Assembly: GCF_014647475.1 (NCBI RefSeq)
Contig: NZ_BMPG01000001.1
Location: 1,178,001-1,242,000, forward strand
Origin: Halocalculus aciditolerans
GTDB lineage: Archaea > Halobacteriota > Halobacteria > Halobacteriales > Halobacteriaceae
Direction of reading: 5' to 3'
Length of the DNA: 64,000 nt
The notes under the pieces are model-generated. The model searched no databases. It was not told the origin of the DNA and saw nothing but the letters and a program-made list of their open reading frames with translations. The translations under genes and the position numbers were made by a program. Below, one piece after another: positions 1-64,000 of this stretch. Position 1 is the stretch's first letter. Every line of letters starts with the position of its first letter.

Positions 1-14
1 AGAAGCGCTCGTAG

Positions 15-98
15 GTGGACCCGAGGCTCGTCGCGCTGGGGAGTGCGGCGCTCGCCGCCGTCGGCGTCGCCGTCTACGCTGCGGCCGTCGTGTCGTAA
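15..98 (+). CDS. possible 27-aa single-helix membrane peptide
   Basis: A GTG codon follows directly after an in-frame TAG and opens 27 codons ending in TAA. The product is almost entirely hydrophobic after MDPRLVALGS, as one transmembrane helix would be. The third codon positions are GC-rich like the real genes here. It lies at the window edge, so it could be the tail of something I cannot see. No family is recognised. It ends 35 nt before the first DtxR-type palindrome. Confidence 0.3.
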   Translation: MDPRLVALGSAALAAVGVAVYAAAVVS

Positions 99-132
99 CC
101 TTCGTCCTCTCTGGCTGTTCATCGCCAAGCTT

Positions 133-146
133 TTAGGCCGGCCTAA
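133..146. promoter_or_regulatory. DtxR-type operator, distal copy
   Basis: Perfect palindrome TTAGGCCGGCCTAA. It has the same TTAGG-n-CCTAA design as four other sites in this window. Sites of this form are typical targets of DtxR/SirR-family metal-dependent repressors. It lies 83 bp (centre to centre) before the copy that touches the iron-operon start, which would allow two repressor complexes to bind. Confidence 0.7.
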
Positions 147-213
147 TAGACGAATACGCATTGGAGAGCGGCTAGAACGAGTGATTCCTTCGGCGAACCC
201 GAAACCGTCATTG

Positions 214-231
214 TTTTAGGCCAGCCTAAAA
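214..231. promoter_or_regulatory. DtxR-type operator overlapping the iron-operon promoter
   Basis: Inverted repeat TTTTAGGC-CA-GCCTAAAA, perfect over 8 bp per arm. It ends 11 nt before the ATG at 243. In a leaderless haloarchaeal transcript the TATA box would sit at about 216, inside this palindrome, so a bound repressor should block TBP/TFB directly. The inference is iron-replete repression of the whole downstream uptake operon. Confidence 0.75.
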
Positions 232-242
232 ATTGAGTGGGT

Positions 243-1502
243 ATGGTTGACCGACCACCCGTCCTTCGAACACTTACCGCACTCACACTCGCTCTCTGCC
301 TCGTCGTCCCGACCGGCGTCGCCGCGACGACCGGGCCGGCGGCGACTGGCGCGCCTGTCACCTACGACGCCGACGCGTCCGCCGAGGGCGACGTCCAGTT
401 CGCCCGCACCGTCGAGGAGATGAAGGGCCACCTCGAGATGTCGCTGCGCGCGAAACGCGCCGGCGAGACCGAGACCGCCGCGATGCACGCCCACCACCCC
501 GTCGAGGAGTACTGGGACGTCGTCGGCCCCCAGATCCGCGAGGCGAACGCGACGCTCGCCGACCGCGTCCACACCGAACTCGAGGCCGCCGACGACCACG
601 CGCGAAACGACTCTACCTCCGAGTACGCCGCGTACCTGAACGACACGCTCTTCCCGCTCCTCGACCGCGCGACGGCCGGCGTCGTCACCGCCGACGTCGA
701 GAACGCGACGTTCAACGCGAAAGTCTCCGCCGCGCTCCTCGAACGCGCCACCCAGGAGTACGCCGAGGGCGTGAACGCCAACGGCACGGTGACGAACGAC
801 GAAGAGTACGCCGACGCGCGCGGCTTCGCCATCCGCGCGAACGCCCTCTACGAGACGCACGTCCGCGCGACGTTCTCCGAGCACGCCGCCGAGGAACTCG
901 ACGAACTCTTCGAACACCTCGACGCGCGCCTGAACGAGTCCGCACCCCCCGAGGACGTCGAGCAGGTCGTCTCCAGCATCCACGCCGAGTTCGCTGAGTA
1001 CACCGGCTACGAGGCCGACTCGGACGCGAGTGAGACACAGGTCGAACACACCGTCGACGAGATCAACGAACACCTCGAGGAAGCCGTCGAGGCCTACGAC
1101 GCCGGGAACACCTCGAAGGCGAAGAGCATCGTCCGGCAGACCTACCTCTCCTACTTCGAGAGCCTCGAGGGCGGCCTCATCGAGAAACGCCCCGACCTCG
1201 TCGAAGAACTCGAGAAGGACTTCAACGAGGACCTCCCCGGTCTCATGGACGAGAACGCCTCCACGAGTGAGGTCCGAGCCGAAGTCACCCAGATGAACGA
1301 GAAACTCGAAACCGTCGAGAACGTCCTCTCGACGGAGAGCGGGACGACGATCACGCTCGAAGACGAATCCACGACAACGACGGCCGCGACGACGGCGGCG
1401 ACGGAACGCGAGACGACGCAGACCCGCTCGCCCGGCTTCGGCGTCGCCGTCGGCCTCGTCGCGCTGCTCGGCGCGGCGCTCGTCGCGCTCCGCCGCAAAT
1501 AA
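243..1502 (+). CDS. PGF-CTERM surface protein of an iron-uptake operon
   Basis: 419 aa. A signal peptide (residues 1-28) is followed by a long helical, Glu/Asp-rich ectodomain with many HAHH/EEY-type motifs, then a Thr-rich linker and the C-terminal tripartite SPGFGVAVGLVALLGAALVA-RRK tail. That tail is a PGF-CTERM sorting signal, processed by archaeosortase A and lipid-anchored. The segment around 296-310 (YFESLEGGLIEKRP) resembles the extracytoplasmic helical repeats found next to FTR1-type iron permeases. That resemblance and the DtxR operator suggest a surface iron-binding or iron-handing protein (inference). ATG 243 is preferred to GTG 237. The next gene follows after 12 nt, so it is the first cistron of the transporter operon. 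Confidence 0.75.
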   Translation: MVDRPPVLRTLTALTLALCLVVPTGVAATTGPAATGAPVTYDADASAEGDVQFARTVEEMKGHLEMSLRAKRAGETETAAMHAHHPVEEYWDVVGPQIREANATLADRVHTELEAADDHARNDSTSEYAAYLNDTLFPLLDRATAGVVTADVENATFNAKVSAALLERATQEYAEGVNANGTVTNDEEYADARGFAIRANALYETHVRATFSEHAAEELDELFEHLDARLNESAPPEDVEQVVSSIHAEFAEYTGYEADSDASETQVEHTVDEINEHLEEAVEAYDAGNTSKAKSIVRQTYLSYFESLEGGLIEKRPDLVEELEKDFNEDLPGLMDENASTSEVRAEVTQMNEKLETVENVLSTESGTTITLEDESTTTTAATTAATERETTQTRSPGFGVAVGLVALLGAALVALRRK

Positions 1503-1514
1503 CGCTGATACGCC

Positions 1515-2663
1515 ATGATCCAGAACCGACAGACACGACCGACGACGCGCCGCGCGTTCCTCGCCACCGGCGTCGCCGGCACCGCGGCGGCCCTCGCCGG
1601 CTGCTCGGGCTCCGGCAGCGGCGGAACGACGACCGGGCCGATGTTCGAAGGCGGGAACGAGACCAGCGGCGACGGCGGCGCGCCGTCCGTCGCCGACCTC
1701 CCCGACCTCGAGGGCGACCTCACCGTGTACCTCGGCCGCGGCGAGGGCGGCGTCTACGGCCAGCTCGTCGACTACCTCCAGGACACCCGCTACGAGAACT
1801 TCTCCGTGACGCTGAAGCGCGGCCCGTCGACGGGACTCGCGAACACGATTCTCACGGAGGCGGAGAACGGCGGGTCGCCCGCCGACGTCTTCTGGTCCAT
1901 CGACGCCGCCTCGCTCGCGCTCGTCGCGGACGCGGGCCTCGCCGCGGCGCTCCCCGCCGACGTCGCCGGCGTCGTCCCCGGGAAGTTCCGCGACCCCCGG
2001 GACCGCTGGGTCGGCCTCACGGGCCGCGCTCGCGCCATCCCCTACAACACCGACGTGCTCTCTGCGTCGGACGTCCCGAAGAGCGTCTTCGACATCCCCG
2101 GGAGCGAGGCGTTCCGGGACGCGCTCGGCTGGGCTCCCTCCTACGGCTCCTTCCAGGCGTTCGTCACGGCGATGCGCGTCCTTGAAGGCGAGGACCGGAC
2201 GCGGGCGTGGCTGAACGCGATACAGGACACCGGCGTCCAGTCGTACGCGGGCGAGTTCGGCGTGACGTACGGCGTCGCGAACAGTGAGGTCGCCGCCGGA
2301 TTCGCGAACCACTACTACGCCCTCCGCCTGCTGCAGGCGAAGCCCGACGCGCCCCTCGACCTCGCGTTCACGGAGAACGACCCGGGCGCGCTCGTGAACG
2401 TCGCCGGCGCGCTCGTCCTCGACTCCACGCCGAAGCCGTCGCTCGCCGCGAACTTCGTCCGCCACTTCCTCACGCGGGAGATCCAGCAGTACCTCGTGGA
2501 GCACGTCTACTCCTACCCGCTCGCGCCCGGCGTCGCACCGCCGGACGGCGGAAGCATTACGCTGCCGTCGCTCGACGACCTCCATCCGCCCGACCTCGAC
2601 CTCGCGACGCTCGCCAACGTCCAAGAGACGGCCGCGCTCCTCCGGGACACCGGCGTCCTCTAG
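1515..2663 (+). CDS. iron(III) ABC transporter substrate-binding lipoprotein
   Basis: 382 aa. The N-terminus carries a Tat-like TRRAFLATG segment and the lipobox LAGC, so the mature protein is a folded, lipid-anchored lipoprotein on the outer face of the membrane. The rest has the layout of class-II periplasmic binding proteins of the FbpA/thiamine-iron group (LTVYLGRGEGG start, PADVFWSIDAASLALV, and a late GALVNVAGALVLDSTPKP motif). It delivers ferric iron to the permease encoded directly downstream. Its stop codon abuts the next ATG, so the two genes are co-translated. A thiamine or phosphonate ligand cannot be excluded from sequence alone, but the DtxR operator favours iron. Confidence 0.85.
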   Translation: MIQNRQTRPTTRRAFLATGVAGTAAALAGCSGSGSGGTTTGPMFEGGNETSGDGGAPSVADLPDLEGDLTVYLGRGEGGVYGQLVDYLQDTRYENFSVTLKRGPSTGLANTILTEAENGGSPADVFWSIDAASLALVADAGLAAALPADVAGVVPGKFRDPRDRWVGLTGRARAIPYNTDVLSASDVPKSVFDIPGSEAFRDALGWAPSYGSFQAFVTAMRVLEGEDRTRAWLNAIQDTGVQSYAGEFGVTYGVANSEVAAGFANHYYALRLLQAKPDAPLDLAFTENDPGALVNVAGALVLDSTPKPSLAANFVRHFLTREIQQYLVEHVYSYPLAPGVAPPDGGSITLPSLDDLHPPDLDLATLANVQETAALLRDTGVL

Positions 2664-4271
2664 ATGACGGGCGACGACTCTACCGGATTCGCGGGGCGCG
2701 TTCTCGGCGACCGCCCGCCGTTCGTCCTCCTCGCGGCGTCGGCCGTCGTCGCGCTCGCAGTGCTCTCTCCGATCGGCTGGCTCGTCGTCAGCGCGCTCGA
2801 CGTCCCGACGCCGCGCGCGCTCGCGCTCCTGACGAGCGCGTCGACGACGTCCGTCCTGCTGAACAGCGTCGCGCTCGTCGCCGCCGTCACCGCCGGGTCG
2901 GTCGCGCTCGGCGTCCCGCTCGCGGTGCTGACGGCGCGCACCGACCTGCCCGGCCGGCGGTTCTGGACGGTCGTCCTCGCGCTCCCGCTCGTCGTTCCGA
3001 GCTATCTCGGCGCGTTCGCGTACACGGCGGCGTTCGGGCCGAACGGCCAGCTCGCCGACGCGCTCGCGCCGCTCGGCGTCGACACCGTTCCCTCCGTCTA
3101 CGGCTTTGCGGGGGCGGCGTTCGTTCTCACGCTCTACGTCTACCCCTACGTGTTTCTCTCGACGCGCGCGACCCTGCTCTCCATCGACACCTCGCTCGTC
3201 GAGGCGGCGCGCACGCTCGGCGACGCCCCGCTCGCCGCGTTCCGCCGCGTCACCCTCCCCCAGATCGCGCCCGGTATCACGGCGGGCGCGCTCCTCGTCG
3301 CGCTCTACGCGCTCTCCGACTTCGGAACGCCCGCCATCATGCACGTCGACGTCTTCACGCGCGTCATCTACGTGGAGTACTCCTACTCGCGGGACACCGC
3401 CGCCCTGCTCTCCGTCCAACTCCTCTTCGTGACGGCAATCATCCTCTCCCTCGAGTCGCGGGTGTCCGCCGGGCAGCGCTCCGGGTACGCGAGCAGTCGG
3501 GTTCGCGCGACCCGGCGCGTCCGCCTCGGCTGGTGGACCGCGCCCGCCCTCCTCCTCTGTGCGGGCGTCGTCGCGCTCTCGCTCGCCGTCCCCGTCGGCG
3601 TCTTCATCCACTGGCTCTTCCAGTCCAGCCTCGCCGGCGTGAACACGGGGTACGGCTTCTCGTGGGCGTACGCCGCGAACTCCGTCTACGCGGCCGCGCT
3701 CACCGCGGGCGTCGCCGTGCTCGCCGCGCTCCCCGTCGGCTACCTCTCCGGGCGCTACGACTCCCGGCTCGGCAGGCTCGTAGAGCGCGCGACCTACGCT
3801 GGGTACGCCGTCCCCGGCATCGTCATCGCGCTCGCGCTCGTCTACGTCGGCGTCGTCTACGTCCGCGGCCTCTACCAGACGCTCCCGCTCCTCGTGTTCG
3901 CGTACGTCGTCCGCTTCCTCCCGCAGGCGGTCGGGACGACCCGGTCGAGCGTCGTCCAGGTCGACCAGCGCCTCGTCGAAGCGGCGCGCACGCTCGGCGA
4001 CGCCCCGCTCGCCGCGTTCCGCCGCGTCACCCTCCCACTCGTCCTCCCCGGCGTCTCCGCGGGCGCGGCGCTCGTCTTCCTCACGACGATGAAGGAACTC
4101 CCCGCAACGCTCCTCCTCCAGCCCGGGAACTTCGAGACGCTCGTGACGTACATCTGGAGCGCTCGGGAGTCGGGATTCTACGGGCGCGTCGCCGTCCCCG
4201 CGCTCGTCCTCATCGGCGTGTCCGCGCTCTCGATGCTCGTCATTCTCGCGCGCGAACGCCTCAGCGACTGA
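2664..4271 (+). CDS. iron ABC transporter permease, fused two-domain (FbpB type)
   Basis: 535 aa with about 12 predicted membrane helices. Both permease halves sit in one chain. Each carries an EAA cytoplasmic loop for docking the ATPase (EAARTLGDAPLAAFRRVTLP), near residues 180-200 and 439-459. The two loops are identical over these 20 residues and the DNA is identical over 56 bp. This fused arrangement is normal for Fbp/SfuB-type ferric iron permeases. ATG follows the TAG of the binding protein with no gap, and the ATPase gene starts 6 nt downstream. Confidence 0.9.
   Translation: MTGDDSTGFAGRVLGDRPPFVLLAASAVVALAVLSPIGWLVVSALDVPTPRALALLTSASTTSVLLNSVALVAAVTAGSVALGVPLAVLTARTDLPGRRFWTVVLALPLVVPSYLGAFAYTAAFGPNGQLADALAPLGVDTVPSVYGFAGAAFVLTLYVYPYVFLSTRATLLSIDTSLVEAARTLGDAPLAAFRRVTLPQIAPGITAGALLVALYALSDFGTPAIMHVDVFTRVIYVEYSYSRDTAALLSVQLLFVTAIILSLESRVSAGQRSGYASSRVRATRRVRLGWWTAPALLLCAGVVALSLAVPVGVFIHWLFQSSLAGVNTGYGFSWAYAANSVYAAALTAGVAVLAALPVGYLSGRYDSRLGRLVERATYAGYAVPGIVIALALVYVGVVYVRGLYQTLPLLVFAYVVRFLPQAVGTTRSSVVQVDQRLVEAARTLGDAPLAAFRRVTLPLVLPGVSAGAALVFLTTMKELPATLLLQPGNFETLVTYIWSARESGFYGRVAVPALVLIGVSALSMLVILARERLSD
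3204..3259 (+). repeat. 56-bp perfect intragenic direct repeat, copy 1
   Basis: Codes for the first EAA loop of the permease. It is identical at every base to 3981-4036, while the flanking DNA of the two permease halves has diverged. Confidence 0.9.
3981..4036 (+). repeat. 56-bp perfect intragenic direct repeat, copy 2
   Basis: Second EAA-loop copy, identical to 3204-3259 including synonymous positions. This suggests recent gene conversion between the two halves of the permease gene. Confidence 0.9.
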
Positions 4272-4277
4272 CCACGC

Positions 4278-5348
4278 ATGACCGACACCACCACACTCCG
4301 ACTCGACGGCATCACGAAGGACTATGGGACCGAGACCGCAGTCGAAGGCGTCTCACTCGACGTCCGCGAGGGCGAACTCTTCACGCTCCTCGGCCCCTCG
4401 GGCTGCGGGAAGACGACGACGCTCCGGCTGCTCGCCGGCCTCGAAGCGCCCACCGAAGGGACGGTGACGATTGCGGGACGAGTGGTCGCGGGCGACGGCG
4501 GGTTCGTCCCGCCGGACGAGCGGAACGTCGGCCTCGTCTTCCAGGACTTCGCGCTCTTCACGCACCTCACGGTCGGAGAGAACGTCGCCTACGGCATCCC
4601 GGACGCGACCGACGATGAGCGGGCGGCGCGCGTCGCGGAACTCCTCGACCTCGTCGACCTCGACGGGTTCGAAGACCGCGACCCGAGCGAGCTCTCCGGC
4701 GGCCAACAGCAGCGCGTCGCGCTCGCCCGCGCGCTCGCCCCCGAGCCCGACGTCCTCCTCCTCGACGAACCGTTCTCCAGCCTCGACGTCAAACTCCGCG
4801 TGGAGATGCGCGAGGAGGTCCGCCGCATCCTCTCCGAGGCCGGCGTCACCGCCGTCTCCGTCACCCACGATCAGGAAGAAGCCCTCTCCATCTCCGACCG
4901 CATCGCCGTCATGCACGACGGCCACATCGAGCAGGTCGGCGAACCCGAAGCCGTCTTCGAACACCCCGAATCGCGCTTCGTCGCGTCCTTCCTCGGCCAG
5001 GCCGGCTTCCTCTCCGGGAACATCGGCGAGGACGAGGTCGTGACCGCCGTCGACTCGTTCGACCGCGGTCGCTTGACAGGAGAAACGGGCCAGTACGTCG
5101 GCGCGCTCGTCGACGTCCTCGTCCGCCCCGACGACGTCGCCGTCCGCCCCGTCGACGACGAGGTCGACGCCGACGGAACCATCGTCCGCCGCCAGTACAC
5201 CGGCCCGTCCTTCATCTACCACGTCGAACTCGCGAACGGCGACCGCGTGCGCTGTCAGCACAACCACACGGAGAGCTACGACGTCGGCACAGCCGTCGAC
5301 CTCGAACTCGTCGCCGACCACTCGCTCGCGTGGTATCCGCGGCGGTAA
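4278..5348 (+). CDS. iron ABC transporter ATP-binding protein (FbpC type)
   Basis: 356 aa. All nucleotide-binding motifs are intact: Walker A GPSGCGKTT (39-47), Q-loop VFQDF (87-91), signature LSGGQQQ (139-145), Walker B VLLLDEPF (159-166) and the switch histidine in SVTHDQEE (194-201). A C-terminal TOBE-like domain (about 240-356) follows, as in FbpC/PotA-type importer ATPases. It hydrolyses ATP on the cytoplasmic face to drive the upstream permease. Last gene of the operon; the downstream gene is convergent. Confidence 0.92.
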   Translation: MTDTTTLRLDGITKDYGTETAVEGVSLDVREGELFTLLGPSGCGKTTTLRLLAGLEAPTEGTVTIAGRVVAGDGGFVPPDERNVGLVFQDFALFTHLTVGENVAYGIPDATDDERAARVAELLDLVDLDGFEDRDPSELSGGQQQRVALARALAPEPDVLLLDEPFSSLDVKLRVEMREEVRRILSEAGVTAVSVTHDQEEALSISDRIAVMHDGHIEQVGEPEAVFEHPESRFVASFLGQAGFLSGNIGEDEVVTAVDSFDRGRLTGETGQYVGALVDVLVRPDDVAVRPVDDEVDADGTIVRRQYTGPSFIYHVELANGDRVRCQHNHTESYDVGTAVDLELVADHSLAWYPRR

Positions 5349-5351
5349 TCC

Positions 5352-5840
5352 TCAGTCTTCGTCGACGAGTTCGTCGACGAGCGTCTCTTCCGAGTAGGTC
5401 TGGAGGGGGTGCGTGGTGTCTTTGCCGCGGGCGATGACGAACGTCGAGTTCGTGCGGTCGACGGCGTCGATGGCTTCGAAGTCCGTGATGAGGCGTTCGA
5501 CGTCGTCGGAGTCGGGGAGGCGCGCGACGACGAGGAAGTCCGTCTCCCCCATCGTGAAGAACACCTGCGTCACGCCCTCGACGGCCTCGATGTCGTCGAG
5601 GACGCCGCGGTAGCTTCCGGAGTACTCAGTCAGGACTTCGAGGACGACGGTGACGCCGAGACCGACCTCGTCGAGGTCGATGTCGTAGACGTCGTTCTCG
5701 ATGACGCCGTCCTCGCGGAGGTTGTTGAGCCGGTAGTGTATCGTGGAGAGCGGGATGTCGGTCGCTTCGTGGAGCGCGTCGGGGCTCCCGGTCTCCAAGT
5801 CCTCGATCGCCTTCAAGAGTCGTACGTCCCGCTCGTCCAT
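5352..5840 (-). CDS. Lrp/AsnC family transcriptional regulator
   Basis: 162 aa. An N-terminal winged HTH (about 1-55, with IPLSTIHYRLNNLREDGVI as the recognition part) is followed by a RAM-type ligand/dimer domain (about 65-150, GETDFLVVARLPDSDDVERL). The ATG at 5840 is chosen over upstream codons because MDERDVRLLKAIED is the normal family start and a TATA-like TTATTG lies about 25 nt upstream. It is divergent from the EamA transporter gene, a common layout for a local regulator, but the target is not shown by sequence. Confidence 0.85.
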   Translation of the reverse strand: MDERDVRLLKAIEDLETGSPDALHEATDIPLSTIHYRLNNLREDGVIENDVYDIDLDEVGLGVTVVLEVLTEYSGSYRGVLDDIEAVEGVTQVFFTMGETDFLVVARLPDSDDVERLITDFEAIDAVDRTNSTFVIARGKDTTHPLQTYSEETLVDELVDED

Positions 5841-6012
5841 ACGCGACCGTCGGCCGGCGGCGACAATAACCCAGCGACCCCACCCGTGCCACGCCACACC
5901 ACAGCAGATAGAGGAATCTTCAACCGAAACAGCACTCCGCGGGCTGAACACTGTTGAGTAGGTAGCCAAGTTGGAGTTTTATTCGAGTATTATTGTTAAT
6001 GTTGTAGTGTAG

Positions 6013-6018
6013 TTTAAG
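6013..6018 (+). promoter_or_regulatory. TATA-like box of the EamA transporter gene
   Basis: TTTAAG centred about 26 nt before ATG 6042, consistent with a leaderless transcript. The surrounding 5970-6020 stretch is clearly AT-rich for this genome and holds the divergent promoters of the Lrp-type regulator and the exporter. Confidence 0.55.
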
Positions 6019-6041
6019 ACTGTGTGGCTACTGGTGGTGGT

Positions 6042-7013
6042 ATGTTCGATTTACATCGCTCTCTCGGCCGGTCGACGCTGGCGCTGTTTGCGCTGCTCGC
6101 GGGCTTCTGGGGGACGTCGTTCGTCGCCATTCAGGAGGGACTGCACTACTTCCCGCCGTTCACGTTCGCGGGTATCCGCTACCTCGCCGCGGGCTTCATC
6201 ATCCTCACGTACGCCGCGCTCACGGTCGACCGCTGGCTCCCCCGCGGCCGCGACGAGTGGCTCTCGATCACCGTCGCCGGCGTCCTCGTCTTCGCCGTCT
6301 ACCACGGCCTCCTCTACCTCGGCGAGCAGTACGTGAGCGGCGCGGTCGCCGCCGTCGTCATCAGCCTCTCACCCGTCCTCACCGTCGTGTTCGCCGCGCT
6401 CGTCCTCGGCGAAGGCGACTTCGACGTTCGGACGCTCGCCGGGTTCGCGCTCGGCGTCGGCGGCGTCGTCGTGCTCTCCCAGCCCGACCTCTCGAACCTC
6501 GACGAGCGCTACCTCCTCGGCATCGGCCTCGTGCTCGCCGCCGGTGCGGCGTTCGCGCTCGGCGCGGTCCTCGAACGCCCGCTCCGAACCGACCTCCCGA
6601 CGCGGGCGATGGAGGGGTGGGCGATGGTCGTCGGCAGCCTCGTCCTCCTCGGCGGCGGCGCGGCGACCGGCGAGTCGCTCGCCGCCATCTCGTGGACGAC
6701 GACCGCCGTCGCCTCGCTCGTCTTCCTGACGCTCGGCTCCGGCGTTCTCGGCTTCCTCGCCTACTTCGAGCTGCTCGCGCGCGTCGGCCCCGTCGACCTC
6801 AACCTCGTCGGGTACGCCGAACCCGTCGTCGCCACCGTCGTCGCGTGGCTCCTCCTCGGCCAGGTCGTCTCCCCCGCCACGCTCGCCGGATTCGTCCTCG
6901 TCTTCACCGGGTTCGCGCTCGTGAAACGCGACGCCCTCGCGCGGAAAGTCCACGCGCTCCTCCCGGCCCGCGACCCCGGAACGGGGGGCGCGTACGCCGG
7001 CATGGACGACTGA
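6042..7013 (+). CDS. EamA/DMT-family transporter
   Basis: 323 aa with about ten membrane helices in two homologous five-helix EamA repeats. The repeat starts at FWGTSFVAIQEGLHYFPP near the N-terminus, and the second half opens near LLGIGLVLAAGAAFALGAVLE. Members export metabolites such as amino acids or take up small solutes; the substrate cannot be told here. ATG 6042 is preferred to the GTG at 6024 because of the TATA spacing. The adjacent divergent Lrp/AsnC regulator hints at amino-acid-related export (inference). Confidence 0.82.
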   Translation: MFDLHRSLGRSTLALFALLAGFWGTSFVAIQEGLHYFPPFTFAGIRYLAAGFIILTYAALTVDRWLPRGRDEWLSITVAGVLVFAVYHGLLYLGEQYVSGAVAAVVISLSPVLTVVFAALVLGEGDFDVRTLAGFALGVGGVVVLSQPDLSNLDERYLLGIGLVLAAGAAFALGAVLERPLRTDLPTRAMEGWAMVVGSLVLLGGGAATGESLAAISWTTTAVASLVFLTLGSGVLGFLAYFELLARVGPVDLNLVGYAEPVVATVVAWLLLGQVVSPATLAGFVLVFTGFALVKRDALARKVHALLPARDPGTGGAYAGMDD

Positions 7014-7052
7014 GAGACACAGCTTTTTCTCCGCGGTCGCCGACGTACCGGT

Positions 7053-7511
7053 ATGGCCGACCGCATCTACTACGAGGACCTGTCCGTCGGCGACGTCGAG
7101 TCCTTCGGGAGCTACGAAGTCACGGAAGCCGAGGTCGTCGAGTTCGCCGAGCGCTACGACCCGCAGTGGTTCCACACCGACCCCGAGGCCGCCGAAGAGT
7201 CCATCTACGGCGGGCTCATCGCGTCCGGCTGGCACACGGCGTCGATGACGATGCGCCTCCTCGTCGACGGCCACTTCACGAACGCCGCATCTCTCGGCGC
7301 GGCGGGCCTCGAAGAGCTCCGGTGGCCGAACCCCACCCGCCCCGGCGACGTCCTCACTGCGGAGATCGAAATTCTCGAGAAGCGCGTGAGCGAGAGCAAC
7401 CCGGACCGCGGCATCGTCACCACGAAGACGACCACGACCAACGAGGAGGGGGAGACGAAACTGCAGATGGTCTCCGTCGTCTTCTACCAGCGCCGCGACG
7501 CCGGCGAGTAG
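7053..7511 (+). CDS. MaoC-family hydratase (hot-dog fold)
   Basis: 152 aa. The start YYEDLSVGDVESFGSYEVTE and the segment FHTDPEAAEESIYGGLIASGWHT are the substrate-binding and hydratase motif of MaoC/(R)-specific enoyl-CoA hydratase proteins, with the catalytic Asp/His region in the latter. The usual activity is hydration of 2-enoyl-CoA in fatty-acid or polyhydroxyalkanoate metabolism, but many haloarchaeal paralogues are uncharacterised. A T-rich promoter element at 7023-7029 lies 27 nt before ATG, so the transcript is probably leaderless. Confidence 0.85.
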   Translation: MADRIYYEDLSVGDVESFGSYEVTEAEVVEFAERYDPQWFHTDPEAAEESIYGGLIASGWHTASMTMRLLVDGHFTNAASLGAAGLEELRWPNPTRPGDVLTAEIEILEKRVSESNPDRGIVTTKTTTTNEEGETKLQMVSVVFYQRRDAGE

Positions 7512-7561
7512 CCGGCCCCGGCGAGAGAGAGGGAGAGAAAAACTGGCCGCGTGCGGCGTGC

Positions 7562-8296
7562 TTAGTTGTCGGTGGCGTCGTCGCCGAGGCGGTTCTCGGT
7601 GCGGCGGAGGATGCCGTGGAGGGTGGCGATTTCGCGGCCGGTCGGGTGGGCGCGGCCGAGGACGCGGCGGACGAGCCGCATCGTCTTCGCCTGTTTCTCC
7701 TCGGGGTAGTCGATGTCGTCGAGGAAGTCGTCGACGTGGTCGTAGTAGCGTTCGATTTCGGCCTCGGCGGCTCGCTCGCGTTCCTTCTCGGGGAGCTGGG
7801 TGTCGTCGCGGGCGAGCTCCTGGAGTTCGTAGAGCGCGATGGTGGCGGCCTGTCCGAGGTTCATCACGGGGTATTCGGCGCTCGCGGGGATGCTCGCCAC
7901 CTGATCGAGGCGTTCGAGTTCCTCGTTGTGGAGGCCGACGGCTTCGCGGCCGAAGACGAGGCAGGTCGGCGCGTCGACCTCGCCGAGCGTCTCGCGGAGC
8001 TCTTCGGGTGTGGTGTACGGCCAGCGGGTGTGTTTCCGCGCGTCCTCGTTCGTGATGGCGGTGAAGCCGACGGTATGGAAATTCTCGACGAGGGAGTCGA
8101 AGTCGACTACCTCCGCGTCCGGGAGGACGTCCTCGCGGGCCTGCCCGGCGAATCCGTAGGCTTCTGAGTCCCGGGAGAGGTCGGGCGGGTCGGTGAGGTA
8201 GAGGTCGCGGAAGCCGAAGTTCTTCATTGCGCGGGCGATGGTGCCGACGTTCCCGGACGTCTTCGCGTCGACGACGGCGACGACGGGGCGGGTCAC
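7562..8296 (-). CDS. trmJ: SPOUT-family RNA 2'-O-methyltransferase, TrmJ-like
   Basis: 244 aa. It has the SpoU/TrmH trefoil-knot motifs: VVVDAKTSGNVGTIARAMKNFG-like motif 1, CLVFGREAVGLHNEEL motif 2 and IPASAEYPVMNLGQAATIALYE motif 3. It transfers a methyl group from SAM to a tRNA ribose; archaeal TrmJ acts at C32. The C-terminal helical extension (about 170-244) fits TrmJ. GTG 8296 is the only start that leaves the first strand intact, and it overlaps the stop of a nine-codon upstream ORF. Confidence 0.85.
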   Translation of the reverse strand: MTRPVVAVVDAKTSGNVGTIARAMKNFGFRDLYLTDPPDLSRDSEAYGFAGQAREDVLPDAEVVDFDSLVENFHTVGFTAITNEDARKHTRWPYTTPEELRETLGEVDAPTCLVFGREAVGLHNEELERLDQVASIPASAEYPVMNLGQAATIALYELQELARDDTQLPEKERERAAEAEIERYYDHVDDFLDDIDYPEEKQAKTMRLVRRVLGRAHPTGREIATLHGILRRTENRLGDDATDN

Positions 8297-8322
8297 GCGG
8301 CCACCCCGGGGGTTGCGGTCAT
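8293..8322 (-). CDS. nine-residue leader ORF overlapping the trmJ start
   Basis: ATG at 8322 opens MTATPGVAA and its TGA overlaps the GTG start of the methyltransferase gene (GTGA). A T-rich TATA-like stretch lies about 27 nt before this ATG, where a leaderless promoter would be. Ribosomes finishing the mini-ORF could reinitiate at the GTG. It may be coincidental. Confidence 0.35.
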   Translation of the reverse strand: MTATPGVAA

Positions 8323-8414
8323 GCGAGCGGGTTAGGTGCGGAGGGAGAAAAGCGCCGCGTCGTGGGAGTCGCCGGGAACGGGGCGTTTTTGTGGCGTGCG
8401 CGGAGAGGACGGGT

Positions 8415-9545
8415 ATGCAGAGTGTGGACGCGGCGGGCTTGCGCATCGGGGACGATGCGCCGCCGCGCATCATGGGCGTCCTGAACGTCTCGAAGGAGTC
8501 TCCCTACTCGCCGAGCGTCTTCGACGACCCCGTCGAGGCGGCGGCGTACGTCGACGACGAACTCGTCGGGCAGGGCGCGGACATCGTGGACGTCGGTCTG
8601 GAGTCCGCAAACAAGCGGTTCGACGTTCTCTCGGCCGAGCAGGAGCTCGACCGGCTGGACACGGCGGTGGAGACCATCGAGCGCGTGGAGGGGGACGCGG
8701 TGTTCAGTATCGAGACGCGGTACGCCGAGGTGGCGGACGAGGCGCTGAGCCGGGGGTTCGATATGGTGAACGACATCTGCGGGTTCGCGGACCCCGCGAT
8801 GCCCGAAGTCTGTGAGTCTCACGACGCGGCGGTCGTGAAGATGGCGAGCCCGCCCGACTTAGAGCGGCCGGGCGCTGTCGAGGACGTCGACGACATCTAC
8901 GACGCGCTCGCGCTGAACGGCTTCACCGACAAAACGATCCTCGACCCGGCGTTCGGCGGGTGGTCGGAGGAGAAGACGCTCGCGGACGACCGGGAGACCT
9001 TCGAGCGGCTGCGCGAGTTCCGCGGGTACGGCCGCCCGATTCTCGTCTCGATTAACCGGAAGAACTTCCTGCGAGACGTCGCTGGGCGGAGCACGGAAGA
9101 CGCGCTCCCGGTGTCGCTCGCGGCGACGTCGATGGCGGTGGAGCGCGGCGCGCACATCGTGCGGACGCACGACGTGGCGGAGACGCGGGACGCGGCGCTC
9201 GTCGGGCGGGCGTTCACCGAAGACCGCGTTCGCACGCCGAACGTGGAGGAGCTGGACGCGCGAACGTCCCGTGAAGTCGAGCGGCACCTCGACGGCGCGG
9301 GCGCGGACGCGGCGGCGGTGGACGCGGAGCGCGCGGTGGCGCGCGCCGTCGCGGTGCGCGGCCTCAGCGAGGAGAACCGTCAGACGCTCGTGGGCCTCGC
9401 GTCGGACACAGACGTCCTCGCGGCCGGACGCGACCCGCTCGTGCTCGGCGGCACGCTCGCCGCCCTCCGGGCGCTCGGGAACGCGGTCGGACCCCGTCGA
9501 GACGGGCTCGAACCGGTGTCTGACGCCCTCTCCCGCCTCGAATAG
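8415..9545 (+). CDS. folP: dihydropteroate synthase
   Basis: 376 aa. The N-terminal GVLNVSKESPYSPSVFDDP is the phosphate/pterin-loop motif of DHPS. IVDVGLESANKRFD, the NDICGF strand, the SINRKNF loop and the closing GAHIVRTHDVAETRDA all follow the TIM-barrel family order. It joins a pterin pyrophosphate to p-aminobenzoate. A C-terminal extension of about 100 residues follows the barrel and is of unknown role. ATG 8415 is used because the upstream in-frame residues read as non-coding. The neighbouring mptE makes the pyrophosphorylated pterin substrate, so the two work consecutively. Confidence 0.88.
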   Translation: MQSVDAAGLRIGDDAPPRIMGVLNVSKESPYSPSVFDDPVEAAAYVDDELVGQGADIVDVGLESANKRFDVLSAEQELDRLDTAVETIERVEGDAVFSIETRYAEVADEALSRGFDMVNDICGFADPAMPEVCESHDAAVVKMASPPDLERPGAVEDVDDIYDALALNGFTDKTILDPAFGGWSEEKTLADDRETFERLREFRGYGRPILVSINRKNFLRDVAGRSTEDALPVSLAATSMAVERGAHIVRTHDVAETRDAALVGRAFTEDRVRTPNVEELDARTSREVERHLDGAGADAAAVDAERAVARAVAVRGLSEENRQTLVGLASDTDVLAAGRDPLVLGGTLAALRALGNAVGPRRDGLEPVSDALSRLE

Positions 9546-9559
9546 TAAGGAGAAGACTT

Positions 9560-9687
9560 ATGCCGAAAGCGAAGGTATCGCCCCTTGGAGGCCGAACCGC
9601 CGCTCGGGTAGGGGTACACGACGCGGCGGCTCGGCTCGAACCATGCGGTTCTTTCGGCGTCCCACACCGACCAGCGAAGCGTACACG
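9560..9687 (+). promoter_or_regulatory. structured leader between folP and mptE
   Basis: A TATA-like ACTTAT near 9556-9561 would place a start site at about 9585, giving a long leader unusual for this genome. Within it are a 12-bp imperfect stem (9591-9603 with 9623-9635) and a GAACC/GGTTC hairpin (9638-9651) whose four-base loop holds ATG 9643. An outer pair, 9562-9569 with 9651-9658, could close a three-way fold if transcription starts earlier. An open frame from ATG 9560 also ends by overlapping the mptE ATG (ATGA). Confidence 0.4.
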
Positions 9688-10368
9688 ATGAACTTCGCCG
9701 AGTGGGAGCCGGTCTACGAGCGGATTCTCGACGATTTCGGATTCCCCCGCGCCGCCGACGAGCGCGCCCGCGACGTCCTCGCCGAGTACGTCGAACCGTT
9801 CGACATCGACCGCCTCGACGTAACTGGAGAGACGGTCGCAATCGCCGGCGGCGCACCTTGTCTCGCCGAGGAGGCCGACCTCGCGCTCGCCCGTGACGCT
9901 GACTGCGTGTTCGCGGCGTCGACCGCCGTCGACGTCCTCCGCGACGCCGGCATCGCCGCGGACGCCATGGTCACCGACCTCGACAAGAACCCGGAGACCG
10001 CCCGCGACCTCACACAGGCGGGCATTCCGGTCGTCGCGCACGCCCACGGCGACAATATTCCTGCTGTTCGCGACGTCGTTCCGACCTTCGACGCCGACCA
10101 CGTGCTCGGGACGACGCAGGCCGAACCCAGAGGCGAGATACGGAATTTCGGGGGGTTCACGGACGGCGACCGCGCCGCCTTCCTCGCCGACCACTGCGGC
10201 GCAGACGCGCTCGTCTTCCCCGGCTGGGACTTCGACGACTCCCGTGTCGATGCGATGAAGGCGCGGAAGCTCGCGTGGGCGGCACGCCTCCTCCGCTGGC
10301 TCGAGACCCGGCGCGGCGAGCGGTTCGCGGTCCTCGACGGCCGCCGCGACCGACTCGACGTGCCCTAA
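9688..10368 (+). CDS. mptE: 6-hydroxymethylpterin diphosphokinase, archaeal MptE type
   Basis: 226 aa. It belongs to the DUF115/MptE family rather than bacterial FolK. Signs are MNFAEWEPVYERILDDFGF, the GGAPCL nucleotide loop, ADCVFAASTAVDVLRDAGI, VTDLDKNPE and the late FPGWDFDD motif. It transfers diphosphate from ATP to the hydroxymethyl group of dihydropterin, providing the substrate of FolP encoded just upstream. An in-frame ATG 15 codons earlier (9643) sits in a hairpin loop. The family start MNFAEWEP supports 9688. Confidence 0.85.
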   Translation: MNFAEWEPVYERILDDFGFPRAADERARDVLAEYVEPFDIDRLDVTGETVAIAGGAPCLAEEADLALARDADCVFAASTAVDVLRDAGIAADAMVTDLDKNPETARDLTQAGIPVVAHAHGDNIPAVRDVVPTFDADHVLGTTQAEPRGEIRNFGGFTDGDRAAFLADHCGADALVFPGWDFDDSRVDAMKARKLAWAARLLRWLETRRGERFAVLDGRRDRLDVP

Positions 10369-10374
10369 CCCGGA

Positions 10375-10394
10375 AGAGTGCGTTTCGTCTGTTC
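10375..10394 (-). repeat. orphan copy of the origin-type 17-nt core
   Basis: On the minus strand this reads GAACAGACGAAACGCACTCT. It differs at one base of 20 from the core at 58153-58172 beside the orc1 origin, 47 kb away. It sits in the short gap between two convergent genes. Unlike the origin copies, its flanks are not complementary. Confidence 0.6.
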
Positions 10395-10442
10395 GACGCG
10401 AACGGAGAACGGGCTCGACGCGGGTCGTTCGCCTCGAACGCG

Positions 10443-12257
10443 CTAGTCCTGCGGGCGGAAGTAGGGGTGGGTGTTGATGGTGTGGATGAGGACGGCGGTG
10501 AAGAGGAGGAGGACGCCGACGATGCTGAAGAGGACGGTCGTGATAGCGAGCGGGGCGGAGAGGACGTCCGTGGTGAGGAAGCGTTCGAGGGAGAACACGC
10601 CGACGAGCGCGCCGGCGAGGACGCTCATCATCCCGGGGAGGCCGACGAGCACCATCGGGTGGGTGTGCTCGACGACGCCGACGATGTTCTTCACGAGGCC
10701 GAAGCCGTGTTGGAACGCGCCTTCGCTGCTCGTGTTCTCGAGGTCGTAGCGAATCGAGGTGGCGACTTCGGCGAACGTGAAGCGCTCGCGGTCGGTGTGG
10801 TAGAGGATGTCCGTGCTCGCCCACATCCCGTTCCCGACGTTGCGGGCGGCGGCGAGCGACTGGACGGCGGCGAGCGTGTAGGCCCGATAGCCGCTCTGCG
10901 TGTCGCGTATCCAGTCCTCGGGGAGGAATCGACCCATGCTGAGGTTCGTGAGGAGGTTCACGACGCCGAGGCCGACCGAGCGGACGAACGGGACGCGGGC
11001 GTCCGCCGCCATGTAGCGGTTCCCGATGACGACGTCGGCGTGCGTGCGCTCCTGTTCGGCGACGAGCGTCGAGATGTCCGCGGGGTCGTGTTGGCCGTCG
11101 GCGTCGAGCGTCACCGTGTAGTCCGGGCCGCGTTTCGCGGCTTCGCGGAAGATGGTCTTCAGCGCGCCGCCGTACCCCTTGTTGCGCGCGTGCTCCACGA
11201 CGACCGCGCCCGCGTCGCTCGCCACCGCGGCGGTGTCGTCCGGGCTGCCGTCGTCCACGACGAGCACGAGGTCGGCGTACCGGCGCGCCTCCCGGACGAC
11301 GTCGCCGATGCTCTCGGCCGCCCGATAGGCGGGGATGGCGGCGAGGACGCGCGGGTGGTCGAGCGGCCGCGCGACGTCCTCCGGGACCGCGTAGACCTCC
11401 CAGCCGGCGTTCGCGAACGCGTCGAGCGTCCGGTCGTAATCGATGCGCGGGCACGACACGGCCTGATAGATGACGCCGGGGTGGCCGGCGGCGCGCGCCG
11501 CCGCCGACAGCGCGTCCTCGCGGCCTTCGACGCCGACGTCGCCGTCCGCCGGGACGCCGACGACGTGCGCGCCGAGCTGCTCGGCGAACCGCGCGACCTC
11601 GGTCGCGTCGTCGAGCGGCGTGACGTACACCTCGAACCCGCGGTCGCGAGCGTGGAGAATCGTCCGGTAGACGGCGTCCTCGTGCTCGCGCGTCGCGACG
11701 ACGCCGACCGCGGGGCGGCCCGTCGCCGGCCGCGACTCCGGCCGGCGGACGCGCTCTGCGGTCCAGCTCTCCACGACGAACCCCGGGACGGCCTCCGCGT
11801 CGGTGACCAGCGGGTGGTCGCTCGCGGCGACGAGCGCGAGCGCGACGCGGCCGCCGTCCGCGGACCGCCAGTGTACCGTCGGGTCGAGGGCGACGCCCGA
11901 ATGCGACGGTGTGACGGAGAGGAGGTCCGGCGGCGGGAGCTCGTCCGCCGACACCGGCCCCGGCGCGTCCGCGTCGAGGAAGTAGTGGGCAACGACCTCC
12001 TCGCCGGGCGCGAGCGCGACGACGCCTTCAAGCGCGCCGCCGACCAGTCGACCCGTCTCGGTCGCCGCCGTCGTCTCGACGTACCGGCCGCTCGGCACGC
12101 GATGCGCGAACCGCGCGACCACCGGCTCGTCCGCCTGCGACGACAGCGTCAAGCGGATCGCCCGCCGCTCGACGCCCGCCGTCACGACCGACGCGGACAG
12201 GGAGACGTCAGCGTCGCTCGTCACCCCGACACCCTCGTCCCCTGCGTTCTTGCTCAC
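10443..12257 (-). CDS. glycosyltransferase family 2 with N-terminal extension and two C-terminal helices
   Basis: 604 aa. Residues 305-500 are a GT2 catalytic domain of the dolichol-phosphate-sugar synthase type (VLAAIPAYRAAESI, VVDDGSPDDT, TLDADGQHDP, RDTQSGYRAY). Two membrane helices follow at about 530-555 and 566-592, as in AglJ-like enzymes that load a sugar onto a dolichol carrier. Residues 1-300 are additional: two beta-rich/Rossmann-like segments including VGVVATREHEDAVYRTILHA, which I do not recognise. GTG start at 12257. It opens the surface-glycan region. Donor sugar unknown. Confidence 0.82.
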   Translation of the reverse strand: MSKNAGDEGVGVTSDADVSLSASVVTAGVERRAIRLTLSSQADEPVVARFAHRVPSGRYVETTAATETGRLVGGALEGVVALAPGEEVVAHYFLDADAPGPVSADELPPPDLLSVTPSHSGVALDPTVHWRSADGGRVALALVAASDHPLVTDAEAVPGFVVESWTAERVRRPESRPATGRPAVGVVATREHEDAVYRTILHARDRGFEVYVTPLDDATEVARFAEQLGAHVVGVPADGDVGVEGREDALSAAARAAGHPGVIYQAVSCPRIDYDRTLDAFANAGWEVYAVPEDVARPLDHPRVLAAIPAYRAAESIGDVVREARRYADLVLVVDDGSPDDTAAVASDAGAVVVEHARNKGYGGALKTIFREAAKRGPDYTVTLDADGQHDPADISTLVAEQERTHADVVIGNRYMAADARVPFVRSVGLGVVNLLTNLSMGRFLPEDWIRDTQSGYRAYTLAAVQSLAAARNVGNGMWASTDILYHTDRERFTFAEVATSIRYDLENTSSEGAFQHGFGLVKNIVGVVEHTHPMVLVGLPGMMSVLAGALVGVFSLERFLTTDVLSAPLAITTVLFSIVGVLLLFTAVLIHTINTHPYFRPQD

Positions 12258-12385
12258 TGTCGGTCCCTCGTAGAACTGCTCGGCGATAGACCCGCCGAGA
12301 CGTTATAGGTTCCCCCTCCCGGGCGTCCCGTCGCCCGGAGAACGCTCTCCACCTCGTTAAGTACCCGGCGGGTCTCTGGGGGCGT

Positions 12386-12967
12386 ATGTGGCCCTGGGAG
12401 CACCTCGGAATCGGGTACGTCGCCTACCTCCTCGTCCGCCCGCGAGCGTGGTGGGAGGCCGACCGCATCACCCTCGGGGCGCTCGTCCTCGGCACGCAGC
12501 TCCCCGACCTCGTCGACAAGCCGCTCGCGTGGGTGTTCGCCGTCCTCCCGTCCGGGCGGTCGTTCGCCCACTCGCTCTTCTTCGCCGCCGCGCTCGCCGC
12601 CGTCGCCGTCTACGCCGGCCGGCGCTACCAGCGCCTCGACGCGTCGCTCGCGCTCGTCTTCGGCGACCTCACCCACCTCGCCCTCGACGCCTGGGAGCCC
12701 TACAGCCTCCACCAGTACCGCCAGCTCGGCTTCCTCTTCTGGCCGCTCACGCCCTCCCCCTACTACGACGAGCCGACGAACCTCATGCAGCTCATCCGGG
12801 ACGCGATGAACGCCGACTTCGACCTCCGGTTCTTCGCGACAATCGCGTTCGCGTCCGTCCTCGTCGGCGTCTTCGCCTACCACGTCGGCTGGCGCGCGCC
12901 GCGCGCCGGCCGCGCTCGAAGCGAACGAGAAGAGCGGGACGCGCGTGAGGAACGGGAAGAACGATAG
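12386..12967 (+). CDS. membrane-bound metal-dependent hydrolase-like protein (DUF457/YdjM family)
   Basis: 193 aa with about four helices. The conserved polar pattern of this family is present: HLGIGYVAYLL at the start, GTQLPDLVDKPL, SFAHSLFF and FGDLTHLALDAW, whose His/Asp residues are predicted to hold a metal. A charged Arg/Glu tail closes the protein. Family members are annotated as putative metal-dependent hydrolases, but the substrate is unknown. It is divergent from the glycosyltransferase gene at 10443. Confidence 0.75.
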   Translation: MWPWEHLGIGYVAYLLVRPRAWWEADRITLGALVLGTQLPDLVDKPLAWVFAVLPSGRSFAHSLFFAAALAAVAVYAGRRYQRLDASLALVFGDLTHLALDAWEPYSLHQYRQLGFLFWPLTPSPYYDEPTNLMQLIRDAMNADFDLRFFATIAFASVLVGVFAYHVGWRAPRAGRARSEREERDAREEREER

Positions 12968-13007
12968 CAACGAAAAGAACGGACAACGAGGCGCGAGTAG
13001 CGAGGCG

Positions 13008-14357
13008 TTAGTCGGCGATGTCGGCGGCGTCGGCGGCGTCGGCGACGAGGGCTTCCGCGTCGGCGAAGACGTCGTCGGCGCGGGCTTCGTCGCGGGCTTC
13101 GGCGGTGACGCGGACGATGGGTTCGGTGCCGCTCGCGCGGACGAGGTACCAGGCGTCGCCGAGGTCGACGCGCACGCCGTCGAGCGTGTCCACGTCGTCG
13201 CCGCCGTCGAGCACGCGTTCTCTGATTCGCTCCATAGTCGCCGTTTTATCCGGGACCTCGTAGCTCCCGCGGCGAATCGGGTAGGGGTCGAGGGCGGCGA
13301 CGCGCTCCGCGAGCGGCTCGTCCGCGACTAACGCCGCGAGTTTGGCGGCGGCGAGCGGGCCGTCCGGGCAGCGCGTCTCCCCGGGGAAAATCCACGCGCC
13401 CGAGGGTTCGCCGCCGAACACGACGTCGGGGTCGGCGGCGCGTTCCGCGACGTAGACGTCGCCGACGCGCGTGCGGACGAGATCCGCGCCGACGTCGTCG
13501 AGGGCGTCCGCGACCATGAGGCTCGTGTCGACGGGCGCGGCGACGCGGTCGCCGGCGTCGGCGATGCTCGCGGCGAAGATGGCGAGCAGGGCGTCGCCCG
13601 AGACGAAGTCGCCGTCGCCCGTGACCGCCATCATGCGGTCGGCGTCGCCGTCGTGCGCGATGCCGAGGTCGGCGTCCGAGGACGCGACGAGGTCGCAGAG
13701 CGACGCGCAGTTCTCGGCCGTCGGCTCCGACGGCCGCCCGGGGAACCGGCCGTCCGGCTGGGCGTTCAGCGTCTCGACGTCGCAGCCGAGTTCCGTGAGC
13801 GCGTCCACGCTCACGCCGCCCGCGCCGTTCCCGACGTCAACCACGACCGACGGCGCGTCCGCCGGGTCGACGTCGACGGCGTCCGTGATGGCGTCGCGGT
13901 GGCGGCGGCGCGCCTCCCCCCACTCGCGGCGGCGGCCCGCGTCGTCCCAGCCGGCGAGCGGGAACTCCTCGGCGACGAGGCGCTCCACGACGGCGTCCTG
14001 TTTCGGCGTGTCGAACGCCTGCCCGGACGGCTGCCAGAGCTTCAGCCCGTTGTACTCGGGCGGGTTGTGCGAGGCGGTGACGGAGACGCCGGCGTCGGCG
14101 TCCTGCCACGCGACGCTGCGCGCGACCGTCGGCGTCGCCGCGGGGCCGATGTCGACGACGTCGCCGCCGCATTCGGCGACGCCGGCGGCGAGCGCGTCCG
14201 CGAGGAAGCCGCCGCTCGCGCGCGGGTCGCGCCCGACGACGACCGTGTCCGCGTCCGCGGCGAGCGCGCGGCCGACGGCGAGCGCGAGGTCCGCCGTCAC
14301 TGTCTCGCCGACCCGTCCGCGGATGCCGCTCGTCCCGAAGTACTCGCGTCGTTCCAT
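13008..14357 (-). CDS. glmM: phosphoglucosamine/phosphohexomutase
   Basis: 449 aa, the usual length for archaeal GlmM/ManB-type mutases. The phosphoserine loop TASHNPPEYNG (95-105, Ser96), metal loop DGDADR (236-241), sugar-binding GGEPSGAW and the C-terminal phosphate loop RASGTEPIVRV are all present. It interconverts hexose(amine) 6- and 1-phosphates, feeding nucleotide-sugar synthesis for the surrounding glycan genes. Glucosamine versus glucose or mannose specificity cannot be fixed from sequence. Confidence 0.85.
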   Translation of the reverse strand: MERREYFGTSGIRGRVGETVTADLALAVGRALAADADTVVVGRDPRASGGFLADALAAGVAECGGDVVDIGPAATPTVARSVAWQDADAGVSVTASHNPPEYNGLKLWQPSGQAFDTPKQDAVVERLVAEEFPLAGWDDAGRRREWGEARRRHRDAITDAVDVDPADAPSVVVDVGNGAGGVSVDALTELGCDVETLNAQPDGRFPGRPSEPTAENCASLCDLVASSDADLGIAHDGDADRMMAVTGDGDFVSGDALLAIFAASIADAGDRVAAPVDTSLMVADALDDVGADLVRTRVGDVYVAERAADPDVVFGGEPSGAWIFPGETRCPDGPLAAAKLAALVADEPLAERVAALDPYPIRRGSYEVPDKTATMERIRERVLDGGDDVDTLDGVRVDLGDAWYLVRASGTEPIVRVTAEARDEARADDVFADAEALVADAADAADIAD

Positions 14358-14397
14358 ACTCGACTCGTCGCGGGACGCTACCTAAAACGTTCGTCCG

Positions 14398-15531
14398 CTA
14401 CTTATCGAGCGTCCAGAGCGCGTCGGCGGCCGCGGGGAGGTCGTCGCCGTCGAATCGCCCCCAGTGGAAGGCGTACGCGGTGAGCGTGAGGTCGGAGCCG
14501 GTGACGAGGGAGAGCGGCGGGCGGTCGTCGGGGAGGAAGCCGCGCGCTTCGAGGAGGCGCGCGGGGTAGACGGGGTTCCACGCGCGGAGGAACGCGGCGT
14601 CCCGGGAGTCGGCGACGACGCGGTCGAGGATGGCGGCGAGGCCGCGCGTCCAGCGGTCGCCGCCGGTGAGCGGCGCGGCGTGAATCAGCGAGACCGTCCG
14701 CGCGCCGCCGCGCTCCTCGACGCGCGTGAGCACCGCGGCGACGGGGTCCGGGTCGCCGCCGGCGTAGGCGAGGTAGGTCGCGTTCGGCCGCCACGTCGGC
14801 CCCGTGAACTGCCAGTCGTAGAAGGCTTCGTCGTAGATGGGGTGGAGGTGTGCGGGTCGCGCGCGGTCGGCGACGCCCGCGAGCACGCCGGGCGGAACGT
14901 CGTCGCGGCGCTCCACTCTGACGCCGCGCGGCGTTCCGGCGAGGCGACGGCGGAGGGCGGCGTAGCCGCGGGCGAGGAGGCGGGACGCGGGTCCGAGGGC
15001 GCGCGCCGCGGCGGGGCCGACCGCGTCGGCGAGGAACGGCGTCGGGTCGTTGGTCCGCCGGTAGGTCGTTCGCTCCGCGAGCTGTCGCCACCCCATCGCG
15101 AGCGCGCCGAGGCGCGCCGCCTCCGTCTGATAGCCGAAGACGAAGTCCGGACGCTCCGACTCGTCGACGCGCTCCTCGGCGTAGAACGACCAGACGGCCA
15201 TCGAGAGCTGCGTGAACAGGCCTCTGCGTCGGTGGTCGGGGTGGACGACGAGGTCGCCGCCGAGCGCGCCGAGCCCGGTCGTCTCATCCTGACGCATCCG
15301 GTAGAGGAGCAGGCCGAACGCGGCGACGATGGCGTCGTCGTGTTCGGCGACGAGCGCCGGCACGTGGTCGACGTAGGGGTTCTCGACGTACTTCCAGCGG
15401 AACCAGGCGTCGGTTCCGTCGCCGCCCCACACCGCGCTGTGGAGCGCCGTTATCTCCGCGGCGTCGCTCGGCGTCGCTACCCGAATGCGGTAGGTCGTCC
15501 CGTCGTCCGCCGTGTAGGTCGTCACCTCCAT
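14398..15531 (-). CDS. GNAT-family N-acyltransferase
   Basis: 377 aa. The N-terminal half is a GNAT domain: RVATPSDAAEITALHSAVWGG, then the acetyl-CoA-binding GGDLVVHPDHRRRGLFTQLS (Q/RxxGxG/A variant). A second domain from about 200 ends in RAWNPVYPARLLEARGF. ATG 15531 (MEVTTYTADDG) is preferred to an upstream GTG/ATG. It follows the asparagine-synthase-like pair by 79 nt on the same strand, so glycan or lipid-linked sugar acylation is plausible (inference). Confidence 0.75.
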   Translation of the reverse strand: MEVTTYTADDGTTYRIRVATPSDAAEITALHSAVWGGDGTDAWFRWKYVENPYVDHVPALVAEHDDAIVAAFGLLLYRMRQDETTGLGALGGDLVVHPDHRRRGLFTQLSMAVWSFYAEERVDESERPDFVFGYQTEAARLGALAMGWRQLAERTTYRRTNDPTPFLADAVGPAAARALGPASRLLARGYAALRRRLAGTPRGVRVERRDDVPPGVLAGVADRARPAHLHPIYDEAFYDWQFTGPTWRPNATYLAYAGGDPDPVAAVLTRVEERGGARTVSLIHAAPLTGGDRWTRGLAAILDRVVADSRDAAFLRAWNPVYPARLLEARGFLPDDRPPLSLVTGSDLTLTAYAFHWGRFDGDDLPAAADALWTLDK

Positions 15532-15610
15532 GTTCTCGCTGCGTCGAATCGCGGTCGCCCGAGAGGACACCCGTTACCGCCTTGAAACTGTGCTTCTGCC
15601 CCGGCCCGTG

Positions 15611-17317
15611 TCAGCCGGTGTCGAGGGTGTCGGCGCGGAACGCGTCACCACGGAGGGCGTCGGCGTCGAGGGGGACGACACCGCGTTTCGGTGGGTCGCG
15701 AACGCGGCCCTCGACGTAGTCGGCGCGGCCGGCGGCGGCGAGCGTCTGGAACGAGTGGACGTCCTCTCGCCCCGTGTAGAGCGCGTCGAAGAGCGCCCGG
15801 GGGACGATACCCCACCAGCCGAGCGGGTGGTCATCGTAGTCGCCTCGCGAGCGTCTGAACCGCCAGTAGAGCGGCGCGAGCAGAGCGGCGAGCGGCGTGC
15901 CGGTGGCGCGGTCCGCGAGGCGTTCCACGATGGATTCGACGGACGACGGCGTCTCCGGAGCGGCCGCGAGCGCTCGCGCGTCGGAGAGCGGGACGTCGGC
16001 GGCTGCGGCGTATCGCCGGGTCGCGGCGGTCGCGTACGCGCGCTTCCCGCGTCGTTCCGCGAACGGGACGTCGCTCCAGGCGTCGACGAACTCGCGGTCC
16101 CAGAGCGGCAGCCACCAGTCGAGGTCGAAGCGGTCGTACTGGCGGACGTCCGCCACGAAGTACCGCGTGTGGTAGCTGTCCCACTTGGCGTGTTCGAGCG
16201 CCGCGAACGCCTCGGGGACGGTCGAAATCTCGGCGTCGGGGAGTCGCGCGCGGATGCCGTCGCGGAACCGCCGGTCGAACGCGTCGTGGTCGTATCGCCA
16301 GTGGGCGGCCGCCGCGACGACCGCGTCCACGACGTCGTCGCCGTCCGGGGTTTGCGCGTCGAGCTGGACCGGAACAGATTCGCTGGTGCCGGCGACGGTC
16401 TGCCCGGAGAGGCAGACGGCGTCGTCGTCGACGAGGCCGCGCTCGCGGAGCGCCGAGAGCGCCGGGAGCGACCCGTAGTTCGGGATGCTGTCCAGCGTTC
16501 CGTGCTCGGCGACGAACCGCGCGCGCTCGTCCGAGCAGTACCAGTCCCGCCACAGCTGGGTGGTGTACTCGACGTACTCCCAGGGGATGTCGAGGGAGTC
16601 CGCGACGCGTTTCGCGGCGACGACGTCTCGGTGCTCGGGCCGCCCGTAAGAGTAGGCGAGGACGTCGTGGCCGCGTTCGGCGAGGAGCGTCGCGACGAGT
16701 CGGGAGTCGTGCCCGCCGGAGAGCGCGACGACCGCCTGTCGGTCGCCCACCACCTCGGAGAGCCGGTCGCCCGCGCGGCCGAACGCGGCGTCGATCCGGT
16801 CGAGAACCCCGTCATCGCCCGCTCTCGCGTCCGTCCGCGGCCAGTATCGCGCGTACCGCGTCCGCGACACCTCCCCCGCGGCGAGTTCGACGGCCTCCCC
16901 CGGCCGCACGGTATATACCTCCTCATAGCGCGTCCGGCCGCCGAAGACGGTGCCGGTCACGAGGAGTTCGCGCAGGCCGTGTGCGTCCGTCGTCAGCTCC
17001 TCGAGTTCCTCTCGGACGGCTCGGGGGTCGTCGGTGACGACGCCGGCCTCGGGCGCGTACCAGAGCGGGATGGAGCGGACGTGGTCGACGCCCGCGAACG
17101 TCTTTTCACCGCTCTCCGCCACCACCGCGAAGAAGCCGTTCAGTTCGTCGAGTCGGTCGGCGAAGGCGTCGAGGGAGTCGACGCCCGCGACGTGCGCGGC
17201 GAGGTCACTGCCGGTGAGGTGGTCGCCGTCGCGGAACGCCCGCCCGCGGACGGCGACACCGTGCTCGCGTGTCCATTCCCGGGTCGAGCGGTTCATCGTG
17301 GTCGCGTTCGGCGTCAT
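15611..17317 (-). CDS. asparagine-synthase-like protein, downstream copy of tandem pair
   Basis: 568 aa. Residues 1-150 are a GATase-7-like fold (LNGFFAVVAESGEKTFAGVDH, RSIPLWYA) that lacks the catalytic Cys2 of true class-II amidotransferases. Residues 165-568 are an asparagine-synthase ATP-pyrophosphatase domain with the PP-loop ALSGGHDSR (198-206). It would activate a carboxylate by adenylation and amidate it, perhaps with free ammonia. Its position among uronic-acid genes suggests a sugar carboxylate rather than aspartate (inference). It is 37 nt downstream of its paralogue, with long blocks of identical DNA. Confidence 0.75.
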   Translation of the reverse strand: MTPNATTMNRSTREWTREHGVAVRGRAFRDGDHLTGSDLAAHVAGVDSLDAFADRLDELNGFFAVVAESGEKTFAGVDHVRSIPLWYAPEAGVVTDDPRAVREELEELTTDAHGLRELLVTGTVFGGRTRYEEVYTVRPGEAVELAAGEVSRTRYARYWPRTDARAGDDGVLDRIDAAFGRAGDRLSEVVGDRQAVVALSGGHDSRLVATLLAERGHDVLAYSYGRPEHRDVVAAKRVADSLDIPWEYVEYTTQLWRDWYCSDERARFVAEHGTLDSIPNYGSLPALSALRERGLVDDDAVCLSGQTVAGTSESVPVQLDAQTPDGDDVVDAVVAAAAHWRYDHDAFDRRFRDGIRARLPDAEISTVPEAFAALEHAKWDSYHTRYFVADVRQYDRFDLDWWLPLWDREFVDAWSDVPFAERRGKRAYATAATRRYAAAADVPLSDARALAAAPETPSSVESIVERLADRATGTPLAALLAPLYWRFRRSRGDYDDHPLGWWGIVPRALFDALYTGREDVHSFQTLAAAGRADYVEGRVRDPPKRGVVPLDADALRGDAFRADTLDTG

Positions 17318-17354
17318 CGCGTCGGCGCGTTCGCGGGGCGTCCGTGTGGTCGGC

Positions 17355-19061
17355 TCACTCCGTCGCGTCCTCCGCGGGTTCGAGGTGGAGGACGCCGTTC
17401 TCCGGTGGGTCGCGCACCCAGCCCTCGACGTAGTCGGCGCGGCCGGCGGCGGCGAGCGTCTGGAAGGCGTGGATGTCCTCTCGGCCGGTGTAGAGCGCCT
17501 CGAAGACCTCGCGCGGGAGGACGCCCCAGGAGCCGAGCGGGTGGTTCTCGTAGTCGTCGCCGGAGCGCTGGAACCGCCAGTAGAGCGGCGCGAGCAGGGG
17601 CGCGAGCGGCGTTCCCTCGACGTGTCCCGCGCCCCACTCGACGACGGAGCCGACGCGGCTCTTCGAGGTCGGCTTCGCCGCCATGTCGACCGCCTCCTGC
17701 ACGGAGATGCCGGCCGCGTCGGCGTACTTGCGCGCGCCGGCCTGCGTGTACTCGTGGCGTTCGCGGCGCGCGGCGAACGGGACGTCGCTCCAGGCGTCGA
17801 CGAACTCGCGGTCCCAGAGCGGCAGCCACCAGTCGAGGTCGAAGCGGTCGTACTGGCGGACGTCCGCCACGAAGTAGCGGACGTAGCGGCCGTTCCACTT
17901 CGCGTGCTCGAACGCCGCGAACGCCTCGGGAACGGTCGAAATCTCGGGGTCGGGGAGTCGCGCGCGGACGCCGTCGCGGAACCGCTCGGCGAACGACGGG
18001 TCGTCGTGTTGCCAGCGGCGCTCGTAGGCGACGATGGCGTCCACGATGTCCTCGACGCCGGGGTTCGGCTTGTCTACGTGCGGCGGGACGCGCTCGCTGG
18101 TGCCGGCGACGGTCTGCCCGGAGAAGCAGACGGCGTCGCCGTCGACGAGGCCGCGCTCGCGGAGCGCAGAGAGCGCCGGGAGGAGCCCGTAGTTCGTGAT
18201 GCTGTCCAGCGCGCCGTGCTCGGCGACGAACCGCGCGCGCTCGTCCGAGCAGTACCAGTCCCGCCACAGCTGGGTGGTGTACTCGACGTACTCCCAGGGG
18301 ATGTCGAGGGAGTCCGCGACGCGCTTCGCGGTGACCACGTCCCGGTGGTCCGGCGGGCCGAAGGAGTAGGCGAGGACGTCGTGGCCGCGTTCGGCGAGGA
18401 GCGTCGCGACGAGTCGGGAGTCGTTCCCGCCGGAGAGCGCGACGACCGCCTGTCGGTCGCCCACTACCTCGGAGAGGCGGTCGCCCATGCGGTCGACGGC
18501 GTCGTCGAAGCGCGCGGACGCGTCGGCGTCGCCGACCGACTCGTCCGTCCGCGGATGGTACTCGAAGTACCGCCGCCGGGTCACGTCGCCGCCGTCGAGT
18601 TCGACGGCCTCCCCCGGCTGCACCGTGTAAATCCCGTCGTAGAGCGTGCGGCCGTCGAAGACGGAGCCGGTGACGAGGAGCTCGTTCTCGGCGTACTGGT
18701 CGTGGCCGGGGTTCCCGGCGCGCTCGCGGACGGCCTGGGGGTCGTCGGTGACGACGCCGGCTTCGGGCGCGTACCAGAGCGGGATGGAGCGGACGTGGTC
18801 GACGCCCGCGAACTGTTTCTCGTCGCTCTCGACGACGACGGCGAAGAAGCCGTTCAGTTCGTCGAGTCGGGCGGCGAAGGCGTCGAGGGAGTCGACGCCC
18901 GCGACGTGCGCGGCGAGGTCGCTCGCCGAGAGGAGGCTGCCGTCGCGGAACGCCCGCCCGCGGGCTCTCACGGTTCCGTCGCGCGCCCACCGCGTCGACG
19001 AGCGGTCCCTCGGCGTCGCGCCCGCCGTCGACGCGTCGTTCGCGTCCTCGATTCCGGTCAT
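17355..19061 (-). CDS. asparagine-synthase-like protein, upstream copy of tandem pair
   Basis: 568 aa, the same length as its downstream neighbour. It shares the GATase-like N-domain without a nucleophile cysteine and the PP-loop ALSGGNDSR. The copies diverge at the N-terminus and in the 340-480 region, but stretches such as 18214-18323 match 16500-16609 at every base. ATG 19061 (MTGIEDAND) is chosen; the long open frame upstream is antisense to the membrane-protein gene. Related LPS/O-antigen proteins amidate uronic acids (WbpS-type), which is the best functional guess. Confidence 0.72.
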   Translation of the reverse strand: MTGIEDANDASTAGATPRDRSSTRWARDGTVRARGRAFRDGSLLSASDLAAHVAGVDSLDAFAARLDELNGFFAVVVESDEKQFAGVDHVRSIPLWYAPEAGVVTDDPQAVRERAGNPGHDQYAENELLVTGSVFDGRTLYDGIYTVQPGEAVELDGGDVTRRRYFEYHPRTDESVGDADASARFDDAVDRMGDRLSEVVGDRQAVVALSGGNDSRLVATLLAERGHDVLAYSFGPPDHRDVVTAKRVADSLDIPWEYVEYTTQLWRDWYCSDERARFVAEHGALDSITNYGLLPALSALRERGLVDGDAVCFSGQTVAGTSERVPPHVDKPNPGVEDIVDAIVAYERRWQHDDPSFAERFRDGVRARLPDPEISTVPEAFAAFEHAKWNGRYVRYFVADVRQYDRFDLDWWLPLWDREFVDAWSDVPFAARRERHEYTQAGARKYADAAGISVQEAVDMAAKPTSKSRVGSVVEWGAGHVEGTPLAPLLAPLYWRFQRSGDDYENHPLGSWGVLPREVFEALYTGREDIHAFQTLAAAGRADYVEGWVRDPPENGVLHLEPAEDATE

Positions 19062-19193
19062 ACCCGCCCGTACACTCGCCGCCGTGATATATCTACGCGG
19101 CCGGCGAGCGACGCACGCGGTACGCTTAACACCCGACCGGGAGTAGCTGCGAGCGATGACTCGATGGCTGCACGCGGCCGCGGAGCGTGCACC

Positions 19194-21089
19194 GTGACGC
19201 CGCCGACGCCCGACTGGCTGCGGTTCCCCGACACCGACCCCGAGGAGCCCGCGGAGCCGCCGGAAGGCGACGCGTCCCCGACGCCCGTCGTCGACGCCGA
19301 CGACTGGTGGGGGCGCGACGCCCAGTTCTGGCTCGTCCTCCTCGCCGCGGTCGGCGTCGCCGCCGCCACCCTCCTCGCAGTTTCCACGCCGCCCGCCGCC
19401 GGGTTCGAGACCTCCCTCCCGCCGGCGTTCCCGCTCGCCTACTGGGTCGCCTTCTACGGCGTCCTCGCCGCCTGCGTCGCCGTCTACTTCCTCTCCGCCG
19501 CCGACGGCTCCGCCTACTGGAAGCACGCGCTCGCCCTCGTCCTCGCCGACTACGCCGTCTACTTCTTCCTCCCGCTCGTCCGCGGCTACCTCCTCTACGG
19601 CCGCGGCACCTCCGACATCCTCGTCCACATCGGCGACGTGAAGAACATCCTCGCCACCGGCTCCATCTGGTCCGGCTCCTGGTACCCCGTCCAGCACGTC
19701 TTCATCTCCGAACTCGTCCTCCTCGGCTTCCCGCTCCGCGGCGCGGAGTACGTCGTCGAATTCGCGTTCACCGCCGTCTTCGTCGCCTCCTTCGGCGCGC
19801 TCCTCCGCACGATGACCGACGGCCGGCGCGCCATCGCCTACGGCCTCGCGGCCGGCACGCCGCTCGTCTACACGATTTTCCAGACGACCATCATCCCCTC
19901 CTTCCTCTCCGTGATGCTCTTCCCCACGGTGCTTCTCGTCCTCGAACGCGTCCGCCGGAGCGACTCCCCCACCTACCTCCTCGTCCTCACCGTCTTCGCC
20001 GTCGGCATCGCGCTCACCCACCCGGTCACCGGCGGACTGCTCGCCGTGCTCGTCGTCGCGAGCACCGTCATCGGCGTAGTCTACTCGTGGCGCACCGGCG
20101 CGGCCGTCGAGCGGATCCCCGCGCGCCTCGCCCTCCTCGTCGTCCCCGTCGTCTACGCCTGGTACATCAACTTCCGTCAGACCGAGACGTCCATCCGCCA
20201 GATCGCGCTCGCGTGGGCGACCGGCGGCACGACGCCCGTCGAGGGCGCGGCCGGACAGGCGGCCGGCGCGGCGCTCACCCCGTTCGAACTCGTCGTGCGC
20301 TTCGTCCAGCTCTACGGCGTCATCTTCGTCTTCCTCGGGCTCGCCGGGCTCTTCGGCCTCTACGTCGCGTGGGAGTTGCTCCGCCACCGCCGCGGGCGCT
20401 ACGCCGAGGTGTTCGCCACCGGTCAGTTCGGCGTCGGGTTCGCCGTCGCCGTCGGCTTCTTCACCGTCTACCTCATCGAGTTCGAGCCGACGCGCGTCTC
20501 CCGCTACCTCGTCGTGATGGCCGTCCTCCTCGTCGGCCTCCTGCTCGTCCGCACGACCGAGTGGCGGCCGCGCCGCCGCACCGTCGCGCAGGTCGTCCTC
20601 GCGCTCTCCCTCGTCTCCGCGACCGCGCTCGGCGCGAACGCCGCCTACACCTCCAACAAGCAGTTGACGCAGACCGAGTACGAGGGCGTCGCCTTCTCCC
20701 TCACCCACAAAGCCCCGGACGCGCCCGTCCGCACCGCCGCCGTCTCCCACAAGATCGAGTGGTACACCTACGGCGACGTCTCCGGCTCCATCTGGCCGCC
20801 GCGCGTCAGAACCGGCCTCCCAGACCGCCTCGGCTACACGAACCACACCTACGCGAACCAGACCTTCCCGCGGACGTACGTCGCCACCTTGGAGTACGAC
20901 CGTCGGTTCTACACCGACCCCTACTTCACGCCCGCCCAGCAGGACGACCTCTTCATCTACGGCGAGGACGACTTAGAGACGATGCGGAACGACCCGACGG
21001 TCGCCCGCGTCTACGACAACGGCGCGTTCGAGACGTGGTACATCGCCGAGGGCCGCGCGAACACGACCGCGGCGAACGGGACGACGTGA
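19194..21089 (+). CDS. polytopic membrane protein, glycosyltransferase-C-like layout
   Basis: 631 aa from GTG 19194; ATG 19164 would add ten residues of non-coding character. About twelve hydrophobic segments (residues 45-480) follow an acidic N-tail. A C-terminal extracellular domain of about 120 residues carries four N-glycosylation sequons (NHT, NQT, NTT, NGT). The loop GRGTSDILVHIGDVKNILATG after the third helix resembles the acidic first loop of GT-C enzymes, but no family can be named with confidence. It is divergent from the asparagine-synthase-like pair. Confidence 0.6.
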   Translation: MTPPTPDWLRFPDTDPEEPAEPPEGDASPTPVVDADDWWGRDAQFWLVLLAAVGVAAATLLAVSTPPAAGFETSLPPAFPLAYWVAFYGVLAACVAVYFLSAADGSAYWKHALALVLADYAVYFFLPLVRGYLLYGRGTSDILVHIGDVKNILATGSIWSGSWYPVQHVFISELVLLGFPLRGAEYVVEFAFTAVFVASFGALLRTMTDGRRAIAYGLAAGTPLVYTIFQTTIIPSFLSVMLFPTVLLVLERVRRSDSPTYLLVLTVFAVGIALTHPVTGGLLAVLVVASTVIGVVYSWRTGAAVERIPARLALLVVPVVYAWYINFRQTETSIRQIALAWATGGTTPVEGAAGQAAGAALTPFELVVRFVQLYGVIFVFLGLAGLFGLYVAWELLRHRRGRYAEVFATGQFGVGFAVAVGFFTVYLIEFEPTRVSRYLVVMAVLLVGLLLVRTTEWRPRRRTVAQVVLALSLVSATALGANAAYTSNKQLTQTEYEGVAFSLTHKAPDAPVRTAAVSHKIEWYTYGDVSGSIWPPRVRTGLPDRLGYTNHTYANQTFPRTYVATLEYDRRFYTDPYFTPAQQDDLFIYGEDDLETMRNDPTVARVYDNGAFETWYIAEGRANTTAANGTT

Positions 21090-21173
21090 GACGGAGGCCG
21101 ACGCGGGCGAGAGACACGGTTTCGAGAGAAGGCGACTGCGAGAGAGACCGGCTGTGAGAGCGGCTGAGTCCGC

Positions 21174-23006
21174 TCAGACGATTCTGAGGTCGTCGAAGTA
21201 GACGGGGCCGGTGCCGCCGTACTGGAAGGTGTACTCGAAGCCGTAGCCGGTGTTGCCTTGGTTCGCGGACGTGGTGGTAGTGCCGGTGCCGAGTTCGACG
21301 CCGTCGGCGTCGAAGCACCGAATCCGAATCTGGTCGGGGTCGTCGACGCCCCACTCGACGCGGAAGGTCATCCACTCGCCGGTGACGGGCGTCATCTGAG
21401 CGGTGCCGAGTTCGGTCCAGCTGCCGTCGACGGATTCGGAGAGCTGGATGCCGCTCTCGTTGCTGTTGTAGCCAGCGCCGAGCCAGTTGTCCTGGTCGGC
21501 CACGCCGAAGCGGAGGATGGCGGAGTCGGCGGCGTCGGTGAAGTAGACGCGCGCCTGGAAGGTGGAGCCGTGCGGGATGGCCTTCTCCGTGGAGCGGATG
21601 TCCGCCCAGGCGGAGCGGCCGCCCGCGGTCTTGAGGGCGTTCGACCCTTCGGCGGCGCGGTCGGTGCTGACGTTGAAGGAGCCGAGGTCGCCCGCGTAGG
21701 GCGTGAGGTCGCCGCGTTCGAAGCCGTCGACGAGGCCGGCGTCGGTCTGGACGCCTTCGGAGACGGTGAGGTACTGGCTGCCGTCGTAGTAGCTGACGGG
21801 CGGCGCGACCCACCGCGAGCCGTCGTAGTAGTGGAGCGTTCCGGCAGTGAAGGCGAGGTCGCCGTCGCCGGTCGGCGTCGCGGCCTTGAGCACGGGGTTG
21901 ACGTTGCTCGTGACGTCCTGCCCGCCGTCGGTCTCGAACGCGCCGAGGTCGGGGGCGTCGCCGTCGAAGTCGAGGCCGACGTCGGTGCCGGCGTCGACGG
22001 CGGCGCTCCCGGTCGTCAGGTGGAGGAACTTCGAACTGGAGGGGTCGGTGCTGGCGAAGTCGGGGTCGCCGACGTCGAGCGTCCACGAGTTCCACGCGTC
22101 GTCCACGGGGTCCTGGATGTTCACCGTGCCCTGCGAGGAGATGTTGTTCCGGAGGACGTGCTCACCGGCGGTGAAGTAGAAGTTCGTGGGGTTGTCCCAC
22201 GCGGTGCAGTTGTAGACCTCCATCGCCACTTCGGCGGTGTTGTAGTGGATGCCGCGCCGGCGGTTCTGGTAGGCGACGCAGCGCGTGACGAGGTGGCCGC
22301 CGCTCGGCACGTCGCCGCCGCCGAGCTTGAAGCCGTTCCCGTCGCCCGCGGGGTTCCCGTCGAGGTCCCAGCCGTTGCTGTGGGCGACACAGCCGCTGAG
22401 GCGCTGGCCGGTGCTCTCCCAGAGGTCGAAGCCGTCGTCGGAGTTCCCGTACGCGACGCAGTCCTCGACGACCGTGTCGGTCGCCTGCGAGACGGCGAAG
22501 CCGTCGGCGTTCCCGCCGCCGCTCGACGGGTCGTAGTTGTAGCGGGAGACGCAGTCGCGGAGGACGGTGTTCGCGGAGACGCGGACGTGGAAGCCCGCGC
22601 CGCTCGTCCCGGGGTCGCCGCCCGAGTATTCGACGGTGACGTTCTCGACGGTCACGTCCGTGGAGTCGCCGAAGACGTAGACGCCGTAGCTCGGCGCGTT
22701 CCGCACGGTGAACCCGCGGACCTCCCAGTGCGAGCACTTCCAGAGGCGGAGGCCGCCGGTGTCGCCGCTCCCGAAGTCGAAGACGACGTCCGCGCCGTCG
22801 ACGGCTTCGAGGCGAATCGGCGCGCTCGCCGTGCCGTGCTGGTCGGAGCCGTCCGCGAACCCCGACTCGTCGTACGTGCCGCCGCGGACGTAGCCGGTGT
22901 CGCCGGCTTCGAGCGCGCTCAGCAGGGTCTGGAGCGACGCGAACGGCGCGCTCGACGAGCCCGCGTTACTGTCGCTCCCGTCCGGGGCGAGGTAGTAGTC
23001 GGCCAT
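21174..23006 (-). CDS. right-handed parallel beta-helix protein, pectate-lyase-like, no signal peptide
   Basis: 610 aa. Residues 1-330 are a beta-helix of the pectate lyase PL9-like type (YYLAPDGSDSNAGSSSAPFASLQ, then NYDPSSGGGNADGF, VVEDCVAYGNSDDGFDLWE). Residues 400-430 hold two YYDGS repeats, and about 440-610 form a jelly-roll carbohydrate-binding-like domain (FERGDLTPYAGDLGSF to GPVYFDDLRI). There is no secretion signal, which is odd for such an enzyme. Its ATG overlaps the stop of the upstream tail-fibre-like gene (TAATG), implying a coupled or partner protein. ATG 23006 fixed by that overlap. Confidence 0.78.
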   Translation of the reverse strand: MADYYLAPDGSDSNAGSSSAPFASLQTLLSALEAGDTGYVRGGTYDESGFADGSDQHGTASAPIRLEAVDGADVVFDFGSGDTGGLRLWKCSHWEVRGFTVRNAPSYGVYVFGDSTDVTVENVTVEYSGGDPGTSGAGFHVRVSANTVLRDCVSRYNYDPSSGGGNADGFAVSQATDTVVEDCVAYGNSDDGFDLWESTGQRLSGCVAHSNGWDLDGNPAGDGNGFKLGGGDVPSGGHLVTRCVAYQNRRRGIHYNTAEVAMEVYNCTAWDNPTNFYFTAGEHVLRNNISSQGTVNIQDPVDDAWNSWTLDVGDPDFASTDPSSSKFLHLTTGSAAVDAGTDVGLDFDGDAPDLGAFETDGGQDVTSNVNPVLKAATPTGDGDLAFTAGTLHYYDGSRWVAPPVSYYDGSQYLTVSEGVQTDAGLVDGFERGDLTPYAGDLGSFNVSTDRAAEGSNALKTAGGRSAWADIRSTEKAIPHGSTFQARVYFTDAADSAILRFGVADQDNWLGAGYNSNESGIQLSESVDGSWTELGTAQMTPVTGEWMTFRVEWGVDDPDQIRIRCFDADGVELGTGTTTTSANQGNTGYGFEYTFQYGGTGPVYFDDLRIV

Positions 23007-23299
23007 TAGCTCGTGTCGATCCAGAGGTCGCCCGCGACCGGGTCGGCGGGCTCGCTCTCGGAGACGAACACCCGGCGGAGCGTCCCGAGTTCGTTCCACG
23101 CGTCGCCGTCGCCGAGGTAGACCGACCCCGTGTCCGTAGAGAGGTACTTCGCGCCCTCCTTCGGCGCGTAGTCGTCGCGGTTCGCCTCCGTGTCTCGGAT
23201 TTCGACGTCGGTGTCGAGCGATTCGAAGTTCGTGTTCAGCGGTACGTCCCAGTCGAGCGTGCCCTTCGCGGGCGTGTTGTAGTTGTGGTTCTCAGTCAT
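23006..23299 (-). CDS. small tail-fibre-like N-terminal module protein
   Basis: 97 aa. The sequence MTENHNYNTPAKGTLDWD, followed by LNTNFESLDTDVEIRDTEAN and YLSTDTGSVYLGDGDAWNELG, closely resembles modules at the start of phage tail-fibre/spike proteins and of haloarchaeal beta-helix proteins. It ends in a GDLWIDTS segment. It has no signal peptide. The stop overlaps the start of the beta-helix gene by one base, so the two chains probably assemble together. Function is inferred only from resemblance and position. Confidence 0.6.
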   Translation of the reverse strand: MTENHNYNTPAKGTLDWDVPLNTNFESLDTDVEIRDTEANRDDYAPKEGAKYLSTDTGSVYLGDGDAWNELGTLRRVFVSESEPADPVAGDLWIDTS

Positions 23300-23356
23300 G
23301 TCTCTCGGAGTCGGTGTGGTCGTCGGGCGTCACGTCTCGCCGGGCGGCGACGTCGG

Positions 23357-24157
23357 TCACGTCGACCCCCCGTAGCCGAGCTGGCCGTAGCCCTGCTCGG
23401 CGTAATCGTCCTCCGGCGCACTCGTCGTCGTCGTGGTCGTCGTCGTGGTGGGTTCCGTCGTCGTTGTGGTCGTCGACGTGGTGGTGGGCTCCGTCGTCGT
23501 CGTGGTCGTCGTTGTGGGTTCCGTCGTCGTTGTGGTCGTCGTCGTGGTGGGCTCCGTCGTCGTCGTCGTCGTTGTCGGTGTCGCGGCGGTGTCGATGCGG
23601 AGGGTGTAGCTGCCAGCGCTCTCCTGGATGTTGACGATTTCGACGTAGTACGTCCCGGAGGCGTCGGTTTCGGTGACGGCCGCCGGGGCGTCCGCGCCGA
23701 CGTAGCGGAGGTCGAGCATCTCGCCGGCGTCGTCGTAGACGACGACGCCGGTGATGCCGGTGGCCGCGTCGCGGTCGAAGACGACGTCGAAGTCGCCGTC
23801 GACGCTGAAGCGGTACCAGTCGACCTCGGCCGCGTCGAGGGTCGCGCTGACGTCCGCGTCGGTGCGAATCGCCGTGGCGGTCCCGAGCCGGTCGTTCGGC
23901 TCCGACTCGGCGATGGCCGTCGCGGCCAGCGTCGCGGCGGAAACCTGCATCGGCGCGCCGCCGTACCCGTATGCCGCGACGGTGCCTGCGGCCGTGTCAC
24001 CGTCGATGACGCCGCTGCAGCCGGCGAGACCGCCGATTGACGCCGCGGCGACGCCGGCGAGCGTGAGGTACGAGCGGCGTTCGAGCCGTAAGTCGCGGCC
24101 GGGTGGCTGGTCGTCCGAGTCGTCCGAATCGCCGGTCGGGGGGGAGTGTCGTTTCAT
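23357..24157 (-). CDS. Tat lipoprotein with PPC-like domain, Thr-repeat stalk and Gly/Tyr tail
   Basis: 266 aa. A Tat-like ERRSYLTLAG segment and lipobox LAGC are followed by a PPC-like beta-sandwich (ESEPNDRLGTATAIRTDADV to GSYTLRIDT, about 82-190). Next comes a stalk of poly-Thr blocks separated by EP pairs (about 195-245) and the ending QGYGQLGYGGST. The stalk is probably O-glycosylated. The Gly/Tyr tail echoes AYGYGG near residue 64 and looks like an interaction or sorting motif. It lies 57 nt upstream of the tail-module/beta-helix pair on the same strand. Confidence 0.7.
   Translation of the reverse strand: MKRHSPPTGDSDDSDDQPPGRDLRLERRSYLTLAGVAAASIGGLAGCSGVIDGDTAAGTVAAYGYGGAPMQVSAATLAATAIAESEPNDRLGTATAIRTDADVSATLDAAEVDWYRFSVDGDFDVVFDRDAATGITGVVVYDDAGEMLDLRYVGADAPAAVTETDASGTYYVEIVNIQESAGSYTLRIDTAATPTTTTTTTEPTTTTTTTTTEPTTTTTTTTEPTTTSTTTTTTEPTTTTTTTTTSAPEDDYAEQGYGQLGYGGST
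23425..23582 (-). repeat. Thr-codon microsatellite (ACG/ACC-rich)
   Basis: Trinucleotide-like run encoding four to five blocks of seven to nine threonines punctuated by Glu-Pro. The near-identical blocks are prone to slippage, so the stalk length of the lipoprotein probably varies between strains. Confidence 0.8.
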
Positions 24158-24464
24158 GGTCGTCCCGTGCTGAACGGTCGAGCGGTGACGGCCGACTCCC
24201 GTCCCGTCGCTCGCTGCCGGGCGGACCGCGCGCCGCGCCGTCGAACCGTGGGGGGAGTAGTCGCCATCACCGTATTCTCAGTGCCCCCAGCGGTAAAAAC
24301 ATATTGTGACTGATAACTAGTTAAGCGTTCAACACCTACGTACGCGCATTCAAACTACCGTATCACTAGAATATATAGAGTATCTGACTACGTCGAGGTG
24401 CGCGCTAGACCCCTCGCTCCCGGGAGAGGAATCCACGGTGAACCCGCGAAAAGCGTGTTGAGTG
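24158..24464. other. intergenic region with AT-rich tract
   Basis: About 300 bp without a gene. The right two thirds (24270-24390) is strikingly AT-rich for this genome, with ACATATTGTG, AACTAGTTAA and AATATATAGAG. It separates the 3' end of the UDP-glucose dehydrogenase gene (24465) from the start of the lipoprotein gene, so it should hold the lipoprotein promoter and upstream control sites. No clear operator palindrome except AACTAGTT (24317-24324). Confidence 0.5.
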
Positions 24465-25754
24465 TTACCAGGTGAGGCCTTCGTAGACGAGGCCGTCGCG
24501 GCGCTCGACGATGTGGCGGCCGTCGACGACCACCGGGGTGGCCATCGCGTCGAACTCGGCGTCGAGGTCGGCGAACTCCTCCCAGTCCGTCGTCACGAGC
24601 GCGGCGTCCGCGCCGTCGAGCGCGTCGGCCGCCGACGCCGCGTATTCGATGTCGGGGAAGTGGCGTTTCATTCGCTCCGTCGCAATCGGGTCGTAGCCGA
24701 CGACCGTCGCCCCGCGCTCTAAGAGCCCGCGAATGACGGGAATCGCGCGGGACTCGCGGACGTCGTCCGTCCCCGGCTTGAACGCGAGGCCGAGCACCGC
24801 GACGCGCGCGCCCTCGACGTCGACGTGACGCTCCAGGAGGCCCAGCATCCGCCGAGGCTGCTTCTCGTTCACTTCGACCGCGGCTTCGAGGAGCGACGGC
24901 TCGTAGCCGACCTCGCGCGCCGCCGCGATGAGCGCCGCGACGTCCTTCGGGAAGCAGCTCCCGCCCCACCCCACGCCGCTCGCGAGGAACGACGAGCCGA
25001 TGCGGTGGTCGAGCCCGATGGCCTCCGCGACCTCGTAGGCGTCCACGTCGTACTCCTTGCAGATGTTCCCGATCTCGTTCATCAGGCTGATCTTCGTCGC
25101 GAGGAACGCGTTGTTCGCGTACTTGATGATTTCCGCCTCTCTGAGCCCCGTCTCGACGACGTGCGTGTCGACCTGGCTCGTCAGCGGCGCGTAGATTTCG
25201 CGGAGCAACGCGGCGGCGCGCGCCGTCTCGCTCCCGAGCACGACCTTATCGGGCCGCATGAAGTCGTCGACGGCGCTCCCCTCCCGGAGGAACTCGGGGT
25301 TCACGCCGACCTGCAGGCCCTCGCCGACGGTCAGCCCCGAGGCGTCGGCGACCGCGGGCGCGACGACCGTCTCCGTGGTCTTCGGCACGACCGTGCTCTT
25401 CACCACGACGAGATGCTCGTCCTTCCCCGCAATCGCCTCGCCGAGCGCTTCCGCGCCCGCTTCGAGGATGGACGTGTCGATGGTGCCGTCTTCCATGGAG
25501 GGCGTCGGGAGCGCGACGAACGTCGCGTCCGTCTCCGCGATGGCGTCGTAGTCCGTCGTGGCGCGCAGGCGGTCGCCGACGTTCGCCGCGATGCGGTCGT
25601 CGAGTCCGGGTTCGTGGATGGCGGCGTGCCCGTCGTTCAGCGCCGCGACCGTGTCCTCGTCGATATCGACCGCGGTCACGTCGTGGCCGAGGTCCGCGAA
25701 GCACGCGGCGACCGTCGTCCCGACGTACCCGCTCCCGAGAACGCTCAGTTTCAT
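24465..25754 (-). CDS. aglM: UDP-glucose 6-dehydrogenase
   Basis: 429 aa. The N-terminal GSGYVG NAD loop (7-12), catalytic lysine in IIKYANNAF (Lys211) and catalytic cysteine in GWGGSCFPKD (Cys267) are intact. The C-terminal domain carries LGLAFKPGTDDVRESRAI. It oxidises UDP-glucose twice to UDP-glucuronate. Its Haloferax counterpart, AglM, supplies hexuronic acids for S-layer N-glycans. Here the product can feed the predicted 4-epimerase and decarboxylase encoded at 36661 and 37665. ATG 25754 starts the Rossmann strand MKLSVLG. Confidence 0.92.
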   Translation of the reverse strand: MKLSVLGSGYVGTTVAACFADLGHDVTAVDIDEDTVAALNDGHAAIHEPGLDDRIAANVGDRLRATTDYDAIAETDATFVALPTPSMEDGTIDTSILEAGAEALGEAIAGKDEHLVVVKSTVVPKTTETVVAPAVADASGLTVGEGLQVGVNPEFLREGSAVDDFMRPDKVVLGSETARAAALLREIYAPLTSQVDTHVVETGLREAEIIKYANNAFLATKISLMNEIGNICKEYDVDAYEVAEAIGLDHRIGSSFLASGVGWGGSCFPKDVAALIAAAREVGYEPSLLEAAVEVNEKQPRRMLGLLERHVDVEGARVAVLGLAFKPGTDDVRESRAIPVIRGLLERGATVVGYDPIATERMKRHFPDIEYAASAADALDGADAALVTTDWEEFADLDAEFDAMATPVVVDGRHIVERRDGLVYEGLTW

Positions 25755-25879
25755 GCCTGGACTGTCGGCAGAACACCGCTTCAATATTGGGATACGGCGA
25801 ACGAACGGCGCTCCGACCACCACCCACGTATCGAACCCCGAAACCCGGCTAAAACGTCTTCGGTGCCCGCTTTCGGGCG

Positions 25880-26785
25880 CTACGAGTGCTGCGTGCGGAG
25901 GGCGTCGTGGACGTGGTCGACGGTCGCGAAGGAGTATCCGCGGTCGTCGAACGCGCGGATGGCGCGTTCGAGCACGCCGAACCCGTCCGGGTTCCGGGCG
26001 TAGACGGCCTTGTAGAAGGCGGGGAGGTCGTCGTAGGCCGGCGGCGTCACGAGGTCGTGCATGTGGATGTTGAACATCACGACGGGCGGCGGGCGGCGGC
26101 AGAGGAGCGTCGTGTACGGCCGGCCGAGCAGGCGGCAGTAGGAGAGCGCCGTGGGCACGCGGACGCGCTCCGAGTACACGGTAAAGGGAATCTCGAAGAG
26201 GTCGTGGGCGTCGAGGTAGTGGGGAGTGGTCGGCGCGCCGTTGCGGCTGAAGCGGCCGGGTCGCCAGGAGGGGAAGAGGCTGGCGTCGAAGGCGTACCCT
26301 TCGTCGACGAGGACGTCGTAGTCCTCGGGGCGGACGTTGCCGTCGGGGACGCGGTAGCCGACGGGGTCGCGGTCGAAGAAGTCGCGGTAGCGCCGCGTGC
26401 TCTGCCGTATCTCGCCTTCGAACTGGGTGCGGTCGCGGCGGCGGTGCGTGTGCGAGTGCGGGTGGAAGCGGACGTCGACGCCCGCGTCTCTAAGGGTTTC
26501 GACGGCTCCGGGCCGCCGGTCGAGTACCGCGGTCTGCACGAAGCAGGTGAGCGGGACATCGTAGCGTTCGAGGAGCGCGGCGAGGTCGTCGACGGCGTCG
26601 AGCGCGTCGAACGAGGGCGTGGTGACGGCGGTGCCGAAGTCGCGTTCGAGGTCGAGCGTCAGGAGGACCTGCCGGCGGACCGGCCACTCGGTGGCCTGCG
26701 CGTGCGCCCACGGCGCATCGTCGGACGCCGCGGGTTCGAGGACGCGCGTTCGATCCGTCTCCGCCGCGGTGGAATCCGCGGTCAT
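25880..26785 (-). CDS. polysaccharide deacetylase (NodB-like)
   Basis: 301 aa. Motif 1 reads LTLDLERDFG (first catalytic Asp present, an altered second position) and the metal-binding motif 2 is HPHSHTHR (108-115). Motif GYRVPDGN is the conserved Arg/Pro region of carbohydrate esterase 4. A cytoplasmic or membrane-associated role is likely as no signal peptide is seen. It probably de-N-acetylates a lipid-linked or nucleotide-linked amino sugar. ATG overlaps the stop of the epimerase gene (ATGA), so the two are translationally coupled. Confidence 0.8.
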   Translation of the reverse strand: MTADSTAAETDRTRVLEPAASDDAPWAHAQATEWPVRRQVLLTLDLERDFGTAVTTPSFDALDAVDDLAALLERYDVPLTCFVQTAVLDRRPGAVETLRDAGVDVRFHPHSHTHRRRDRTQFEGEIRQSTRRYRDFFDRDPVGYRVPDGNVRPEDYDVLVDEGYAFDASLFPSWRPGRFSRNGAPTTPHYLDAHDLFEIPFTVYSERVRVPTALSYCRLLGRPYTTLLCRRPPPVVMFNIHMHDLVTPPAYDDLPAFYKAVYARNPDGFGVLERAIRAFDDRGYSFATVDHVHDALRTQHS

Positions 26786-27717
26786 TCGTCGCCCCCTCGT
26801 CGCGACGTCACGAAGTCGTCGAGCCCGTCGCGGAGCGCGACCGTCGGTTCGTAACCGAGGCGCTCGCGGGCCTTCGAGACGTCTGCGAGGCTCTCGCGGA
26901 TGTCACCCGTTCGCGCCGGGCCGTGCTCGATAGCGACGTCCGCGTCCGTCACGTCGACGACGGTCTCCGCGAGTTCTCGGATCGTCACGCTGCTCCCCGT
27001 GCCGACGTTGTAGGCTTCGCCGACGGCGTCCGTCGTCGCCGCGCGGAGGTTCGCCTGCACGACGTCCTCGACGTGGACGAAATCCCGCGTCTGCCCGCCG
27101 TCCCCGTCGATGCGGAGCGGGTCGCCGGCGAGCGCGCGGTCCACGAACGCCGTGATGACGCCGCTGTAGTCGCCGCCGCGCTGCCCCGGCCCGAAGACGT
27201 TGAAGTACCGGAGCGCGACCGTATCCAGCCCGTAGAGGTCGTGGTAGAGGCGGACGTAGTGGTCGGCGATCAGCTTCTGCACGCCGTAGGGCGACAGCGG
27301 CCGCGTCTCGTCCGTCTCCGCGACCGGCACCGACTCGGGGCGGCCGTAGATGGCCGCGCTCGACGCGAAGACGACGCGCGACCCGACGGAGCGCGCGGCC
27401 TCGAGGACGTTCAGCGTCCCCGTCAGGTTCACCGCGTTCGTCTCCGCGGGCGCGTCGACGGACTCGGAGACGCTCACGACGGCCGCCTCGTGGAAGACAA
27501 CGTCCACGCCCGCCATCGCGTCCGCCACCACGCCGGCGTCCCGCACGTCGCCCTCGACGAACTCGACGCTGTCCGGGAGTCTCGATGGCTCGCCGGACGC
27601 GCCGCTGTCCAGCACGCGCACGTCGTTCTCGTCGACGAGCGCGTCCACGAGGTGTCGACCGATGAACCCCGCGCCGCCCGTCACGAGCACCGTCTCGCCC
27701 GCCACTCGCTCGCTCAT
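26782..27717 (-). CDS. NAD-dependent epimerase/dehydratase, UDP-glucose 4-epimerase-like
   Basis: 311 aa extended SDR. It has VTGGAGFIGRHLV (NAD loop), the ASSAAIYGRPESVP serine region, the SPYGVQKLIADHY active-site YxxxK and a typical YNVGTGSSVTIRELAE C-terminal half. It interconverts the C4 configuration of a UDP-hexose or related sugar for glycan assembly. ATG 27717 chosen (MSERVAGETVLV). First gene of a two-gene unit with the deacetylase. The exact substrate is not determined. Confidence 0.82.
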   Translation of the reverse strand: MSERVAGETVLVTGGAGFIGRHLVDALVDENDVRVLDSGASGEPSRLPDSVEFVEGDVRDAGVVADAMAGVDVVFHEAAVVSVSESVDAPAETNAVNLTGTLNVLEAARSVGSRVVFASSAAIYGRPESVPVAETDETRPLSPYGVQKLIADHYVRLYHDLYGLDTVALRYFNVFGPGQRGGDYSGVITAFVDRALAGDPLRIDGDGGQTRDFVHVEDVVQANLRAATTDAVGEAYNVGTGSSVTIRELAETVVDVTDADVAIEHGPARTGDIRESLADVSKARERLGYEPTVALRDGLDDFVTSRRGGDE

Positions 27718-27885
27718 CACGCGTCCTTCACGCGGCCGGCTACTAAAACCCACACTCACCACTCCCGACTCACACTCGCGGGCCCTCGCCCACGCTCGCC
27801 GGCCCTGACTCGCGCTCACTGGCCGGCCCGCACTCGCCGACCGCAGGGCCGAACAGTTAGGTGGCGGCGGTGGAAAAGGGGCGGT
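27718..27885. repeat. degenerate ACTCRC-rich intergenic tract
   Basis: Between 27750 and 27845 the sequence is a string of imperfect CACTCAC/GACTCGC hexamer-like units interrupted by GGCCCT and GGCCGG. It is low-complexity DNA between the divergent epimerase and small-membrane-protein genes. No clear operator is seen. Confidence 0.45.
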
Positions 27886-28152
27886 ATGGTCGAGCAGCGC
27901 CTCCGGTTCGTCGGGCTGAACGTCGCGTGGCTCCTCGGCACGCTGCTCGTCTTCGTCTCGCTCGGCGCGTTCGACGTCGGCCGCTTCCTCGTCGTCGGCG
28001 TCGTCGGCTTCTTCCTCACCGCCGAACTCACCGCCACCTACGGCGTCGAATCCGCGTGGCGGTGGCGCGTCCGCGCCGTCGGCGTCCTCTGGGTCCTCGT
28101 CTTCGGGGCCGTCGTCGTCATGAACGTCGCGCGCATCATCTCGGAGATCTAG
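27886..28152 (+). CDS. small three-helix membrane protein
   Basis: 88 aa. It begins MVEQRLRFVGLNVAWLLGTL and has three hydrophobic segments (about 8-26, 32-48, 63-83) with Arg-rich cytoplasmic loops. No motif identifies a family. The GC-rich third codon positions and clean spacing argue that it is real. It ends 15 nt before the convergent nucleotidyltransferase gene. Function unknown. Confidence 0.65.
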   Translation: MVEQRLRFVGLNVAWLLGTLLVFVSLGAFDVGRFLVVGVVGFFLTAELTATYGVESAWRWRVRAVGVLWVLVFGAVVVMNVARIISEI

Positions 28153-28167
28153 CGCTCGTTCTCCCGC

Positions 28168-29175
28168 TCAGAACTCGACGCGGCTGTTCGCGCCGACGTT
28201 CAGGCGGTCGGCCGTATCGGAGAGGAGGACGGAGTCGCCGACGAGGCTCCGCTCGACGTTGATGCCGGTGAGCGTGCTGTCGCTCCCGACGATGCTCTCG
28301 CTGACGATGCTGTGGTTGATTTCGGTGCCGCGGTCGATGCTGACGTGCGGGCCGACGATGCTCGACTCGATGGTGACGTCCCGGCCGATGTCGACGGGCG
28401 GGATGACGAGGCCGTTCTCGACGTCCGTGTCACCGGAGCCGCCGCGGCGGTCGAGGAGGACGGCGTTCGCGTCGAGGAGGGTCTCGGAGCGCCCGCAGTC
28501 GTACCACTCGTCGACTTCGGCGGCGGCGAGCGACACGCCGGCTTCCAGCATCCGCTGGAGCGCGTCGGTGAGCTGGAACTCGCCGCCCGCGCCCGTCTGC
28601 CCCGCTTCGATGAGCGCCTCCAGCGCGCCGAAGAGCGCGGGCGTGTCGTCGACGGCGTACAGCCCGCTGATGGCGTAGTTCGACTTCGGCTCCTTCGGTT
28701 TCTCCGCCAGCCGCGTGATGCGGTCGTCCGCGCCGAGCTCGACGACGCCGTAGTTCTGCGGGTCCGTGACCTCGCGCACGCCGATGGTCCCCGCGGCGTC
28801 CGTCGCCTGGTGCGCGTCGAGGAAGGACTCGTAGCCGTCCACGAACAGCATGTCGCTCAACACGACGAGAATCGGGTCGCCCGCGACGTCCTCGCGCGCC
28901 TGATAGATGCTGTGCCCGAGGCCGCGCGCGACCTCCTGTTCGGGGAAGGAGAGCGAGAGGTCGTCGCCGTACGCCTCCGTCGCGTACTCCGTGATCTGCG
29001 AGCGGAGCTCGCCGCCGACCACGACGACGACGTCCTCGATGTCCGCGGCGATGAGGCGGTCGAGGATGTGGCCGAGGAGCGGCTTGCCAGCGAGCCGAAC
29101 CATCACCTTCGGCTTCGTGAGCGTCTGGGGGTAGAGCCGAGTGCCGCGCCCGGCCGCCGGAATGACTGCCTTCAT
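28168..29175 (-). CDS. sugar-1-phosphate nucleotidyltransferase with left-handed beta-helix
   Basis: 335 aa. The N-terminal domain begins KAVIPAAGRGTRLYPQTLTKPK (nucleotide loop plus catalytic Arg/Lys) and has VLSDMLFV and the GEFQLTDAL metal/sugar motif. The C-terminal 100 residues are hexapeptide-like turns (IGRDVTIESSIVGPHVSIDRG). It makes an NDP-sugar from a hexose 1-phosphate; related Haloferax enzymes (AglF) supply UDP-glucose to the AglM pathway. The base and sugar specificities are not determined here. Confidence 0.87.
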   Translation of the reverse strand: MKAVIPAAGRGTRLYPQTLTKPKVMVRLAGKPLLGHILDRLIAADIEDVVVVVGGELRSQITEYATEAYGDDLSLSFPEQEVARGLGHSIYQAREDVAGDPILVVLSDMLFVDGYESFLDAHQATDAAGTIGVREVTDPQNYGVVELGADDRITRLAEKPKEPKSNYAISGLYAVDDTPALFGALEALIEAGQTGAGGEFQLTDALQRMLEAGVSLAAAEVDEWYDCGRSETLLDANAVLLDRRGGSGDTDVENGLVIPPVDIGRDVTIESSIVGPHVSIDRGTEINHSIVSESIVGSDSTLTGINVERSLVGDSVLLSDTADRLNVGANSRVEF

Positions 29176-29251
29176 ACCCGGTAGTCCGCCGGTCCGACAA
29201 TCAATGTGTCGACGAACGCTCCCGAACGCCTCGCTGCCCGCCGTCTCGCCG

Positions 29252-30256
29252 TTACGCCGTCGCGTCCCCGGTGTCGTCCTCGACGGTCACCCAGACGTGG
29301 GCTTCGCGGTCGGCGTTCTCCGGGGTCGGCTGGTCCGGCGGCGCGTCCACGTAGAGGAGGTAGGCGAGTCGGAGGTTCTTCCCCGTCATCGTCGGCTGGA
29401 CGGTGACGTCGCGGCGGTCGGTCGCGCCGTCGGCGACGGTGAGGGCGAATCGGTCGAGCGTCGCCGTCTCGGTCACGGTCGCGTCCCGCGGCGGGCCGTC
29501 GAGTCGCTGGAGGACGACGACGACGGTGTATTCGACCGTTTGGCCTTCGTGGTTCTCGACGCCGAGGCGGACCGTCGCCGGCTCGCCGAGCGTGAGGTTC
29601 TCGGGGTAGTTCGCAGCGGTGAGTTGGCCGCTCTCGCTCGCCGTGACGATGGAGAGTTCGCTGAACTGCTCGCCGGACGGCTGGGAGACGGCGGCGGAGA
29701 CGACGCCGCCGGCGGCGATGACGACGGCGAGCGCGACGACGACGCCCGCGACGGTCTCGCGGTCGGGGTTGCGGACGAGGCGGCGGAGCGTGGCGGCCCA
29801 GCGCGCGCCGGGGCGGTAGCGGTCGGCGGGCGGGAGGCGGCGGCGGCGCACGGCCGCGACGGCGCACGCGACGAGCGTGAACCCGACGAGAACGCCGATG
29901 ACGGGGCCGGTCGTGATGGAACCGCCGGCGAGGTCCGCGGCGATGCCGAGGAGCGGGGAGACGACGAGCGCGAGCGCGCCGGCGAGCACGGCGCGCGTGA
30001 ACCCGTCGAGGTAGTGGACGCGCTCGATGTCGACGGGGCTGGCCTCGCGGTCCCCGACGGGGCCGCGCGGGAAGAGCGCGGCGACGAGCGCGTAGCCGGG
30101 GAGGAAGAAGCCGACGACGGCGAGCGCGGCGCGGACCGGGCCGCGCCACGGCGCGTCGGCGACGGTGAGCGCGGCGACAGCGACCGCGAGCAGCGCGACG
30201 ACGACGAGGTCGACGGGCGCTCGCGAGTCCGCGTCGGCGTCGGTCGGTGAACGCAT
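29252..30256 (-). CDS. DUF1616 membrane protein
   Basis: 334 aa. Four membrane helices at about 15-30, 42-60, 88-125 and 168-190 flank a short loop with the FFLPGYALVAALFP signature of DUF1616. An extracellular beta-rich C-terminal domain (about 195-334) has GQLTAANYPENLTLGEPATV. Genes of this family recur in haloarchaeal glycosylation and archaellum/pilus-linked clusters, but no activity is known. ATG 30256 chosen (MRSPTDADAD). It is divergent from the beta-helix lipoprotein gene. Confidence 0.75.
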   Translation of the reverse strand: MRSPTDADADSRAPVDLVVVALLAVAVAALTVADAPWRGPVRAALAVVGFFLPGYALVAALFPRGPVGDREASPVDIERVHYLDGFTRAVLAGALALVVSPLLGIAADLAGGSITTGPVIGVLVGFTLVACAVAAVRRRRLPPADRYRPGARWAATLRRLVRNPDRETVAGVVVALAVVIAAGGVVSAAVSQPSGEQFSELSIVTASESGQLTAANYPENLTLGEPATVRLGVENHEGQTVEYTVVVVLQRLDGPPRDATVTETATLDRFALTVADGATDRRDVTVQPTMTGKNLRLAYLLYVDAPPDQPTPENADREAHVWVTVEDDTGDATA

Positions 30257-30380
30257 TGGTCGTGGTTCGGCGGCGAGCGAGAAAAACGGTTCGGGGACGC
30301 GAACGCCTAAGGACGCTCGGGCCGAATCTGCGGGGCGTGAACCGATTCGGGCGCGCGTCGTCGACGAGCGGGGGACGGGA

Positions 30381-31703
30381 GTGACCGCTCGACGGCCGTC
30401 GGACGACGCCGATAGCGACGCGGGAAGCGACGAGAGCGGTGAGCCGAGCGGGGTCTCCCGCCGCGCGGCCGTCGGTCTCGCCGTCGGTCTCGCCGGCGCG
30501 CTCGCCGGCTGCCCGCGTCCCGGCGACCCCGCGGCGAACGAGACGACCACGACCGGCGAGCCGACGACGACTGAGGAGCCGACGCCGATTCCGGACCCGC
30601 GCGCGTACTACGTCTCGCCCGACGGCGACGACGGAAACCAGGGTAGCGACGACCAGCCGTTCGCGTCGCTCCGCCGGGCGTTCCGCGCGGTCGCCCCCGG
30701 CGACAGCGTCTACCTCCGCGGCGGCACGCACCGCGTCGCCGGGCACGTCCGCCTCACGTCGGTCGAGGGAACGCCGAACGCGCCCGTCACCGTCGCGAGC
30801 GCGCCGGGCGAAGCCGCCACCATCGACTTCGTCGAGGAGACCGTCGGCGGCCTCCAGATTCGGAACTGCGAGCACGTGCACGTCCGCGACCTCACCGTGG
30901 AGAACGCGCCGAGCGACGGCGTCCTGGTGACCGACGGCTCGCGGAATATCACTATCGAGGACGTCGTCGTCACCGGCTCCGGCGGCGACCGGAACGCCAG
31001 CGGCACCGGCGTCCTGCTCTACGACACCACTGACTGCACGGTCCGCCGCGTCGTCAGCCGCAGGAACTACGACCCGTCGAGCGGCGGCGGGAACGCCGAC
31101 GGCTTCGACGTCGGCCAGTCGCCCGGCGCGGTCGTCGAGGACTGCGTCGCGCACGGGAACTCCGACGACGGCTTCGACCTCTGGGAGGGCGTCGACATCA
31201 CGCTCCGCCGCTGCGTCGCCTTCGAGAACGGCTGGGACCCCGACGGGAACCCCGCGGGCGACGGGAACGGCTTCAAGCTCGGCGGCGGCTCCCTCCCGAG
31301 CGGCGACAGCCGCGTCGAGCGCTGCGTCGCCTACCGGAACCGCCGGCGTGGATTCGACGACAACACCGCGACGCGCGCGCTCACCGTCTACAACTGCACC
31401 GCGTGGGACAACCCGACCGGCTTCCGCTTCGACTGCCAGAGCGGCCGGAGCTGCCCGGCGCACGTCCTCCGGAACAACCTCAATCAGGACGGCCGCATCT
31501 CGACCGCCAGCGGCGTGGACGACGACGTGAACTCGTGGACGCTCGACGTCGACGACCCCGGTTTCGCGAGCACCGACCCGTCGAGTCGGGACTTCCTCGC
31601 GCTCACCGCGGACAGCCCGGCCGTCGACGCCGGCACCGACGTCGGCCTCGCCTACGTCGGCGACGCCCCCGATCTCGGCGCGTACGAACGCCGCAGCGAG
31701 TAG
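30381..31703 (+). CDS. beta-helix lipoprotein, paralogue of the protein at 21174
   Basis: 440 aa from GTG 30381. A Tat-like SRRAAVGLAVGLAG segment and lipobox LAGC lead into a Thr/Glu linker and then a pectate-lyase-like beta-helix (AYYVSPDGDDGNQGSDDQPF, NYDPSSGGGNADGFDV, VVEDCVAHGNSDDGFDLWEG). The helix core is closely similar to the signal-less protein encoded at 21174, but the C-terminal jelly-roll is missing. It should be anchored on the cell surface, where it could bind or cleave an acidic glycan (inference). The conserved Asp/Lys pair typical of PL9 cannot be verified by eye. Confidence 0.78.
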   Translation: MTARRPSDDADSDAGSDESGEPSGVSRRAAVGLAVGLAGALAGCPRPGDPAANETTTTGEPTTTEEPTPIPDPRAYYVSPDGDDGNQGSDDQPFASLRRAFRAVAPGDSVYLRGGTHRVAGHVRLTSVEGTPNAPVTVASAPGEAATIDFVEETVGGLQIRNCEHVHVRDLTVENAPSDGVLVTDGSRNITIEDVVVTGSGGDRNASGTGVLLYDTTDCTVRRVVSRRNYDPSSGGGNADGFDVGQSPGAVVEDCVAHGNSDDGFDLWEGVDITLRRCVAFENGWDPDGNPAGDGNGFKLGGGSLPSGDSRVERCVAYRNRRRGFDDNTATRALTVYNCTAWDNPTGFRFDCQSGRSCPAHVLRNNLNQDGRISTASGVDDDVNSWTLDVDDPGFASTDPSSRDFLALTADSPAVDAGTDVGLAYVGDAPDLGAYERRSE

Positions 31704-31710
31704 AGCAGGG

Positions 31711-31716
31711 TTTAAC
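31711..31716 (+). promoter_or_regulatory. TATA-like box for the 31743/31785 genes
   Basis: TTTAAC lies about 29 nt before the ATG of the 13-codon mini-ORF at 31743, as expected for a leaderless transcript whose first codon belongs to the mini-ORF and not to the main gene. Confidence 0.5.
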
Positions 31717-31742
31717 TCGGTGCGGGCAGTCTCCGTCCGTGT

Positions 31743-31784
31743 ATGCGAATCACGTGGAACCGTCTGCCGCTCGGGGTCGCGTAG
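31743..31784 (+). CDS. 13-residue leader ORF directly before the 31785 gene
   Basis: ATG to TAG gives MRITWNRLPLGVA. Its stop codon is followed without a gap by the ATG of the next gene. With the TATA-like box at 31711 the transcript would begin at this ATG, so ribosomes must translate the mini-ORF first and then reinitiate. Confidence 0.45.
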   Translation: MRITWNRLPLGVA

Positions 31785-32600
31785 ATGTCGCGCGCGAACC
31801 GGTGGCGGCGCGCCGAAGGTGACGCCGAACGCGCCGCCGCCTACGACTACCGGCGTATCGGCGTCGGCCTCGCCGTCGTCGGCGTCATCGCCGCCGTCGC
31901 CGCCTACCTCTCCCCGGAGAGCCAGTCGCGCGCCGTCCTCCTCGTCCTCGCCGGCATCGGCGTCTACGGCGGGCTCCTCCTCTTCTGGCTCCGCACCGGC
32001 ACGACCGGCGCGCGCCCGACGGACCGCGTCTACGACGCGCACGCCTCGACGCTCGCCGCGCTCGCTGCCGACCGCGACCTCCGCGACACCCGCATCTACG
32101 CTCCCGTCGACGCCGACGCGGATGCGGAACTCGCGGAGCACCTCGACGAGGCAGACGGCTCGTTCGCGCCCGTCCGCCTCTTCCTCCCGGCCGAATCCGA
32201 CGACGGCCTCCCGCCGCAGTCCGCGCTCCGCCCCATCTTCGCCGACGGCGACGCCTACGACGGCGCGGTCGTCTACCCCACGGGCGCGGCGCTCTGGGAG
32301 GCCTTCGACGAGATGACGACCGCCGACAGCTCCCCGTCACCGACGGACCTCGCCGGCCACCTCGCCGAGGGCGCGGTCGGCGGTTTCGACCTCGCCGACG
32401 GCGTCGACGTCGAAGTCAACCTCGACGACGGCAGCGTCACCGCGACCGTCACCGGCGCTCGCTACGGCTCACTCACTCGTCCCGACCATCCGATTCCGTC
32501 GTTCCTCGCGACCGGCCTCGCGGTCGGCCTCGACCGCCCCGTCGAAGTCGCCGCCCGCGGCGACGCCCGCTTCGACTGCCGCTTCCACTGGGAGAGCTAG
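31785..32600 (+). CDS. conserved haloarchaeal two-helix membrane protein
   Basis: 271 aa. Two membrane helices (about 26-42 and 49-66) follow a basic-acidic N-tail. The remainder is a cytoplasmic alpha/beta domain (DRVYDAHASTLAALAADRDL, then PVRLFLPAESDDGLPPQSALRPIF) with a late VEVNLDDGSVTATVTGARYGS. I do not recognise a named function. It is probably made by reinitiation after a 13-codon ORF that abuts the start. Its TAG shares the bases CTAG with the stop of the convergent glycosyltransferase gene. Confidence 0.65.
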   Translation: MSRANRWRRAEGDAERAAAYDYRRIGVGLAVVGVIAAVAAYLSPESQSRAVLLVLAGIGVYGGLLLFWLRTGTTGARPTDRVYDAHASTLAALAADRDLRDTRIYAPVDADADAELAEHLDEADGSFAPVRLFLPAESDDGLPPQSALRPIFADGDAYDGAVVYPTGAALWEAFDEMTTADSSPSPTDLAGHLAEGAVGGFDLADGVDVEVNLDDGSVTATVTGARYGSLTRPDHPIPSFLATGLAVGLDRPVEVAARGDARFDCRFHWES

Positions 32601-33730
32601 TTCGTGAGACCGTCGACGAAGGCTTCGTAGGCGTCGAGCACGCGGTCCGGCGCGAACTCGTCCGCTCGCGCGCGCAGTCGCTCTCCGTCTGCTGGGTCGT
32701 CGAGCGCGTCGAGGAGGGCGTCGGCGAACGCGGCGTCGTCGCCCACGGGGACGAGTCGGCCGTACGCGTCGTCGCCGAGTATCTCCCGCGGCCCGCTCGG
32801 GCAGTCCGTCGAGACGACCGGGCAGCCGCACGCGAGCGCCTCGATGAGCACGGTTGGAAGGCCCTCGTAGCGCGAGGAGAGCGCGAACGCCGACGCGCGC
32901 GCCATGTAGGGCGCGGGGTCCACGAACCCGGTGAACGACACGGCGTCGGCGAGCCCGCGTTCGGCGGCGAGCGTCTCCAGCGCCTCCCGCCGCGACCCCG
33001 TGCCCGCGAGAACGAGACGGGCGGTCGGTCGGCGAGCGTGCACGCGCTCGAACGCGCGGAGGAGCGTGTCGAGGTCCTTCTCGGGTTCGAGCCGCCCCAC
33101 CCAGAGAATCGGGTCGAGGTCCGCCGCGAAGAACGGGTGGTCGAGCGGCGCGGCCGCGCGCTCCCGCACCGCTTCCACGGGCACGAGGTTGTAGAGCACC
33201 GCGACGTCCGCGGGGTCGACGTTCGTTCCCGCGCGCACGCTCTCGGCGACGCCCTCGGAGACGGCGACGACGCGGTCCGCGCGAGCGTACAGCACTGACG
33301 CGAGGCGCGCCGTCACGTCGCGCGTGCCGCCGCGCGACATCCCGAACGTCGAATGCTCCACCGGCACGACCGGCGTCTCCGTCCGCGCCACCTCCGACGC
33401 CGCGAGCGCGACCACGCTCGCGTACGTCATCACCGAGAAGAGCACTCGAGGTTCTCGCCGTCGGAGGTAGCGCGCGAGCGCCGGCACGCTCGCCAGCACC
33501 CCGACGCCCGGGACGACGCGCGTGTCGAAGTCAACGAGCGTAACAGACGAATCGACCTGTCCCCGGAGCTCGCCGCCCGGATACGAACAGACGAGCTCGA
33601 CGTCGTGGCCGCGCGCCGCCAGCCCGTTCACGAGGTCCACCGTCACCCGCTGTGCGCCCCCGACCGTCAACTCCGGGAGGTAGAACGAAATCGGTCCCGT
33701 TCGACTCCCGGGACGCTCAGGCGTCGACAT
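32597..33730 (-). CDS. glycosyltransferase family 4
   Basis: 377 aa. GT-B fold: N-terminal LPELTVGGAQRVTVDLVNGL acceptor-side loop, then LWVGRLEPEKDLDTLL, LVLAGTGSRREALE and the donor-binding SSRYEGLPTVLIEALACGCPVVSTD (EX7E). It transfers a sugar from a nucleotide donor to a growing lipid-linked glycan on the cytoplasmic face. ATG 33730 lies 14 nt inside the end of the upstream DHHA1-like gene, so the two are in one operon with the FemAB-like gene. Confidence 0.87.
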   Translation of the reverse strand: MSTPERPGSRTGPISFYLPELTVGGAQRVTVDLVNGLAARGHDVELVCSYPGGELRGQVDSSVTLVDFDTRVVPGVGVLASVPALARYLRRREPRVLFSVMTYASVVALAASEVARTETPVVPVEHSTFGMSRGGTRDVTARLASVLYARADRVVAVSEGVAESVRAGTNVDPADVAVLYNLVPVEAVRERAAAPLDHPFFAADLDPILWVGRLEPEKDLDTLLRAFERVHARRPTARLVLAGTGSRREALETLAAERGLADAVSFTGFVDPAPYMARASAFALSSRYEGLPTVLIEALACGCPVVSTDCPSGPREILGDDAYGRLVPVGDDAAFADALLDALDDPADGERLRARADEFAPDRVLDAYEAFVDGLTN

Positions 33731-34475
33731 CGTCGCCCTCGTCCGCCTCGGACGCGCCGTCGCCGTCGGCGGCCTCGTCGACACCGTCGTCGGCGTCGGC
33801 CTCGCCATCGCCGTCCGCTCCGTCGCCCGCACTGTCGGCGCTCGCCGTTTCGCGGGCGTCGAGTTCGTCGCGGAGGCGGGCGGCGACGGTCTCGGCGGCG
33901 TCCGGGAGGCGGGCGGCGTCGCCGCCGCCGGTCGCCATTTGCCCTGTTCCGCCGGCGTTCCCGCCCGCGGCCTGCGCGACCTCTTTCGCCACGTCCGACG
34001 CGGCGTGGTCGAGGCCGCCGGTGACGGCGACGGCGAGCGTCCCGTCGCCCGCGACGACGATGGCGACGCCGGCGACGCCCTCCGGGGCGGCCTTCGTGAG
34101 CGCCTTCGCGTCCGCGAGTTCGCCGTCCGAGAGGTCGACGACGGCGACGAACGGCTCGTCGAGACTCCCCTGTCGGGCCGTCCACCAGCGCGCCGCCCAG
34201 TTCGCGCGGGCGCGTTCGAGGTCGTTCGTCAGCTCGTCGACCTTCCCGGTGAGCGCGGCAACGCGCTCCGGGAGGTCCTCCGGTCGCGTGTCGAGGAGGC
34301 GCGCCGCCTCGGCGCTCGCCCCGTCGTCGGTCGGGCGCTCCGCCGCCGCGGGGGCGGTCCACTCGCGGCTGACCGTCAGGCTCGCCCGCAGGGAGGCTTC
34401 GCGCTTCCGCCAGTAGCGTATCGTCGCGAGGAGCGCGACGAGCAATCCGAGTTCGATGAGTCGGTCCTTATTCAT
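33717..34475 (-). CDS. membrane-anchored DHHA1/C-Ala-like protein
   Basis: 252 aa. One N-terminal helix (LIELGLLVALLATIRYW, 6-22), a coiled-coil stretch near LTGKVDELTNDLERARANW, then a domain of about 100 residues ending GGNAGGTGQMATGGGDAARL. That ending matches the glycine-rich tip of the alanyl-tRNA synthetase C-terminal DHHA1 domain. An acidic tail of about 45 residues closes it. No catalytic synthetase part is present. Its role is unknown; tRNA or nucleic-acid binding at the membrane is a possibility. It overlaps both neighbours (8 and 14 nt). Confidence 0.6.
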   Translation of the reverse strand: MNKDRLIELGLLVALLATIRYWRKREASLRASLTVSREWTAPAAAERPTDDGASAEAARLLDTRPEDLPERVAALTGKVDELTNDLERARANWAARWWTARQGSLDEPFVAVVDLSDGELADAKALTKAAPEGVAGVAIVVAGDGTLAVAVTGGLDHAASDVAKEVAQAAGGNAGGTGQMATGGGDAARLPDAAETVAARLRDELDARETASADSAGDGADGDGEADADDGVDEAADGDGASEADEGDDVDA

Positions 34476-35508
34476 GGATGAATCGTTTGAGTCGAGGGCC
34501 GACGGCGCGGTTCGTGATGACGCCGCCGAGGTACGGAGTGATTGCGCCCGCGCGGCTGTACCCTTCGAGGGACGCGCGGCCGGTGCGGTGCGCCGGCGTG
34601 ACGAAGCTCGCGAGCGGGAACTCCCGGCCGCCGAAGGCCGCCTTGAAGTCGTGGACGGTGGAGCCGGGGCGGGAGCGCCCGCAGTCGAACACGTCGAGGT
34701 CGCCCGCGCAGGCGTCCTCGATGGCGGCGGCGTAGAGGAAGTGGTTCGGGCGGGCTTCCCACGCGCGCTGGTAGGAGGCGTTCGACCACACCATCCGCGT
34801 GCCGTCGTGGTCGAGCGCGAGCAGGCCGCCGACCGTCTCGCCGTCCGCGTCGTCCGCGAGGAAGACGTGGCAGTCGTCGCCGAACAGCGTCTCCAGCGCG
34901 GTGAGGAAGGAACGCGGGAACTGCGGGCTGCCGAGGCGGCGCATCGTCGCGAGATAGATGGGGTAGTACTCTTCGACCGTTCCTTCGCGGAGGGTGAGCC
35001 CGGCGGTGGCGGCGCTGCGGAGGCATCGCCGCGTCGAACTCGCGAACTCGGTCTCGCGGACGGCGTCGTAGTCGCGGTCGGCGTCGATGCGGATGACCGC
35101 GCCCGTCTCCGTCGCGCCGTAGCCCGCGGGGTTGTAGCCGCGCGCGCCCCGCCAGCGGGCGTCCTTCACGACGCGCGCGCCCAGCGGGCCGACGTCGGCG
35201 GCGAGCGCGCGGAACACGCCCACCTCGTCCGCCTCGGGGGTGAGCAGCGGGAAGCCGTACTCGCAGAAGGGGTTCACGACCGTCCGGCCGCCGAGGCCGC
35301 TGATCGAGAACCCGGGGACGACGGCGGCGAGCGCGTCGCTCCCCGTCTCGTAGACGAATCGGTGTGCGGGGTCGTAGTCGAAGCCGACGTCGACGGCGCG
35401 ACACCACTCCCGCGTGTGGAACGGTGTCGCCTCCGGATGGTCGGCGACGGCGGCCGTCCACGCCTCCCGCTCGGGGTCCGCCGAGCGGAGTTCGTACTCG
35501 CTCGGCAC
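34468..35508 (-). CDS. FemAB/BioF2-like GNAT acyltransferase
   Basis: 346 aa. The fold has two GNAT-like halves: an N-terminal part with PFHTREWCRAVDVGFDY and a C-terminal part with YPIYLATMRRLGSPQFPRSF and HDFKAAFGGREFPL, typical of FemAB-like lipid-II/peptidyl transferases and the exopolysaccharide PEP-CTERM-associated group. It may add an aminoacyl or acyl group to a glycan precursor. GTG 35508 (MPSEYELR) is the only plausible start. It heads the three-gene operon 35508-32597. Confidence 0.72.
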   Translation of the reverse strand: MPSEYELRSADPEREAWTAAVADHPEATPFHTREWCRAVDVGFDYDPAHRFVYETGSDALAAVVPGFSISGLGGRTVVNPFCEYGFPLLTPEADEVGVFRALAADVGPLGARVVKDARWRGARGYNPAGYGATETGAVIRIDADRDYDAVRETEFASSTRRCLRSAATAGLTLREGTVEEYYPIYLATMRRLGSPQFPRSFLTALETLFGDDCHVFLADDADGETVGGLLALDHDGTRMVWSNASYQRAWEARPNHFLYAAAIEDACAGDLDVFDCGRSRPGSTVHDFKAAFGGREFPLASFVTPAHRTGRASLEGYSRAGAITPYLGGVITNRAVGPRLKRFIHE

Positions 35509-35685
35509 GTCACCGGCCCTCCCGGCGGTCGACGCCGCGCCGCGGCTCTTTCGCCATAGCGCGAGGTACTCGTGTCCGCCACATAACGGTTGTCGTGAGC
35601 GAGTTCGACGACGCGGGCGAGCGCGCCGCCGACCGGGCGGCGGCGAGGGATAAACGCAAAAGACCCCCGCCGGCGTAACCAGGGT

Positions 35686-36615
35686 ATGGCTCGGCCCCTC
35701 GTCAGCGTCGTCCTCCCGACGCACGACCGCCCGGAACTCCTCCGCCGGGCGGTCGAGACCGTCACGGCGCAGACGTACGACCGCGTGGAGCTCGTCGTGG
35801 TCGACGACCGCTCCGAGCGCCCCGCCGCGGACGTCCTCGCCGAGGTCGACACGAGCGGGCTGGAAGCCGTGGTGTGCGAGCGCCACGACCGGAACCGCGG
35901 CGGGAACGCCGCGCGGAACACCGGCATCCGGACGGCGGCCGGCGAGTTCGTCGCGTTCCTCGACGACGACGACGAGTGGGAGCCGGCGAAACTCGAACGC
36001 CAGGTCGCGGCGTTCGAGGCGGGCGGCCCGGACATCGGGGTAGTCTACACGGGCTCGCGGTACGTCCACCGCGACGGCGAGCGCGTCCTCATCGACCACG
36101 TCCACGGCGACGTCACGGACGCCCTCCTCGCCGGCGCGAACGTCGCGGAGTTCTCCGCGCTGATGGTGCGCGCGAGCGTCATCGCGAACGCCGGGCTGCC
36201 CGAGGAGTGCCTGCGGAGCTGGCAGGACCGCGAGTGGCTGCTCCGCCTCTCCCTCCACTGCTCGTTCGAAGTCGTCCCGGAGCCGCTCACGATTCGGCAC
36301 TGGGACCACTCGGGGCGCATCGGCGAGCAGTTCGAGTACCGCCGGGACATCTCCTTTCCCATCATGCTCGACCGCCACCTCCCGCTCGCCCGCGAACGCG
36401 GCCTGGAGCGGCAGTTCGTCGGGACGCTCCGGCAGACGCTCGCCATCTCCGCGGCGCAGAACGGCTACTACCGGGAGGCCGTCCGGCAGGCCTGGCGCGC
36501 GCTCCGCGTCGACCCCTTCCTCATCACGGCGTGGCTCTACTTCTGGGCGTGCCTCGGCGGCGAGTGGACGTACCGCCCGGCAGCCCGCGTCATCGCGCTC
36601 CTGCGGTCGTTGTAG
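35686..36615 (+). CDS. glycosyltransferase family 2
   Basis: 309 aa. GT-A fold with VSVVLPTHDRPELLRRAVETV, LVVVDDRSE, the GGNAARNTGI loop and the metal-binding DDDDEWEPAK, followed by CLRSWQDREWLLRLSL (acceptor base region). No obligatory membrane helix except a weak C-terminal segment. It adds one sugar to a glycan intermediate. A TATA-like GATAAA lies about 35 nt before ATG. It starts the plus-strand run that includes the two nucleotide-sugar enzymes. Confidence 0.85.
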   Translation: MARPLVSVVLPTHDRPELLRRAVETVTAQTYDRVELVVVDDRSERPAADVLAEVDTSGLEAVVCERHDRNRGGNAARNTGIRTAAGEFVAFLDDDDEWEPAKLERQVAAFEAGGPDIGVVYTGSRYVHRDGERVLIDHVHGDVTDALLAGANVAEFSALMVRASVIANAGLPEECLRSWQDREWLLRLSLHCSFEVVPEPLTIRHWDHSGRIGEQFEYRRDISFPIMLDRHLPLARERGLERQFVGTLRQTLAISAAQNGYYREAVRQAWRALRVDPFLITAWLYFWACLGGEWTYRPAARVIALLRSL

Positions 36616-36660
36616 GCAGGCGACGCACACGCTTTTGGTGTCCGGCGGCGACGGGCACGT

Positions 36661-37668
36661 ATGCAGATTCTCGTGACGGGCGGGGCCGGGTTCATCGGCG
36701 GCCACCTGGCCGAGTCGTTCGTCGCCGACGGCCACGACGTCGTCGTCTTCGACAGCTTCGACGCCTACTACCACCGCGGCATCAAGGACCACACGGTGGA
36801 GCGGTGTCGCGCGGTTGCGGCGGAGAGCGAGGGGTCGTACACGCTGCGGCGCGGCGACATCCGGGAGCGCGAGGACGTGCGCGCCGCGTTCGACGCCGCC
36901 GCTCCGGACGTCGTCTACCATCAGGCCGCGCAGGCGGGCGTCCGCATCAGCGTCGAGCAGCCGACGCATCCGAACGCCGTGAACGTCGGCGGCACGCTCA
37001 CCGTCCTCGACGCCGCCCGCGAGACCGGCGTCGACCGCGTCGTCATCGCGTCGTCGTCGTCGGTCTACGGGAAGACACACTACCTCCCCTACGACGAGGA
37101 CCACCCGCAGGAGCCGGTGAGCCCGTACGGCGTGACGAAGCTCGCCGGCGACCACTACGCCCGCGTCTACGACGACCTCTACGACCTCTCGACCGTCTGC
37201 CTCCGCTACTTCACCGTCTACGGCCCGCGGATGCGCCCCAACATGGCGATTTCGAACTTCACCTCGCGGTGTCTGAACGACGAGCCACCGGTCATCTACG
37301 GGAACGGCGCGCAGACGCGTGACTTCACGTACGTCGACGACGTCGTCGCCGCGAACCGCACGCTCCTCACGAGCGACGCCGCGGACGGCATGGTCTTGAA
37401 CGTCGGGAGCGGCGACACGATCGACATCACCGAGCTCGCGGAGACCGTCCGCGACCTCGTGAACCCCGACCTCGGAATCGAGCACCGCGAGCGCATCGCG
37501 GGCGACGCCGAGCACACGCAGGCGGACGTCTCTCGGGCGCGCGACGTCATCGGCTACGAGCCGACGACGCCCATCCGCGAGGGCGTCGAGCGCTTCGTCG
37601 AGTGGTATCGGGCGAACCGCGAGTGGTACGAGCCGCTCGTCGTCGCCTCCCGGGAGGGCGGCTCGTGA
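36661..37668 (+). CDS. NAD-dependent epimerase, predicted UDP-glucuronate 4-epimerase
   Basis: 335 aa extended SDR. VTGGAGFIGGHLAES NAD loop, then FDAYYHRGIKDH, SSSSVYG and SPYGVTKLAGDHYA. The features YYxxGIK, YFTVYGPRMRPNMAI and RDFTYVDDVV match the UDP-glucuronate 4-epimerase subgroup rather than GalE. It would convert UDP-GlcA from AglM to UDP-GalA. Its TGA overlaps the GTG of the next gene (GTGA). A different UDP-uronate substrate remains possible. Confidence 0.78.
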   Translation: MQILVTGGAGFIGGHLAESFVADGHDVVVFDSFDAYYHRGIKDHTVERCRAVAAESEGSYTLRRGDIREREDVRAAFDAAAPDVVYHQAAQAGVRISVEQPTHPNAVNVGGTLTVLDAARETGVDRVVIASSSSVYGKTHYLPYDEDHPQEPVSPYGVTKLAGDHYARVYDDLYDLSTVCLRYFTVYGPRMRPNMAISNFTSRCLNDEPPVIYGNGAQTRDFTYVDDVVAANRTLLTSDAADGMVLNVGSGDTIDITELAETVRDLVNPDLGIEHRERIAGDAEHTQADVSRARDVIGYEPTTPIREGVERFVEWYRANREWYEPLVVASREGGS

Positions 37669-38636
37669 CGGCGGTCGTGACGGGCGGCGCGGGGTTCGTC
37701 GGCAGCCACCTCTGCGAGGCCCTGCTCGCCGACGGCCGCGAGGTCGTCTGCGTCGACAACTTCTCCAGCGGCCGCGACGCGAACCTCGACGCGTTCCGCG
37801 ACCACGAGGCGTTCTCCGTCGTGCACGCGGACGTCCGTGACCTCGAACCCGACGACCTCCCGGACGCGGACCGCGTCTACCACCTCGCCTCCCGCGCGTC
37901 GCCCGCGGATTTCGTCTCGCAGGCCATCGACATCGGCGTGACGAACACGGAGGGGACGCGACGCGTCCTCGACTACGCCCGCGAGGCGGACGCGCGCGTC
38001 GTCTACGCGTCGACGAGCGAGGTCTACGGCGACCCGGAGGTCCACCCGCAGCCCGAGACCTACACGGGGAACGTGAACATCCGCGGGCCGCGCGCGTGCT
38101 ACGACGAGTCGAAGCGCTTCGGGGAAGCGCTCACCGTCGCTTACGAGCAGTCCTACGGCCTCGACGTGCGCACGGCGCGCATCTTCAACACTTACGGGCC
38201 CCGGATGCGCCTCGACGACGGCCGCGTCGTCCCGAACTTCGTCACGCAGGCGCTCGCCGGCGAGCCGCTCACCGTCTACGGCGACGGCGGGCAGACGCGG
38301 AGTTTCTGCTACGTCGACGACACCGTCGCCGGCCTCCGCGCGCTCATGGACGCCGAGGGCCTCGGGGGTGACGTCGTGAACGTCGGGAGCGACGTCGAGA
38401 CGAGCATCGCCGACCTCGCGGAGCGCGTGAACGAGCGCTGCGGGGGCGCGGGCGTCGTCTACCACTCCGTGCCCGAGGACGACCCGCGGCGGCGCTGCCC
38501 GGACCTCACGAAGGCCCGGCAGGTCCTCGGCTGGGAGCCGTCCGTGTCGCTCGACGACGGCCTCGACCGGACCATCGACGCGCTCCGCGGCGGGCGCGGC
38601 GGAAGCCGAGGAGGTGGCGATGTCGCCCGCGATTAG
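37665..38636 (+). CDS. NAD-dependent sugar epimerase/decarboxylase, predicted UDP-glucuronate decarboxylase
   Basis: 323 aa. It begins MTAVVTGGAGFVGSHLCEAL at GTG 37665. The marks of UDP-xylose synthases are HLASRASPADFVSQ, ASTSEVYGDPEVHPQPE, GPRACYDESKRFGE and IFNTYGPRMRLDDGRVVPNF. It would oxidise C4 of UDP-GlcA and decarboxylate it to UDP-xylose (or a 4-keto-pentose). It is translationally coupled to the upstream 4-epimerase by a GTGA overlap and overlaps the next gene by 17 nt, so these are one operon. Confidence 0.8.
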   Translation: MTAVVTGGAGFVGSHLCEALLADGREVVCVDNFSSGRDANLDAFRDHEAFSVVHADVRDLEPDDLPDADRVYHLASRASPADFVSQAIDIGVTNTEGTRRVLDYAREADARVVYASTSEVYGDPEVHPQPETYTGNVNIRGPRACYDESKRFGEALTVAYEQSYGLDVRTARIFNTYGPRMRLDDGRVVPNFVTQALAGEPLTVYGDGGQTRSFCYVDDTVAGLRALMDAEGLGGDVVNVGSDVETSIADLAERVNERCGGAGVVYHSVPEDDPRRRCPDLTKARQVLGWEPSVSLDDGLDRTIDALRGGRGGSRGGGDVARD

Positions 38637-39381
38637 CGTCGTCGTCTGCACGGTCGCGGACCCCGACGACACCGGCTGCCTCCGCGCGCTCGACGCCCAG
38701 GACTTCGACGACTACGAGGTCGTCGTCCGCGACGACCCCGGGCTCGCCGCCGCGCGGAACGCCGGCGTCGAGGAGGCGCGCGCGGACAACGTCGTCTTCC
38801 TCGACGACGACGCGACGCCCCGCGACGGCTACCTCGCCGCCGCCGCGGACGCGCTCGCGGCGAACCCCGTCGTCGCCGGCCGCATCCACCACCCCGGCGG
38901 CGGCCCCGTCTCCCGGCTCGTCGGCGGCTACGACAAAGGCCCCGAGCGCCACTACGTCACGCCCGTCGACGGGTCGTTCCGCCACGGCCGCACCGGCGTC
39001 ACCGGCTGCAACATGGCCTTCCGGAAGTCGGTCTTCGAGCGCGTCGGCGGCTTCGACCCGCGCTTCGCGTGGGGCCACGAGGAGACGGATTTCGTCCGGC
39101 GCGCGGTCCGCGCGGGCTTCCGCGTCCTCTACGAGCCCGACATGGCCGTCGACCACTGGTACGCGACCTCAGTCCGGGATTACTGGCGGAAGATGTGGGC
39201 GTTCGGCCCCGGCGACGTCGCGTTCGACCGGAAGTGGGAGACGCCGCTCCGCGAGCGCCTCCTCTCGTTCCTCCTCCCGGTCCGCCTCGGCCCGACGCCG
39301 ACCGCGGGCGTCGTCGCGACCGTCGGCAACCTCGTGCGGAACGCGAGCTACCTCCGCGCGCTCCTCAGCCCCCGTCAGTAG
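38620..39381 (+). CDS. glycosyltransferase family 2
   Basis: 253 aa. SVVVCTVADPDDTGC start, then the donor-binding AARNAGVEEARADNVVFLDDDATP, TGCNMAFRKSVFERVGG and the acceptor-side FAWGHEETDFVRRAVRAG. It lacks added membrane domains. ATG 38620 is used; GTG 38614 would add two residues. It overlaps the decarboxylase gene by 17 nt, so the sugar made by that enzyme may be its donor (inference). Its 3' end overlaps the convergent GT4 gene. Confidence 0.82.
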   Translation: MSPAISVVVCTVADPDDTGCLRALDAQDFDDYEVVVRDDPGLAAARNAGVEEARADNVVFLDDDATPRDGYLAAAADALAANPVVAGRIHHPGGGPVSRLVGGYDKGPERHYVTPVDGSFRHGRTGVTGCNMAFRKSVFERVGGFDPRFAWGHEETDFVRRAVRAGFRVLYEPDMAVDHWYATSVRDYWRKMWAFGPGDVAFDRKWETPLRERLLSFLLPVRLGPTPTAGVVATVGNLVRNASYLRALLSPRQ

Positions 39382-40522
39382 ACGCCGGTCGCTCCGCCCC
39401 TGTGAGGTCGGCGTAGACGCGGGCGAGGTCGGCGTAGACGCGGTCCCACGTGAAGCGCTCGCGGACGACGTCGCGGTTCCGCTCGCCGACGATGCGGCGC
39501 TCCTCGGGATTCTCGAGGTACTGGCGGACGGCGGCGGCGACCGCGCTCGGCGTCGGATGGGGGGCGAGCACGCGGCCGTTCTCCGGGTCGGCGACGACGT
39601 CGGCCGTCGCTCCCGCCGGCGTCGCCACCACCGGGAGCCGGGCGTTCATCGCCTCCAAGAGCACGGTCGGCAGGCCCTCGGAGGTGCCGATGGAGACGAA
39701 GACGTCGGCGGCGTGGTAGGCGGCCTTCAGCTCCGAGAAGGAGAGGTCGGCGAGGAAGCGCGTGCGGTCGTCGGCGCGTTCCTTGAGTTCCGTGACGTAC
39801 TCGTCGTCGCCTTTCCCGATGACGAGCGCCTGCACCTCCGTGTCCGGGAGGTGGTCGGCGACGGCGTCGACGAACCGGTCGGGCTGCTTCGAGGAGACGA
39901 GGCGGCCGACGTAGAGCGCCACCGGCACGTCCGGGTCGATGTCGTAGGTCTCGCGGAAGTCGTCGACGTCCGCCTCGGGGACGTCGTACTCGGCGGGGTC
40001 GATGCCGTTCGGGACGACGGCGACGCGGTCGTCGTCGACGAAGAAGTGGTCGTGGAGGCGTTTGCGCTCGGGCTGGCCGAGGACGACGACGCGGTCGACG
40101 CGCGAGAGGATGTACTGCGCGACCGGCCAGTAGGCGTACGGGAGGAGTTTCGAGAGGAGGCCCTCGCGGGGGAGGTGGACGCCGTGAATCGTCATCACCA
40201 CGGGCGCGTCGTCGGGGAGGGCGAGGACGGCTTCGAGGCTCGGGAGGAACCACGGGCTGTGGAGGTGGTAGACGTCCGCGTCCGACCCCCGGAGGTGCGC
40301 GAAGAGCTCGACGGAGAGCGGGTTCCGGAAGACGGAGAGCGTCGTCTCGCAGTAGACGGTGTTCGCGCGCTCGGTGCGGGGGCCGCCGCCGAAGCTCGCG
40401 TCCGTCGTCACGGTCTCCGTCGTGTGGCCGTCGGCCTCCAGCGACTCGTTCAGCCGAGCGACGTAGTTCTCGATCCCGCCGAACGACGGGTGGTAGACGT
40501 GCGAGACCTGAACGACGTGCAT
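39365..40522 (-). CDS. glycosyltransferase family 4
   Basis: 385 aa. GT-B: VSHVYHPSFGGIENYVARL N-terminal loop, DVYHLHSPWFLPSLE, GVHLP, VPNGIDPAEYD, ALYVGRLVSSKQPDRF and GTSEGLPTVLLEAMNARLPVVAT (donor site EX7E). Retaining sugar transferase acting on cytoplasmic lipid-linked glycans. Its 3' end overlaps the preceding plus-strand glycosyltransferase gene by 17 nt. It is divergent from the next GT4, separated by about 80 nt that hold both promoters. Confidence 0.87.
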   Translation of the reverse strand: MHVVQVSHVYHPSFGGIENYVARLNESLEADGHTTETVTTDASFGGGPRTERANTVYCETTLSVFRNPLSVELFAHLRGSDADVYHLHSPWFLPSLEAVLALPDDAPVVMTIHGVHLPREGLLSKLLPYAYWPVAQYILSRVDRVVVLGQPERKRLHDHFFVDDDRVAVVPNGIDPAEYDVPEADVDDFRETYDIDPDVPVALYVGRLVSSKQPDRFVDAVADHLPDTEVQALVIGKGDDEYVTELKERADDRTRFLADLSFSELKAAYHAADVFVSIGTSEGLPTVLLEAMNARLPVVATPAGATADVVADPENGRVLAPHPTPSAVAAAVRQYLENPEERRIVGERNRDVVRERFTWDRVYADLARVYADLTGAERPASTDGG

Positions 40523-40603
40523 ACGCGCCCCGACGCAGGCGCTCGGCAAGGAACTTCCGCTCGCAGGGGGTGCGTTTATGCACGCGCCGGGTCAGATTCC
40601 CGT

Positions 40604-41770
40604 ATGACCGGCGACGACCGCGTGGACCTCTGGCTGTTCGTCACGGCGCTCTCCGTCGGCGGCGCGGAGAAGACGCTCGTCGACCTCGCGAACGACCTCG
40701 ACCGCGAGCGCTACGACGTGACGGTGTGGACGATCTTCGAGCAGAATCCGCTCGCCGACCGCCTCGACGACCACGTGACGCTCCGCACGCTCGGCGTCGA
40801 GGGCGTGACGAGCGCCGACCACGCGTTCGCCGTCGAGGGCGCGGCCGACCCGCTCGACTACGCCCGCGCGCCCGTCCGCTTCGTCCGCGCCGCCCGCCGC
40901 GACCGCCCCGACGTCATCCAGTCCTTCCTCCCGAGCGACAACATCCTCGCGCGCGCCGCCGGCGTCGCCTGCCCCGACACGGTCGTGATCACGGGCGTCC
41001 GCCTCGTCCCCACCGGCGAGGACGACATCAGGCAGGCGATCGATAACTGGAGCTCGCGGTTCGCCGACCACGTCGTCTCGAACTCCGCCGCGGGCGCGCG
41101 CTTCGTCCGCGACTACGGCGTCCCCGAGGAGCGCGTGAGCGTCATCCACAACGGCCGCGACCTCTCCCGGTTCGAGCGCGACGCGCCCGAGGGCCTCCGC
41201 GACGGCCTCGGCCTCCCGGCGGACGCGCCCGTCGTCGGGACGGTCGGCCGCCTCATCGACCGGAAAGGCCACGACGAACTCCTCGACGCGTGGGTGACGG
41301 TCCGCGACGAAGTACCGGACGCCCACCTGCTCGTCGTCGGCGACGGCCCGCGCCGCGCCGCCCTCGAAGCCCGCGCGAGCGACCGGGGAGTCGCCGACTG
41401 CGTGCACTTCACCGGCCTCCGCGACGACGTCCCCGACCTCCTCGCCGCGATGGACGCGTTCGCCTTCCCCTCCCACTACGAGGGCCTCCCCGGCGCGCTC
41501 CTCGAAGCGATGGCGGCCGGCCTCCCCTGCGTCGCCACGCCGGTCGACGGGAACAGCGAACTCCTCACCGCCTACGAGACCGGGCTGTTCGTCGGCGTCG
41601 ACGAACCCGACGAGCTCGCGTGGGCGCTCGTCCGCGTCCTCCAGAACGACGCGTTCGCCACCGATCTCGGCGACGCCGCCGCCGCACGCGCCCGCCACAC
41701 TTTCTCCCTCGACCGGATGACGACCGCGTTCGAATCGCTCTACGAGCGACTCCTCGCCGACTCCCGGTAA
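40604..41770 (+). CDS. glycosyltransferase family 4
   Basis: 388 aa. FVTALSVGGAEKTLVDLAND at the start, then SFLPSDNILARAAG, NSAAGARFVRDYG, VGTVGRLIDRKGHDELL and SHYEGLPGALLEAMAAGLPCVAT (EX7E donor motif). It closely resembles the GT4 at 32597 in layout but is not a recent copy. ATG 40604. The flippase gene follows 111 nt downstream. Confidence 0.87.
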   Translation: MTGDDRVDLWLFVTALSVGGAEKTLVDLANDLDRERYDVTVWTIFEQNPLADRLDDHVTLRTLGVEGVTSADHAFAVEGAADPLDYARAPVRFVRAARRDRPDVIQSFLPSDNILARAAGVACPDTVVITGVRLVPTGEDDIRQAIDNWSSRFADHVVSNSAAGARFVRDYGVPEERVSVIHNGRDLSRFERDAPEGLRDGLGLPADAPVVGTVGRLIDRKGHDELLDAWVTVRDEVPDAHLLVVGDGPRRAALEARASDRGVADCVHFTGLRDDVPDLLAAMDAFAFPSHYEGLPGALLEAMAAGLPCVATPVDGNSELLTAYETGLFVGVDEPDELAWALVRVLQNDAFATDLGDAAAARARHTFSLDRMTTAFESLYERLLADSR

Positions 41771-41881
41771 CGAACTACCTAAGGCGGACGCGGGAGAACG
41801 AACGGCCAACGCGACGCGGCCGCCCCCGCACTCGGTCCCGGTCTCGCGCTCGGGCTCGGCCCGCTCGCACCTCGTCCAGCC

Positions 41882-43396
41882 ATGACGCCCGTCCCGAACC
41901 GCCTCCGCTCGCTCAGAACGCTTCTCACGCCGAGCGGCGGCCTCGCGACGAAGACCGTGCGCTCCGGCGTCTGGCTCACCGCGACGAACGTCGTCGTCCG
42001 CGGCCTCGAACTCGTCTCCCTCCTCGTCCTCGCGCGCATCCTCTCGCCCGCGGACTTCGGCCTCATCGGCATCGCCCTCCTCGTCCTCACCGCCCTCGAC
42101 CAGTTCTCCAACCTCGGCCTCGGCGCGGCGCTCATCCAGCACCGCGCGGACAACGTCGACCGCTACCTCGACACCACGTGGACGCTCCAGATCGTCCGCG
42201 GCGTCCTCCTCGCCGGCATCACCTACGTGCTCGCCGCCCCCGCCGCCCGGTTCTTCGCCGCACCGGAGGTCGAACCCATCATCCAGGTCATCGCCGTCCT
42301 CCCGCTCCTCATCGGCCTGCGGAACCCCGGCGTCGTCTACTTCCAGAAAGACCTCCAGTTCCACCGGCAGTTCACCTACCTCGTCACGAACTCCGTCGTC
42401 TACTTCGTCGTCACCGTCACCCTCGCCGTCCTCTGGGGGTCCGTCTGGGCGCTCGTCTTCGGGAACATCGCCGCGCGCGTCAGCGACATGCTCGCCTCCT
42501 ACCTCCTCCACGACTACCGCCCCCGCCCCCGCATCGACGTCGACGCCGTCCGCGAACTCGTCGGATTCGGGAAGTGGGTCACCGCCTCCGGCATCATCTA
42601 CTTCTTCACCGACGAAGGCGACGACTTCGTCGTCGGCTGGCTCCTCGGCGCGGCCTCCCTCGGCCTCTACCGCCTCGCCTACCGCGTCGCCCTCGCCCCC
42701 GCCACCGAACTCACCAACGTCGTCTCCACCGTCATGTTCCCCGCCTACTCCAAACTCAAGGGGAACGTCGGCGACGTCCGCGCCGCCTTCCTCCGCACCA
42801 TCCAACTCACCACCGCCGTCTCCGTCCCCGCGAGCGTCGGCGTCATCGTCGTCGCCCCCCTCTTCGTCGAAACCGTCCTCGGCACCCAGTGGGTCGAGAT
42901 GACCGTCGCCCTCCAGATTCTCTCCCTCTACGGCCTCTTCCTCTCGCTCTCCTCCTCTTTCACGCCGGTCTGGCTCGCGATGGGGAAACCCGACTACACC
43001 GCGAAAATCGGCGGCCTCCGCGTCGTCGCCATGGCGCTCGTCATCGTCCCCGCCACCACCGAGTTCGGCATCGAAGGCGCGGCCGCCGCCGCCGGCGCGG
43101 CCTACGTCATCGTCGGCCTCCCGCTCGAACTCTACCTCGCCACCCGCCTCCTCGACTTCTCGCTCGCCGGGTTCGCCCGCGAACTCGCCTACCCCCTCAC
43201 CGCCGCCGCCGCCATGGCCGCCGTCGTCCTCACCGCCCGCAGCGCCGTCGAAACCGGCTTCCCCACCCTCGACCTCGCGCTCCTCATCCTCCTCGGCGTC
43301 GCCGTCTACGCCGCCGTCGCCCTCCTCTTCATCAAACGCCTCGGCTGGCGGCTCGAACGCAACGTCAGAGAACTCGTCACCGCCTTCAGCGGCTGA
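41882..43396 (+). CDS. polysaccharide/lipid-linked oligosaccharide flippase (Wzx-like, MOP family)
   Basis: 504 aa with 12-14 membrane helices. It opens TKTVRSGVWLTATNVVVRGLEL and has ARILSPADFGLIGIALLVL, YFQKDLQFHRQF and SVPASVGVIVVAPLFVETVLG, as in Wzx/TuaB-type exporters of the MOP superfamily. It would flip the completed lipid-linked glycan to the outer face, the step played by AglR in Haloferax. It closes the glycan region; no oligosaccharyltransferase gene is in the window. Confidence 0.85.
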   Translation: MTPVPNRLRSLRTLLTPSGGLATKTVRSGVWLTATNVVVRGLELVSLLVLARILSPADFGLIGIALLVLTALDQFSNLGLGAALIQHRADNVDRYLDTTWTLQIVRGVLLAGITYVLAAPAARFFAAPEVEPIIQVIAVLPLLIGLRNPGVVYFQKDLQFHRQFTYLVTNSVVYFVVTVTLAVLWGSVWALVFGNIAARVSDMLASYLLHDYRPRPRIDVDAVRELVGFGKWVTASGIIYFFTDEGDDFVVGWLLGAASLGLYRLAYRVALAPATELTNVVSTVMFPAYSKLKGNVGDVRAAFLRTIQLTTAVSVPASVGVIVVAPLFVETVLGTQWVEMTVALQILSLYGLFLSLSSSFTPVWLAMGKPDYTAKIGGLRVVAMALVIVPATTEFGIEGAAAAAGAAYVIVGLPLELYLATRLLDFSLAGFARELAYPLTAAAAMAAVVLTARSAVETGFPTLDLALLILLGVAVYAAVALLFIKRLGWRLERNVRELVTAFSG

Positions 43397-43435
43397 CCGC
43401 GAAGCGATTCCTCATTCGACGGCCGCGCGAGCGGC

Positions 43436-44440
43436 TTACCGCTCGGGCGCGAGGGCGTCCATCGTCGCGTCGATCTGGGACTGGTCGGCGGCGCGCGGGA
43501 AGCCGATGGCGACTTCGTCGACGCCTTCGAGAGATTCGAGCGCGGCGAGGCGGTCGCGCGCCTCCTCGGGCGTGCCGGCCGCGGCGACGTCGTCGAGGAG
43601 GTCGTCGCCGACGAGACCGACGGCCTCGGCGTGGTCGCCGTCCTGCCACGCCTCGTAGACCGCGTTCGCCGTCTCCCCGTACCCCTGCCGTTCGAGCGCG
43701 TCCCGGTAGAAGGTACCCATCCCCCCCACGTAGAACCCAATGTGTTGACGTGTTAGGTTCCGGGCTTCTTCGGGGTCGTCGAGCGCACAGCAGGTGGTGA
43801 CGAGGGTGACGTGGATGTCGTCGGGGTCGCGGTCGCCGAGTGCCGCGCCGCGTTCGAGGTCGGCGAGGCGGTCGTCGAGGCCGGAGTCCGTGAGCATGAG
43901 GGCGTGCCAGCCGTCGGCGAAGCGGCCGGCGAGCTCGACGGCTTTCGGTCCCATCCCCGTCACGTCGACGGGCGGCGCGGGGTCGGGGGCGTCACAGCGC
44001 AGGCGGAACCCGGAGAGGGAGAAGTCGCTGCCGTCGTAGGTCACGGTGTCGCCCGAGAGGACCTGCTTCACGACTTCGACGGTCTCGCGGGTTCGCCTGA
44101 GGGGATTGCCGTAGTCGACGCCGTGCCAGTTCTCGACGACGACGGGGCCGGAGGGGCCGATGCCGAGGCGGAAGCGGCCGTCGCTGGCCTCCTGGAGCGT
44201 CGCGGCGGTCTGTCCGAGCAGGGCGGGAGAGCGCGAGTACGTGTTGAGGATGCTGGAGGCGAGGCCGATTTTTTCTGTGCGTTCGGCGAGCGCGGAGAGG
44301 ACGGCGACGCCGTCGCGCCCCCACGTCTCGGGGAGCGCGACGCGGTCGTAGCCGAGTTCCTCCGCGCGTTCGCCGAGTCGCACGAGGTCGTCGAAGGAGT
44401 CCTGTGCCGCCACCGGGAGGTGCACGCCGCGTTCCGTCAT
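43436..44440 (-). CDS. F420-dependent luciferase-like oxidoreductase
   Basis: 334 aa. TIM-barrel of the bacterial-luciferase-like family (RGVHLPVAAQDSFDDLVRLG, VALPETWGRDGVAVLSALAE, IGPSGPVVVENWHGVDY, VDVTGMGPKAVELAGRFADG). In F420-producing archaea these are normally F420-dependent reductases or dehydrogenases. Substrate unknown. ATG 44440 chosen (MTERGVHLP). The next gene upstream is another predicted F420 enzyme. Confidence 0.82.
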   Translation of the reverse strand: MTERGVHLPVAAQDSFDDLVRLGERAEELGYDRVALPETWGRDGVAVLSALAERTEKIGLASSILNTYSRSPALLGQTAATLQEASDGRFRLGIGPSGPVVVENWHGVDYGNPLRRTRETVEVVKQVLSGDTVTYDGSDFSLSGFRLRCDAPDPAPPVDVTGMGPKAVELAGRFADGWHALMLTDSGLDDRLADLERGAALGDRDPDDIHVTLVTTCCALDDPEEARNLTRQHIGFYVGGMGTFYRDALERQGYGETANAVYEAWQDGDHAEAVGLVGDDLLDDVAAAGTPEEARDRLAALESLEGVDEVAIGFPRAADQSQIDATMDALAPER

Positions 44441-44539
44441 ACTCCACCCGTCTCGCTCCCTCACCAAAAACCCGGAGGAAACCACCTACTCGCGTTAACG
44501 CGAACGCCCAAACGAATTACCGGTGGTCGAGAGCCCGGG

Positions 44540-44959
44540 TCAGCCGCCGGTGAGGACTTCCTCGGGGCGGATGCGGAGGAGGACGCGTTCGCTCTGAATC
44601 GGCGTCGCGTAGTCGTCGCCCGTGTAGCGCCGGGCGAGCTCGTCGATGTGCTCGCGCGCGCCGTCGGTCGTGACCTCGTCGACTTCGCCGGTGACGGAGA
44701 GGAACCGGTAGGGCGTGTCGGGGTCGGTCATGCTCACGGAGACGCGCGGGTCGCGCTCGACGTTCTTCGCCTTCCGGCGGTGGCGCTCCGTGTTCACGAG
44801 CAGGCGGTTCGCGTCGGCGTCGTAGTCGACCCAGACCGGCGTCGTGTGCGGACTCCCGTCCGCGTTCAGCGTCGTCACGTGCGCGTAGGTCTCCTTCTCG
44901 AAGAAGTCGCGGAACTCCCTCGGGACCGCTTCCTCGCTCGCATCGTCGGTTTCGCTCAT
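44540..44959 (-). CDS. PPOX-class F420-dependent oxidoreductase
   Basis: 139 aa split beta-barrel. FRDFFEKETYAHVTTLNADGS, PVWVDYDADANRLLVNTERHRRK, and VSVSMTDPDTPYRFLSVTGEV are typical of the PPOX/F420 nitroreductase-like subfamily. The dimer binds a deazaflavin (F420) or flavin in the barrel and reduces small organics. It may share cofactor supply with the luciferase-like enzyme next door, but the substrates are unknown. ATG 44959. Confidence 0.8.
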   Translation of the reverse strand: MSETDDASEEAVPREFRDFFEKETYAHVTTLNADGSPHTTPVWVDYDADANRLLVNTERHRRKAKNVERDPRVSVSMTDPDTPYRFLSVTGEVDEVTTDGAREHIDELARRYTGDDYATPIQSERVLLRIRPEEVLTGG

Positions 44960-45017
44960 ACCGACGGGTTCGATCGGGAGTCAGTTAGGTGTACTCCCGA
45001 CGCCTCGACGTCGACGC

Positions 45018-45818
45018 TCAGACGTCGGGGGCTTCGTAGAGGTTCGGGGGGCCGGTGATTCTGACGGACTGCCCGGTGACGAAGGAGGCGGCGTCGCTCG
45101 CGAGGAACCGAACGAGGTCGGCGACCTCCGCGGGCGTACCGACCTCGCGGGCGGCGTCGTCGCGGGTGTCGGGGCGCGGAATACCCATCGATTCGACGAC
45201 TTTCTCGGTGGCGATGAAGCCGGGGGAGACGGCGTTCACGCGGACGTTCGCGTCGGCCCACTCGGCGGCGAGCGTCCTCGTGAGGGAGACGACACCGGCC
45301 TTCGCGGCGGAGTAGGGACCCATGCCGGCGACGCCGTACTCGCCCGCCATGCTCGCGGTGTTGACGACCGCGCCCGACTCGCCGTCGCGGAGCGCGTCCG
45401 CGAACGCCGACGTGACGTTGTACGTCCCGAGGAGGTTCACCTCGACGATGCGTTCGAACTCCGCGTCGTCGAGCTCGTGGAGCGGCGCGAGCGCGCCGCC
45501 GCCGCCCGCGTTGTTCACGAGGACGTCCACGCCGCCGAACGCCTCTACAGTGGCCTCGGCGAGCGCGGCGACGTCCTCGCGGTCCGTCACGTCCGCCTCG
45601 ACGGCGACGACCTCGCCGGGGAGGCCGGCGAGCTCGTCCGCCACCGCGTCCACGTCAGCCTGCGTCCGCGAGCAGATGACGACGTCCGCGCCGTCCGCCG
45701 CGAACGCTTCAGCCGTCGCCCGCCCGATACCCGACGACCCGCCCGTCACGACCGCCGTCTTCCCGTCGAGACTCGACCGCGACCGCACGCCCTCCGTCGT
45801 TTCGAGTGATTCAGTCAT
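45018..45818 (-). CDS. short-chain dehydrogenase/reductase
   Basis: 266 aa classical SDR: VVTGGSSGIGRATAEAFAADGA (cofactor loop), LVNNAGGGGALAPLHELD, then the catalytic Ser/Tyr/Lys set NTASMAGEYGVAGMGPYSAAKAGV. An NAD(P)-linked alcohol or 3-oxoacyl reductase; substrate unclear. ATG 45818 (MTESLETTEG) lies 27 nt after a T-rich TATA-like element. Divergent from the lactonase-like gene. Confidence 0.87.
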   Translation of the reverse strand: MTESLETTEGVRSRSSLDGKTAVVTGGSSGIGRATAEAFAADGADVVICSRTQADVDAVADELAGLPGEVVAVEADVTDREDVAALAEATVEAFGGVDVLVNNAGGGGALAPLHELDDAEFERIVEVNLLGTYNVTSAFADALRDGESGAVVNTASMAGEYGVAGMGPYSAAKAGVVSLTRTLAAEWADANVRVNAVSPGFIATEKVVESMGIPRPDTRDDAAREVGTPAEVADLVRFLASDAASFVTGQSVRITGPPNLYEAPDV

Positions 45819-45970
45819 CTGCTCGGTTGGAGGGGCCGTCCGCCGAAAAGCCCGGAGGACGCCGCGGAACTCGCCCGTTCCAGTGCGGTGGCGTGCCACG
45901 CCCTCGCAGCGTTCCATGGCACGGGTAACGCCACCCGTGGTTATACGGTGACGGCGCGAACCCATGGAGT

Positions 45971-46771
45971 ATGGTCGACATCGACGTTCACGTTCTCGAC
46001 CGCGGTCACATCACGGCGGACCGCGCGTTCATGATCGACGGCGACGCGATGGGGACGCTCGACGCGCCGCAGCCCGAACACCACGTCATCGAGAGCCCCG
46101 TCTACAACCTCCTCCTCGACACGCCCGACGGCGTCGTCCTCTGGGACACGGGCAGCCATCCGGATGCGGGGGACGGCTACTGGCCGGACCACCTCTACAG
46201 CGTCTTCGCACACGAGGACGCGAGCGAGCACACCCTCCCCGGCGAGCTCGACCGACACGGCTACGACCTCGACGACATCGACGCCGTCGTGATGAGTCAC
46301 CTCCACCTCGACCACGCCGGCGGCCTCCGCCACTTCGATGGGACGGACGTGCCGGTGTACGTCCACGAGCGCGAGATCGAGTACGCGTATCGCTCGGCGA
46401 ACACGGCCACGGGGAGCGTGGCGTACTTCCAGCCGGATTTCGACCACGACCTGAACTGGCAGGTCGTGACGGGCGAGCGCACGCAGTACTTCGCGGGCGT
46501 CGAGTTCCTCCACCTCCCCGGGCACACCCCCGGGCTGCTCGGCCTCCTCCTCCACCGCGACGAGGGGACGCTGGTCGTCGCCGGCGACGAGGTCTACCGC
46601 CGCGAGAACTACGAACAAGGAGTCCCGATGAGCGCCGGCCTCCTCTCCGGCCTCGACGACTGGCGGGAGAGCCGCGCGCGAGTGCAGGATCTCGCGCGAC
46701 GCCACGACGCCCCCGTCTTCTGCGGGCACGACCAGCGCGACGTCGACCAACTCGAGGCGATCGTCGAATGA
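45971..46771 (+). CDS. metallo-beta-lactamase fold, N-acyl-homoserine-lactonase-like
   Basis: 266 aa. Metal ligands MSHLHLDHAGGL, HLPGHTPGLLGL, VAGDEVY and FCGHDQRD are intact. The family layout (HVLDRGHITADRAFMI start, SPVYNLLLDTPDGVVLWDTG) is that of AttM/AiiB-type lactonases. It would open a lactone ring, possibly of a quorum-signal lactone, but many relatives hydrolyse other lactones. TATA-like GTTATAC about 27 nt upstream. Its TGA overlaps the ATG of the thioesterase gene. Confidence 0.78.
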   Translation: MVDIDVHVLDRGHITADRAFMIDGDAMGTLDAPQPEHHVIESPVYNLLLDTPDGVVLWDTGSHPDAGDGYWPDHLYSVFAHEDASEHTLPGELDRHGYDLDDIDAVVMSHLHLDHAGGLRHFDGTDVPVYVHEREIEYAYRSANTATGSVAYFQPDFDHDLNWQVVTGERTQYFAGVEFLHLPGHTPGLLGLLLHRDEGTLVVAGDEVYRRENYEQGVPMSAGLLSGLDDWRESRARVQDLARRHDAPVFCGHDQRDVDQLEAIVE

Positions 46772-47229
46772 GCCACGAGTCGAACCCGCACGACGCCGAC
46801 TCGGACCCGAAGGCCTACCTCCAACACCACGTCGACGAACACGGCTTCCTCGGGTGGCTCGACCTCACGGTCGAAGCGGTCGACGAGGACGGCCTCGTCC
46901 TCTCCATCCCGTACGCGGACAAGCTCGCGAACCACGCGCCCGGCCACGCCGGCCGCGTGCACGGCGGCATCGCCGCGACCATCGTCGACACCGCCGGCGG
47001 GCTCGGCGTTCACTCCCAGCTCGACGACTTCACGAGCGCGGGCGTCGCCACCATCGACCTCGACGTCTCCTACCTCCGCCCCGCCGTCGGCGACCTCGTC
47101 GCCACCGCGGACGTCATCCGCGTCGGCGGCACCGTCGGCGTCGCCGTCATCACCGTCGAGAGCGACACGCCGAACGACGGCTGGAGCGAGGTCGCCGTCG
47201 GCATGGGGTCCTTCCGCATCTTCAGGTAA
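46768..47229 (+). CDS. PaaI-type acyl-CoA thioesterase (hot-dog fold)
   Basis: 153 aa. GRVHGGIAATIVDTAGGLG holds the conserved Gly/Asp of PaaI-family thioesterases (here Asp in VDTAGG), and VDLDVSYLRPAVGD-like and VAVGMGSFRIFR follow. It would hydrolyse aryl- or acyl-CoA. It is coupled by an ATGA overlap to the lactonase-like gene, an unusual pairing that may mean the two act on one lactone/acyl pathway (inference). Confidence 0.85.
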   Translation: MSHESNPHDADSDPKAYLQHHVDEHGFLGWLDLTVEAVDEDGLVLSIPYADKLANHAPGHAGRVHGGIAATIVDTAGGLGVHSQLDDFTSAGVATIDLDVSYLRPAVGDLVATADVIRVGGTVGVAVITVESDTPNDGWSEVAVGMGSFRIFR

Positions 47230-47377
47230 CGCGGTTCGGAAGGAACGCCGTCGACGCGACTGAGAACCGCGGTGAGGCGAGCGGGAGCGAACGAAGTGAG
47301 CGACACGCGAGTGGCGCGGTTCGGAGCAAACGCGGTTCGGAACGAGGCCGCCGAAGGCGGCCGAGTGAGAACCGCGG
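47230..47377. repeat. interspersed inverted repeats CGCGGTTCGG / GAGAACCGCG
   Basis: Three CGCGGTTCGG copies (47230-47239, 47315-47324, 47331-47340) and two GAGAACCGCGG copies on the opposite sense (about 47262-47272, 47367-47377) form nested inverted repeats. They enclose GCCGCCGAAGGCGGC. Such GC-rich arrays are seen between haloarchaeal genes, often as structured RNA/terminators. No gene is seen in 47230-47577 apart from the photolyase promoter at its end. Confidence 0.6.
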
Positions 47378-47577
47378 AAAGGTGAACGGCGACCAACGGG
47401 AGCCGTGAGCCCGCGCGGAGCGGTGAGGGTGTTCGTGGAGAGGGTGGGATGGGGGTGATGGCCCGTGAGCGATGACGGTGTCCTCGGAGAACGCGGGAGT
47501 GGCGTGCCGTGCTCCTCCGAGGGACACCGTACGTGTCAGCCCAAGGCTATTCACGCGCCGGCGGTGAGGAGTCGAGT
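47378..47577. other. intergenic region upstream of the photolyase gene
   Basis: 200 bp with no recognisable gene. It holds GTGAGCGATGACGG-like low-complexity stretches and a TATA-like GGCTATTC at 47545-47552, about 27-30 nt before the photolyase ATG. Confidence 0.4.
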
Positions 47578-49011
47578 ATGCAGGTGTTCTGGCATCGGCG
47601 GGACCTCCGCGCGGTCGACAACGTCGGCCTGTCGGCGGCGGCCGATGGCGTCGACGAGTTCGGGGAAGTCGTGCCGGTGTTCGTCTTCGACGAGGCGTTG
47701 TTCGAGTACGCGAGCGACGCGCGGATGGCGTTCGTGCTCGACTCGCTGGACGAGCTCCGGACGGCGTATCGGGAGAACGGGAGCGGCCTCGTGGTGCGGC
47801 GGGGCGACCCGACGCGGGTCGTCGCCGACCTCGCGCACGAGGTCGACGCCGAGCGGGTGGTGTGGAACCGCGCGCACTCCGGGATTGGCGAGCGCCGGGA
47901 CGACCTCGTCCGCGACGACCTCGCCGAGGACGGCGTCGACGTGTCGGCGTTCAGCGACACGGCCATCCACGAGCCGGGGGAGATTCGGACGAACGCGGGC
48001 GACCCCTACCAGGTCTACACGTACTTCTGGAAGAAGTGGCGGGACGCGGAGAAGCCGCGGAGCCGCCTCGAACCCGAGTCGGAGACGCTGGCGGCGGGGA
48101 GCGAGCACGACGTCTTCGACGACGGCGACCCGATTCCGTCGCTCGAAGCCTTAGGGTTCGCGGAGCCGACGGCGGACGTTCCCTCTGGTGGCCGCGGAGC
48201 CGGTCTAGAGCACTTAGAGGATTTCTGCGCGGACGACATCTTCGTGTACGACGACGCGCGGAACTACCCGGCGCGGGACGCGACGAGCCGCCTCTCGCCG
48301 CACCTCCGGTTCGGGACGCTCGGGCCGCGCGAAGTCTTCGAGCGCACGCAGTCCGCGATGGCCGACGCCGACGGCGAGGACGAAGCGGAGAACGTGGAAG
48401 CGTTCCAACAGCAGCTCGCGTGGCGCGAGTTCTACCTCCAGGTGCTCGCGTTCAATCAGGACGTCGTCACGGAGAACTACACGGAGTACGAGCACGCCAT
48501 CGAGTGGCGGGACGACCCCGAGGAGCTCGACGCGTGGCGGGCGGGCGAGACGGGCTACCCGCTCGTGGACGCGGGGATGCGCCAGTTAGCGCAGGAGGCG
48601 TGGATGCACAACCGCGTGCGGATGGTCGTCGCCTCGTTCCTGACGAAGGACCTCCTCGCGGACTGGCGACACGGCTACGCGCACTTCCGCGACCACCTCG
48701 TGGACCACGACACGGCGAACGACAACGGCGGCTGGCAGTGGGCGGCGTCGACGGGGACGGACGCCCAGCCGTACTTCCGCGTCTTCAACCCGCAGTCACA
48801 GTTAGAGTCCTACGACCCCGACGCGGAGTACGTGAAGGCGTACGTCCCGGAGCTCCGGGACGTCCCGGCGGAGAAGATCCTCGACTGGGTCGACCTCGAC
48901 GACGACGAGCGCGAGGCGCTCGCGCCCGACTACCCCGCGCCCATCGTCGACCACAGCGAGCGACGCGAGGAAGCCATCGCGATGTTCGAGCGAGCGCGCG
49001 GCGACGACTAA
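47578..49011 (+). CDS. phr: deoxyribodipyrimidine photolyase
   Basis: 477 aa, normal length. N-terminal alpha/beta domain (QVFWHRRDLRAVDNVGLS, VVPVFVFDEALF) for the antenna cofactor. The C-terminal FAD domain carries SPHLRFGTLGPREVF, QQLAWREFYLQVL, GYPLVDAGMRQLAQEAWMHNRVRM, DWRHGYAHFRDHLVDHDTANDNGGWQWAASTG and RVFNPQSQ. The WMHNR and NDNGGWQW segments bind FAD and the lesion. It splits UV cyclobutane dimers with blue light, an expected function in sun-exposed brines. Confidence 0.93.
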   Translation: MQVFWHRRDLRAVDNVGLSAAADGVDEFGEVVPVFVFDEALFEYASDARMAFVLDSLDELRTAYRENGSGLVVRRGDPTRVVADLAHEVDAERVVWNRAHSGIGERRDDLVRDDLAEDGVDVSAFSDTAIHEPGEIRTNAGDPYQVYTYFWKKWRDAEKPRSRLEPESETLAAGSEHDVFDDGDPIPSLEALGFAEPTADVPSGGRGAGLEHLEDFCADDIFVYDDARNYPARDATSRLSPHLRFGTLGPREVFERTQSAMADADGEDEAENVEAFQQQLAWREFYLQVLAFNQDVVTENYTEYEHAIEWRDDPEELDAWRAGETGYPLVDAGMRQLAQEAWMHNRVRMVVASFLTKDLLADWRHGYAHFRDHLVDHDTANDNGGWQWAASTGTDAQPYFRVFNPQSQLESYDPDAEYVKAYVPELRDVPAEKILDWVDLDDDEREALAPDYPAPIVDHSERREEAIAMFERARGDD

Positions 49012-49021
49012 GGAAGAACGC

Positions 49022-49321
49022 TTAGAAGTGGCCGCCCGTTCCGCCGGCGTCGACGTGAACGGTGGAGATTTCGGGGACTTCCTGCGGGAGGCGTGATTGA
49101 ATCGCGCCGACGGTCATCGGCGAGATGCCGCAGCCGGAGCACGCGCCGCCGAGCGCGAGCCAGACTTCGCCGGATTCGGCGTCGACGCCTTCGACGCCGG
49201 CGGTGCCGCCGTGCAGCTGAATCTGCGGGAAGTTCCGCGCGAGGAACGTCTCGACGCGCTCGGTGAGGTCGCGCTCGGGGTCGACGTCGCCGGTCGGTCG
49301 CTCGGAGTTGTCGGCGCTCAT
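49022..49321 (-). CDS. NifU C-terminal-domain iron-sulfur scaffold protein
   Basis: 99 aa. FPQIQLHGGTAGVEGVDAESG and the CSGCGIS motif give a CxxC pair of the NifU C-terminal domain, which assembles or carries a labile Fe-S cluster. The preceding acidic tail is normal in this family. It ends 10 nt from the convergent photolyase gene. ATG 49321 with a TATA-like element about 24 nt upstream. Confidence 0.87.
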   Translation of the reverse strand: MSADNSERPTGDVDPERDLTERVETFLARNFPQIQLHGGTAGVEGVDAESGEVWLALGGACSGCGISPMTVGAIQSRLPQEVPEISTVHVDAGGTGGHF

Positions 49322-49415
49322 AGCGGACTCTCCGCGGTCACGGGATATAGGCGTAGCGCCGCACGCGAGGGTGTGACGCGAAGGTTTTTGCCCGGGCGTG
49401 CGCGACGAGTCGTGT

Positions 49416-49928
49416 ATGCGACAGCAGTCCCTCCACCGACTCGCGCTCCTCGCGGTCGCGGTCTCCGTCGTTCTCGCCGGCTGTGTGGCTCCATCGGCTC
49501 CGTCGACTCAGGACGGGTATTCGGACGCGCAGTGGTCGATGTACTACGGTGGCGGCTGTCTCGGCGACCCGAGCCCGAACGGCGGGTGGCTCTACTGGGC
49601 GGCGAGCGGCGACGGCTACGTCGCGTCGTTCAACGCCACGTTCGCCGGCACGTCCGACGTGGAGACCTCGATGAGCCACACGCCGACGGGCGTCTACACG
49701 CTCACGATAACGCCGACGGCGGGGGAGACGAAACCCGGCGCTGGCGACTGCGAGCCGGGCGTGACGATGGGCGCGTCGGTCGGCCTGCCGCGCGACTTCG
49801 AGTCGTTCCGCGTCGTCTACGACGGCCGCGTGCTCGCCGCCGCCCCGAACGACGGCGAGACGACCGCGGAACTCGTCGACCTCCCGACGCCCGTGAACCG
49901 GACGACGACGAACGCGACCGGGCAGTGA
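49416..49928 (+). CDS. small lipoprotein
   Basis: 170 aa. MRQQSLHRLALLAVAVSVVLAGC is a signal peptide with the lipobox LAGC, directed to the Sec rather than the Tat system. The mature part is beta-rich with a conserved pair of cysteines near SMYYGGGCLGDP and TKPGAGDCEPG and several N-glycosylation sequons (NAT, NRT). No family recognised. T-rich promoter GGTTTTTG about 30 nt before ATG. Confidence 0.65.
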   Translation: MRQQSLHRLALLAVAVSVVLAGCVAPSAPSTQDGYSDAQWSMYYGGGCLGDPSPNGGWLYWAASGDGYVASFNATFAGTSDVETSMSHTPTGVYTLTITPTAGETKPGAGDCEPGVTMGASVGLPRDFESFRVVYDGRVLAAAPNDGETTAELVDLPTPVNRTTTNATGQ

Positions 49929-50094
49929 CGGTGAACGCGTCTCAGCGGTGACGGCGAACGGAGTCGGGAACGAGCGACGAACGCGGTCGGGCGGTGACGC
50001 GGCGCGCGTCACGGGTGTGCGGGCGTCGTCACGGGGCTGACGGGTCAGCGGACGCCAGAATCCTCTTTCCGGCTGTAGCGACGAATACGACAGT

Positions 50095-51075
50095 GTGGCA
50101 ACAGAATCACTGTCCGGGACGGCGCGCGGCGTCGCCGCGGCCGCCGCCGGCGTCCCCGCGACCGTCACTGCATCGCTCCCGAACCGCCTGACAGCCGCCG
50201 CGAGCCGGTGGAGCGCCGCGCTCGTTCACTCCTCCGTCTTCCTCGGAGCCGTCTCCGTCTGCAAGGTGGCGACCGCCTGCCTCCTGCTCGGCGTCGGCCC
50301 GAACCTCGCGCTCGCCGTCGGCTTCCTCGCGCCGCTCGGTGTCTACAACCTCGATAAGGCCGCGGACGTCGAGGCGGACGCCGCGACCTACGCGGGACGC
50401 GCCGCGTTCGTCCGCGCCGCCGGCCCGTGGTTCGTCGCGCTCTCCGCCGGGGCGCTCGCCGCCGCCGTCGCCCTCGGCGCGCTCGGCGGCGTGGACGCGC
50501 TCGCCGTCACCCTCCTCCCCGGCGTCGCCACCGCGCTCTACACCTACCCGGTGTTGCCCGGCGACGGCGTCGACCGCTTGAAGGACGTCTACCTCGTCAA
50601 CACCGGCGTCGTCGCGGCCGCGTGGGCCGCGCCGCTCGCCGCGCTCCCGCTCGCGTTCGCGCTCGGCGCGCGCGGCCTCCTCGCCGCCGACGCCCACGCG
50701 TTCGGCGCGCTCGCCGTCGTCTTCGCGTGGTTCTTCCTGCGGACGACCATCGCCGCGGAAGCCCGGAACGTCCGCGACGTCGAGGGCGACGCCGCCGAAG
50801 GCGTCCGCACGCTCCCCGTCGTCCGCGGCGTCCGCGCGACCCGCCGCCTCCTCTACGGCCTCGAAGCCCTCTCGCTCGCCGTCGTCGCCGCCGGCGCGTA
50901 CTTCCGCCTCGTGCCGCCGGCCGCGTCGCTCGCCGTCCTCCCCGCCGTCGGCCTCTCCCTCCTCGTGACGCACCGCGTCGGCCGCAGCGACCGGGACGCC
51001 GCGTGGTGCACCTACCGCGACACGGCGTACCCGCTCACGCTCGTCGCGCTCGCCGCGCTCCTCGCCGTCCCCTGA
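50095..51075 (+). CDS. UbiA-family prenyltransferase
   Basis: 326 aa with eight to nine membrane helices. The two Asp-rich motifs are recognisable: NLDKAADVEADAAT (first, atypical NxxDxxxD) and ARNVRDVEGDAAEG (second). It adds an isoprenoid to an aromatic or polar acceptor inside the membrane, for example in quinone or lipid synthesis. The first motif differs from the usual NDxxDxxxD, so the acceptor is not assignable. GTG start at 50095. Confidence 0.78.
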   Translation: MATESLSGTARGVAAAAAGVPATVTASLPNRLTAAASRWSAALVHSSVFLGAVSVCKVATACLLLGVGPNLALAVGFLAPLGVYNLDKAADVEADAATYAGRAAFVRAAGPWFVALSAGALAAAVALGALGGVDALAVTLLPGVATALYTYPVLPGDGVDRLKDVYLVNTGVVAAAWAAPLAALPLAFALGARGLLAADAHAFGALAVVFAWFFLRTTIAAEARNVRDVEGDAAEGVRTLPVVRGVRATRRLLYGLEALSLAVVAAGAYFRLVPPAASLAVLPAVGLSLLVTHRVGRSDRDAAWCTYRDTAYPLTLVALAALLAVP

Positions 51076-51165
51076 TTTCGGATGTCGGTGCGCGTTTCGA
51101 GGCGCACACTTTTGAGACGAGACCGCGAAGGGACGCGTTACGAAGCCAACACACCCGGGGAACGA

Positions 51166-52863
51166 ATGAAGGTCTCTCTCGTCGTCGGTATTCTCGTTCT
51201 CGGCGCGGCTGTCATCGACACACTCGTCGGGTCGCTGTCACTGCGTCGTCGGCCGGCAGCAGGAGCCACCGCTCTCGCCGTCCTCGCGTTCTGCACCGGG
51301 CTCTGGGTCGTCGGCTACGGCCTCGAACTCGGCGCGGCCGGCGTCGCCGCGAAGGTCTTCTGGGCGCGCGTCCAGTGGGTCGGCGTCATGGGCGCGATGG
51401 TCGCCTGGCTCGCGTTCGGCCTCGCGTACGCCGGGTTCGACCAGTACACCCGGCCCCGCTACCTCGCGCTCATCGCCGCCCTCCCCGTCCTCACCGTCGC
51501 GCTCACGTGGCTGAACCCCGGCGGCGTGATGATGCAGGACGCCACCCTCCGCGCCGTCGGCGACCTCACCGTCCTCGTCCAGGACCGCGGCCCGTGGTTC
51601 CTCGTCGCGCTCGCCTACGGCTACGCCGCCGCCGCCTCCGGGATGGCGCTCGTCGCCTACGCCGTCGTCGCCAGCGCGGGCGTCTACCGGATACAGGCCC
51701 TCGCGCTCGCCGGCGCGCTCGCCGTCCCCACCGTCGCGAACGTCGCCTACGTCCTCGGCGGCACGCAGACCATCGACGCCACGCCGTTCACCTTCACCGT
51801 CTCGAACGCGCTCGCGCTTGCCGCCATCCGGCGCTTCGACCTCCTCGACGCCCGCCCCGTCTCCAGACGCCTCGCGCGCGACTCCATCGTCGAACACATC
51901 GACGACGGCGTCCTCGTCGTCGACGCCCTCAATCGCATCGTCGACGCGAACGGCGGCGCGAAACGCGTCCTCGGCGGCGACGACCCCACCGGCGACGCCG
52001 TCGACACCGTCATCCCCGACTGGCCGGAAATCGTCGAGGAAGGCCGCGGCGACGTCGTCTTCGGCACCACGCACGGCGGCCGCACCTACGACGTCTCCGT
52101 CGGCAGCGTCACGGACGACCACGACCGCCTCGTCGGCCGCATCGTCGTCTTCCGCGACGTCACCGAACGCCGACTCCAACTCCAGCGCCTCGACGTCCTC
52201 AACCGCGTCCTCCGACACAACGTCCGCACCGAGATGAACCTCACCTACGGCTACGCCGACCTCATCCGCGAGCGCACGACCGACTCCGAACTCGCCGACT
52301 ACGCCGAACGCATCGAAGACCACGCCCTCGAACTCGTCAACGTCGCCGACGGCGCGCAGGCCGTCGACCGCGCGCTCGACGAGACCCGCCTCGGCGAGGT
52401 CGTCCCCGTCCACGAATCCGTCGCGAACGCCGTCGCGCGCGTCCGAAGCCGCTATCCACGGGCCACCATTCGCGTCCACTCCGTGCCGCGGGACGTCGAC
52501 GCCGGCGCGGTCCTCGAATCCATCGTGCACGCGCTCGTCGAGAACGCCGCCGAACACACCGACGCCGAGGACCCCATCGTCGACGTGGAAGCCTGGGCGG
52601 ACGACGACACCGTCACCGTCCGCGTGCTCGACACCGGCCCCGGCATCCCCGAGGAGGAACGCGAGGTCCTCGAACGCGGCCGCGAGACCCCACTCGAACA
52701 CGGCAGCGGCCTCGGTCTCTGGCTCGTCTCCTGGGCGACACAGACCCTCGACGGCTCCGTCGAAATCACCGAGAACGACCCCCGCGGAACCATCGTCACC
52801 GTCACCGTCCCCCGCGCTCCTCCGGAGCCCTCCGGACCGGACGGAAACGCTCAAAACGCGTAA
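51166..52863 (+). CDS. membrane sensor histidine kinase (7TM-type sensor, PAS, HisKA, HATPase)
   Basis: 565 aa. Seven helices (about 4-220) form a histidine-kinase-7TM-type sensor module. A PAS domain (about 236-335, DSIVEHIDDGVLVVDALNRIVDANG) follows, then the phospho-acceptor helix VLRHNVRTEMNL (His351) and a HATPase with HALVENAAEH, DTGPGIPEEE and GLGLWL. It phosphorylates a separate response regulator not encoded in this window. ATG 51166 (MKVSLVVGIL). The stimulus is unknown. Confidence 0.87.
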   Translation: MKVSLVVGILVLGAAVIDTLVGSLSLRRRPAAGATALAVLAFCTGLWVVGYGLELGAAGVAAKVFWARVQWVGVMGAMVAWLAFGLAYAGFDQYTRPRYLALIAALPVLTVALTWLNPGGVMMQDATLRAVGDLTVLVQDRGPWFLVALAYGYAAAASGMALVAYAVVASAGVYRIQALALAGALAVPTVANVAYVLGGTQTIDATPFTFTVSNALALAAIRRFDLLDARPVSRRLARDSIVEHIDDGVLVVDALNRIVDANGGAKRVLGGDDPTGDAVDTVIPDWPEIVEEGRGDVVFGTTHGGRTYDVSVGSVTDDHDRLVGRIVVFRDVTERRLQLQRLDVLNRVLRHNVRTEMNLTYGYADLIRERTTDSELADYAERIEDHALELVNVADGAQAVDRALDETRLGEVVPVHESVANAVARVRSRYPRATIRVHSVPRDVDAGAVLESIVHALVENAAEHTDAEDPIVDVEAWADDDTVTVRVLDTGPGIPEEEREVLERGRETPLEHGSGLGLWLVSWATQTLDGSVEITENDPRGTIVTVTVPRAPPEPSGPDGNAQNA

Positions 52864-52893
52864 CGAACCGTGTTAACTGCTGTCTCCTCAACC

Positions 52894-52929
52894 TTTAACA
52901 GGGAAACGAGCGAAGCATCGAACGGAGGA
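52894..52929 (+). promoter_or_regulatory. sod promoter and Shine-Dalgarno site
   Basis: TATA-like TTTAAC (52894-52899) followed by GGAGGA (52924-52929) six bases before ATG. A strong Shine-Dalgarno sequence with a short leader is unusual in this mostly leaderless genome and decides ATG 52936. Confidence 0.65.
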
Positions 52930-52935
52930 ATCACT

Positions 52936-53538
52936 ATGAGCAACTACGAACTCCCGCCGCTACCGTACGACTACGACGCGCTGGAACCGCACATCTCCGA
53001 GCAGGTGCTGACGTGGCATCACGACACCCACCACCAGGGCTACGTCAACGGCTGGAACTCCGCCGAGGAAACCCTCGAAGCCAACCGCAACGAGGGCGAC
53101 TTCTCCTCCTCCGCGGGTGCCATCCGGAACGTGACGCACAACGGCTCCGGCCACGTGCTCCACACGACGTTCTGGGAGAACATGTCCCCGAACGGCGGCG
53201 GCGAACCCGCCGGCGCGCTCGCCGCACGCATCCAGGAAGACTTCGGCTCCTACGAAGCCTGGAAGGGCGAGTTCGAGGCCGCGGCGTCCGCCGCCGGCGG
53301 CTGGGCGCTCCTCGTCTACGACTCGGAGTCCAACCAGCTCCGTAACATCGTCGTCGACAAGCACGACCAGGGCGCGCTCTGGGGCAGCCACCCCATCCTC
53401 GCCCTCGACGTCTGGGAACACTCCTACTACTACGATTATGGACCTGCCCGCGGCGACTTCGTCGACGCCTTCTTCGAAGTCGTCGACTGGGACGACGTCG
53501 CCGACAAGTACGAAGACGTCATCGCGACGTTCGAGTAA
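52936..53538 (+). CDS. sod: superoxide dismutase, Mn/Fe type
   Basis: 200 aa. Metal ligands are recognisable: TWHHDTHHQGYVNG (His29), GHVLHTTFW (His), and the pair in ALDVWEHSYYYDYG. The central GGWALLVYD and the ending match haloarchaeal Mn-SODs. It dismutates superoxide in the cytoplasm. Strongly translated layout: TATA box, short leader, SD site. Confidence 0.95.
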   Translation: MSNYELPPLPYDYDALEPHISEQVLTWHHDTHHQGYVNGWNSAEETLEANRNEGDFSSSAGAIRNVTHNGSGHVLHTTFWENMSPNGGGEPAGALAARIQEDFGSYEAWKGEFEAAASAAGGWALLVYDSESNQLRNIVVDKHDQGALWGSHPILALDVWEHSYYYDYGPARGDFVDAFFEVVDWDDVADKYEDVIATFE

Positions 53539-53696
53539 GAGCGACCCAGCGCGTCCGACCCACCAGTTTTCTTTCGACGCCACGCCGACCAGCGCCGACG
53601 CCGTCCGCCGACCCGACCATCCGTGACGGGTGAGCGCCGTCGACGAGAGAGCGACGGGTCGGGGCGTTTTTCCCGCGCGAAGCCGTCGCTCCGCGT

Positions 53697-53963
53697 ATGC
53701 CACGACCCAAAGACTCCTTCGAGGAGACGTTCCCCTGCGACTTCTACACGCCCGAGGAACTCCTCGACGACGACGAGATGTACACCGTCTACGAGATCGC
53801 GCGACTCCTCCAGGGCCTCGAACCCGACGCCGCGCTCGACGAAGGCACCGAGGACGTCCTCCTCGACTGGGCGATTCCGTGGGTCATGCGGAACTCCGAG
53901 GAACTCTGCGTCGCCGAACCGCCGGCGGACGACGAACCCGGCTACTACGGCCTGCGCGACTGA
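53697..53963 (+). CDS. conserved small acidic haloarchaeal protein
   Basis: 88 aa. It starts MPRPKDSFEETFPCDFYTPEELLDD and has two helical segments around YEIARLLQGLEPDAALDEG and LLDWAIPWVMRNSEEL. There is no signal peptide or membrane helix. A T-rich promoter lies about 28 nt upstream. I do not recognise a function. Confidence 0.7.
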   Translation: MPRPKDSFEETFPCDFYTPEELLDDDEMYTVYEIARLLQGLEPDAALDEGTEDVLLDWAIPWVMRNSEELCVAEPPADDEPGYYGLRD

Positions 53964-53984
53964 GGACGGGACACCCGGCGACGT

Positions 53985-54590
53985 TCAGAACGTCTTCGCG
54001 GCGCGGAGCGACTGTCGGAGCGAGTCGACCGGTGTGCCCGTGATGGCGTCGCCGTGTCCGCAGTAGACGGCGTCGAGGCCGTCCGCGTCCACGGTTTCGA
54101 TGACGTACTCGATGCTCTCGACGAGTCGGTCCCTGTCTCCTTCGTCGAGGTCGGTGCGGCCGAAACTCCCGCCCTCGAAGACGAGGTCGCCCGCGAACGC
54201 GGCTTTGGCGCTCGGCGCGTAGAAGACGAGGTGGTCGTTCTTGTGGCCGGGCGTGTGGAGCGCGACGTACTCGTCGTCGCCGAGGTCGACGGTGTCGCCG
54301 TCGGCGATAGCGTGGTCGACGTAGTCGCTCTCCGGGTCGAACCCCCAGGTCTCGACGTCGAAGGCCGCGCGAACGTCCGGGAGGTTCTCCACGTGGTCCG
54401 GGTGGGTGTGCGTGAAGACGACGGCGTCGAGCGCGTCGGCGTCTATCGACTCGTCGAAACGGTCGCGGAGCGCCGCGACGACGTCGAAGTTCGCGCCGGC
54501 GTCGACGAGGACAGTGCGGTCGCCCTCGACGAGGAACGCGTTGCTCGTGAACGCCTGCACGCCCGCCGCGAGGTTCGTAATCGAGGTCAC
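53985..54590 (-). CDS. metallo-beta-lactamase-fold hydrolase
   Basis: 201 aa. FTHTHPDHVENLPD (HxHxDH), LHTPGHKNDHLVF, FAGDLVFEGGSFGRTD and YCGHGD are the metal ligands of a glyoxalase-II-like fold. Haloarchaeal relatives are mostly uncharacterised thioester or lactone hydrolases. GTG 54590 (MTSITNLAAG) lies 26 nt after a TATA-like ACTTATC, giving a leaderless transcript. The promoter sits inside a triple 23-bp repeat. Confidence 0.82.
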   Translation of the reverse strand: MTSITNLAAGVQAFTSNAFLVEGDRTVLVDAGANFDVVAALRDRFDESIDADALDAVVFTHTHPDHVENLPDVRAAFDVETWGFDPESDYVDHAIADGDTVDLGDDEYVALHTPGHKNDHLVFYAPSAKAAFAGDLVFEGGSFGRTDLDEGDRDRLVESIEYVIETVDADGLDAVYCGHGDAITGTPVDSLRQSLRAAKTF

Positions 54591-54615
54591 ACCCGCCCGT
54601 CGGCGTTCGAGCGAT

Positions 54616-54684
54616 AAGTCCGTTCGGCATCCGGCGGCAAGTCCGTTCGGCATCCGGCGGCAAGTCCGTTCGGCATCCGGCGAC
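54616..54684. repeat. three tandem 23-bp repeats at the MBL-hydrolase promoter
   Basis: The unit AAGTCCGTTCGGCATCCGGCGGC occurs at 54616-54638, 54639-54661 and 54662-54684; the last copy has one substitution (GAC for GGC at the end). On the minus strand the first copy supplies most of the ACTTATC TATA-like box of the hydrolase gene, so the BRE/TATA region itself has been amplified. Confidence 0.85.
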
Positions 54685-54802
54685 GCCCAGTCCGGCGCGG
54701 GCGCGTCGACGGCGTGGCGTTCGCCGGTCGGAGAACATGCACGGGTTTCTCCGGAGTGATGTGTCGATGTCGACTGAACCGAGCCGAGAGTGGGTGTGCG
54801 AC

Positions 54803-54831
54803 GGGGAAACAAACGAAACGTACTCTCCCCC
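54803..54831 (+). repeat. origin-type repeat, distal copy (A)
   Basis: Core ACAAACGAAACGTACTC with complementary arms GGGG..A / T..CCCC, in a non-coding region upstream of the processive glycosyltransferase gene. The 17-nt core is shared with the copies near orc1, 3 kb away. Confidence 0.65.
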
Positions 54832-55057
54832 GGTGAACCCGCGTGAAACGCTCCGTACCGCTCACTACCTCTCGGGAGACGACGGCGGGAGCGCGTCGCC
54901 GAAGCGGGAGACGGACTCTGAGCAACGTGGAACGCTCAGTAGTGTGCGAGAGGACGAGAACGGCGAGTCGAAACAACGGGATCAGCGCCGGAACCCCGAC
55001 TTCAGTCCGGAGTCAGAACACTCTAAACGCATGCGAAATAACCGCCTCAATAGGTCT

Positions 55058-56389
55058 ATGGAGTCCACCACCCTTGACGGGCGTTCAACTTCGCTCCAGG
55101 CGGCCCTCCCATACGTTGGGTTCGGTGTGGCACTCGTCTGTGTCGTCTTCTTCCCGATGCTCTTCGACGCGAGCTACCCCCGGATCATCAACACGATCCT
55201 CCTCGTCGGAATCTGTGGGCTCGTGCTTCGAACTGCCGTATCCCCCCTCCTCTCGTTCGAGCACGCGGACCCACCGGTCTTAGAGGGTGACCGCCCCGAC
55301 GTGAGCGTGATCATCCCGGCTTACGACGAAGCCGCCGTTCTCGGGGATACCCTCGACGCGTGCCTCGACCTGGACTATCCGAACGAGAAGCTGGAGGTGA
55401 TCGTCTGCTACGAGGCGTCGTGTACCGACGAGACACCCGAGATCGCGGAGCGCGCTGCAGCGGAACACGACGTGATTCGGGCCGTGGAACGCGACGAACC
55501 CGGCGGGGGAAAGGCGGCGGCAGCGAACTACGCGCTGCAGTACGCCGAGGGGTCAGTGATTGCGAGTATCGACGCGGACCACCGGTTCGAACCGGACGCG
55601 CTCGACCGCGCGGTTCGATGGTTCGACGACCCCGAGGTCTGGTGCGTGAAAGGCCGGTGCTACGGCGACAACCCCGACGAATCGATCGTCGCCCTGCTCG
55701 CCACCGTCGAGCGCCACGTCACGGAGAAGGCGGAGTTGTTCGCACGAGACGTGATGGACGGATTCACGATCTTCGGCGGCGGCCAGGCGTTCTTCCGGCA
55801 CGACGTCTTCGACGAATTCGACGGATTCGACGAAGAGATCCTCGTCGAGGATATCGATATGACCTCCCGAATCCACGAGTTCGGGAAGGAGATTCGCGTC
55901 GACCCCTCGATTATCACCTACGAGGAACACCCCACGTCGCTCCGAGGGCTCTGGCATCAGCGGCTCCGGTGGACGCGCGGGTGGATGCAGGTCGCCCGCC
56001 GCTACCTCCGGACGTTCCCGTTCCAGCACGGTGTCTCCTCCCGGAAGAAGGCCGACGCCATCTACACGTACACGTACGCGATTGCGCCCGCGTTCTTCGT
56101 TCTGGGCGCTCCACTGACCGTGCTCCACTGGAGTTCGACGTTCCACGCACGAACGTACCTCCCGAACGATAGCGTCTTCTGGACGGCGTTCACGATTGTC
56201 CCGATTATGGCCGCGACACTCGTGTTCCTTCAGGACTGGCGTGACGGCCTCACCCACCATCGCTCCGAATATCTAGCGATGTTCGTGCTGCCGTTCTACT
56301 ACTCCGTTCAGTCAGTCCTCTTCTTCGTCGCCTTCGTTCAAGAGTTCGTCCTCGACCGTCCGAACGTATACGTGAAGACCGACCGGTGA
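55058..56389 (+). CDS. processive family 2 glycosyltransferase, hyaluronan/cellulose-synthase-like
   Basis: 443 aa from ATG 55058 (55031 possible). One N-terminal pair of helices (about 15-55), then the GT2 domain with VSVIIPAYDEAAVLGDTLDACL, SIDADHRFEPDA, EDIDMTSRIHEFG and the QRLRWTRGW (QxxRW) motif typical of processive enzymes, then three to four helices. It extrudes a polysaccharide across the membrane while polymerising it. It lies between two sets of origin-type repeats and next to orc1, not in the main glycan cluster. Confidence 0.82.
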   Translation: MESTTLDGRSTSLQAALPYVGFGVALVCVVFFPMLFDASYPRIINTILLVGICGLVLRTAVSPLLSFEHADPPVLEGDRPDVSVIIPAYDEAAVLGDTLDACLDLDYPNEKLEVIVCYEASCTDETPEIAERAAAEHDVIRAVERDEPGGGKAAAANYALQYAEGSVIASIDADHRFEPDALDRAVRWFDDPEVWCVKGRCYGDNPDESIVALLATVERHVTEKAELFARDVMDGFTIFGGGQAFFRHDVFDEFDGFDEEILVEDIDMTSRIHEFGKEIRVDPSIITYEEHPTSLRGLWHQRLRWTRGWMQVARRYLRTFPFQHGVSSRKKADAIYTYTYAIAPAFFVLGAPLTVLHWSSTFHARTYLPNDSVFWTAFTIVPIMAATLVFLQDWRDGLTHHRSEYLAMFVLPFYYSVQSVLFFVAFVQEFVLDRPNVYVKTDR

Positions 56390-56435
56390 GGGAGAGTGAA
56401 GGAGGATGAGGTGAGTCGGAGCGTTCGGGAGGTTG

Positions 56436-56456
56436 CGTCGCCTTCGAAAGGCGACG
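56436..56456. terminator. hairpin between convergent glycosyltransferase and orc1 genes
   Basis: Perfect 9-bp stem CGTCGCCTT/AAGGCGACG with a three-base loop, lying between two convergent genes. A bidirectional terminator or structured 3' end is likely. Confidence 0.5.
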
Positions 56457-56492
56457 TCGTCGAGATCGGAGTCTCAGCCGACGTCGAGGCGT

Positions 56493-57677
56493 TCAGGCGG
56501 CGTCGGCGCGGACGTCGAAGACGATGTCGGGTTCGAGACTGAGTTCGTACTCGAAGTAGATGCCGCCGGCGCGGCCGTCGTTCCGCTCGGTCTTCACGAG
56601 GAATCCGAGCATGGAGAGGTCGCTGAGGTGGTTCTGGATGCTCTTAAGCGTCGTGAGGGGTTCTTCGCCGTACTCGGTGGCGACGGTCTGGTAGACGTCC
56701 ATCGCGCGCTTCGAGCGAACGGGCGTCTCGCCGTCGGCTTCGAGGCGCGCGATCGCTTCCAGAACGAGTTGGCCGTGCATCGTCTGCTCCTCGATCTTGT
56801 CCCGGAGGCGGCCGCGCTGGGCGCGGTCGCGGCCGCGTTCGATGTGGGCCTCGGTGACGGTGCCGTCGCCGCCCTCTTCGGCGACTTCCGCGCCGGCGCG
56901 GAGGAGGTCGATGGCCTGTCGCGCGCTCCCGGAGTCCTTCGCCGCGTGCGCCGCGCACTTCGCGATGACCGCGGGCTCGTAGGCGTCGTCGATGAGCGCG
57001 AGGGTCGCGCGGTCCTCCAGAATCGTGCAGAGCTCCGTCGCGTCGTAGGTCGAGAAGGATATCTCGTGCTCCATCAACGAGTCTTTCACTTTCGCCGAGA
57101 GGCGCTGGCGGAAGCTGTAGTTGTTCGAGATACCGATGACGCCCACCCGGGCCTCGTCGAGGTGGCCGTTGGCGCGAGCGCGCGGGAGCTCGTAGAGGAC
57201 GTCGTTCGCGTCGTCGAGGTGGTCGATCTCGTCGAGGACGATGAGGTGCGTGCCGCCGATTCGGTCCATCTCCTGATAGAGCTCGGCGAACGCGTCGCTC
57301 AGCCCGAGGCCGCGCTTCGGGAACTCGCGGTCGTCGTCGGGGTAGAGCTGGTTCACGAGCGCGCGAACCGCCGCGAACGCGCTGTCCCCGTTGCAGTTGT
57401 GGTTGTGCACGTAGAGTTCGTCCGCCTCCTCCCGCGTCGCGACCTCGTCCTGGAGCGCGTCGAGCATGTACTTCGTCACCGCCGTCTTCCCGACGCCGGC
57501 TTTCCCGTAGAGGAAGACGTTCTTCGGGTTCCGGCCGAAGAGCACGTCCGTGAGCGCGTTCCGGAACTGGTCGATTTCGTCGTTCCGCTCGAGGATGGTG
57601 TCCGGTTGGTACTCCTCCGACAGCGCGTCCTTGTTCGCGAAGAGAGTGTCGTCGATATCCGCAAAGGGTCCTCCCAT
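56493..57677 (-). CDS. orc1: Orc1/Cdc6 replication initiator
   Basis: 394 aa. AAA+ domain: RNDEIDQFRNALTDVLFGR, Walker A GKAGVGKT (58-65), Walker B LIVLDEIDHL (145-154), sensor 1 VIGISNN, sensor 2 SGSARQAIDLLRAG. C-terminal winged helix (about 310-394, TTLKSIQNHLSDLSMLGFL). It binds origin repeats, melts DNA and loads MCM. The adjacent AT-rich tract with repeated cores (57724-58176) is its likely origin. ATG 57677 lies just after a TTTTAAGTA promoter on the same strand. Confidence 0.92.
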   Translation of the reverse strand: MGGPFADIDDTLFANKDALSEEYQPDTILERNDEIDQFRNALTDVLFGRNPKNVFLYGKAGVGKTAVTKYMLDALQDEVATREEADELYVHNHNCNGDSAFAAVRALVNQLYPDDDREFPKRGLGLSDAFAELYQEMDRIGGTHLIVLDEIDHLDDANDVLYELPRARANGHLDEARVGVIGISNNYSFRQRLSAKVKDSLMEHEISFSTYDATELCTILEDRATLALIDDAYEPAVIAKCAAHAAKDSGSARQAIDLLRAGAEVAEEGGDGTVTEAHIERGRDRAQRGRLRDKIEEQTMHGQLVLEAIARLEADGETPVRSKRAMDVYQTVATEYGEEPLTTLKSIQNHLSDLSMLGFLVKTERNDGRAGGIYFEYELSLEPDIVFDVRADAA

Positions 57678-57740
57678 TGAGAGTCTGTAGAGGACGCCGC
57701 GCCACGGATACTTAAAACCTCTCTTCGTCTGTTACGTCTG

Positions 57741-57840
57741 TTCTACTCTACTAGCTAGAGTTTATACGTACTAGCTAGAGAGAGTGAGAGTACGTTTCGT
57801 CTGTAACTCGATAGAGAACTAGGGGTAGGAGAACTAGGAC
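57741..57840. other. candidate DNA-unwinding element with CTAG-bearing direct repeats
   Basis: AT-rich for this genome. TACTAGCTAGAG occurs at 57749-57760 and 57769-57780 (20-bp period), and GAGAACTAGG at 57814-57823 and 57829-57838. The rarely used tetranucleotide CTAG occurs four or more times. It lies next to the initiator gene and inside the repeat cluster. Confidence 0.55.
57782..57809 (-). repeat. origin repeat copy B, inverted
   Basis: On the minus strand ACAGACGAAACGTACTC with flanks GAGT/ACTC complementary over 4 bp. Opposite orientation to the other copies in the origin. Confidence 0.7.
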
Positions 57841-57882
57841 GCGAATTGCTGGGACCGATAGATTTATTCTATGCGCAGGTTC

Positions 57883-57911
57883 GTCGGAACAGGCGAAACG
57901 TACTCTCCGAC
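57883..57911 (+). repeat. origin repeat copy C
   Basis: Core ACAGGCGAAACGTACTC flanked by perfectly complementary arms GTCGGA (57883-57888) and TCCGAC (57906-57911). Confidence 0.75.
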
Positions 57912-58078
57912 ACGCGGATCCACACCGAATTCTACGGCCCAGGCTTCACCGCGCAGTTTTCGTTCGATGGTCCGGCTCGCTCTCTCGGTCACTCTCTCGG
58001 CTCAACGTCGACGGCGTCGACAGCGCCGGGGTCGTTTTGTCCGCTGATTGACCGTCCTCTCCTCCCCCTCCTCTGTCG

Positions 58079-58107
58079 CAGAGAACAGACGAAATGTACT
58101 CTCTCTG
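58079..58107 (+). repeat. origin repeat copy D
   Basis: Core ACAGACGAAATGTACTC flanked by complementary arms CAGAGA (58079-58084) and TCTCTG (58102-58107). Confidence 0.75.
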
Positions 58108-58147
58108 TGTTCTTGCTCTCTCGTACTTCCCCACCCCGCCTTCGTCG

Positions 58148-58176
58148 CGGAGAACAGACGAAACGTACTCTCTCTG
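58148..58176 (+). repeat. origin repeat copy E
   Basis: Core ACAGACGAAACGTACTC flanked by arms CGGAGA (58148-58153) and TCTCTG (58171-58176), complementary with one G-T pair. The spacing from copy D is 69 bp, and both share the preceding GTCGC element. Confidence 0.75.
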
Positions 58177-58257
58177 TCTCGAGAACCAGTCACCGTCCCG
58201 CCTTCACGTCGAGAGACGGGAGAGCTGGGCGGTCGGACCGCCAGCTCCGAGGAGTCG

Positions 58258-58599
58258 CTATTCGACGGACGCGCTGACGAGGACGAGCTGCGAGAAGTGG
58301 TCGCGGTTCTGGATCTGGCGCTCCTCCTCCGGGCTGATGCGGAGCGCCTCGTCTTCCTCCAGACCGACGCGTCGGTCGCCGACGACGACGTCGACGCCGC
58401 CCTCGACGACGTAGTAGATCTCCTCCTGGTCGTCCTCGACGTGGGCGTGGCTCTTCGTCACTTCTTCTCGCTCCAGCGCGAGCACGCTGAACCCGAGCGC
58501 GTCCGTGTCGAGTTCGTCGCGCAGCATCCACATCTCGCCCTTCACGTCGTCAGGGAGCACCGATGCCGCGTCGCTCACGTGCGCTTTCGTGAATGGCAT
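58258..58599 (-). CDS. cupin-domain protein
   Basis: 113 aa single cupin barrel. KSHAHVEDDQEEIYYVVEGGVDV holds the usual HxH...E metal ligands and RDHFSQLVLVSASVE is the second motif. Such small cupins bind a divalent metal and may act as isomerases, oxygenases or sugar-binding proteins. Substrate unknown. It lies at the edge of the origin region. Confidence 0.8.
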   Translation of the reverse strand: MPFTKAHVSDAASVLPDDVKGEMWMLRDELDTDALGFSVLALEREEVTKSHAHVEDDQEEIYYVVEGGVDVVVGDRRVGLEEDEALRISPEEERQIQNRDHFSQLVLVSASVE

Positions 58600-58720
58600 G
58601 CACGACCGACTGGGGGCGGCCGGGACTTAGGCCTGTTCGCCGAACGCCCGGAAAGAGCCGAAGCCGAAGAAAAACCGCGTGTCTGCGCGGCGTTACCGCT
58701 CTCGGGAGCCAGTCAGGACG

Positions 58721-61315
58721 TTAGTCCCGCCGGCGGAGCGCGACGAGCGCCGCGCCGAGGAGTGCGACGAGCGCGACGGCGACGCCGAAGCCGGGCGACT
58801 GCGTCGACGTCGTCGTCTCACTCGACGTGGTCATCGTGGTCGTCGTCGAGTCGGCGTTCGACCCGTCGTCCGACGAAGCCGTCGTCGTCACCGTCGACGT
58901 GGTCGTGGCCGTCGTCGTGTTGTTCGAACTGGAGTCGGAGCCCGAACCCGAGTTCGAGCCGTCGTCGGAGCCGCTCGACCCGGAGTTGTTCGGGTTGGAG
59001 TTCCCGTCGTTCGAACTGGAGTCGTCGTCACCGTCGTCGGACGACCCGCTGTTGCCGCCGCTCGTGTCCTCGGCGTTCACGTCGAGGACCGCCGAGGCGT
59101 ACCCCGCGTCGATGGCGTTGTTGATTCCGACCTGCACGGTCGTCTCGCTCTCGCTGGACGGGTTCGTCACGCCGCTGTACTCGACGACGACTCGGTCGTC
59201 GGCGTCGACGGTGTGGCCGCTGACGGCGATGTCGATCCCGCCGTCGGACGTGGAGACCGAGTAGTCGGACGCGGCGACCGACGTCTCGGCGGTGCCGTCA
59301 CCGTTCGTATCGATGCCGACGGATTCCACGGTGAGCGAGTCGAGCGTGACGTCGCCCTCGTACTGGATTTCGATGCCGTCGAGGCGGTCGCTGTCGTCAC
59401 CGGGTGCGGCGGTCGCGGTCACCGTGTGCGTCGTCGTCGAACCCGGCGTGTCGTCCGCGGTGCTCAGAGACGCGTTAGCCGTCGACGTGTTCGCGTAGAC
59501 GCGAATCCACGTCGACGTTTCCGCGGCGCTCTCGCTGTTCACGTTGACGTTCGCGTCGTACGCTCCGGCGGTCGTCGGGCTCTGAACGTCGTGGTACTGC
59601 AGAGTCACTTCAGTGTTCGTCTCGAGGGCGTAACTCCCGTCGAACTCGAACGTGACTTTCGCCTCGATCGGATGCGTGACGGACGTCACGCTCAGCTCCT
59701 GGCCGTTCTCGGTGACGGCCTCGACGTCTTCAGCGTCGACCTGCGAGAGGTTGCCGTCGAACGTCGGCGACGTGTACCACTCCGCGTCTAACTCGTCGTA
59801 GGAGACCGTGACGCTGCTCAGGTCGTCGCCGCCCTGCGTCTGCCCGGGCGAGAACTCCGTGGTGTGCGTGGCGTTCCGCGCGGCGTCACCGCTGGCCGAG
59901 TGCACCGTCGCACGCAGCTGCGCCTCGCGGTAGTTGACGGTGTCGTACGCCGTCTTGCCCGAGGACTGCGGGTTCACCGTGACGCCGACTTCGGACGCGG
60001 TCGTTCCGGAGACGGTCGGGTTCTTCACGTCGTCGAAGGAGACGTGAATCTCGTCGCCCTCCTTGAGGTTGTAGTTCCCGGTGAAGCCGAGCGTCAACGT
60101 CTTCCCGTCGTCGCTCGCGTCGGCGCTCGATAAGTCACCGGTGGCGTTGACGATTTCGCCGCTCCGGTAGATCTCGACGTACTGGATGTCGCTCTGGTCG
60201 ACGCCAGCAACGTCAGCGGGATGAGACCCCGCGCCGTAGTTGATTTTGATGCCGTTCAGGGAGTCGCCGACGTTGTTCGCGCCGAGGTCGTGGACGTGGA
60301 CGTCGTGCGTCGTGTTCGCCCCGGAGTAGTGCGCGTACGGGTGGACGTGAGCGAGCGGGAGGTCCTCGATGTGGAGCGTGTCGCTCGCCGTCGTCGTCGT
60401 CTCACCGTTGAAGTACCCGGTCACGGCGACGCTGCCGGCGGACGCGGGGTTCTCCGCGTCGTAGGCGAGCACGACGGGCGTGTCCTGTGAGAGCTCGTGC
60501 GAGCCGTCGAAGGTGAACGTGAGCGCGCCGTTATCGTTCGTGACTTTCGACACGGAGAGCGACGTCTCACCGTCGTCCTTCTCGTAGTCCCCGTCCGCGT
60601 CGACGAAGGCGGCGTTCACGGCCGCGGCGTCGACGGCGGAGAGGTCACCGGAGTACTCGCTCCCGTAGTCGAGGGTGAAGGAGTCGAGCACCTCACCGGA
60701 GACCGGGGAGCCCGGCGTCGCGGCGACGCGGTGGGTCGCAGCGCGGTCATCGTCCGGCGGCGACGCCGTGACGTTCAGCTTGAGGTCTCGCTCCGTGACC
60801 TCGAATTTCACGGTCTCCTTCGCGGTGCTGCTGTCCTGGTTCAGCGTGACGTCGGTCTGGTAGTCACCGGCGCTCTTCGGGTTCTGGACGTCGTCGTACG
60901 TGACGTGGACGACGTCGTTCTTGTCGAGGGAGTAGCTCCCGCCGAAGGTGACCTTGAGCGTGTGTCCGTCGTTCGACTTTTTCACGCCGGTCAGGTCGTC
61001 CATCACGCTCTCGCGGGTGTCGTCGTCGTCGCGGACGATGTAGGCCTCGGTGACGTCGGATTGGTCGACGTTGCTCACGTCAGTCGCGGACGTACCAGAG
61101 CTGTAGTCGACGTAGACGCTGCCGAGCGAACTGCCGTCTTCGTCGGAGTCGACGGTCGCGGTGACGGCGTGGTTCGTGACGACGCCGGCCGTGGAGTCGT
61201 TCAGGGCGACGCCGGCGTTCGAGACGGCCGCGGCGGTGCCCGCGAAGGCGACGGTGCCGCCGACGGCGGCGAGCACGAGGAACGTCGACAGGACGACAGC
61301 ACGAACGCGTGTCAT
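58721..61315 (-). CDS. five-module PGF-CTERM surface protein
   Basis: 864 aa. Signal peptide (1-30), then five tandem modules of about 143-146 residues opening with a TxHxV-type strand at 48, 193, 336, 482 and 628. Each closes with a hydrophobic-x-Y/F-DxxxxNP motif (138-150, 281-294, 423-437, 569-583, 708-721). A Ser/Asp and Thr-rich stalk (750-838) and the PGF-CTERM tail SPGFGVAVALVALLGAALVA follow, nearly the same as in the protein at 243. It should be a long, glycosylated surface protein, anchored by archaeosortase. No enzymatic motif. A strong SD site (GGAGGAGGT) precedes ATG 61315. Confidence 0.85.
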   Translation of the reverse strand: MTRVRAVVLSTFLVLAAVGGTVAFAGTAAAVSNAGVALNDSTAGVVTNHAVTATVDSDEDGSSLGSVYVDYSSGTSATDVSNVDQSDVTEAYIVRDDDDTRESVMDDLTGVKKSNDGHTLKVTFGGSYSLDKNDVVHVTYDDVQNPKSAGDYQTDVTLNQDSSTAKETVKFEVTERDLKLNVTASPPDDDRAATHRVAATPGSPVSGEVLDSFTLDYGSEYSGDLSAVDAAAVNAAFVDADGDYEKDDGETSLSVSKVTNDNGALTFTFDGSHELSQDTPVVLAYDAENPASAGSVAVTGYFNGETTTTASDTLHIEDLPLAHVHPYAHYSGANTTHDVHVHDLGANNVGDSLNGIKINYGAGSHPADVAGVDQSDIQYVEIYRSGEIVNATGDLSSADASDDGKTLTLGFTGNYNLKEGDEIHVSFDDVKNPTVSGTTASEVGVTVNPQSSGKTAYDTVNYREAQLRATVHSASGDAARNATHTTEFSPGQTQGGDDLSSVTVSYDELDAEWYTSPTFDGNLSQVDAEDVEAVTENGQELSVTSVTHPIEAKVTFEFDGSYALETNTEVTLQYHDVQSPTTAGAYDANVNVNSESAAETSTWIRVYANTSTANASLSTADDTPGSTTTHTVTATAAPGDDSDRLDGIEIQYEGDVTLDSLTVESVGIDTNGDGTAETSVAASDYSVSTSDGGIDIAVSGHTVDADDRVVVEYSGVTNPSSESETTVQVGINNAIDAGYASAVLDVNAEDTSGGNSGSSDDGDDDSSSNDGNSNPNNSGSSGSDDGSNSGSGSDSSSNNTTTATTTSTVTTTASSDDGSNADSTTTTMTTSSETTTSTQSPGFGVAVALVALLGAALVALRRRD

Positions 61316-61320
61316 GTCAA

Positions 61321-61329
61321 ACCTCCTCC
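61321..61329 (-). promoter_or_regulatory. Shine-Dalgarno site of the five-module surface protein
   Basis: Minus strand GGAGGAGGT, five bases before ATG 61315. It is stronger than usual here and implies a real 5' leader, with a promoter in the AT-rich 61400-61440 region. Confidence 0.6.
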
Positions 61330-61451
61330 GTGGCCCGCTCCGGGGCTCTCTTCGGACTCTCTCGCTGTACTGTGTGCTATTGACTCTGTCATGTGTCACA
61401 TCGGAGAACGAATTCTCCGGTGTTAATAGTGATGGCCAACAGACTAGTCAG

Positions 61452-61484
61452 TGATAGTATACTTTTGGTATGTACTGATAGTAT
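61452..61484. promoter_or_regulatory. direct repeats TGATAGTAT in the surface-protein/thyX intergenic region
   Basis: TGATAGTAT occurs at 61452-61460 and again at 61476-61484 (24-bp spacing), in an AT-rich stretch shared by two divergent genes. Possible regulator sites or alternate promoters. No family can be assigned. Confidence 0.4.
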
Positions 61485-61543
61485 TTTGGGTCGGGTTCGG
61501 AAATTCGGAAACTTTTACGCCGGCACGCGGCCGACAACACGGT

Positions 61544-62287
61544 ATGCAAGTCGAACTCCTCGAAGCCACGTCGGACCCGGAGGAACTCGTCTGCCGCGCC
61601 GCTCGGAACGATTACATGTCAGAGTACGGTGGAGACATGGCCTTCGAGGACGTCATGGTGTCCGTCGAGGGCGACAGTTTAACCGAGAAGAAGGAGACCC
61701 TCATCGGCCACCTGCTCGCACACGGCCACTACGGCCCCTTCGAGCACGTGCAGGCGACCTTCCACGTGAAGGGCATCTCTCGCTCGTGCATGGCGCAGAT
61801 CACTCGCCACCGCCACGTCTCCTTCGACGTCCAGTCCATGCGGTACGTCGCCTTCGACGACGTCGACCCCGAGGACGTCACCGAGGGCGAGTTCGTCGTC
61901 ACGCCGCCCGCTGCCGACGACCCCGACTGGGTCGGCCGGAACCAGAAGACCGGGAGCGTCGACGAAGAGACGGTAGAGAAACGCCGCGAGGTCTTCGAGA
62001 ACTCCGTCCAGCAGTCCGTCCAGGACTACCAGGACCTCCTCGACCTCGGGATGGCCCCCGAGGACGCGCGCTTCGTCCTGCCCATCGGCACGAGCGTCAA
62101 CATGGTGATGAGCCTGAACGCCCGCATGCTCATGCACGTCGCCGACATGCGCGCCGCCGCCGACGCCCAGTGGGAGGTCCGCGAACTCACCGAATCCGTG
62201 CTCGACCTCGCCGGCGACTGGTGTCCCATCACCTTCGACTACTACGAGGAGAACATGAAGAACCGGAAGAACCGCCTCGCGCCGTAA
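61544..62287 (+). CDS. thyX: flavin-dependent thymidylate synthase
   Basis: 247 aa. The ThyX motif RHRHVSFDVQSMRY (88-101, RHRxxSxxxxSxR) is intact, as are HGHYGPFEHVQATFHVKG and the C-terminal VMSLNARMLMHVADMRAAADAQWEVREL. It makes dTMP from dUMP using methylene-folate and FADH2. No thyA is seen nearby. The folate-type cofactor connects it to folP/mptE at 8415-10368, although they are 50 kb apart. TATA-like ACTTTTACG about 28 nt upstream. Confidence 0.95.
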   Translation: MQVELLEATSDPEELVCRAARNDYMSEYGGDMAFEDVMVSVEGDSLTEKKETLIGHLLAHGHYGPFEHVQATFHVKGISRSCMAQITRHRHVSFDVQSMRYVAFDDVDPEDVTEGEFVVTPPAADDPDWVGRNQKTGSVDEETVEKRREVFENSVQQSVQDYQDLLDLGMAPEDARFVLPIGTSVNMVMSLNARMLMHVADMRAAADAQWEVRELTESVLDLAGDWCPITFDYYEENMKNRKNRLAP

Positions 62288-62307
62288 CGCACCGCACGCG
62301 CCGCCGT

Positions 62308-62694
62308 TCACTCCGCGTTGCTGTCCAGTCGCTGCGTCTCCACGAGGCCGTGGAGTTGGTCGAGGACGTCGGGGCTGAGCACGCCGGCGACGGCGTCGGC
62401 TTCCCGCTCCGGGTCGGGGACGTCGAGGACGTCGTCGAAGAACCGGCGGAGCACCTCGTACTCTTCCTCGGCGGCTCGCGCTTCGAGCACGCCCTCGGTG
62501 GTGAGTTGGACGCCCTGGTAGGCTTCGTAGTCGACGAGGCCGCGGGCTTCGAGTCGCTGAACGGTCTCGGTGGTCGTCGCGCGCGAGCGGTCGACGGCCG
62601 CCGAGAGATCGCCGGTCGAGACGCGCTCGCCCGGCTCGTCGGCGAGTTCGTAGAGCGCGCGCAGGTAGCGGGTCGCACCCGCCACGCTACGCAC
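62308..62694 (-). CDS. DtxR-family metal-dependent repressor
   Basis: 128 aa. The N-terminal winged HTH (AGATRYLRALYELADEPGERVS, then AVDRSRATTTETVQRLEARGLVDY) and a helical dimerisation/metal-binding part (LTTEGVLEARAAEEEYEVLRRFFDDVLDV) follow the short DtxR/SirR/IdeR layout without a C-terminal SH3-like domain. It should bind Fe(II) or Mn(II) and repress at TTAGG-n-CCTAA sites. Such sites occur at 62944-63054 upstream and in front of the iron operon at 133-231. Confidence 0.85.
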   Translation of the reverse strand: MRSVAGATRYLRALYELADEPGERVSTGDLSAAVDRSRATTTETVQRLEARGLVDYEAYQGVQLTTEGVLEARAAEEEYEVLRRFFDDVLDVPDPEREADAVAGVLSPDVLDQLHGLVETQRLDSNAE

Positions 62695-62727
62695 CGACGG
62701 TGAACACGCGACGATGGCCGAAAGCCG

Positions 62728-62835
62728 TCACTCCCCGCCCTCCGCGCTCTCCGTGTCGTCCTCGCTCTTCCCGCGCCCGCAGAGGCCGAGGAAGACGCCG
62801 GCCCAGAGCCGCGCGCGGCGCGAACGCCGTGGCAT
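62728..62835 (-). CDS. possible 35-residue small protein before the DtxR gene
   Basis: MPRRSRRARLWAGVFLGLCG and an acidic tail ESAEGGE: a basic N-terminus, one short hydrophobic segment, a Cys and an acidic end. It lies between the operators and the repressor gene on the same strand. Coding is uncertain; small membrane peptides are common in haloarchaea. Confidence 0.3.
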   Translation of the reverse strand: MPRRSRRARLWAGVFLGLCGRGKSEDDTESAEGGE

Positions 62836-62943
62836 CCTACGCGACACGCCTCCGACGGGCTCGCGCCGTCGAGCACTCACGCGCCGTCCGTCCGCACGGG
62901 CGTCCCGTCGCGCCGGTGGTCGATGCGTCACTGCACACGAGAG

Positions 62944-62957
62944 TTAGGCCGGCCTAA
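62944..62957. promoter_or_regulatory. DtxR-type operator 1 of the regulator locus
   Basis: TTAGGCCGGCCTAA, identical at all 14 bases to the palindrome at 133-146 in front of the iron operon 62 kb away. Confidence 0.75.
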
Positions 62958-62978
62958 ACCGTTAAACCTCTTTCGGAA

Positions 62979-62994
62979 TTTAGGCAAGCCTAAA
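62979..62994. promoter_or_regulatory. DtxR-type operator 2 of the regulator locus
   Basis: TTTAGGC-AA-GCCTAAA, perfect 7-bp arms. Centre 36 bp from operator 1, which would place the repressors on one DNA face cluster. Confidence 0.75.
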
Positions 62995-63038
62995 ACGTGC
63001 TTCTCGCGCGGGTGTCACGGCGACCCGAACGTTTTTGG

Positions 63039-63054
63039 TTTAGGTCTACCTAAA
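63039..63054. promoter_or_regulatory. DtxR-type operator 3, abutting the 63063 gene
   Basis: TTTAGGT-CT-ACCTAAA, perfect 7-bp arms, ending 8 nt before ATG 63063. It overlaps the expected core promoter of that leaderless gene. Confidence 0.72.
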
Positions 63055-63062
63055 GGCGGGTG

Positions 63063-63251
63063 ATGGCTTCCTCTCGCCGGACCGCACACCCCGACGACCC
63101 CGAAAACGACGACGCGCGCCCGAACCCGGACGCGACCGACTCGCCCACGGTCTACTGCCGAGAAATCCACACCGACCGCGCCGTCTTCACCGAAGACGGC
63201 AACGGCGACGGCTGGATCGCCACCGACCTCACCGTCACGCCCGAAGAATAG
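63063..63251 (+). CDS. small hypothetical protein under DtxR-type control
   Basis: 62 aa (MASSRRTAHPDDPENDDARP, then REIHTDRAVFTEDGNGDGWIA and DLTVTPEE). Acidic, cytoplasmic, no cysteine pair. No family recognised. The DtxR-type site just before the start and the Dps genes just downstream on the other strand suggest a role in iron or metal stress. ATG 63063 (GTG 63060 is an alternative). Confidence 0.6.
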   Translation: MASSRRTAHPDDPENDDARPNPDATDSPTVYCREIHTDRAVFTEDGNGDGWIATDLTVTPEE

Positions 63252-63257
63252 GTCTCC

Positions 63258-63815
63258 TTACTCTGTGCGGACGAGCGTGTCGTCCGCCAGCATCCGTTCG
63301 AGGACGTGTGCGTCCGCTTCGATAGTCCGCAGGTGCTCGCGGACGAGTTCCAGCGTCGCCTCGTCGCCGAGGTCGTCGGCGAGCGCGACGTGCTCGCGCA
63401 TGCTCGCGGCGAGCGTCGCGTACCCGTCGAGGTCGTTCGAGAGGGACGACCGGACGTCGTAGACGTCGCCCGCCTCGATGCCGAACGGCGCGTGCTGTCG
63501 AATCCCCATCGGGCCGTTCACGGGCACGCCACCGAGCGCGTGCACGCGAATCGCGAGGCCGTCCGTCATCTCCGCCAGCCGGTCCGCCGCGTCCTTCAGG
63601 AACTCGACGACCGGCCCGACCTCCCGGCCCTCCATCGTCCAGTAATGCTTGCGCACCTGATTGAACAGGATGTAGAGCCCGGAGAGGTCGGCGTTCAGCG
63701 CCTCGACGAGGCGCTCGGCTCGCTCCCGGTCGATGCGGAGCGCGTTCCCCTCGACGCTCCCCCACTCGCGGCGGAGCGCCTCCTCGCCGGGGTTGTGGAG
63801 GTGTGGCGCGCTCAT
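63258..63815 (-). CDS. dpsA: Dps-family ferritin-like protein, downstream copy
   Basis: 185 aa. Four-helix ferritin-like fold: YILFNQVRKHYWTMEGREV with the ferroxidase His/Asp region, VEFLKDAADRLAEMTDGLAIRV, HALGGVPVNG, then VRSSLSNDLDGYATLAASMREHVALADDLGDE. Dps dodecamers store Fe(III) and protect DNA from peroxide. Its ATG overlaps the TGA of a near-identical upstream copy (ATGA). It lies 7 nt past the end of the convergent small gene. Confidence 0.9.
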   Translation of the reverse strand: MSAPHLHNPGEEALRREWGSVEGNALRIDRERAERLVEALNADLSGLYILFNQVRKHYWTMEGREVGPVVEFLKDAADRLAEMTDGLAIRVHALGGVPVNGPMGIRQHAPFGIEAGDVYDVRSSLSNDLDGYATLAASMREHVALADDLGDEATLELVREHLRTIEADAHVLERMLADDTLVRTE

Positions 63816-64000
63816 CGCATCGCCTCCGTTCGAACGAGCGTGTCGTCCGCCAGCAGGTTCTCCAGCGTGTGCGCGTCCTCCTCGACCTCTTCGAGCTCCT
63901 CTTGGAGGAGTTCGCGCGTCGCCTCGTCGCCGACGTCGGCGGCGAGCGCGACGTGCTCGCGCATGCTCGCGGCGAGCGTCGCGTACGCCTCGAGGTCGCC
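63812..64000 (-). CDS. Dps-family protein, upstream copy (truncated by the window edge)
   Basis: The last 62 residues are visible: YATLAASMREHVALAADVGDEATRELLQEELEEVEEDAHTL-like sequence closing in LLADDTLVRTEAMR. It matches the end of the downstream Dps gene almost residue for residue. The stop overlaps the start of that gene, so both copies are read from one transcript. Start and promoter lie beyond the window. Confidence 0.82.
   Translation of the reverse strand, partial: GDLEAYATLAASMREHVALAADVGDEATRELLQEELEEVEEDAHTLENLLADDTLVRTEAMR

Follow-up and report, generated by a model that had tools for sequence, protein, structure and literature searches.

The repeats that surround the orc1 gene in the window (the whole stretch of Halocalculus aciditolerans DNA analyzed here, 64,000 nucleotides in length) are very likely variants of origin recognition boxes (ORBs), bound as duplex DNA by the Orc1/Cdc6 initiator whose gene lies among them, and together with that gene they would constitute an orc-linked replication origin module. 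By its core, its position, and its pairing with the adjacent Orc, the repeat is ORB-like on sequence grounds, with the haloarchaeal G-string replaced by a pyrimidine tract. ORBs as a kind are known; what is unusual here, as judged by comparison of the repeats and their Orcs, is an ORB tail that lacks the G-string and goes with a particular residue of the Orc. The first-pass annotation had pointed to complementary arms flanking each copy as the unusual feature; it is instead the missing G-string that sets the element apart. The 17-nt core, ACAGACGAAACGTACTC, has five copies around orc1, each with 0–1 mismatch, and the features of the window are as follows.

10376–10392, minus strand: isolated copy, ACAGACGAAACGCACTC, 1 mismatch, directly after a stop codon
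54809–54825, plus strand: ORB-like repeat, 1 mismatch, on the downstream side of orc1 past a glycosyltransferase gene
56493–57677, minus strand: orc1/cdc6-family initiator gene (from Pfam domains and solved relatives), 394 aa, full length, predicted cognate of the repeats
57312–57314, minus strand: Arg122 codon, in the putative initiator-specific motif EFPKRGLG; this residue separates pyrimidine-tail from G-string Orcs
57720–57819, no strand: AT-rich tract, GC 0.40–0.42 against ~0.65 around it, between orc1 and the inverted repeat pair
57724–57741, minus strand: two partial copies, ACAGACGAA and ACAGACGT, matching the repeat's left half, read from the sequence
57788–57804, minus strand: ORB-like repeat, exact core, directed toward orc1
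57889–57905, plus strand: ORB-like repeat, 1 mismatch, directed away from orc1
58085–58101, plus strand: ORB-like repeat, 1 mismatch, C to T at core position 11
58154–58170, plus strand: ORB-like repeat, core without mismatch, almost a duplicate of the copy at 58085

The window contained 6 matches to the core at no more than 3 mismatches, compared with 0.17 in dinucleotide shuffles of the window. In the 3.38-Mb genome, 8 places in all were found at no more than 2 mismatches; five are the orc1 cluster, and the two that lie beyond the six window copies reach 2 mismatches, about what is expected by chance. The five repeats near orc1 were thus present where the first-pass annotation had put them and far above chance, and the starts it gave (54803, 57782, 57883, 58079, and 58148) equal the core starts minus a 6-nt arm. 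Its copy list was correct for these five and overlooked the sixth near-copy at 10376–10392(−), which is 46 kb distant and lacks the conserved tail. The core was not invariant, as had been stated: two copies are exact and three carry one change, the C to T at position 11 being the most frequent natural core variant. Chance occurrence of the 10376–10392(−) copy genome-wide is unlikely.

The Orc1 protein has the AAA+ domain, Cdc6 lid, and C-terminal winged helix of an Orc1/Cdc6 initiator (Pfam AAA, Cdc6_lid, and Cdc6_C), and its best solved relatives are 2QBY_A and 2V1U_A. Several of the repeat copies adjoin the gene, as is expected of ORBs. The 57788(−) and 57889(+) copies form an inverted pair 84 bp apart, and the most AT-rich stretch sits between this pair and orc1; the 54809 copy is the only repeat downstream. 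An AT-rich tract next to orc1 had been proposed and was found at 57720–57819, where it is a candidate unwinding element and/or orc1 promoter.

The same association was found across the order, where the conserved element is 5′-RA-ACAGACGAAAYGTACTC-TCTCTCT-3′, flanking orthologous orc genes. Of the 394 genomes of the order, 44 have the core without mismatch (C and T both being accepted at position 11) and 69 have a close Orc orthologue; the core occurred in 29 of the 69 genomes with the orthologue and in 15 of the 325 others (Fisher p ~1e-14). Around 68 full-length Orcs, 61 Orc-bearing loci with at least one repeat copy were identified. At these loci 204 of 225 copies were directed away from orc (131/144 upstream and 73/81 downstream), at a median distance from the gene of 296 bp upstream and 194 bp downstream. 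This linkage across the order, and a core shared with ORBs, give good support to the proposal that the element is of origin type and belongs with orc1. A scan of genome contigs with the Orc protein returned a single locus, which was irrelevant.

Because mutually complementary arms had been reported for each copy, differing between copies, the first-pass annotation considered a plain double-stranded ORB site unlikely and favored a hairpin under selection, in which the arms would form a cruciform or an RNA stem-loop displaying the 17-nt core as its loop. The window itself offers some evidence of this kind. The arms GTCGGA/TCCGAC (57889) and CAGAGA/TCTCTG (58085) pair perfectly over 6 bp, CGGAGA/TCTCTG (58154) contains one G:T, and GGGGA/TCCCC (54809, 5 bp) and GAGT/ACTC (57788) pair only in a shifted register; a run of 4 arm pairs was reached in all five copies. 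The 58085 and 58154 copies are near-duplicates, so their arms are not independent, and the pairing in the window genome alone was mildly above shuffles (p 0.02–0.04, with n = 5 and selection post hoc).

The relatives provided 261 distinct copies at no more than 2 mismatches and 165 at no more than 1, which were compared with shuffled arms. The 165 copies averaged 2.32 Watson–Crick pairs of 6 against 2.36 in the shuffles, showing no excess, and 10 of them had runs of at least 5 pairs against 8 in the shuffles. Pairing in same-family genomes was likewise no higher than expected (1.57 observed, 1.71 shuffled), and in the closest relative the arms were paired in 1 of 4 copies. Among the copies with up to 2 mismatches, runs of at least 4 pairs numbered 62 against 50 shuffled (p 0.018), with no rise in mean pairing. 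Folding of the copies as DNA and as RNA gave z values of −1.2 to +1.0, inside the shuffled range; Rfam had no match for the repeats; and the copies occur in both orientations and mainly between genes. A hairpin origin element is therefore very improbable. The annotation had itself named loss of arm complementarity in relatives as the result on which the hairpin reading fails, and that loss is what was found: the arms are copy-specific and complementary in the window genome, and they do not covary beyond it.

The position-wise composition of the copies accounts for the base rate of arm similarity, because conserved purines (RRA) precede the core and pyrimidines (TCTCTCT) trail it. The complementary arms would then follow from flanks rich in purines on the left and in pyrimidines on the right, from chance, and from one local duplication. 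What is conserved is a longer motif of the double-strand type.

The identity of that motif is suggested by the other ORBs of this genome and of related Orcs. The core CAG..GAAACG is common to the repeat, to the oriC1 of the same genome (CCAGTTGAAACGAAGGGG), to the repeats of sister Orcs (ACAGACGAAACGAGGGG), and to the Hla_3512 ORB (TAACAGCGGAAACAGTGGGG). The window genome's own oriC1 repeat is CCAGTTGAAACGAAGGGGTG, present as inverted TTCCAGTTGAAACGAAGGGGTG and TTTCCACCCGAAACGAAGGGGTG (L216, 3681− and 3864+) with CA/GAAACG in common. Two more Orcs encoded in that genome each come with a distinct G-string repeat family (CTCAYTCCGAATCAGGGG and CATTCACACCGAGGGG). At the sister Orc loci the repeat is ACAGACGAAAYGAGGGGTGTG, the identical core followed by a classical haloarchaeal G-string. 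Since the core is shared with the sister-Orc and oriC1 ORBs, we infer that the repeat is an ORB variant in which pyrimidines have been swapped for the G-string: 3′ of the core, where haloarchaeal ORBs have the G-string, lies the pyrimidine tract TACTCTCTC.

The haloarchaeal G-string ORBs of oriC1, oriCa, and oriCb (PMC3528665, PMC3936714) resemble the element described here in their multiple copies flanking orc/cdc6, to some extent in an inverted pair near an AT-rich tract, in the core CA..GAAAY(G), and in family-specific pairing with the adjacent Orc; they differ in that this element has TACTCTCTC or a C/T tract after the core. G-strings are essential for Haloarcula hispanica oriC1 (PMC3936714) and are among the search features for predicting haloarchaeal origins (PMC3528665). 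The oriC2-cdc6E/oriC2D system of H. hispanica (PMC3936714) also has ORBs flanking its initiator gene on either side, and its extra copies have been proposed to titrate the initiator (PMC3936714); however, its Orc is different and its ORB G-rich, and the window has a single downstream copy (54809) past another gene. Sister Orc loci, among them L184, L188, L191, and L192, have the same core and layout and an Orc ~60–63% identical to that of the window, but a G-string tail and Thr in place of Arg/Lys at residue 122.

An explicit tail rule applied to 71 rows gave 59 with a pyrimidine tail (the window and 58 related rows), 11 with a G-string, and one mixed, which belongs to a distant Orc. On the maximum-likelihood Orc tree, taken without a direction of change, tail class changed 2 times, compared with 10.4 for shuffled labels. 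A few loci, such as L192, L193, and L176, mix the two tails, with a lone copy of the second type near the same Orc; these are possible intermediates in a tail switch. In the literature the matches listed for the exact core were unrelated; an earlier listing of the variant among the ORBs of PMC3528665 is possible.

Tail class coincided with the identity of Orc residue 122. All 59 pyrimidine-tail Orcs have R (45) or K (14) at this position, and all 11 G-string Orcs have T. In the alignment, residue 122 falls at T108 of Sulfolobus Cdc6-1 (2QBY_A, loop PFTGLS). A GL dipeptide has been mutated as the initiator-specific motif, which is reported to contact the G-track in the complex from A. pernix (PMC9738581); by this alignment R122 would belong to that motif. 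More distant G-string Orcs in which the residue could be read have T, Q, I, or S. Two distant K122 Orcs (L037 and L257) and an R122 Orc (L277) have pyrimidine or C tails, AACACTCGACATCTACTCTC and ACACTCCGATACCCCCTC, when the repeats are oriented by the core, an orientation made post hoc, the unoriented rule having given class G. Of the 43 extra loci, that unoriented automatic rule placed 20 in no class, and it misplaced these three R/K loci; at L276, a K locus, no clear repeats were seen. The correlation between residue 122 and the tail is partly phylogenetic, the R/K rows coming mostly from related lineages. A second discriminating column, D128, failed in deeper Orc families.

We propose tentatively, with confidence falling a little short of even, that R or K in place of the threonine before GL switches the preferred ORB flank of haloarchaeal Orc1 from the G-string to a pyrimidine tract. 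If this is true, a one-residue switch has given rise to a large, largely unrecognized class of origins that searches dependent on the G-string can miss. The G-string has been regarded as the hallmark of halophile ORBs, and ORBs with pyrimidines in its place, found for 59 related Orc rows, mean that origins can be missed. The same core with two tails and two Orc residues also provides natural pairs with which to test the role of the AAA+ motif in origin specificity, and the paired tail and Orc systems could be used for engineering non-interfering origins.

In the mechanism that we envisage, Orc1 would bind each copy as duplex, with its winged helix at the core and the initiator-specific motif of the AAA+ domain at the pyrimidine tail, R or K instead of T at residue 122 fitting that motif to the pyrimidine tract. 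The inverted pair 57788(−) and 57889(+), by the AT-rich tract, would be the initiating unit, where binding leads to unwinding and helicase loading, and the extra copies at 58085, 58154, and 54809 might serve in Orc1 loading or titration. The repeats are probably origin elements. GC skew across 220 kb had no inflection at orc1; activity on the chromosome is therefore putative, and the origin may be dormant. In a decayed or dormant origin Orc1 would still bind the repeats and the chromosome would not be initiated there, so that for binding it is a sub-case of the ORB reading. We regard dormancy as a serious possibility, although somewhat unlikely. Besides the absent skew signal, it would fit the documented dormant orc-linked origins with inverted ORBs of Haloferax mediterranei (PMC4595724) and the position of the orc gene and ORBs out of synteny with the closest relative, as in acquired modules; however, the Orc1 is full length with all its domains and the repeats are well conserved, and the orc–repeat pair is therefore under selection.

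The genes around the orc–repeat module share no order with those of the closest relative (L069, Orc 79% identical), so the module behaves as a mobile one, as other haloarchaeal origins have been described (PMC3528665). The glycosyltransferase gene is not beside orc in that relative, giving no co-conservation with the 54809 copy. Plasmids that carry the element include those of Halorussus aquaticus, of Haladaptatus sp. QDMS2, of Halocatena marina (with 12 copies, 11 of which are spaced at 56 bp), and of H. mediterranei (pHME132, where locus L234 is a related one with a pyrimidine tail). Viral contigs gave 5 matches, one isolated copy apiece, and no arrays.

Some copies are located where a regulatory site might be. 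If the repeats were sites for a transcription factor, or if the Orc acted as a transcriptional regulator only, there would be no origin; isolated copies near gene starts or ends (54809 and 10376), the copies that precede two similar HTH-type genes in G202:C4, and the regulation of transcription by the Orc1-2 paralogue in Saccharolobus (PMC9738581) are all consistent with this. We consider it improbable, because multi-copy arrays lie on both sides of orc across the 61 loci and because tail class tracks Orc phylogeny, as cognate ORBs should (PMC3528665). Counting against an origin module are arrays distant from any Orc, with 12 copies in G023:C1 and 7 in G239:C4.

The G023:C1 array (L068 3785–4274, at 701784–702273) is a tandem of 12 copies spaced 42–46 bp near a transposase-like gene, with the nearest Orc found lying ~44 kb away, and is possibly a titration array or an orphan origin. 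The seven copies in G239:C4 (L197 2631–3077), several of them spaced 58–59 bp, have no Orc within the 6 kb examined and lie beside genes resembling a VirB4-like ATPase and a phosphodiesterase. In G202:C4 (L198 2972 and 5000) the two HTH-type genes preceded by the core are near-identical, and an Orc site may have been co-opted there in a promoter. Within the window, a short tandem repeat of ~26 bp, AAGTCCGTTCGGCATCCGGCGGC, occupies 54612–54680 in the start region of a metallo-beta-lactamase-type gene.
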